Positions 1-33,756 of a DNA stretch of 33,756 nucleotides are shown here, one piece after another. Origin of the DNA: Nakamurella sp. (lineage in GTDB: Bacteria > Actinomycetota > Actinomycetes > Mycobacteriales > Nakamurellaceae); NCBI GenBank assembly GCA_017882715.1, contig JADGOY010000022.1:1-33756 (forward strand), in the 5' to 3' direction. The first letter of the stretch is position 1; each line of letters opens with the position of its first letter. The translations under genes and the position numbers were made by a program. The notes beneath the pieces were generated by a model. It was not told the origin of the DNA and did no database searches. It saw only the letters and a program-made list of their open reading frames with translations.

Positions 1-65
1 GGTGCCCGATTCATCGCTGCGGCCCATCCGGAGCGCCCACCCGAAATGCCGAGGAGTGCCCTGCA

Positions 66-1904
66 GTGCCTACCAGAGACGATCTTCGCAACGTGGCCAT
101 CGTGGCCCATGTCGACCACGGCAAGACCACCCTGGTGGACGCCATGCTCTGGCAGTCGGGCGCCTTCCGGATCGGCTCGGCCCACACCGACCGGGTGATG
201 GACTCCGGGGACCTGGAGCGGGAGAAGGGCATCACCATCCTGGCAAAGAACACCGCGGTCCGCCGCGGCGACATGGTCATCAACATTGTCGACACCCCGG
301 GACACGCCGATTTCGGTGGCGAGGTCGAGCGGGCGCTGATGATGGTGGACGGCGTCGTGCTGCTGGTCGACGCGTCCGAGGGCCCGCTCCCGCAGACCAG
401 GTTCGTGCTGCGCAAGGCGCTGTCCGCCCGACTGCCGGTCGTCCTGGTGATCAACAAGACCGACCGGCCGGACGCCCGTATCGACGAGGTCGTCGACGAG
501 ACCTATGCCCTGTTCCTGGACCTGGACGCCGACGACGAGCAGATCGAGTTCCCGATCGTGTACTGCGCTTCGCGGGCCGGCCGGGCCTCGCTGACCAAGC
601 CGGCGAACGGCGAGATGCCCGACAGCGAGAACCTCGATCCGCTGTTCGACACTCTGCTGGAGGCGATCCCCGCGCCGGTCTACACCGAGGGCGCGCCCCT
701 GCAGGCCCAGGTCACCAACATCGACGCCTCACCCTTCCTCGGCCGCATCGGGATGTGCCGGGTCGTCGAAGGCACCATCCGCAAGGGACAGCAGGTCGCC
801 TGGATCCGGCAGGACGGCACGGCAACCCGCACCAAGATCACCGAGCTGCTGATCACCGAGGCGCTGGACCGCGTCCCGGTCGAGTCCGCGACCGCAGGCG
901 ACCTCATCGCGGTGGCCGGGATCGCCGAGATCACCATCGGTGAGACGCTCGCGGACCCCGAGAACCCGGTCGCGCTGCCGCGGATCACCGTCGACGAGCC
1001 GGCCATCTCGATGACGGTCGGCATCAACACCAGCCCGCTGGCCGGCCGGGACGGCGGCAGCAAGCTCACCGCCCGGCAGGTGAAGAACCGGCTCGACGCC
1101 GAACTGGTCGGCAACGTGTCCATCAAGGTGCTGACCACCGAGCGTCCGGACACCTGGGAGGTACAGGGCCGCGGGGAACTGGCGCTGGCCATCCTGGTCG
1201 AAACCATGCGGCGGGAAGGGTTCGAGCTGACCATCGGCAAGCCGCAGGTCGTCACCAGGATCGTGGACGGCAAGGTGCACGAACCGTTCGAGCGGCTCAC
1301 CGTGGATGTTCCGGAGGACTACCTGGGCGGCGTGACCCAGCTGCTGGCCGTCCGGAAGGGGCGGATGGAAGCGATGATCAACCACGGCACCGGCTGGGTG
1401 CGGATGGAGTTCCACGTGCCCTCCCGCGGCCTGATCGGCTTCCGCACCGAGTTCCTCACCGACACCAGGGGAACCGGGATCGCCCATCACGTCTTCGACG
1501 GGTATGAGGAGTGGGCGGGCGATCTGCGCGGCCGGCCGACCGGTTCGCTGGTGGCCGACCGGACCGGCAAGGCCACCCCGTTCGCCATGTTCAACCTGCA
1601 GGAACGGGGCACCCTGCTGGTTCCGCCCACCACCGAGGTGTACGAGGGCATGATCGTGGGGGAGAACTCGCGCTCGGACGACATGGACGTCAACATCACC
1701 AAGGAGAAGAAGCTCACCAACATGCGGCAATCCAGCGGTGACGAGCTGGTGCACCTCATCCCGCCGCGGACCCTCTCGCTGGAGCAGTCGCTGGAGTTCT
1801 GCGCCGACGACGAGTGCGTCGAGGTGACGCCGGTCGCGGCCCGGATCCGCAAGGTCACCCTCGCCGCCAACGATCGGGCCAAGCAACGTTCGCGGGGCCG
1901 CTGA
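66..1904 (+). CDS. typA: Translational GTPase TypA/BipA
   Basis: Ribosome-associated GTPase of the EF-G/LepA superfamily, implicated in ribosome assembly and stress adaptation. The 612-residue product has the full G domain: G1 AHVDHGKTT (about residues 14-22), the RExGITI switch segment (52-58), G3 DTPGH (76-80) and G4 NKTD (130-133). EF-Tu domain 2-like, EF-G-like and TypA-specific C-terminal regions follow (for example [18 protein letters not shown]). Length is normal for the family (about 610-630). The GTG start is chosen because GAGGAG at 51-56 lies 9 nt upstream and translation gives the conserved N-terminus directly. lpqW follows on the same strand, the order I recall for mycobacterial typA-lpqW. 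Confidence 0.97.
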
Positions 1905-1917
1905 TTGTCCGGGTCCG

Positions 1918-1923
1918 TAGGGT
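1918..1923 (+). promoter_or_regulatory. Candidate leaderless -10 element for lpqW (TAGGGT)
   Basis: TAGGGT is followed by exactly 7 nt and then GTG at 1931. This spacing puts the transcription start on the start codon. The same geometry recurs at six other genes in the window. No convincing -35 is visible. Confidence 0.45.
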
Positions 1924-1930
1924 GAGGCGG

Positions 1931-3799
1931 GTGCGGCGACGCGGTCCTCGGCGGGTCACGCCGACTGGGTTCGTCGTGCTGGCCGGGTTGCTCGCGGTGG
2001 TCGCCGGGTGCACGCCGCCTGGCCTGCCCGAGCCCATCGCGCCTAGCGGGGCCTCATCTGTCCCGCGCAACCCGCCGGGCGCCGGCACGATCGTCATCGG
2101 GATGGACGGGTCGTCGGGTCCGATCAACGGCTTCAACCCGCATGCGATCGCCGACTTCTCCCGGGCCACGCAGGCAGTCGCCTCCCTCGTGCTGCCCTCG
2201 ACGTTCGTGGTCCAGCCGGATGGCAGCACCGCGACCGATCCGGACTTGGTGGACTCCGCGGAGATCACCTCGCAGGACCCGTTCACCGTGACGTACACGC
2301 TGGACCGGAAGGCGTCCTGGTCGGACGGCACCCCGATCACCGCCGATGACTTTTCTTACCTGCGGGATCAGCTGGTCGCGCAGCCGGCCACCGTCGACCC
2401 GGCCGGTTACCGGTTGATCAGGGCGATCCGCTCCCGGGACGCGGGCAAGACGGTCGAGGTGGAATTCGCCACCGAGTTCGCGGACTGGCCGACGCTGTTC
2501 TCCCCGCTGCTGCCCAGCCACATCATGAAGGACTTCCCCGGCGGCTGGGGCGCCGCCCTGAACGCCGACATCCCGGTCTCCGGGAACCGGTACAAGATGA
2601 GCTCCTACGACCCGGTGACGGGTCAGATCCTGTTGGCCCGCAACGACAAATATTGGGGCACCCCACCCGGGCCGGCGACGGTGGTGTTGCGGCTCGGCGA
2701 TCCGACCGACCTGATCGCCGCATTCTCCCGAGGCGACGTGCAGGCGCTCTGGCTCGATCCGGAAGGCGACACGCTGGCCACCGTGCAGGAGTCGATCCCG
2801 CAGGAACGTCGCACCGTGGTGCCGCTGCCCGCGTCCACGCAGTTGATCTTCAACACGACGTCCGGACCCACCGCCTCGGCGAACCTGCGGGCCGCGATCG
2901 CCGCGGGTATCTCGCCGGCGACCGTCGGCACCGCCCTGTCCGGGGGTTGGGTCGACGGGGCGGCCGCGGTGACGTCCCAGGTGCGGCTGCCGGCCCAGCC
3001 GGCAGGTGCCGTCGGTCCGACCTCGCCGGGGACCGTCACCGCGGACGCGACCGTCGCGGGCGAACGTCTGGCGGCGGCCGGGTACCTGCCGGGCGGCCTG
3101 TACGCGACAAAGGACGGCGAGGTGCTGCGGCTGACCCTGGGCTACCCCAGCGGGAACCGGCGGGTCGCCGCCGCCGCCCGGACGATTCAGCGTCAGCTCG
3201 GGTTGGTCGGCATCGAGGTCGACCTGCTGGCCGACAACGCTGCCAGCCTGCTGGAGACGCGGGTCGCGACGGGCACCATCGACCTGGCCCTGGTGTCGGT
3301 GCCCCGCGGACCGAAGGACGCGGTGGCCGCGGCGTCCGCCTTCGGCTGCCCCCGGCCGGGCACCACGACGGCAGGCGAACCGGATGATCCGCTGGTGACC
3401 GGTTCGGCGGCAGCGCCTGCCTCGCAGTCCGACACGGACACCCAGGCCGGTACCCCGACGACTGATACTGCGGCGCCCGGTACAGCGACGCCGGGGGACA
3501 CCGCTGACTCCGGGGGGACCACCGGCCCTTCAGGAACCACCGCGCCGTTGCGCACCGGAAATCTGTCGGGGTATTGCACTGCCGCGACCCAGAAGCTGCT
3601 CGTCGATGCGATCACCGGGCAATCCGGTGTGGAGGCCGCCGACCCGGGCCTGTGGTCGAACCTGCCGGTGTTGCCGTTGGCCGAATTGTCGACGGTGTTC
3701 GCGGTTTCGCCGGCGTTGGATTCGGTCCTCGACGGCCCGCACGACGGCTGGCTGTGGACCGGGCCGCTGCAGGGCCTACCGGACTGGCCGGCGGACTGA
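1931..3799 (+). CDS. lpqW: LpqW-like solute-binding-protein-fold lipoprotein
   Basis: Predicted exported lipoprotein of the family 5 extracellular solute-binding fold. In mycobacteria LpqW lies next to typA and influences phosphatidylinositol mannoside/lipoarabinomannan synthesis rather than peptide import; that role is inferred here from synteny. From GTG 1931 the product is 622 residues. It has a basic N-terminus, a hydrophobic stretch and lipobox VVAGC with the acylated Cys near residue 27. The fold is recognisable from WSDGTPITADDF and NDKYWGTPP. A Ser/Thr/Pro/Gly-rich, probably disordered insert occupies about residues 477-540 between two cysteines. GTG 1922 is an alternative start; 1931 fits the leaderless -10 at 1918. 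The next gene encodes a visibly related binding protein, so a simple peptide-binding role cannot be excluded. Confidence 0.8.
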   Translation: MRRRGPRRVTPTGFVVLAGLLAVVAGCTPPGLPEPIAPSGASSVPRNPPGAGTIVIGMDGSSGPINGFNPHAIADFSRATQAVASLVLPSTFVVQPDGSTATDPDLVDSAEITSQDPFTVTYTLDRKASWSDGTPITADDFSYLRDQLVAQPATVDPAGYRLIRAIRSRDAGKTVEVEFATEFADWPTLFSPLLPSHIMKDFPGGWGAALNADIPVSGNRYKMSSYDPVTGQILLARNDKYWGTPPGPATVVLRLGDPTDLIAAFSRGDVQALWLDPEGDTLATVQESIPQERRTVVPLPASTQLIFNTTSGPTASANLRAAIAAGISPATVGTALSGGWVDGAAAVTSQVRLPAQPAGAVGPTSPGTVTADATVAGERLAAAGYLPGGLYATKDGEVLRLTLGYPSGNRRVAAAARTIQRQLGLVGIEVDLLADNAASLLETRVATGTIDLALVSVPRGPKDAVAAASAFGCPRPGTTTAGEPDDPLVTGSAAAPASQSDTDTQAGTPTTDTAAPGTATPGDTADSGGTTGPSGTTAPLRTGNLSGYCTAATQKLLVDAITGQSGVEAADPGLWSNLPVLPLAELSTVFAVSPALDSVLDGPHDGWLWTGPLQGLPDWPAD

Positions 3800-4132
3800 C
3801 CCGGTGTCGATCACGTAACGTAGTCGACCCCGGGCCGGAGATCACGCGGAATGGCCTGCTGCCTGGTGAAGGATTCGCGTCGTATGATCCAAACGGATGA
3901 AGTTCATCCGGATTGTCACACGATTGGTTCCACGGTGACCGCTTCGAGGAACCTCTTTGGGGTTGGGCGATCACCCTTGTGTCACGATTGCCGAGTTGAT
4001 GCGTCCAGATGTTGGGACACCTCGTAAGGTCGTGACGTCAGATAAATGGTGAAGCTCGTCGCCCCCGATTCCTTGAGCGGTCGATGGGGGCCGTTCGTTG
4101 GCGTGCGATCAACTTCTCGAGGAGGACCGTCA
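3800..4132 (+). other. 333-nt intergenic region upstream of the ABC importer operon
   Basis: No credible gene. It holds a near-consensus -10 hexamer TATGAT (3883-3888) with no good -35, a perfect 17-bp palindrome just downstream (3894-3910), a GGTTCC/GGAACC inverted repeat (3926-3931 and 3948-3953), two CACGATTG-like repeats (near 3919-3926 and 3983-3990), a second possible -10 TAAGGT (4025-4030), and the Shine-Dalgarno GAGGAGG just before 4133. This is a plausible regulated promoter region for the operon. Confidence 0.5.
3894..3910. promoter_or_regulatory. Perfect 17-bp palindrome, candidate operator
   Basis: CGGATGAA-G-TTCATCCG: two perfect 8-bp arms around one base. It begins 6 nt after the TATGAT hexamer at 3883-3888, so it would overlap the transcription start. 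It looks like a dimeric repressor site; the cognate regulator is not identified. Confidence 0.5.
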
Positions 4133-5968
4133 ATGAACAGAACTCGGGCAGTGGGTCTCACTGCTCTGGCCGCGGCAGCAGCGCTCGTGCTCGCCGCCTG
4201 CGGTGGCAGCAGCGACACATCGTCGTCGACCACCGCCGCGACGTCCGCGTCGTCCGCCGGTGGCGGTGGCGGTGGCGCAGCGAGCGTAGGGAGCGGTACG
4301 CCGGGGACATCGGGCGACACCATCACCTACGCCCAGGAACAGGAGTGGTACGACTACAACCCGTCGAGCACTTCGGGTTCCGCAACGGCCAACCAGGTGG
4401 TGGTGAACCAGGTCCTGCGTGGGTTCTCCTACGTCGACAACAACGCCGTTCTGCAGCGCGACACCGAGTTCGGGACCTTCGAGAAGACCTCGGACAACCC
4501 GCTGACGGTGAAGTACACGTTCGACGACAAGGCCGTCTGGTCCGATGGCACACCGATCGGCTGCGCGGATTTCCTGCTTTCCTGGGCCGCGAACTCGGGC
4601 CGGTACAACAAGGACGGCACCGTCAACCAGCCGAATGCGACCCCCGCGAACCCGAGCTATATGTTCGACGCGGCGTCGACGGCCGGACTCAGCCAGACCC
4701 AGAAGCCGACCTGCGCGGACGGCGACAAGAGCGTGACACTGGTTTACGACACGCCGTTCGTCGATTGGCAGGCGGCCCTGCTCACCTCCGTGGGCGGCAA
4801 CCTCCTTCCCGCTCATGTGGCAGCCAAGGCCGCCGGCACCGACACGGCCGGATTCGTCAAGGCGGTGGAGACCGACGACGCCGCGACCATGACCAAGATC
4901 GCTGACTTCTGGAATTCCGGCTGGACCCTGGACAAGGCCAAGGGACTGCCGGACGCGTCGGTCATCCCGTCGGCCGGACCGTACTACGTCGCGGCCTGGG
5001 ATCCGGGACAGTCGGTCACCCTGAAGAAGAACGACAAGTGGTGGGGCACGCCAGCGAAAACGGACACCATTGTGATCCGGTACATCTCACAGGACCAGCA
5101 GGTCTCCGCGCTGCAGTCCGGCGAGGTCGACGTCATCGAGCCGCAGCCGAACCCGGACACGAACTCGGCGCTCGCAGCCCTCGGCGACTCGGTCAAGGCC
5201 GACTTCGGAGCGCTATACACCTGGGAGCACCTGGATCTGAGCGTGAAGAACGGGTTTGCCAACGAGAAGTTGCGGGAGGCGATGTTCAAGTGCGCGCCGC
5301 GCCAGCAGATCGTGGACAACCTCATCGTTCCCTCCAACCCGGACGCGCAGCTGCTGAACTCGCTGAACACCATGAATTTCCAGCCCGGCTATGAGGCGGC
5401 CGCCGCGGCGTCCGGATTCGGGGCGTACGCCGAGCCCGACATCGAGGGCGCCAAGGCGGCCTATGCCGCCTCCGGCGAGGCCCCCGGCAAGGCGATCCGG
5501 ATCATCCATGTCGACCCGAATCCCCGGCGTACGAACGAGGTTGCGCTGATCAAGGCCAATTGCGATCAGGCCGGTTTCAACATCCAGGACGTGCCGCTGG
5601 CCACCGGGCCGTACGGCGCTGCCCGAAGCGCCGGCGACTACGATGCAGCGCTGTTCGCCTGGGCGGGTTCGGGCCTGAACGGGGCGACCCCAACGCTCTA
5701 TCTTTCGACCGGTGGATCGAACACCGCCGGCTGGAACGATCCGGACATTGACGCCGCGCTGAACCAGCTGTCCGTGTCCACCAACCCTGACGAGGTCCCG
5801 GCCCTGCTGACCAAGGTTGATCAGGCGATGGCGAAGAACTTCTACAGCTACCCGATCTTCGCCTTCCCGGGAGTGGTCGCCTACAAGAACAACATCGACG
5901 GCCCGGTGCTCAACACCACGCAAACCCAGGCCACCTGGAACATGCAGGATTGGGTGCGCACCGGCTGA
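4133..5968 (+). CDS. ABC peptide-type transporter substrate-binding lipoprotein
   Basis: Family 5 solute-binding protein (DppA/OppA type), the extracellular receptor of the importer encoded downstream. The 611-residue product starts with a classical lipoprotein signal: a positively charged MNRTR, a hydrophobic Ala/Leu stretch and lipobox LAAC (Cys at about residue 23). A Ser/Thr/Gly-rich linker with a poly-Gly tract follows. Family features are WSDGTPIGCADF and NDKWWGTPA. ATG 4133 is chosen because GAGGAGG lies about 6 nt upstream and only this start gives a clean signal peptide. It is first in the operon, separated from the permease by 158 nt containing a strong hairpin. Substrate is unknown; di- or oligopeptides are the default guess. 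It resembles the LpqW-like protein at 1931-3799. Confidence 0.92.
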   Translation: MNRTRAVGLTALAAAAALVLAACGGSSDTSSSTTAATSASSAGGGGGGAASVGSGTPGTSGDTITYAQEQEWYDYNPSSTSGSATANQVVVNQVLRGFSYVDNNAVLQRDTEFGTFEKTSDNPLTVKYTFDDKAVWSDGTPIGCADFLLSWAANSGRYNKDGTVNQPNATPANPSYMFDAASTAGLSQTQKPTCADGDKSVTLVYDTPFVDWQAALLTSVGGNLLPAHVAAKAAGTDTAGFVKAVETDDAATMTKIADFWNSGWTLDKAKGLPDASVIPSAGPYYVAAWDPGQSVTLKKNDKWWGTPAKTDTIVIRYISQDQQVSALQSGEVDVIEPQPNPDTNSALAALGDSVKADFGALYTWEHLDLSVKNGFANEKLREAMFKCAPRQQIVDNLIVPSNPDAQLLNSLNTMNFQPGYEAAAAASGFGAYAEPDIEGAKAAYAASGEAPGKAIRIIHVDPNPRRTNEVALIKANCDQAGFNIQDVPLATGPYGAARSAGDYDAALFAWAGSGLNGATPTLYLSTGGSNTAGWNDPDIDAALNQLSVSTNPDEVPALLTKVDQAMAKNFYSYPIFAFPGVVAYKNNIDGPVLNTTQTQATWNMQDWVRTG

Positions 5969-6015
5969 TCGGCAGCACCCCGGCGCGCGGACCACACTCG
6001 GTCTGAACGCCGCGT

Positions 6016-6057
6016 CGGACAGCGGGCCGGGAGCGCGAGTTCCTGGCCCGCGGTCCG
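6016..6057 (+). terminator. Strong intra-operon stem-loop after the binding-protein gene
   Basis: CGGAC-a-GCGGGCCGGGA, an 8-nt loop, then UCCUGGCCCGC-g-GUCCG: a 16-bp stem with one A/G mismatch and one G-U pair. It starts 47 nt after the binding-protein stop and has no U-tract. It may terminate partially or protect the upstream mRNA 3' end so that the binding protein is made in excess over the permeases. Confidence 0.6.
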
Positions 6058-6126
6058 TTCGGGCGGACGTCGGCACGGCCAACGGCCGGTGGGCATCACC
6101 CGTGACCGCATCGACGGGCTGGAGGT

Positions 6127-7653
6127 ATGTTGGCTCCCTTCATCATCAGGCGACTGTTCATCTCGTTCTTCGTCCTCCTCGGCGCGACATTCATCGTGTA
6201 CGTGTTGGTGGCCAGCGCGGGTGATCCGCGGAATGCGCTTCTGGAGTCCACCGACCCGGGCAAGGCCAACAAGATCGCGGCGATGACCCGGAACCTGAGC
6301 CTGGATGTGCCGATCATCCCGCGGTACTTCGCCTGGTTGGGCGGCGCGCTCGGTTGCCTTATCGGGAAATGCGACCTCGGCAACACTGCCAGCGGAGCCC
6401 CGGTCAGTGGTGGGTTGGCGGTCGCGATGGGATCGACACTCCGGCTCGTCGTTTTCGCTCTGGTCATCGCGATTGTGGTGGGTGTCTCGATCGGCATGAT
6501 CACCGCCCTCCGGCAGTACTCCGGGCTCGATTACTCGGTCACATTCCTGGCATTCCTGTTTTTCTCGCTCCCGGTCTTCTGGATCGCGGTGCTGATGAAG
6601 CAGTTCCTGGCCATCAAGTTCAACGACTGGCTGAAGGCACCGAGCATCCCGCCGTGGGTCATCGTCGTGACTGCAGTTGTCGCCGGACTGATAGCCGCAG
6701 GTGTGGTCGGCGGCGACCGCCGCCGCCGACTCGCGGCCTTCGGCGGTGCCTCTGTCGCCGTGGCGCTGCTGATGATCTACTTCGCTGTCACGGACTGGTT
6801 TGCCGAACCTCGCATCGGACCGGTTGCGATGATCGCGATGTCCGCGATCACCGCGGTTGCGGCGACGGCGTTGTTCGCGGGTTTCCGATCTCGTATCGTG
6901 CTGTATGCAACATTGGTGACAGCGGTCGTCGGAGTAATCTGCTATTTCGCTTTGGATTCAATCCTTGCCGATCCGACAACCTTGCTGGTCGTGGGACTGC
7001 TCGTGCTAGCGCTGATCGTCGGCGCGGGGATCGGCGCAGCGATGGGCGGGCTGTACCGGTCACAGGCGGTCAAGGCATGTATGCTGACCGCCTTCGGTTG
7101 CGGTGGATTGATCTTTGCCAGCCAGTTGCTGGCGGCGCTGCCAGCCTATTCCGCGAAGGTCAACGGTGTTGTTGTCGCCACCATCGGTGCGACAACTCCC
7201 AACTTCTCGGGCAACTTCTGGGAAACGACTCTCGACCAGTTGGGTCACCTGCTGCTGCCAACCATCGCGATCGTGCTCATCTCCATTGCGGCATATACCC
7301 GATATACCCGGTCATCGATGCTCGAGGTCATGAATGCGGACTACATCCGCACGGCGCGGGCGAAGGGTCTGACCGAGCGGACGGTGGTCGTTCGGCACGG
7401 ATTCCGCAATGCCTTGATCCCGATCACCACCATTGTCGCGCTCGACGTCGGCGGCCTGATCGGTGGCGCCATCATCACCGAGACGGTGTTCGGTTGGTCC
7501 GGCATGGGCAAGTACTTCAATGATGCGCTGAAAATACCCGACCCCAACGCGGTCATGGGCTTCTTCCTGGTGACCGGTACCGCAATCGTGCTGTTCAACA
7601 TGATTGCCGACATCACCTATGGCTTCCTCGACCCCAGGATTCGGTTGTCATGA
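6127..7653 (+). CDS. ABC peptide-type transporter permease (DppB-like) with extra membrane insertion
   Basis: Inner-membrane permease of the DppB/OppB family. The N-terminal family segment IIRRLFISFFVLLGATFIV and the ATPase-contact (EAA) region EVMNADYIRTARAKGL (about 400-415), followed by the VVRHGFRNALIPI segment, identify it. At 508 residues it is far longer than usual (about 310-340). The excess lies at about 176-342, between the LPVFWIAVLMKQF helix and the QLGHLLLPTIA helix, and consists of roughly six further hydrophobic segments. GGAGGT ends directly before ATG 6127, an unusually short spacing; TTG 6130 is a possible alternative. The stop overlaps the next gene by ATGA. Base composition in the insertion looks less GC-rich than the flanks. 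Confidence 0.9.
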   Translation: MLAPFIIRRLFISFFVLLGATFIVYVLVASAGDPRNALLESTDPGKANKIAAMTRNLSLDVPIIPRYFAWLGGALGCLIGKCDLGNTASGAPVSGGLAVAMGSTLRLVVFALVIAIVVGVSIGMITALRQYSGLDYSVTFLAFLFFSLPVFWIAVLMKQFLAIKFNDWLKAPSIPPWVIVVTAVVAGLIAAGVVGGDRRRRLAAFGGASVAVALLMIYFAVTDWFAEPRIGPVAMIAMSAITAVAATALFAGFRSRIVLYATLVTAVVGVICYFALDSILADPTTLLVVGLLVLALIVGAGIGAAMGGLYRSQAVKACMLTAFGCGGLIFASQLLAALPAYSAKVNGVVVATIGATTPNFSGNFWETTLDQLGHLLLPTIAIVLISIAAYTRYTRSSMLEVMNADYIRTARAKGLTERTVVVRHGFRNALIPITTIVALDVGGLIGGAIITETVFGWSGMGKYFNDALKIPDPNAVMGFFLVTGTAIVLFNMIADITYGFLDPRIRLS

Positions 7654-8666
7654 GCACTGAAGAGAAGGCCGCCGCTGCGGCCTCGGCCGCGAACGGGAAC
7701 GGGAACGGCAACGGGAACGGCACCGCTGCCCAGGGCCTCAGCATCGTTGCGCGCACACAGGGTCAGTTGGTCCGCCGCCGGTTTTTCCGGCACCGCGGCG
7801 CGATGATCTCACTGACAATTCTGGTGCTGGTGATCCTGCTCGCATACACCTCGATCGGCTTTGCCGGTATTCCGGGTTGGTGGATCTGGAATTACTACAC
7901 ACCGGGCAAGGTGGTCAACCGCGGCGCGCCGACGCTGAGCCTGTGGCCGACATTCCTGGGCGGTGATGGCTTTGCGATCGGCGAGCACCCCTTCGGCCAG
8001 GACGATCTCGGTCGTGACTATTTCGCCCTGACCATGCGGGGCGCGCAGATCTCGATCCTGATCGCTTTCGTGGTCGGCATCGTCGGCACCCTGATCGGCG
8101 TGATCATCGGTGCGCTCGCGGGTTACTACCGTGGGTGGGTTGAATCCGGCCTGATGCGTTTCACCGACGTCATGATCACCATCCCGATCTTGGTGATCGC
8201 GGCGGTGCTCGGCCAGAAGTTCGGCGGCGCCGGCCCGCTCGTGCTGGCCATTGTCATCGGCCTGGTGCTGTGGACCGGCCTGGCGCGATTGATCCGAGGA
8301 GAATTCCTGTCGCTCCGGGAGAAGGAGTTTGTCGAGGCTGCGCGGGCATTGGGAGCCAAGCCGACGCGGATCATTTTCCGGCACATCCTGCCGAACACGG
8401 TAGGTGTCATCACGGTCGCGGCCACCCTGCTCATCGCGAACGCAATCCTGCTGGAGACCGCCTTGTCGTTCTTGGGTTTCGGTGTTCGAGCTCCCGACAC
8501 ATCGCTCGGTCTGCTGGTGTCGACGTATCAGAATGCCTTCGCCACGCGTCCATGGCTGTTCTGGTGGCCCGGCCTGTTCATCATCACTATCGCGCTGACC
8601 GTCAACTTCATAGGTGACGGCCTTCGTGATGCCTTTGATCCTCGACAGAATCGGGTGCGTGCCTGA
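7650..8666 (+). CDS. ABC peptide-type transporter permease (DppC-like)
   Basis: Second inner-membrane permease of the importer, DppC/OppC family, 338 residues. A cytoplasmic N-terminal tail holds an Asn-Gly repeat (about residues 15-24). The first membrane helix is about 52-70, then the family motif HPFGQDDLGRDYF (about 113-125) and a core of several helices. The EAA loop EFVEAARALGAKPTRIIFRH is about 226-245, followed by ILPN. Start ATG overlaps the upstream permease stop (ATGA) and its stop overlaps the next ATG (TGATG), so it is translationally coupled. It should pair with the long DppB-like subunit. Confidence 0.94.
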   Translation: MSTEEKAAAAASAANGNGNGNGNGTAAQGLSIVARTQGQLVRRRFFRHRGAMISLTILVLVILLAYTSIGFAGIPGWWIWNYYTPGKVVNRGAPTLSLWPTFLGGDGFAIGEHPFGQDDLGRDYFALTMRGAQISILIAFVVGIVGTLIGVIIGALAGYYRGWVESGLMRFTDVMITIPILVIAAVLGQKFGGAGPLVLAIVIGLVLWTGLARLIRGEFLSLREKEFVEAARALGAKPTRIIFRHILPNTVGVITVAATLLIANAILLETALSFLGFGVRAPDTSLGLLVSTYQNAFATRPWLFWWPGLFIITIALTVNFIGDGLRDAFDPRQNRVRA

Positions 8667-9841
8667 TGACGGTTCCGCCGACCACACCGCCGGACGACGT
8701 TCCGGGTGGGAGCGTCTATGGCCCCGCTGCCGAGGAAGCCACCGAGCTCTTCCAGATCTACGAGCCCCCCGACGGGGCGGAGCTGGCGGCGGCACGTGGG
8801 AAGTCCATCAGCTCGGTGGGCAGCGTTGAGGTACTCAAGGTCGAGGACCTCACAGTCGGGTTCCCGACCGAGGACGGCCTGGTCCGCGCGGTGCGCGGGG
8901 TTTCATATTCGCTGCACGAGCGTGAGGTGCTGGGCATCGTCGGCGAGTCCGGCTCGGGCAAGTCGGTGTCGTCGATGGCCGTGATGGGCCTGCTCCCCAA
9001 GGGCGCCCGAATCACCGGCGACATCTCATTCCGCGGCACGAACATCTTGTCGATGTCCAAGCAGGAGCAACGCTCGCTCCGAGGCCGGAAGATCGCAATG
9101 ATCTTCCAGGACCCGATGACCGCCATGAATCCGGTTTACACAGTTGGTTTTCAGCTGGCCGAGGCCGTGCTCTCGCATGAAGTGATGTCCAAGAAGGCCG
9201 CGATGGCCAGGGCGGAGGAAATGCTGAACCTGGTCGGCATCCCGCAACCAAAGGAGCGGCTGAACTCCTACCCGCACGAATTCTCCGGGGGCATGCGGCA
9301 GCGCGCGATGATCGCCATGGCCGTCATCAACAATCCGGACGTCATCATCGCCGACGAGCCGACGACAGCCCTCGACGTTACCGTGCAGGCACAGATTCTC
9401 GAGAAGCTCATCGAAGTGAAGGACGCCTTCAACGCGGCGATTGTGTTGATCACCCACGACCTCGGTGTGGTGGCCGGGATGGCGCACCGCACCCTGGTGA
9501 TGTACGCGGGCAGGCCGGTCGAGCTGGGTAAGACCGAAGACGTCTTCTATTCACCGCGAATGCCCTATACCGCTGGGCTTCTCGGCTCGATCCCATCGGC
9601 AGGGGAAACCGGGAGGCTGCGCCCGATCACAGGTGCGCCGCCGTCGCTGATCAACCTGCCGGACGGCTGCCCGTTCTCGCCGCGCTGCCCGCTGGCCACC
9701 GACATCTGCCGGACGGTGGAGCCGGAGCTCGCGCCCACCGATGCGCCCGACCATCTGGGCGCCTGTCACCACTGGGATCGGCTGGCCGCTGCGCCGGATC
9801 CGACCGCGTTCTTCCGGACCGAGAGCGAGGCGCGTCGGTGA
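8666..9841 (+). CDS. Peptide-type ABC transporter ATP-binding protein (DppD-like)
   Basis: Cytoplasmic ATPase subunit, 391 residues. Walker A is GESGSGKS (93-100), the signature is FSGGMRQR, and Walker B is VIIADEPTTALD. A C-terminal oligopeptide-transporter domain carries a cysteine-rich CPFSPRCP segment, typical of DppD/OppD. An extra N-terminal region of about 55 residues, mostly acidic and proline-containing, precedes the ABC domain (which starts around VEVLKVEDLTVGF); I do not know its function. The stop codon overlaps the next gene's GTG (GTGA). Confidence 0.95.
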   Translation: MTVPPTTPPDDVPGGSVYGPAAEEATELFQIYEPPDGAELAAARGKSISSVGSVEVLKVEDLTVGFPTEDGLVRAVRGVSYSLHEREVLGIVGESGSGKSVSSMAVMGLLPKGARITGDISFRGTNILSMSKQEQRSLRGRKIAMIFQDPMTAMNPVYTVGFQLAEAVLSHEVMSKKAAMARAEEMLNLVGIPQPKERLNSYPHEFSGGMRQRAMIAMAVINNPDVIIADEPTTALDVTVQAQILEKLIEVKDAFNAAIVLITHDLGVVAGMAHRTLVMYAGRPVELGKTEDVFYSPRMPYTAGLLGSIPSAGETGRLRPITGAPPSLINLPDGCPFSPRCPLATDICRTVEPELAPTDAPDHLGACHHWDRLAAAPDPTAFFRTESEARR

Positions 9842-11001
9842 GCGCCCAAGCCGTACCGACCCCCTCGAGCTACGAGCATCTGCTCGACGTCCATGACCTG
9901 GTGATGGAGTTCCCCGTCAAAGGCGGCGGGATTTTCCGGAAAGTCATCGGGAAGGTACAGGCCGTCTCCGGGGTCACGATGTACCTGGACGCCGGCGAGA
10001 CCCTGGGCGTCGTCGGCGAATCCGGCTGTGGTAAGTCCACCACCGGCCGCGCGATCCTTCAGCTGCACAAGCCGACCAGCGGCTCGGTGACGCTCCGTGG
10101 CAAGGAGCTGACCACCATGTCGAACGAGGATCTGCGTGGGGTGCGGCGCAACCTGCAGATCGTTTTCCAGGACCCCTATGCCTCGTTGAATCCGAAGATG
10201 CCGGTCAACGACATCATCGGTGAGGCACTCAAGATCCACGGGCTTTGGGAGAAGGACGGTCTCGACCGGGTCGGGGACCTGCTGAAACTCGTGGGTCTGT
10301 CACCCGAGCACGGCAACCGGTATCCGCACGAGTTCTCCGGCGGACAGCGGCAGCGGATCGGCATCGCCCGGGCCCTCGCCCTGGAACCCGAGGTGTTGAT
10401 CCTCGACGAACCGGTCTCAGCGCTCGACGTGTCGGTGCAGGCCGGCGTGGTCAACTTGCTGGAGGACCTGCAGGACACCCTCGGGTTGGCATACTTCTTC
10501 ATCGCGCACGACCTGTCGGTCATCCGGCACATCTCTGACCGGATCGCGGTGATGTACCTGGGCAAGGTGGTCGAGACCGGCACCCGGGACGCCGTGTACA
10601 ACGAGCCCAAGCACCCATACACCGTGGCTCTGTTGTCTGCCGCGCCCGAAGCCGATCCCAACTCGGAGCGGTCGCGTCAGCGGATCATGCTGACCGGCGA
10701 TGTGCCGAGCCCGCTGAACCCGCCGTCGGGCTGCCGGTTCCGGACCCGCTGCTGGAAGGCGCAGGACATCTGTGCCGCCGAGGAGCCACCGCCGATCGAC
10801 CACGGCGGCGGGCACCTGGTGGCGTGTCACTTCCCGGTCACCGATATCTCCAAGGAGACCGCCAGCGCGGCGCTGCACGCGGCCAGGGGCTTTTCATCGG
10901 GAGACCCCCGTGAGGGTCGGCAGGAGGCGTTGCGAAGGGTCGAATCGGTAGAGAGCGCATTGGATATCGCCAAGGGACCAGTCGGGGGCGGCGGCGGGTG
11001 A
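9838..11001 (+). CDS. Peptide-type ABC transporter ATP-binding protein (DppF-like)
   Basis: Second ATPase subunit of the importer, 387 residues. Walker A is GESGCGKSTTG (60-70), the signature is FSGGQRQRIGIARAL, Walker B is VLILDEPVSALDVS, and the H-loop is IAHDLS. The C-terminal cysteine motif CRFRTRCWKAQDIC is typical of the DppF/OppF group. The GTG start overlaps the upstream stop by GTGA. A tail of about 45 residues rich in Ala, Arg, Glu and finally Gly extends beyond the domain. This is the last gene of the operon; mshB follows after 32 nt with its own candidate promoter. Confidence 0.95.
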   Translation: MSAQAVPTPSSYEHLLDVHDLVMEFPVKGGGIFRKVIGKVQAVSGVTMYLDAGETLGVVGESGCGKSTTGRAILQLHKPTSGSVTLRGKELTTMSNEDLRGVRRNLQIVFQDPYASLNPKMPVNDIIGEALKIHGLWEKDGLDRVGDLLKLVGLSPEHGNRYPHEFSGGQRQRIGIARALALEPEVLILDEPVSALDVSVQAGVVNLLEDLQDTLGLAYFFIAHDLSVIRHISDRIAVMYLGKVVETGTRDAVYNEPKHPYTVALLSAAPEADPNSERSRQRIMLTGDVPSPLNPPSGCRFRTRCWKAQDICAAEEPPPIDHGGGHLVACHFPVTDISKETASAALHAARGFSSGDPREGRQEALRRVESVESALDIAKGPVGGGGG

Positions 11002-11020
11002 TTGCCTGGACCCGGTGACC

Positions 11021-11026
11021 TACGCT
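11021..11026 (+). promoter_or_regulatory. Candidate leaderless -10 element for mshB (TACGCT)
   Basis: TACGCT, 7 nt, then GTG at 11034. There is no Shine-Dalgarno before that GTG, so a leaderless transcript separate from the ABC operon is the simplest reading. Confidence 0.5.
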
Positions 11027-11033
11027 CGTCGCT

Positions 11034-11900
11034 GTGTCCCGCAGCCTGCTCGCCGTGCATGCGCACCCGGACGACGAGTCGCTCACCATGGCCGGCACGC
11101 TGGCCGGCGCGGTCGCCTCGGGGGTTGATGTCACCCTGGTCACGGCGACTTTGGGCGAGCAGGGCGAGGTCATCGGTGACGAACTCGCCGGACTTGTGGC
11201 AGACCGGGCCGACCAGCTGGGCGGGTACCGGTACACCGAACTGCGGACGGCGTGCGCGGCGCTGGGCGTCACCGATCGCCGGATGCTCGGCGGGCTCGGC
11301 GCGTTTCGCGATTCGGGGATGGCCGGGACACCGTCGGCCGCTCATCCCCGCGCGTTTGTCCGGGCCCGGCTGGGCGGCCCGGACCATGGGCGAGCGGTCG
11401 CCGCGCTGGTCGAGGTGATCGAGGAGATCAGGCCGCTCGTGCTGCTCACCTATGACGCCGACGGTGGCTACGGGCATCCCGACCACATTGCCGTGCACCA
11501 GGTTGCCCTGGCGGCGGTGTCGGCAGCGGTGTGGCGGGTGCCCCGGGTGCTCGCGGTCGTGCGTCCTGCCCTGGTGATCAACGCGGCAGTGGATGCGTTG
11601 GCCATTCCCGCTCCCTACCGCCGGGTTCCGGCCAGCGAGCTGGGTTCGCTGATCGACGACGCAGCGGTTGCGGTGGCCGTGCCGGTGACGTCCTGGGATC
11701 GGCAACGACGCGAGGCGCTGGCCGCGCACGCCACTCAGGTGGCACTGTTCACCGGTGGGTTCGCGCTGTCCAACGGGCTCGGTCAACCGCTGGTCGACAC
11801 GGAGTACTACCGGCCGCTCGCGGGAGACCCGGTGCCCGCCGGGCCAGCCGGCGGGCCGGCGTCCGACCTGTTCACGGGACTGTCGGCGGAACTGTCATGA
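11034..11900 (+). CDS. mshB: GlcNAc-Ins deacetylase, mycothiol biosynthesis
   Basis: Zinc deacetylase that removes acetate from N-acetylglucosaminyl-myo-inositol in mycothiol biosynthesis (cytoplasm). The 288-residue product belongs to the LmbE/PIG-L family: AHPDDES at 10-16 gives the zinc ligands His11 and Asp14 with a neighbouring catalytic Asp, and GHPDH at 147-151 gives the third ligand. Length and synteny (lpqW and typA upstream, ferredoxin and dapC downstream) favour MshB over the amidase paralogue Mca. Start GTG 11034 gives the conserved MSRSLLAVHAHPDD start. The stop overlaps the next ATG by 4 nt. Confidence 0.9.
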   Translation: MSRSLLAVHAHPDDESLTMAGTLAGAVASGVDVTLVTATLGEQGEVIGDELAGLVADRADQLGGYRYTELRTACAALGVTDRRMLGGLGAFRDSGMAGTPSAAHPRAFVRARLGGPDHGRAVAALVEVIEEIRPLVLLTYDADGGYGHPDHIAVHQVALAAVSAAVWRVPRVLAVVRPALVINAAVDALAIPAPYRRVPASELGSLIDDAAVAVAVPVTSWDRQRREALAAHATQVALFTGGFALSNGLGQPLVDTEYYRPLAGDPVPAGPAGGPASDLFTGLSAELS

Positions 11901-12415
11901 CGGACGCCCCCGACCTGCCGCGAACCGTCACCGACACCTCGTCCGCCGCCTCGTCCGCCGCCGCGCCCGCAAACGCGGCCACCGAGCTGGGCCGTCCGGT
12001 CGACTGGCTGCTGGTCGTGTGGATCACCGCCCTCGGCGCCTGGGCAGCCCTGCTGGGAGTCATCTACCTGCCGCTGTACCTCGGGACTGTCCCGTTGCCG
12101 ATCAGCGCCGCGATCGGCGTCGCCGCCATGTGGTGGGGGCCGCGGACCTGCTATCGACTGACACACTCGATGGTGGCCGCGTTCTTGCCTGCCGCGGCCT
12201 GGTTCGCCGTGTCGGTGTGGTTGGTCATCACCCGGAACGCGATCATGGTAGGCGTGCCGCTGACCGTCGTGGTGGGTCAGTGGCGGGTGATGCTGCTGCT
12301 GGGGCTGGGATCGCTGGCGGCGGCCGCGTCGATCGGTCTCGTGTGGGGCGATCGGCTCAAGAGCAAGCTCGCGACCGACCGGGCGGGGCCGGCCGACCCG
12401 GACTTGCCCGGTTGA
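11897..12415 (+). CDS. Small integral membrane protein downstream of mshB
   Basis: Unrecognised function, 172 residues. ATG 11897 overlaps the mshB stop (ATGA), so longer in-frame extensions into mshB are not needed. The first 35 residues are Ala/Ser/Thr-rich and hydrophilic. About four hydrophobic segments follow (starting at WLLVVWITALGAW, ISAAIGVAAMWW, MVAAFLPAAAWFAV and VMLLLGLGSLAAAASIG) with a charged C-terminus. A conserved membrane protein sits at the same place between mshB and fdxC in mycobacteria as I recall it, so orthology is likely. Confidence 0.8.
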   Translation: MTDAPDLPRTVTDTSSAASSAAAPANAATELGRPVDWLLVVWITALGAWAALLGVIYLPLYLGTVPLPISAAIGVAAMWWGPRTCYRLTHSMVAAFLPAAAWFAVSVWLVITRNAIMVGVPLTVVVGQWRVMLLLGLGSLAAAASIGLVWGDRLKSKLATDRAGPADPDLPG

Positions 12416-12483
12416 CCCGCGAGTGGCGAGAACCACCGCGCCGCAGCACCGGCCCGGTGCGGCGGATACCGCCGCGCGGGTAA

Positions 12484-12501
12484 TACTTGTCCCTACTTGT
12501 C
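12484..12501 (+). repeat. Direct repeat TACTTGTC x2 upstream of the ferredoxin gene
   Basis: TACTTGTC occurs at 12484-12491 and 12494-12501, a 10-bp period (one helical turn), about 45-60 nt upstream of the ferredoxin start. It could be an operator or part of the promoter; TACTTGT also resembles -10 sequences. Confidence 0.35.
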
Positions 12502-12543
12502 GGTCGCGATGCTGGCGTGCCGACCCAAGCGTGGAGAACCGAC

Positions 12544-12870
12544 GTGACGTATGTGATCGCCCTTCCGTGTGTGGACGTCCTCGACCGGGCCTGCGTCGAG
12601 GAGTGTCCCGTCGACTGCATCTACGAGGGTGCGCGGATGCTGTACATCCACCCCGACGAGTGCGTGGACTGCGGCGCCTGCGAGCCGGTCTGTCCGGTGG
12701 AAGCGATCTTTTACGAGGACGACGTGCCGGCCGAATGGGCCGACTACACCAGGGCGAACGTCGATTTCTTCGACGACCTCGGCTCACCGGGTGGCGCGTC
12801 GAAGGTCGGCAAGATCGACAAGGACGACCCGCTGGTCGCCGTGCTGCCGCCGATGGGGGAGGACCACTGA
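12544..12870 (+). CDS. fdxA: 7Fe ferredoxin ([3Fe-4S][4Fe-4S])
   Basis: Small electron carrier, 108 residues. The cysteine pattern is that of seven-iron ferredoxins: Cys9, Cys17 and Cys50 fit the 3Fe-4S ligands, while Cys21, Cys40, Cys43 and Cys46 fit the 4Fe-4S ligands, with an extra Cys25. The C-terminal region ends in LPPMGE, as in other actinobacterial FdxA/FdxC proteins. GTG 12544 is chosen because GGAGAA lies 7 nt upstream and translation begins with the conserved MTYVIA. It lies directly before dapC. The redox partner is not evident; cytochromes P450 or oxidoreductases elsewhere are possible. Confidence 0.95.
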
Positions 12871-14081
12871 CCCGGGCCGCCGACGATCGGTCGATCGGAA
12901 CCGCCGCATCGGCCGTCGGCCGACCGTCCGGCCACCCCGGCGGCCAGGCGACGTCCGGGTCCGGCGGTCGATCGAGAAGCCCCATCAGCCGGCTACCGGA
13001 GTTCCCGTGGGACAGCCTGCTGCCGGCTCGGGAGGTCGCCGCACAGCATCCCGAGGGTCTGGTCGACCTGTCGATCGGCACGCCGGTGGATCGCGTGCCG
13101 GTGCCGGTTCGCACGGCGCTGGGCGATGCGTCGGAGGCTCCCGGTTACCCGACGGTGCACGGCACCACAGCGCTGCGCAGGGCGTACAGCGCGTGGCTGC
13201 AACGGGCGCACGGGGTTCCCTATGTCGACCCGGAAGACGTGCTCCCGACGATCGGCTCGAAGGAGCTGGTCTCCTCGCTGCCGACTCAACTCGGGATCAC
13301 CCGGGGCGACCTGGTCGTCATCCCGGAGTTGGCCTACCCGACGTACGAGATCGGCGCCCTGATGGCGGGCGCGACGGTGCTCCGGGCCGACTCGCTGACC
13401 GCGATCGGTCCAGATCGGGTCGCGCTGCTCTGGCTCAATTCGCCGTCCAACCCCACGGGTCGGGTGCTGCCCCCCGAACACCTGGCCAAGGTCGTCGGCT
13501 GGGCCCGGAACCGCGGCACCATCGTCGCCTCCGACGAGTGCTACATCGACCTCGGGTGGGACTCCACCCCGGTGTCGGTGCTGCACCCGGACGTCTGCGG
13601 CGGCAATCACATGGGGCTGCTGGCGGTGCATTCGCTCTCCAAACGGTCGAACATGGCTGGCTACCGCGCCGGGTTCGTCACCGGTGATCCGGCATTGGTG
13701 GCCGGACTGATCGGGCTGCGCAGGCACCTGGGCGCCATGGTGCCCACGCCGATCCAGGCGGCGGCAGCGGCCGCGCTGGCGGACGACGGCCACGTGCTGG
13801 CGCAACGTAGCCGTTACGGCAAACGCCGCGAGGTGTTGATGGAGGCGCTGGACGGGGCGCGGGTGCAGGTGCAGTCCGAAGCCGGACTGTATCTGTGGTG
13901 CACCCGTGGCGAGCCGGCGATGACATCGGTCGACTGGTTCGCCGAGCAGGGAATCCTGGTGGCCCCCGGCACGGTGTACGGGCCGGGCGGAGCACAGTTC
14001 TTCCGGGTCGCGTTGACGGCCAGCGACGAGCGCGTCGCGTCAGCCGCCAAGCGGTTGCAGGGTGCCGGGCGCCGCAGGTAG
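12867..14081 (+). CDS. dapC: Succinyldiaminopimelate transaminase
   Basis: PLP aminotransferase of fold type I that aminates N-succinyl-2-amino-6-oxopimelate in the succinylase lysine/DAP pathway. Visible motifs are [12 protein letters not shown] near the start of the conserved region, [10 protein letters not shown], and the Schiff-base lysine in [15 protein letters not shown]. The start is unusual. No ATG, GTG or TTG lies between the ferredoxin stop and the conserved N-terminus. A CTG at 12867 overlaps that stop (CTGA) and is preceded at 4 nt by GGAGG (within a G-rich run at 12855-12863), so CTG is proposed, giving 404 residues. The nearest canonical in-frame start, ATG 12735, would put 45 extra residues inside fdxA. 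About 45 low-complexity residues precede the enzyme domain. Confidence 0.85.
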
Positions 14082-14096
14082 TACGCCGCAGTCCAA

Positions 14097-15272
14097 TCAG
14101 CTCGCGAATGCTCTGGCGCCCGCTGCTGCGGCCTTCTTCCAGGCGGCTGGATAGGCCGCCCGCGCGACCTCCCGCCGCTCGTGGCAACCCTGGATCACCC
14201 GCCCGGCGGCAATTCCGGCGTGTGCGTCACGAGACTCGTCGACCAGCTCACGGAGTCGGTCCTCCAGAACACAGGCGTCCTGGTGATTGCCGAGCACTTC
14301 CTGGAGTTCGGCGAGCGCGTCGAGAAACGCTGCCACGGAACCCTTCTCGTGCAGCAACTCGGCGGCGTAGCGGGCGCGCTTGCCGTAGATCCGCAACTCG
14401 TGCAGATCGTCGCCGGGCGGGTCGTTGCCGTACCGCCGGTGCAACTTCCGGTGCGCCTTTTCCAGGGTGAGCCACTCACCGGCGGCCAGTTCGTGCAGGT
14501 CGGCCCACGGATCGGCGACCGGCGGTTGCTGGGCCGCATCCTGCAGTTCGGTCAGCAGCGCGGCGTACGACGGGTCGTCGAGTTCGGTGATCAACTGGTC
14601 CCGGCCGGCGATCCGCTCCCGGTCCAGGCGGGTGATCAGGTGCTCGAGGGCCCCGGTGTCGGGATCGCCCAGCTTCGCGGCTTCCCGATGCAACTGCTGG
14701 ATCATCACGTCGTGATCCCGGATGACGCCGAGCGTCCCCGCCAGCTCCTTGACGTCCTCCCGCAGCCGGTCGGTCGCCGTGCGATCCAGCGCCGGACGCG
14801 CCGCTTTCAGGTAGGCGCGCAGTCGGCGGGTGGCGACGCGCATCTTGTGCACGTCCTCGATGTCGCCACCCCGGCGGCTGCCGTCCTCGTGTGCTCGGAT
14901 GTCGGCGATGGCCTTTCCCAGGACGGGCCCGATGGTGTCCGCGATGTCGGTCGGGATCAACCCGGGCCGTCGCGGCGCGGGGCGGGGCGGGGCGAGGGCC
15001 GGCTGGTCGGTGGCTTCCTCTTCGGTGACCGTTTCCAGGTCGGGGGTCTGCTGCGGATCAGCGACCTCGGCCGCGGGTTGCTCACGGAAGTGCGTCGGTG
15101 GTGCGGCCGTGGCGTCTGCAATCGGCTCGGATCGTGCGCGACGCTTCGTCGGGCGAGCCCGATGTCCGTTCGGCTCGACCGGCGCGGCCCGCAAGCTCGC
15201 CTCGCTGTACAGGTCCTCATGCACGACGGGCGCCGGCCGCGGGCTGGCGCGGCGTCGGGTTCGCGGGGGCAC
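14097..15272 (-). CDS. CHAD-domain protein
   Basis: Protein of the CHAD family (conserved histidine alpha-helical domain), which binds inorganic polyphosphate through basic grooves. The C-terminal half has both diagnostic segments, VHKMRVATRRLRAYL and LHELRIYGKRARYAAELLHE. The N-terminal region of about 110 residues is Pro/Arg/Ala-rich and then acidic, probably disordered. No CYTH (triphosphate tunnel) domain is present, unlike many CHAD proteins. The reading frame stays open back to 15713, but that would run antisense through vapB. GTG 15272 (391 residues) is preferred, with GTG 15224 as alternative; neither has a good Shine-Dalgarno. Convergent with dapC (15-nt gap), divergent from vapB. 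Confidence 0.82.
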   Translation of the reverse strand: MPPRTRRRASPRPAPVVHEDLYSEASLRAAPVEPNGHRARPTKRRARSEPIADATAAPPTHFREQPAAEVADPQQTPDLETVTEEEATDQPALAPPRPAPRRPGLIPTDIADTIGPVLGKAIADIRAHEDGSRRGGDIEDVHKMRVATRRLRAYLKAARPALDRTATDRLREDVKELAGTLGVIRDHDVMIQQLHREAAKLGDPDTGALEHLITRLDRERIAGRDQLITELDDPSYAALLTELQDAAQQPPVADPWADLHELAAGEWLTLEKAHRKLHRRYGNDPPGDDLHELRIYGKRARYAAELLHEKGSVAAFLDALAELQEVLGNHQDACVLEDRLRELVDESRDAHAGIAAGRVIQGCHERREVARAAYPAAWKKAAAAGARAFAS

Positions 15273-15329
15273 CAGACGAGTATTCCGTACCGACAGGCCG
15301 GAACGGACCGACCCGCCGTCGGCCGAATC

Positions 15330-15359
15330 CTGACGCAGGACCGACTCGATGTGTATAGT
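15330..15359 (+). promoter_or_regulatory. vapBC promoter, leaderless, with direct-repeat operator candidate
   Basis: A -35-like CTGACG (15330-15335), 18-nt spacer and -10 TATAGT (15354-15359) are followed by 6 nt and ATG 15366. GTGTAT occurs at 15351-15356 and 15362-15367, 11 bp apart (one helical turn), straddling the -10 and the start. That could be a binding site for the VapBC complex, which commonly autoregulates. Confidence 0.6.
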
Positions 15360-15365
15360 TGGTGT

Positions 15366-15599
15366 ATGACACGCACCAACATCGACATCGATGACGAACT
15401 CGTCGCCGCGGTGATGGAGCAGAACGGTCTGAAGACCAAGCGGGAGGCCGTGGACTTCGCCCTGCGCAAGGCCGTGCGGCGGGTGGCGACCGTTCAGGAC
15501 CTCAGGGCGCTCCGTGGCATCGGGTTCGACCTGGACCTCGACGAGATCAGGAACGAGGACTACACGTGGGTGGACCAGCTCGACGGGATCAAGGACTGA
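15366..15599 (+). CDS. vapB: Type II antitoxin, VapB family
   Basis: 77-residue antitoxin with an N-terminal ribbon-helix-helix DNA-binding module: TNIDIDDELVAAVMEQ then KTKREAVDFALRKAV. A C-terminal tail with acidic and aromatic residues (LDLDEIRNEDYTW) would wrap the toxin. This form is common in actinobacterial VapB2-type antitoxins. ATG 15366 is chosen as the start of the RHH fold; the transcript is probably leaderless. The partner toxin gene overlaps by 34 nt. The pair is inserted between the CHAD gene and dapD within the DAP-gene neighbourhood. Confidence 0.9.
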   Translation: MTRTNIDIDDELVAAVMEQNGLKTKREAVDFALRKAVRRVATVQDLRALRGIGFDLDLDEIRNEDYTWVDQLDGIKD

Positions 15600-16015
15600 G
15601 CCTGGTCGACACGTCGGTTTGGGTGTACTACCTCCGAGACATACCCGACCCGGCGACGGAGATCCTGGATGCGATGCTCGGCAGCGACCCAGCTGCCGTG
15701 ACGACCTGTGCACCGGTGGTGATGGAACTGCGCTTGACCGGCGACGACCTTGCGCGCCGCAAGATCGAACGGACGCTGTCGGGTTTGCCCCAACTCGATC
15801 TGCATCCGGACGCGGACTTCGAACTCGCCGCCGACATCTACCGCGCGGTACGACGTAGTGGCCACACCGTCCGGTCCGTGGTCGACTGCCTGATCGCGGC
15901 AGTCGCGCACCGCACCGGCGCGGAGCTGGTGCACCGGGACGTGGACATGGAACGCATCGCCGCCGTGCTGCCCGGATTGCGGTCGCGGTCGTTGCGCCAG
16001 GCGGCCAGTGGCTGA
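15566..16015 (+). CDS. vapC: Type II toxin, VapC family PIN-domain ribonuclease
   Basis: PIN-domain endoribonuclease toxin, 149 residues. Acidic metal-binding residues are all present: Asp15 in LVDTSVW, Glu54 in VVMELR, Asp107 in SVVDCLIAA and Asp125 in HRDVDM, so the toxin should be active. The GTG start is supported by GAGGA at 15555-15559 with 6-nt spacing, and gives a 10-residue extension before the usual LVDTS start; a CTG at 15596 overlapping the vapB stop would give the canonical MSLVDTS length. It ends 4 nt before the convergent dapD. Confidence 0.92.
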   Translation: MGGPARRDQGLSLVDTSVWVYYLRDIPDPATEILDAMLGSDPAAVTTCAPVVMELRLTGDDLARRKIERTLSGLPQLDLHPDADFELAADIYRAVRRSGHTVRSVVDCLIAAVAHRTGAELVHRDVDMERIAAVLPGLRSRSLRQAASG

Positions 16016-16019
16016 CGGA

Positions 16020-16979
16020 TTACCGGGCGTGCAGAACCTCGTTCAGTCCGCCCCACGATCCCGAGCGCGGGACCGCCTCGACACCACCGGTGAGCGAATT
16101 GCGTCGGTACAGCAGCCCGGCGGCACCGGACAGCTCCCGCGCCTTGACCACCTGCGTCTCGCCGTCGGCCTTGAGCGTCAGCTTGGTGCCCGCCGTCAGG
16201 TACAGACCGGCCTCGACCACGCAGTCGTCACCGAGCGAGATACCGACCCCCGAGTTCGCGCCCAGCAGGCACCCGCGGCCGATGCTGACCTGCTCCTTGC
16301 CACCGCCGGACAGCGTGCCCATGATCGACGCGCCGCCGCCGATGTCGCTGCCGTCACCGACGATGACGCCCTGCGAGACCCGGCCCTCGACCATCGAGGT
16401 GCCCAGCGTCCCGGCGTTGTAATTGCAGAAACCCTCGTGCATGACAGTGGTTCCCTCGGCCAGGTGTGCGCCCAGCCGGACCCGGTCGGCGTGCGCTATC
16501 CGGACACCGACGGGCACCACGTAGTCGGTCATCCGTGGGAACTTGTCGACGCCGAACACCGACAACCGGATCCCGGCCACGACCGCAGCGAGGCGGACCT
16601 GTTCCACGTCCTCCGGTGGAACGGGCCCCAGCGAGGTCCAGGCGTTGTTCGGCAGCAGGCCGAAGATGCCATCGAGATTGATCGACCGCGGCCGGACCAG
16701 CCGCGCGGACAGCAGATGCAGCCGGAGATAGACATCGGCGGTGTCGGTCGGAGCGTCGGCGAGGGAGGCGATCCTGGTCTGGGCCACCTGAAGACGCACC
16801 TGGCGGACGTCGTCGGTGCGTTCGGCCGGCCGTAATTCGGGTTGTTCCGCCGGGCCGCCGCCGGACTGCAGGGCAGGCGCCGGATACCAGACGTCCAGCA
16901 CGGTTCCGGACGGCGTGACGGTGGCCAATCCGGCCCCGTAGGCGCCGTCGGTGATGATGTCCGCGGTGTGCTCGGTCAT
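16020..16979 (-). CDS. dapD: Tetrahydrodipicolinate N-succinyltransferase
   Basis: Transfers succinyl from succinyl-CoA to tetrahydrodipicolinate, the committed step of the succinylase DAP/lysine route. 319 residues, the actinobacterial (mycobacterial) DapD type with an N-terminal domain and a left-handed beta-helix. The beta-helix shows hexapeptide-like repeats ([52 protein letters not shown]). ATG 16979 gives the family start MTEHTADI; longer in-frame extension upstream has no support. It is transcribed opposite to dapC and dapE and has its own candidate leaderless promoter. Confidence 0.95.
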
Positions 16980-16986
16980 GGCGCGG

Positions 16987-16992
16987 AGCCTA
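16987..16992 (-). promoter_or_regulatory. Candidate leaderless -10 element for dapD (TAGGCT)
   Basis: On the minus strand TAGGCT is followed by 7 nt and then ATG at 16979. No Shine-Dalgarno precedes the ATG. Confidence 0.5.
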
Positions 16993-17119
16993 GTGCGAGC
17001 GCGGGACCGATCCGACTCGGGAGCTGTCGGCTGGTCGCCGGATCCCGCGGCGGCACGGGGCCAACCAGGTCGTGCTGGCGTACGGGTGACGCCGAAGGAA
17101 ACAAGCGCCGCAGACAATC

Positions 17120-17180
17120 GCTGTGGACAACCGCATTGGGCCCGCGCGCAGAGGCGGTTCACCGCCGAGTTGTCCACAGC
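17120..17180. promoter_or_regulatory. Inverted pair of DnaA-box-like sites
   Basis: GCTGTGGACAA (17120-17130) and TTGTCCACAGC (17170-17180) form a perfect 11-bp inverted repeat with a 39-nt loop. Each contains TTGTCCACA, the preferred DnaA box in high-GC actinobacteria. The loop also contains GGCGGT-TC-ACCGCC (17153-17166). It lies in the 250-nt gap between divergent dapD and the 17230 gene, far from any visible oriC gene context. Confidence 0.5.
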
Positions 17181-17229
17181 CCAACGGTGCCCGCTTGCCG
17201 GGGCCGCGTCGGCGGCGCACCGTCGTCCG

Positions 17230-18234
17230 ATGAGAATCGCAGCATCCACGCCGTCGGGGCCTCGACTGATCCGGCGCGACACCGCGCTCGCCGAAGGAAT
17301 GTCCGCGAGCGACATCCGCCGGGCGCGGCAGCGGGGTGCGCTGACCGCGGTGGCTCGGGGCGTCTACCTGCCAGCGGCTGATGCCGCGGAGTTGGACGGG
17401 GCCGGGCGTCATCTGGCCGAAGTCGAGGCGATGGTCCCCCGTCTGGTCGGCGAACCCGTCGTCAGCCATGTGTCGGCAGCCGTGGTGCACGGGCTGCCCT
17501 TCTGGCACAGCGAGATGCCTGCGGTGCACGTCACCAGAGACCGCTCGGCCAAGGCCAGGCGCGGACCACATCTGCAGGCACATCGCGCCGTGTTGCACGA
17601 CAGCGAAGTGGTCATCGTCGGTGGTCTCCGGGTGACGTCGGTCGCCCGAACGGTGATCGACTGCGCACGCACCCTGCCCTTCGAGAACGCCGTGGTGCTT
17701 GCGGACGCGGCGCTGCATCGGGGCGTCGTCACGCGCGCGGACCTCGAGGCGCAGGTGCGGCGCCACGCCCGGGTCCCCTGGGGGAAGCTCGCGGACGGTG
17801 TGGTGGCGTTCGCCGACCTGCGCAGCACGAGCGTCGGCACGTCGCTCAGCCGCGTTGCGTTGCACACTGCCGGATTGCCGGCTCCGCAGGTGGACTTCGA
17901 CATCGTCGACGGCGACGGGGCGTGCCGGGGTAGATCGGACTTCGGCTATCCGGGGCCGCGGGTGCTCGGTGAGTTCGACGGGTGGGAGGAATTCGGCCGG
18001 CTGCTCGGCCCCGCGGCGGATCGGGACGGCGCGCACCGCGACAGCGCGCACGACAGGGCGCACCGTGACAGGGCGCACCGCGACAGGGTGATCGCGGCCG
18101 AACGAGTGCGTCATCGGCAACTGCTGGCCGCCGGGTGGCGGGTGGTCCGTTGGACCTGGGGGGACCTGGCCCGGCCCGCCGCGATGATCGGTCGCATGCG
18201 GCAGGCGTTGGAGCTGCCCGAGCCCGTCGGGTGA
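17230..18234 (+). CDS. AbiEi-like / DUF559-like protein of actinobacterial type
   Basis: 334 residues. An N-terminal winged-helix-like segment ([26 protein letters not shown], spanning about 23-48) resembles the AbiEi antitoxin family domain. The C-terminus (SDFGY about 236-240, then VLGEFDG about 245-251, and WRVVRWTW about 303-310) resembles the Vsr/DUF559 restriction-endonuclease-like fold seen in many actinobacterial paralogues. In relatives I recall, a lysine follows EFDG (KYGR type); here the segment is [10 protein letters not shown], so that lysine is missing and nuclease activity is doubtful. An imperfect His-Arg-Asp repeat occupies about 269-286. ATG 17230 is chosen; no Shine-Dalgarno is obvious. 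No partner toxin gene is adjacent, so the role is unknown. Confidence 0.75.
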
Positions 18235-18237
18235 CGA

Positions 18238-18321
18238 CCGCCGCAAGGGCGGGCGGGAACCCGCCGCAAGGCTGGCGGGAACCCGCCGCAAGGGCGGGCG
18301 GGAACCCGCCGCGAGGCCGAC
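18238..18321. repeat. Tandem 22-23-bp GC-rich repeat with hairpins between convergent genes
   Basis: Three copies (18238-18260, 18261-18282, 18283-18305) of a unit beginning CCGCCGCAAGG and ending GGCGGGAAC or CGGGCGGGAAC, plus a partial fourth (from 18306). Each junction forms a GGCGGG-AA-CCCGCC-type hairpin. It lies between the convergent stops at 18234 and 18336, so it may act as a bidirectional terminator; no U-tracts are present. Confidence 0.7.
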
Positions 18322-18335
18322 GTCGAGAGAGGGAC

Positions 18336-19244
18336 TCAGCCTGCGGTGATCTCGACCTGCCCCGCCGGTGTCGGCGCGCCGGTCTCCCAGGCGTGGTCGG
18401 TCCAGCGCTGGTCGACCGCCGCCACCGCCGTCACGTTCATCCCGGCGCCGTGCCCGACCGCCCACGCGGCCAGCGCCCGCGCCGCAGCGTCGTCACCAAG
18501 GGTCGGCACGGCGACGCGCACGATCGCGGTCCGCCCGTCGTCGGACACCGACATCACGCTGACCCCACCCAATTCCGCCGAAGCCGCCGACAGCACCGCG
18601 GACAACGCGGGAGAGGCTGCCGACGAGCCCGCAACCGCCGCCCGGTCCGGAGTCTTCGCCGTCGCTGCGTCGGCCCCGTCACGGCAGCTCAACTCCACCG
18701 GAACCGACCCGCTCAGCGCCCTGGCCAGGGTCGTGGCCTGCGGTTCCCACTTCGCGTAGGCATCCGGAAAGGCTGAAATCTGCACGGCCTGAGCGGCCGC
18801 CGTCAACGACATGTCCTGCCAGCCAGGCACTTCCAGCAGCGCGTCGTAGAACTTTCCGGAGGCGTACACCGGATCGAGGATCTGCTCGACGGTGCCCCAG
18901 CCCTGCGAGGGGCGCTGCTGGAACAGGCCAACCGAGTCCCGGTCGCCGTCCGGTCTGTTCCGCAAGCCCGATTCCTGGAATGCGGCGGCCAGCGCGATGA
19001 TCCGGGCCCGGTCGGGCACGCCCTTGGACAGCCCGACGGCGTTGATGGTCGAGGCGTGCTGCAACTCGATCGCCGTCAGGTCGAGGTCGGGCGCGGCGGA
19101 CGGATTCGCCGGATCGCCGGGCACGGTGCAGTCGGGGCCCGTCATGCCACCGGGCCCCAGCACCAGCCAACCGCCGACGACGGCCGCCGCCAGCAACAGC
19201 ACCAGCCCGGTCACGGCCAGGGTGATCGTCACGGGCCTTCGCAC
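18336..19244 (-). CDS. Membrane-anchored lysozyme-like (transglycosylase-type) protein
   Basis: 302 residues. An N-terminal hydrophobic segment (about 6-30) acts as a signal anchor, so the protein is predicted outside the membrane. The central region has features of a lysozyme/SLT-like fold: [10 protein letters not shown] (about 88-96) with a candidate catalytic Glu91, then [15 protein letters not shown] (about 104-118). A Pro/Ala/Ser-rich linker is followed by a C-terminal domain of about 100 residues that I do not recognise. Many actinobacteria encode proteins with this [12 protein letters not shown] pattern, usually listed as hypothetical. Peptidoglycan processing is an inference. The GTG start is 24 nt from the divergent dapE start. 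Confidence 0.72.
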
Positions 19245-19251
19245 GTCAACG

Positions 19252-19257
19252 ACGGTA
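19252..19257 (-). promoter_or_regulatory. Candidate leaderless -10 element for the 18336-19244 gene (TACCGT)
   Basis: On the minus strand TACCGT is followed by 7 nt and GTG at 19244. It overlaps the opposite-strand dapE -10 by two bases. Confidence 0.5.
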
Positions 19258-19261
19258 CTGT
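19256..19261 (+). promoter_or_regulatory. Candidate leaderless -10 element for dapE (TACTGT)
   Basis: TACTGT is followed by 7 nt and GTG at 19269. An identical hexamer with identical spacing precedes the 20652 gene. Confidence 0.5.
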
Positions 19262-19268
19262 GCCGGGG

Positions 19269-20351
19269 GTGTCAATCCCTGCGCCGACAAGCGCGCCCGT
19301 GCTGGACCTGCACCGCGACCCCGCCGAGCTGACCGCTGCCTTGGTCGACATCGCCTCGGTATCCGGGACGGAGGGTCCGATCGCCGATGCGATCGAGTCC
19401 GCGCTGCGCGCCCAGGACCGTTTCCTCGTCGAGCGACTGGGCAACGTCGTGCTGGCCCGCACCGACCTCGGCCGTCCCTCCCGGGTGCTGCTGGCCGGTC
19501 ACATCGACACCGTGCCGATCGCCGACAACGTGCCGTCCCGGCGGGACGGTGACATCCTGCACGGCTGCGGGACAACGGACATGAAATCCGGCGACGCGAT
19601 GCTGCTGCACCTGGCGGCCACCGTGGCCGACCCGGCACGCGACCTGACGCTGATCTTCTACGACTGCGAGGAAGTCGAGTACGAACGGAACGGGTTGACC
19701 CGGGTGCAGGCCGAGCGTCCGGAGTGGCTCACCGCAGACCTGGCAGTGCTGGCCGAGCCGACCAACGGTCAGGTCGAGGCGGGCTGCCAGGGCACCGCCG
19801 CGGTCGACGTCACGGTTCGCGGTCGGCGGGCGCATTCGGCGCGATCATGGTTGGGGGACAACGCAATTCATCGGTCGGCGGTGGTGCTGGACCGCCTCGC
19901 CGCGTTCGACGCGCGAACCGTTGACATCGACGGCTGCGTGTACCGGGAGGGGATGAACGCCGTCGGCACCTCCGGTGGCGTTGCCGGCAATGTCATTCCC
20001 GACGAATGCACGATCAAGGTCAACTTCCGGTTCGCCCCGGACCGCAGCGCGCAGAACGCGATCGCGGTCCTGCAGGGGTTGTTCGCCGACTTCGAGGTCC
20101 AGGTCCTGGACGCCGTCGGCGGAGCACTGCCCGGCCTGCGCGCACCCGCGGCGGCGGAATTCGTGGCGGCCGCGGGCGGTCAGGCGGTGGCGAAGTACGG
20201 CTGGACCGACGTGGCCCGCTTCGCGGCGCTGGGGATTCCCGCCGTCAATTTCGGTCCGGGTGATCCATCGTTGGCGCACACCCGCGAGGAGCACGTCTCG
20301 ATGACGCAGATCCGGGAGATGACGCAGGTGCTGCGCGGGTTTCTGAGCTGA
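19269..20351 (+). CDS. dapE: Succinyl-diaminopimelate desuccinylase
   Basis: Zinc aminopeptidase-fold hydrolase that removes succinate from N-succinyl-LL-diaminopimelate. 360 residues from GTG 19269. M20 family motifs are [11 protein letters not shown] (first metal ligand and nearby Asp), [10 protein letters not shown] (bridging Asp), YDCEEVEYE (catalytic Glu pair) and the dimerisation-domain segment [11 protein letters not shown] 19260, nine bases upstream in frame, is an alternative start; 19269 is preferred because of the leaderless -10 at 19256. Together with dapC and dapD it completes most of the succinylase route in this window. Confidence 0.94.
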
Positions 20352-20587
20352 GAACCTGAGCCGGCGGTTGCTGAGCGGTGTGGGCTACCGCCCGCCCAGA
20401 CCCGACCGCTCGCCCGGGCCCGCCCCGCCGCCTGCCCCACCCGTCGCCCGGGCTTCGCCGGCCGCGCGGATGAACTCGTCGACTCACGTCACACGGTTCC
20501 CAAAACCGGCGACTTCAGCCGCGTTGACGAAGTTGATCCGCGCGACAAACGGGGCTGGCCTGGTGAACGTTGGGTGGCATCCGCGAA

Positions 20588-20631
20588 GACTCTGCGGTGC
20601 CGGCGTGCGGACTTTGCGGTGCCGGCGTGCG
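20588..20631 (+). repeat. Tandem 22-bp direct repeat in the LOG-family gene promoter
   Basis: Two adjacent copies (20588-20609 and 20610-20631) differ at one base (GACTCTGCGG versus GACTTTGCGG, then GTGCCGGCGTGCG in both). The 22-bp period is two helical turns. The second copy contains TTGCGG (20614-20619), a possible -35 with a 19-nt spacer to TACTGT. Confidence 0.7.
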
Positions 20632-20638
20632 TCGTCAC

Positions 20639-20644
20639 TACTGT
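20639..20644 (+). promoter_or_regulatory. Candidate leaderless -10 element for the LOG-family gene (TACTGT)
   Basis: TACTGT is followed by 7 nt and GTG at 20652, the same hexamer and spacing as dapE. Confidence 0.5.
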
Positions 20645-20651
20645 GGCGCAC

Positions 20652-21440
20652 GTGACGGAATTCGAAGATCCGCCGAGTCCGCTGACCGACGGTCAGGTGC
20701 GGGAGAGCTTCCGCGGGCCGGTTCGGCTGCGGGGTGATCAGCGCGAGGAGAACAGCAGCACCACCGACCAGCGGCTGCTGGACTCCCGCGGCCCCAGCGA
20801 CTGGGTGCACACCGATCCTTGGCGGGTGCTGCGCATCCAGGCGGAGTTCGTCGAGGGTTTCGGTGCGCTGGCCGGGCTGCCGCGCGCGGTCACGGTGTTC
20901 GGCAGCGCGCGAACCAGGCCCGGCTCGAAGCAATATCGGCTGGCAGAGGAGATCGGCGCCGCGCTCGCCCAGGAGGGTTTCGCGGTGATCACCGGCGGCG
21001 GCCCGGGGATCATGGAAGCCGCGAACAAGGGCGCCAAACAGGCCGGCGGGATGTCGGTCGGGCTGGGCATCGAACTGCCCTTCGAGCAGGGCCTGAACCG
21101 GTACGTGGACCTGGGCATCAACTTCCGATATTTCTTTGCGCGAAAGACGATGTTCGTCAAGTACTCGCAGGCCTATGTGTGTCTGCCGGGGGGGTTCGGG
21201 ACGCTGGACGAGCTGTTCGAGGCGCTCACCCTGGTGCAGACCAAGAAGGTCACCAAGTTCCCGGTGGTGCTGTTCGGCTCCGGCTATTGGGGTGGGCTCG
21301 TCAACTGGATCCGGGATTCGGTAGCGGCGTCCGGGAACATCTCGCCGCCCGACCTGGGCCTGCTGCACGTCACTGACGACGTCGACGACATGGTGCGGGT
21401 GGTGCACGACGCCTACGCGGCCTGGGAGGCCGCGCACTGA
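20652..21440 (+). CDS. LOG-family (TIGR00730) Rossmann-fold protein
   Basis: 262 residues. Nucleotide-binding Rossmann protein of the lysine-decarboxylase-like/LOG family; characterised members are cytokinin-activating phosphoribohydrolases that cleave nucleoside monophosphates. Motifs: [25 protein letters not shown], and the diagnostic [21 protein letters not shown]. The N-terminal extension of about 60 residues is hydrophilic. GTG 20652 gives the best start given the promoter geometry. A LOG-family gene near dapE also occurs in mycobacteria, so the position is conserved. Whether it acts on AMP-type substrates here cannot be told from sequence. Confidence 0.9.
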
Positions 21441-21568
21441 GCTGCGAAGTGCGGCGCCCGGTGCGGCGCCTTGGCCGGCGTCCTGGCTCGGTGCGCGGCC
21501 GGGGGCCTTGGCCGGGTGCGCGCGAGACGGCGAACAGCGGACTCACCCGACGTGGAAGGATGGCGCCC

Positions 21569-25657
<4,089 letters not shown>

Positions 25658-25757
25658 CAGGCCGCTGCCAGGCAGCAGCTGTCCCGGCCGTGCGACCACA
25701 CAGCCCGCGCGTTCCGGCGCGAGCGCATCACACCGAAAGGCATCAGGGAGAGCGACC

Positions 25758-26321
25758 ATGGCTTCCACCAGCGACTTCAAGAACGGCCTCGTGCTCAACC
25801 TCGAGGGCCAGCTCTGGACGATCACCGAGTTCCAGCACGTCAAGCCGGGCAAGGGACCGGCCTTCGTGCGGACGACGCTGAAAAACGTGCTGTCCGGCAA
25901 GGTGGTCGACAAGACCTTCAACGCCGGCGTGAAAGTCGACACCGCGACCGTCGACAAGCGCGACATGACGTTCCTGTACAAGGACGGGTCGGACTTCGTC
26001 TTCATGGACGGCGATACCTTCGACCAGATCAGCGTGCCTGCTACGACGGTCGGCACCGCGGCGAACTACATGCTGGAGAACCAGCAGGCGCTGGTCGCCC
26101 AGAACGAGGGTGTGGTGCTGTACGTCGAGCTGCCGGCCTCGGTCGAGCTCGTCGTGTCGCACACCGACCCCGGGCTGCAGGGTGACCGATCGACCGGCGG
26201 GACCAAGCCGGCCACCCTGGAAACCGGCGCGGAGATCGCCGTGCCACTGTTCCTGAACACCGGGGACAAGATCAAGGTGGACACCCGGGACGGCCGTTAC
26301 CTCGGCCGCGTCAACAGCTGA
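25758..26321 (+). CDS. efp: Elongation factor P
   Basis: Relieves ribosome stalling at polyproline stretches. 187 residues, normal length, with three beta-barrel domains; the C-terminal signature ends [10 protein letters not shown]. The tip loop reads KPGKGPAF with Lys32. The PGKGP loop is the subfamily associated in actinobacteria with an EF-P active without lysine modification (known from Corynebacterium glutamicum); no modification gene is adjacent. Start ATG has GGGAGA about 7 nt upstream. nusB follows after 18 nt. Confidence 0.97.
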
Positions 26322-26339
26322 GACCGACCCAGGAAAAAC

Positions 26340-26774
26340 ATGTCCGCCCGCAGCAAGGCCCGCAAACGCGCACTCGACGTGCTGTACGCCGCCGAGGCGC
26401 GTGGCGTCGACCCGCTGGTCGTCCTGGCGGAGCGGATGGAGGTGCCGACCGGCCCGGACGTGTACTCGTACTCACCGATGGGGGACTACGCCGAATCGCT
26501 GGTGCGTGGGGTCGTCGAGCACCAGGCCAGGGTGGACACCCTGCTCGCCGAGCACTCCCATGGTTGGACGCTGGACCGGATGCCGGCGGTGGACCGGGCG
26601 ATCCTGCGCATCGCGGTGTACGAACTGGTCTACTCGGTGGACGTGCCGCCGGCCGTCGCCGTCAACGAAGCCGTCGAGGCGGCCAAGTCGCTGTCCACCG
26701 ACGACTCGCCGCGCTTCGTGAACGGCGTGCTCGGGCAGATCATGGTGATCAGCCCGCAGTTGCGCGGGGCTTGA
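26340..26774 (+). CDS. nusB: Transcription antitermination factor NusB
   Basis: All-helical RNA-binding protein that with NusE (S10) acts in rRNA antitermination. 144 residues. Recognisable features: N-terminal ARSKARKRALDVLYAAE (Arg-rich, boxA RNA contact), DRMPAVDRAILRIAVYEL and PAVAVNEAVEAAK, ending FVNGVLGQIM. AGGAA lies about 6 nt upstream of the ATG. The gene ends 24 nt before the convergent bldD stop. Confidence 0.97.
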   Translation: MSARSKARKRALDVLYAAEARGVDPLVVLAERMEVPTGPDVYSYSPMGDYAESLVRGVVEHQARVDTLLAEHSHGWTLDRMPAVDRAILRIAVYELVYSVDVPPAVAVNEAVEAAKSLSTDDSPRFVNGVLGQIMVISPQLRGA

Positions 26775-26798
26775 CCCTGCGACACGGGTGAGAGACGG

Positions 26799-27281
26799 TC
26801 AGTCGAGTTCGGTGCCCGCAGGCAGCACACCCCAATGGACCAACTGATCGGTCAGGTCCTCGGGGGTCATGTCATAGATAACCGCCAGTGACCGCAGGTC
26901 TTCCGACCGAATGGTCAGGATCTTGCCGTTGTAGTCACCGCGCTGTGACTGGATCGCCGCAGCATACCGCGCCAGCGGGCCGGCCTGATGGGTCGGCAAC
27001 TCGGCCAGCCGCTGCAGATCGATGACCAGCTTCGGACTCGGTGACCCGCGCCGGGTGGCCCGCGCGTCAGGGAGTAGTTCGGCGACCGGCACACCGTAGA
27101 ACTCGGCCAGTTCGGCGAGCTTGGCGACGGTGACGGCGCGGTCACCCCGCTCGTAAGAGCCGACGACGACCGCCTTCCAGCGGCCTTCGGACTTTTCCTC
27201 GACGCCATGCAGGCTCAAGCCCTGCTGCGCACGGATCGAACGCAGCCGCGCGCCCAGCGCGTGTGCATAGTCTGCGGACAT
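26799..27281 (-). CDS. bldD: Developmental regulator BldD (c-di-GMP-responsive)
   Basis: 160-residue DNA-binding protein. N-terminal HTH of the XRE type (about 10-70), including LSLHGVEEKSEGRWKAVVV and GSYERGDRAVTV, near-identical to Streptomyces BldD. The C-terminal domain has the c-di-GMP signature RGD-X8-RxxD: Arg114, Gly115, Asp116, then Arg125 and Asp128, at the same numbering as I recall for Streptomyces. In streptomycetes tetrameric c-di-GMP makes BldD dimerise and repress development genes. ATG 27281 is preceded by AAGGAG at 7 nt. Two BldD core boxes lie upstream, so autoregulation is likely. Confidence 0.96.
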   Translation of the reverse strand: MSADYAHALGARLRSIRAQQGLSLHGVEEKSEGRWKAVVVGSYERGDRAVTVAKLAELAEFYGVPVAELLPDARATRRGSPSPKLVIDLQRLAELPTHQAGPLARYAAAIQSQRGDYNGKILTIRSEDLRSLAVIYDMTPEDLTDQLVHWGVLPAGTELD

Positions 27282-27319
27282 GAGGAACTCCTTGATCCCG
27301 ACGAGAAACCCAACTGTAT

Positions 27320-27328
27320 ACGCAGAGT
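27320..27328. promoter_or_regulatory. BldD box core (ACGCAGAGT)
   Basis: Matches the inner palindromic part ACnC(A/T)GnGT of the known Streptomyces BldD consensus. It overlaps TACTCT on the minus strand (27324-27329), a -10-like hexamer for bldD, so binding would block transcription. The outer consensus bases do not match. Confidence 0.6.
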
Positions 27329-27417
27329 AGTCGCTTTGTACTTGATAGTGCCAGCTGGACGCGCCGAATGCCGGGACGCCGACCGGCGCGATCGGGTGGA
27401 GGCGGTTCGGGGCGGGC

Positions 27418-27426
27418 ACACAGCGT
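27418..27426. promoter_or_regulatory. Second BldD box core (ACACAGCGT)
   Basis: Also fits ACnC(A/T)GnGT. It lies 98 bp from the first core on the pyrR side. Outer bases are not a good match. Confidence 0.45.
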
Positions 27427-27511
27427 CGATGACGCAGTCGATGTGACGCAGTCGTTGTCGTGCGTTGTCGCGCGTCGGAGTCGCCTGGTCGGGGCGCCGG
27501 GCCGTCGTTGG

Positions 27512-27517
27512 TAGCAT
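27512..27517 (+). promoter_or_regulatory. Candidate -10 element for the pyr operon (TAGCAT)
   Basis: TAGCAT would start an approximately 97-nt leader ahead of pyrR that includes the PyrR-binding hairpin. No clear -35 is seen. Confidence 0.35.
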
Positions 27518-27577
27518 GGCCTCGCATCGGTTTGGCCCGTCCGCACAGCTGCGCGTTGGCCGGCCCAGGCACAGACA

Positions 27578-27613
27578 TCCTTTAAGGACCGTCCGGTGAG
27601 GCGGGAAAGGAGG
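27578..27613 (+). promoter_or_regulatory. PyrR-binding leader hairpin overlapping the pyrR ribosome-binding site
   Basis: Contains TCCGGTGAGGC (27592-27602), matching the PyrR recognition core UCCNGNGAGGY, flanked by a stem (CCG against CGG) that replaces the usual A-U by a C-G pair. An outer stem UCCUUU (27578-27583) can pair perfectly with AAAGGA (27606-27611), which is part of the pyrR Shine-Dalgarno AAAGGAGG (27606-27613). PyrR with UMP or UTP would thus stabilise a structure masking the ribosome-binding site. No attenuator terminator is visible, so translational repression fits best. Confidence 0.75.
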
Positions 27614-27620
27614 TCGCGAG

Positions 27621-28400
27621 GTGGCCACCGCGCGCCCGGTTCGACCTGCCCCAGATGACGGCATCGCCGGCGACGCGGCCCGTGGGTCGCCAGCGGCGGC
27701 CGAGCCCGGTCAGACCGCTCCGGCTGCTGCCGGAGCTCGGGGATCGACCGAGCCCGCGACGGAACTCCTCACCGAAATCCTGTCCCAGGCAGACATCGCC
27801 CGGACCATCGACCGGATCGCCCACCAGATCCTGGAACGCAACGGCGAGCGTCAGGTCGTGCTGCTGGGCATCCCGACCCGCGGCGTGTACCTGGCCCAGC
27901 GACTCGCCGAGAGACTCACCGCCTTCGCCGGTCGGTCCGCGCCGGTCGGATCGCTGGACATCACCCTGTTCCGCGACGACCTGCGGCGGAACCCGCCGCG
28001 GGCGTTGGAGGAGACTCGGTTGCCGACCGGGGGAATCGACGACACGATCGTGGTGCTGGTCGACGACGTGCTGTATTCCGGGCGAACCGTCCGCGCGGCG
28101 CTGGACGCGCTGCGGGACCACGGCAGGCCGGCGGTCATCCAACTCGCCGTCCTGGTGGACCGCGGGCACCGACAGTTGCCGATCCGCGCGGACTACGTCG
28201 GCAAGAACATCCCGACCGCCTTCGGTGACGACGTGTCGGTGCGCCTGGTGGAGATCGACGGCTCCGACAGCGTCGAGGTGGCCAGGGCCGTGCCCGCCTC
28301 GGGGCCCACCTCGCGCGCGGCGCAACCGATCAGTGCGGCGATGCCGACCAGCGCGGCGGTCTCGACCGGCGCGCAGCAGGGACGGGGGACACAGTCATGA
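27621..28400 (+). CDS. pyrR: Bifunctional pyr operon RNA-binding regulator / uracil phosphoribosyltransferase
   Basis: Senses uridine nucleotides and binds the pyr mRNA leader; may have uracil phosphoribosyltransferase activity. The PRPP-binding loop [18 protein letters not shown] and the [14 protein letters not shown] segment identify it. Length is 259 residues versus about 180-195 usual: an N-terminal Ala/Pro-rich extension of about 45 residues and a C-terminal Ala/Ser/Thr-rich tail of about 30 residues flank the core. GTG 27621 has AAAGGAGG at 7-nt spacing; a later start is possible but lacks such a site. Overlaps pyrB by ATGA. Confidence 0.93.
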
Positions 28401-29449
28401 CGGTGGCCATGCAACCCAGGGAGCGTGCCGCGGAGGGTCCGGCCTCGGCCGGACCGGCCGGCGTGACCGGTACCGCGCCGACCGGGCCGACACCTCAGCG
28501 GGTGCGGATGCCCAGGCACCTGCTGTCCGCGAGCGACCTGGACCGGGCAACTGCCGAACACGTGCTGTCCACGGCGCAGCGGATCGAGCAGGCCATCTCC
28601 GGCCGCGAGGTGCGCAAGCTGCCCACCCTGCGCGGGCGCACGGTCGTCAACCTCTTCTTCGAGGACTCCACCCGCACCCGGATCTCCTTCGAGGTGGCGG
28701 CCAAGCGGCTGTCCGCCGACGTGATCAACTTCTCGGCCAAGGGTTCGTCGGTGTCCAAGGGTGAATCGCTCAAGGACACCGCCTGGACGCTGCAGGCCAT
28801 GGGCGCCGACGCCGTGGTCTGCCGTCATTCGTCTTCCGGTGCGCCGCAACAACTCTCGGCCTGGGTCGACGGGCATGTGATCAACGCCGGCGACGGCACC
28901 CACGAGCACCCCACGCAGGCGCTGCTGGACGCCTACACGCTGCGCCGGCACCTCGGTGGGCTGGACGGCCGGCGGGTCGTGGTGGTCGGCGACGTCCTGC
29001 ACTCGCGGGTCGCCCGGTCCAACGTGCTGCTGCTGTCCACTCTCGGCGCGGAGGTGACGTTGGTCGCGCCGCCGACGCTGCTGCCGGTCGGGGTGACCAA
29101 CTGGCCGGCCCTGGTGTCCTACGACCTGGACTCCGCGCTGGTCGGTGCGGATGCGGTGATGATGCTTCGCGTGCAACGGGAGCGGATGAGCGGCGCGTTC
29201 TTCCCCACCGAACGCGAATACAGCCGGTCCTACGGGCTGGACGGCCGGCGCCGCGACCTGATCGCCGAGCACGGCATCGTGCTGCACCCCGGCCCGATGA
29301 ACCGCGGCATGGAGATCACCCCGCAGGTCGCCGACGGCCCGGGCTCGGTGATCGTCGAGCAGGTGGCCAACGGGGTCACCGTGCGGATGGCGGTGCTGTA
29401 CCTGCTGCTGTCCGGCGAGACGGACGCGGCGATGGGGGCAGGGTTGTGA
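28397..29449 (+). CDS. pyrB: Aspartate carbamoyltransferase catalytic chain
   Basis: Carbamoyl phosphate plus aspartate to carbamoyl-aspartate. 350 residues. Motifs: [13 protein letters not shown] (carbamoyl phosphate loop), [29 protein letters not shown] and [12 protein letters not shown]. An N-terminal low-complexity extension of about 35 residues precedes the conserved start at [12 protein letters not shown], so an internal start is possible, but ATG 28397 is coupled to the pyrR stop. No pyrI regulatory chain is seen; the next gene is pyrC. Confidence 0.96.
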
Positions 29450-30765
29450 TGAGCACCGAGCTGCGGCCGGTGCTGATCCGCGGCGCCGCTCCGTACGGCG
29501 AGGATCCGCTTGACCTGCTGCTGGCCGACGGCGTGATCGCCGACATGGGCCCGTCGACGGTCACCGACGCCCGCGCCGTCGACGCCGAGATCGTCGACGG
29601 CACCGGCCTTGTCGTGCTGCCCGGGCTCGTCGACCTGCACACCCACCTGCGCGAGCCGGGACGAGAGGACGCGGAAACCGTCGAGACCGGCTCCCGTGCC
29701 GCCGCGTTGGGCGGGTACACCGCGGTGTTCGCCATGCCCAACACCGACCCGACCGCGGACACCGCCGGGGTCGTCGAGCAGGTCTACCGGCTGGGCCGGG
29801 AGGTCGGCCTGGTCGACGTGCACCCGATCGGCGCTGTCACGGTCGGCCGGAAGGGCGAACGGCTCGCCGAGCTGGCCGCGATGGCGAATTCGGCGGCGCG
29901 AGTCCGGATCTTCTCCGACGACGGGGACTGCGTGTCCGACCCGCTGCTGATGCGCCGGGCCCTGGAGTACGTCAAGGCCTTCGACGGGCTCATCGCCCAG
30001 CACGCGCAGGAGCCGCGGCTCACCGAGGGCGCGCAGATGCACGAGGGGATCGTGTCCGCACGCCTGGGCATGACCGGCTGGCCGGCGGTCGCCGAGGAGG
30101 CGATCATCGCCCGCGATTGCCTGCTCACCGATCATGTCGGGTCGCGGCTGCACGTGTGTCACCTGTCCACCGCCGGTTCGGTGGATGTGGTGGCGGCGGC
30201 CAAGAAGCGCGGCACCACCGTGACGGCCGAGGTGACCCCACACCACCTGCTGCTCACCGACGAACGCGCGGTCGGCTACGACCCGGTGTTCAAGGTCAAC
30301 CCGCCGTTGCGGACCGCCTCTGATATCGGCGCGCTGCGCCGGGCATTGGCCGACGGCGTCATCGACATCGTTGCCACCGACCACGCCCCGCACGCCAGCC
30401 AGGACAAGGAAACCGAGTGGGACAACGCCAGTCCCGGGATGCTCGGGTTGCAGACCGCGCTGTCCGTCGTCATCGAGACGATGGTGCGGTCCGGCCTGCT
30501 GGACTGGCGCGGGGTCGCCAGGGTGATGTCGGAAACCCCCGCCCGGATCGGCGGCCTGCGTGATCAGGGCCGGCCGTTGACGGTCGGCGAGCCGGCGACC
30601 GTCGTGCTGATCGACCCGCAGGCGGTGTGGACGGTCGATGCCGACGCGCTGGCCTCGTTGTCCTGCAACACTCCGTATGCGGGCATGCAGCTGCCAGGCC
30701 GGGTGGTCGCCACCTACCTGCGTGGCCGGGCCACCGTCTCCGCCGCCGTGCTGGTCGGGGGCTGA
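29446..30765 (+). CDS. pyrC: Dihydroorotase
   Basis: Zinc amidohydrolase that cyclises carbamoyl-aspartate to dihydroorotate. 439 residues, class I. Metal site [10 protein letters not shown] (His65 and His67), further His in VCHLSTAGS, and ATDHAPH with the catalytic Asp. Start GTG 29446 overlaps the pyrB stop; ATG 29449 immediately follows and is equally good. A long open frame on the opposite strand here is a shadow. Confidence 0.96.
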
Positions 30766-30768
30766 GGG

Positions 30769-31332
30769 ATGCAACGTCTGTGGTTGACGCTTGCGGTGCT
30801 CGCGGTGTGCGGCCTGGCCGGCTACGGGCTGCTGCTCGGGTGGCGGCATCGGGCGGAACGGCACACCGGGTTGCCCGAGTTGCCCTCCGTGCCAGAGGTT
30901 GTCGGCCCTGCGCTGGCACCGCCGCTGACCGGTCTGTATGTCTCGACCACCACCGCGGGGAACTGGCAGGACCGGATCGTTGCCCGCGGGCTGGGCCGGC
31001 GGGCCGGCGGCACCGTGGAGCTGACCGCCCAGGGTGTGCTGATCGACCGGGCGGGGGATGACGCCATCTTCCTGCCCGCTGGTTCGCTGACCTCGGTGAG
31101 TACGGGACCCGGCATTGCAGGCAAGGTGATGGGACTGCCGAACGGGGTGTTGATCATCACCTGGCGGCTGGGCGCCGTGGAGCTGGACAGCGGGTTCCGG
31201 GCCGACGATCCGGAGCGGCAGGCCGCCTGGATCGGCGCGGCGAACGAGCTGATCGGCCGGGATCGCGCACACCCCGACTCGCCTCAGCGTCCCGACGGCG
31301 GGGCCACGACCAGCAACGGAGCGCCGGCATGA
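30769..31332 (+). CDS. Membrane-anchored PH-like-domain protein of the pyr operon
   Basis: 187 residues. One N-terminal transmembrane helix (about 3-25, [20 protein letters not shown]) followed by a soluble domain with beta-strand-like segments ([52 protein letters not shown]), which suggests a PH-like fold. A membrane protein at this exact place, between pyrC and carA, is conserved in mycobacteria (Rv1382 type) as I recall; its function is unknown. It starts 3 nt after the pyrC stop and overlaps carA by ATGA. Confidence 0.82.
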
Positions 31333-32545
31333 GTGCACTCCCCGAGACGCCGGCGGTCCTGGTGCTCGAGGACGGCCCGATCTATCGTGGCAGCGGCTTC
31401 GGGGCCACCGGCTTCGCGTTCGGTGAGGCGGTGTTCACCACAGGCATGACCGGGTATCAGGAGACGCTGACCGACCCCTCCTACCGCCGCCAGGTGGTCG
31501 TCGCCACGGCGCCGCAGATCGGCAACACCGGCTGGGTGGCCGGTCCGGGACCTTCGATCGGCAACGGCCCGGAAAACCCGTCGGACAACGAGTCCGACGC
31601 GATCTGGGTGGCCGGGTTCGTGGTGCGTGACGTGTCGGTGCGCCCGTCCAACTGGCGGTCCACCACCTCGCTGCCGCAGGAGATGGAGCGTCAGGGAGTC
31701 GTCGGACTCTGCGGCGTCGACACCCGCGCGCTGACCAGGCATCTGCGGACCGCCGGCGCCATGCGCTGCGGCATCTTCTCCGGCGACGCAGTCGGTGAGC
31801 CGGTCGACATGCTGGACGCGGTCAGGGCGAGCCCGCCGATGGCCGGCGCGGACCTCACCGGTGATGTCAGCACGCCGAGCATCTACACCGTCCCCGCACA
31901 GGGCGCCCAAAGGTTCTCGGTGGCCGCGCTGGACCTGGGCATCAAGGCCAACACCCCGCGGCTGCTCGCCGCGAACGGCGTCCGGACCCACGTGGTGCCC
32001 GCGTCCACCACCGTCGAGGAGATCGAAAGTCTCGGCGTTGACGGGGTTTTCCTGTCCAACGGGCCGGGTGACCCGGCCGCCGCCGACCGCATCGTCGAGT
32101 TGACCAGGGCGATCCTGGACCGCCGGATCCCGCTTTTCGGTATCTGCTTCGGCAACCAGATCCTCGGCCGGGCCTTGGGTTTCGGGACTTTCAAGCTCAA
32201 GTTCGGTCATCGCGGGATCAACCAGCCGGTCCGCGACCACGGCACCGGGCGGGTGCTGGTGACGGCGCACAATCACGGGTTCGCGGTGGCGGCGCCACTG
32301 GACGAGGTCGTCGACACCCCCTACGGCCGGGCGCGGGTCGCCTTCAGCTGCCTGAACGACGGGGTCGTCGAGGGTCTGGAATGCCTTGACCGGCCGGCGT
32401 TTTCGGTGCAGTTCCACCCGGAGGCAGCGGCCGGCCCGCATGACGCCGGGTACCTGTTCGGGCGTTTCGTCGACCTGATGGCCGGCGCTGACCCGGAGAG
32501 CGCTGACAGCACTGACGAGACCACGACCCGAAAGGTCAGCGCCTG

Positions 32546-32546
<1 letters not shown>
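31329..32546 (+). CDS. carA: Carbamoyl-phosphate synthase small (glutaminase) subunit
   Basis: Hydrolyses glutamine and passes ammonia to CarB. 405 residues. N-terminal domain motifs [14 protein letters not shown] and [17 protein letters not shown]. The class I glutamine amidotransferase domain has nucleophile Cys in [15 protein letters not shown], and the His-Glu pair in [12 protein letters not shown]. Start overlaps the upstream stop (ATGA) and the stop overlaps carB (TGATG). Confidence 0.97.

Positions 32547-33756
<1,210 letters not shown>

Follow-up and report, generated by a model that had tools for sequence, protein, structure and literature searches.

PyrR of the Bacillus type acts by transcription attenuation. 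In Mycobacterium smegmatis, the pyr leader reportedly carries a PyrR site and no attenuator, and control is said to be exerted on translation at the first ribosome-binding site. PyrR translational repression of the M. smegmatis pyr operon is the subject named in the title of Fields & Switzer 2007 (J Bacteriol 189:6236); a precedent by title thus exists for the statement, made in a preliminary description of the DNA treated here, that mycobacterial pyr operons have been reported to work in this way. An RNA regulon survey (PMC3766115) covers the Rfam family RF00515 and is silent, in the passages available, on sites of the type that overlaps a Shine-Dalgarno sequence (SD). For CsrA, Park et al. 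2017 (PMC5574718) report repression of iraD by way of a short upstream ORF: its SD is covered by CsrA, and its stop codon overlaps the start codon of iraD.

In this study, a window of 33,756 nucleotides, the whole stretch of Nakamurella sp. DNA analysed, was found to contain a PyrR-binding hairpin at 27574–27615 on the forward strand, in the leader of a pyrR-pyrB-pyrC-(PH-like gene)-carA-carB operon. The hairpin very probably represents the autogenous PyrR operator of this operon, acting on translation. It belongs to a known kind of PyrR site, and the mechanism is a known one in a new organism; the window hairpin itself is largely ordinary, and the wider pattern of layouts described below matters more.

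The pyr leader and operon in the window

The recognition core UCCNGNGAGGY was located at 27592–27602, with the letters UCCGGUGAGGC. The stem that closes it carries a bulged U, and in it G27591 pairs with C27602, C27590 with G27603 and C27589 with G27604. The middle pair, C27590-G27603, replaces the A-U of the Rfam consensus, as seen in the RF00515 alignment, and corresponds to the compensatory pair of the preliminary description. An internal loop, drawn from the sequence, separates this inner stem (CCG/CGG) from the outer helix, whose 3′ arm AAAGGA is at the same time part of the operon's first SD; the site, which lies in the pyr-operon leader of an organism bearing pyrR, overlaps the first SD in this way. 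The spacing between the SD, AAAGGAGG, and the GTG at 27621 is 7 nt. The core, the compensatory closing pair and the outer 6-bp helix UCCUUU/AAAGGA given in the preliminary description were all recovered, as was its statement that no terminator/antiterminator pair is seen: a simple scan, limited to intrinsic terminators, found no terminator-like site in 27250–27700, and the downstream intrinsic terminator with alternative antiterminator of the Bacillus type was not seen in the leader. The 3-bp basal extension GAC/GUC, an addition to the preliminary description, is regarded as optional, because its columns were unpaired in 23 to 31 of the 57 distinct rows of the order alignment. Coordinates are collected in Table 1.

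Table 1. Features of the pyr leader and operon, in window coordinates
Feature	Position	Strand	Basis
Possible -10 TAGCAT in TTGGTAGCAT (extended -10), putative pyr promoter	27512..27517	+	Read by eye; weak
GAC, 5′ side of optional 3-bp basal extension, pairs with GUC 27613-27615	27574..27576	+	MFE fold
UCCUUU, 5′ arm of outer helix (anti-SD arm)	27578..27583	+	Sequence; partner AAAGGA 27606-27611
Core of the PyrR recognition hairpin, with stem CCG/CGG, a bulged U, CC/GG and the GGUGA loop	27589..27604	+	RF00515 alignment, R1 score, covariation
pyrR SD AAAGGAGG; AAAGGA inside is the outer-helix 3′ arm	27606..27613	+	Sequence
GUC, 3′ side of basal extension	27613..27615	+	MFE fold
pyrR (259 aa, first codon GTG), mRNA-binding regulator / uracil phosphoribosyltransferase family	27621..28400	+	NF003547, 279.9 bits (cut-off 230)
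pyrB, aspartate carbamoyltransferase	28397..29449	+	NF002032; ATGA overlap with pyrR stop
pyrC, dihydroorotase	29446..30765	+	NF006836; GTGA overlap with pyrB stop
187-aa bacterial PH-like domain protein between pyrC and carA	30769..31332	+	PF25362, 148.3 bits; 3-nt gap after pyrC
carA, carbamoyl-phosphate synthase small subunit	31329..32546	+	TIGR01368; ATGA overlap with stop of PH-like gene
carB, carbamoyl-phosphate synthase large subunit, cut by window end	32546..33756	+	NF003671, 739.7 bits (cut-off 599); TGATG junction with carA

The best solved relatives of the window PyrR were 5iao and 1w30, both named PyrR, and a 16-residue block was common to all of them. The PH-like protein had no NCBIfam match. 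Behind the pyrR start, the five gene junctions comprise three 4-nt overlaps, one TGATG and one 3-nt gap; because the genes overlap in this manner, translational control could spread along the operon. A BldD gene (NF050110) lies upstream in divergent orientation. A sigma-70 consensus scan found no promoter. In several of 17 sequences of the same genus, words resembling TTGnTAnnnT are seen again ahead of the hairpin.

RNA folding is named in the preliminary description as a check. In a context of −30/+25, the SD paired with the 5′ arm at a probability of 0.95 in the window and at a median of 0.91 over 60 leaders of the order (231 of 233 pooled leaders were foldable in this calculation), and the hairpin was included in the MFE structure of a 140-nt stretch. 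The energies did not stand out and were set aside as evidence: of four stretches folded, two had z near 0 (−0.24 and −0.06) and two longer ones z of about +1, the isolated hairpin being no more stable than its shuffles. The 81-nt MFE structure folded differently. These data would fit a hairpin that needs its protein, and a fit of this kind is not a proof.

Conservation and covariation of the hairpin

The core motif alone matched 143 times in the 4.65-Mb genome, compared with 57 matches for the reversed pattern, and was rejected as evidence. Four matches fell in the window, and only the one at 27592 had an adjacent perfect stem. Because the motif alone is no evidence, pyrR was searched for in 61 genomes, comprising 60 from the order in addition to that of the window, and was detected in all of them. 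In every one of the 61, the fetched DNA contained a single copy of the core with a downstream AAGG, located at the 5′ end of pyrR. The 61 hairpins aligned almost free of gaps (alignment A1), with the invariance of loop and bulge letters being partly by construction because the search pattern demanded most of the core letters.

A start codon was found 7–19 nt past AAGG, hereafter the direct layout, in 58 of the 60 distinct leaders of the order; its frame reads into pyrR in 42 of these and in 16 is still open where the short fetched DNA ends, while leaders L059 and L061 were left unclassified. At seven loci (L021, L022, L023, L027, L028, L032, and L038), the tblastn match to PyrR begins slightly ahead of the hairpin; these were counted as direct because the start after the SD reads into pyrR. 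In four leaders of one family (L029, L032, L035, and L049), CCUUUAA is replaced by CCUCC or CUUCC, which is still complementary to the SD of the respective leader.

A covariance model, R1, was built from the 61 rows of A1, the window hairpin itself being one of them. When the window's genome (88.6% complete, 403 contigs) was searched, the window hairpin was the best match (62.1 bits, E 7e-16) and the only strong one; the next best had 16.7 bits (E 0.3), and no second strong PyrR site was found by R1 in this assembly, the weak matches being filed as L071 and L072. In a search of the whole window against Rfam, no family reached its gathering score. The sole family matched was RF00515, with 29.4 bits (E 0.025 for 301 nt) against a curated gathering score of 54; the alignment takes in the loop, the bulge and the lower stem and covers roughly the first 45 positions of a model that has 115 and includes an attenuator tail, which leaders of the SD type lack. 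Among 20 chosen loci scanned with RF00515, three passed the threshold (L120, L165, and L172), all with a terminator, and 17 fell below it, including those of the direct layout and the terminator-bearing L158. The Rfam threshold does not flag the SD-occluding PyrR layout. Because it scores below this threshold, the window hairpin was classed as a PyrR site on the grounds of its anatomy and its conservation, and not as a curated Rfam match.

Covariation was examined at two depths. In the order alone, six pairs showed double changes, a number reached by 8 of 500 shuffles; partners slid by −1 scored higher than the true ones (0.125 vs 0.100), and RNAalifold drew the inner five pairs only. Because sequences within the order were too uniform for a strong test, sampling was extended to the phylum. 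R1 matched at E ≤ 0.01 in 218 of 396 phylum genomes, under strict filters that lose weak matches; the PyrR family model matched in 391 of the 396 at E ≤ 0.001, with 362 over the cut-off. Alignment A2 was composed of 77 of 80 fetched phylum loci, the window and 8 others, giving 86 rows of which 85 were distinct.

In A2, whose rows were selected by and fitted to R1, a bias favouring structure, 94.2% of the cells pair. Covariation in relatives, another check proposed for this hairpin, was present: over the 85 distinct sequences, 74 cells had changed on both sides, a number reached by 0 of 500 shuffles and not approached by slid partners (18 at most). The covariation score was 0.215, compared with 0.092 for shuffled alignments. 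Five pairs showed a double change, a count that 18 of 500 shuffles also reached. The slid controls suggest that the effect is real. The pair beside the invariant G-C was G-C in 51, C-G in 24 and A-U in 7 of the 85. Regular expressions used for the pooled leaders described below required parts of the stem and so biased the pooled pair counts, and the A2 counts were used instead.

Covariation was observed for the inner helix, the outer helix being mostly invariant. Pairing at the four CCUU-AAGG columns was seen in all 85 distinct rows, which had been selected by the model, and the pair flanking these columns is U-A in 29, C-G in 16 and unpaired in 29 of 79 rows. The SD-pairing arm hardly covaries because it must stay an SD, and sequestration consequently rests on conservation plus pairing. 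The family with CCUCC or CUUCC and the exchange of U-A for C-G in the flanking pair would speak for pairing of the outer SD arm.

Proposed action of PyrR and alternative explanations

When UMP is plentiful, PyrR would bind the conserved loop and stem (27589–27604) and stabilise the hairpin, so that UCCUUU (27578–27583) would hold AAAGGA of the SD (27606–27611); bound PyrR may also sit over the SD. With the SD covered, a 30S subunit could not load at GTG 27621 and pyrR would stay untranslated. The genes pyrB and pyrC would fall with it through translational coupling and polarity, because their starts overlap the preceding stops. At low UMP, PyrR would leave and ribosomes would either open the hairpin or outcompete it, which would allow expression of the operon. 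We infer UMP-dependent binding, the direction of control and its reach along the operon from PyrR biology and the mycobacterial precedent. The earlier preference for repression of translation initiation over attenuation appears supported by the placement at pyrR in 61 of 61 genomes, the SD in the outer arm and the outcome of the terminator scan.

Polarity occurs in long operons, and the genes here are tightly packed. PyrR might accordingly block translation and Rho then cut off the untranslated RNA, with repression taking place largely at the transcript level; we hold this to be possible but rather unlikely, and it would add to translational repression by PyrR without replacing it. A passive hairpin that tunes pyrR translation without PyrR is very improbable. 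Local folding does pair the SD at a probability of 0.95 without any protein, but the unpaired loop and bulge letters fit the PyrR family consensus, and exactly one such place per genome was found, at pyrR itself, in 61 of 61, with a pattern that demanded most of the letters.

Transcription attenuation as in Bacillus, with the hairpin as an anti-antiterminator and a downstream terminator as the acting element, draws on other lineages. There the same hairpin element precedes terminators; L120, L165, and L172, the leaders exceeding the RF00515 gathering score, are of this kind, and, among the loci classified, a terminator without a coupled leader cistron was present in 9 of 11 from Bacillota and in 5 of 8 from Coriobacteriia. 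For the window this explanation is very improbable, slightly more so than the passive hairpin, as there is no terminator-like site in 27250–27700, mere 7 nt separate the SD from the GTG, and 58 of 60 distinct leaders of the order have the direct layout. Chance resemblance, conceivable because the core motif is common in a GC-rich genome (143 matches), has a negligible probability given one strong match of the full model in 4.65 Mb, a hairpin at pyrR in 61 of 61 genomes and covariation over 85 distinct sequences.

Other layouts of the hairpin and comparison with known systems

A pooled set of 233 distinct hairpin leaders was classified by layout. In 137 the layout was direct, the start 7–19 nt past AAGG reading into pyrR, pyrB or carA (in 19 of them, the frame is merely open to the end of the short fetched DNA), and 96 were not direct. 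Three leaders among the strongest phylum matches (L077, L084, and L087) have their pyrR start at 20–21 nt, just outside the rule. Locus L173 was discarded by the motif rule although R1 detects it. In one family (L142–L144), the hairpin covers the start of an ORF of 471–486 codons matching CarA; no pyrR match was found in the fetched DNA, and the PyrR match of these genomes is on another contig. The gene carA is also found behind the hairpin in Enorma (L185) and at one Acidimicrobiia locus (L222). In L212, L215, L218, and L244, titled Chloroflexi or Dormibacteraeota, the hairpin directly precedes pyrB, and a T run lies between the SD and the pyrB start codon. Nine genomes (G389, G097, G173, G183, G250, G261, G281, G441, and G448) have two R1 matches each, possibly second PyrR targets.

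In Nitriliruptoraceae, Acidimicrobiia and others, the hairpin SD precedes a leader cistron of mostly 14–34 codons, the stop of which overlaps the pyrR start codon as NTGA or TGATG. Examples are L102, L104, L106, L108, L110, L122, L128, L149, and L151, and further ones L160, L161, L191, L229, L261 and others. An ATG was located 10–18 nt past AAGG in 41 of 94 indirect leaders outside the order, compared with 4 to 17 in eleven downstream control windows. Both a gene and a start candidate were available for 88 leaders. In 60 of these, a start outside the frame of the gene lies at 8–19 nt, and in 41 of the 60 the stop belonging to it overlaps a candidate gene start (−1 or +2 of the stop). When only single-frame leaders were considered, overlap was found in 39 of 56, versus 4 of 56 when the second non-gene frame was read from that position. 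In a looser and less clean control, overlap was found for 49 of 74 starts at 8–19 nt versus 27 of 128 starts further down in other frames. The several candidate starts of a gene raise coupled and control counts alike, and related genomes are not independent.

A hold-out set consisted of 40 loci unused before and 20 newly fetched loci, the latter being 16 from indirect or mixed families and 4 from direct families; one without the motif and 7 repeats of earlier leaders were dropped, leaving 52. Coupling was observed in 14 of the 22 indirect leaders with a start at 8–19 nt, and, for those with a single frame and a start candidate, in 14 of 19 versus 0 in the other frame. The remainder included 16 without such a start, 11 direct leaders and 3 without a gene match or AAGG. 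L263 and L304 yield the same peptide and may be one genome. Coupling recurred in 11 of 38 families of the phylum set; among 70 distinct named loci classified, none of the 11 from Bacillota and none of the 8 from Coriobacteriia showed it. A common 16-codon leader peptide, MSAPQSL(Y/H)G..., follows the hairpin in L183, L200, L258, L277, and L292, all actinobacterial contigs; its ORF ends 7 nt before the pyrR start candidate, with no overlap.

Twelve coupled leader cistrons span an intrinsic terminator (L115, L137, L147, L155, L157, L159, L166, L169, L171, L175, L176, and L220). Antiterminator pairing of own versus swapped arms, a weak test, gave no difference at these 12 loci (permutation p 0.80); p was 0.07 for 20 other loci and 0.36 for 15 loci without a start, in which the arms are too alike for swaps to tell. 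Seven leaders, mostly titled Coriobacteriia (L205, L207, L223, L226, L231, L236, and L252), have no start 8–19 nt past AAGG and carry a terminator 52–62 nt on, the 5′ arm of which, CUUCUUGC, is complementary enough to pair with the GCAAGG(A/G) in the hairpin; this arm pairing resembles classical attenuation. L198 and L235 look like leaders of the same type, and the terminator scan found no terminator there.

We are inclined, with moderate confidence, to regard the SD-covering PyrR hairpin as a portable translation operator wired in several ways, to pyrR, to carA or pyrB and to a leader cistron, with possible terminator gating in some, across Actinomycetota and neighbouring phyla. Within this reading, PyrR acting via a leader cistron would repress pyrR only by translational coupling to the leader peptide, and this leader-cistron part appears well supported by the overlap counts. 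That PyrR decides whether a ribosome runs over the terminator inside a leader cistron, a ribosome-gated form of attenuation, is a guess. The stem of the PyrR site contains the SD-like AAGG(A/G), and the same RNA can therefore serve either in an attenuator or as a translation operator. Shifts from one use to the other appear to have taken place among lineages. Among the papers listed in the literature searches, with most subscription journals outside their coverage, no description of a leader-cistron layout for PyrR was found by title or abstract, and the layout, if true, would represent a new mode of PyrR action.

The CsrA-iraD case resembles the leader-cistron lineages only, and not the window; it differs in protein, RNA and gene. 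The Bacillus type has in common with the window the protein family and the RNA recognition element. Unlike the Bacillus type, the window leader has no detected terminator, and the 3′ arm of its hairpin is the pyrR SD. The M. smegmatis pyr operon has the same layout as the window, with the differences that the organism is another one and that the window is known from its sequence alone. Judged by sequence, the layout named in the M. smegmatis title, in which the PyrR site occludes the SD, extends to the order of the window and well beyond.
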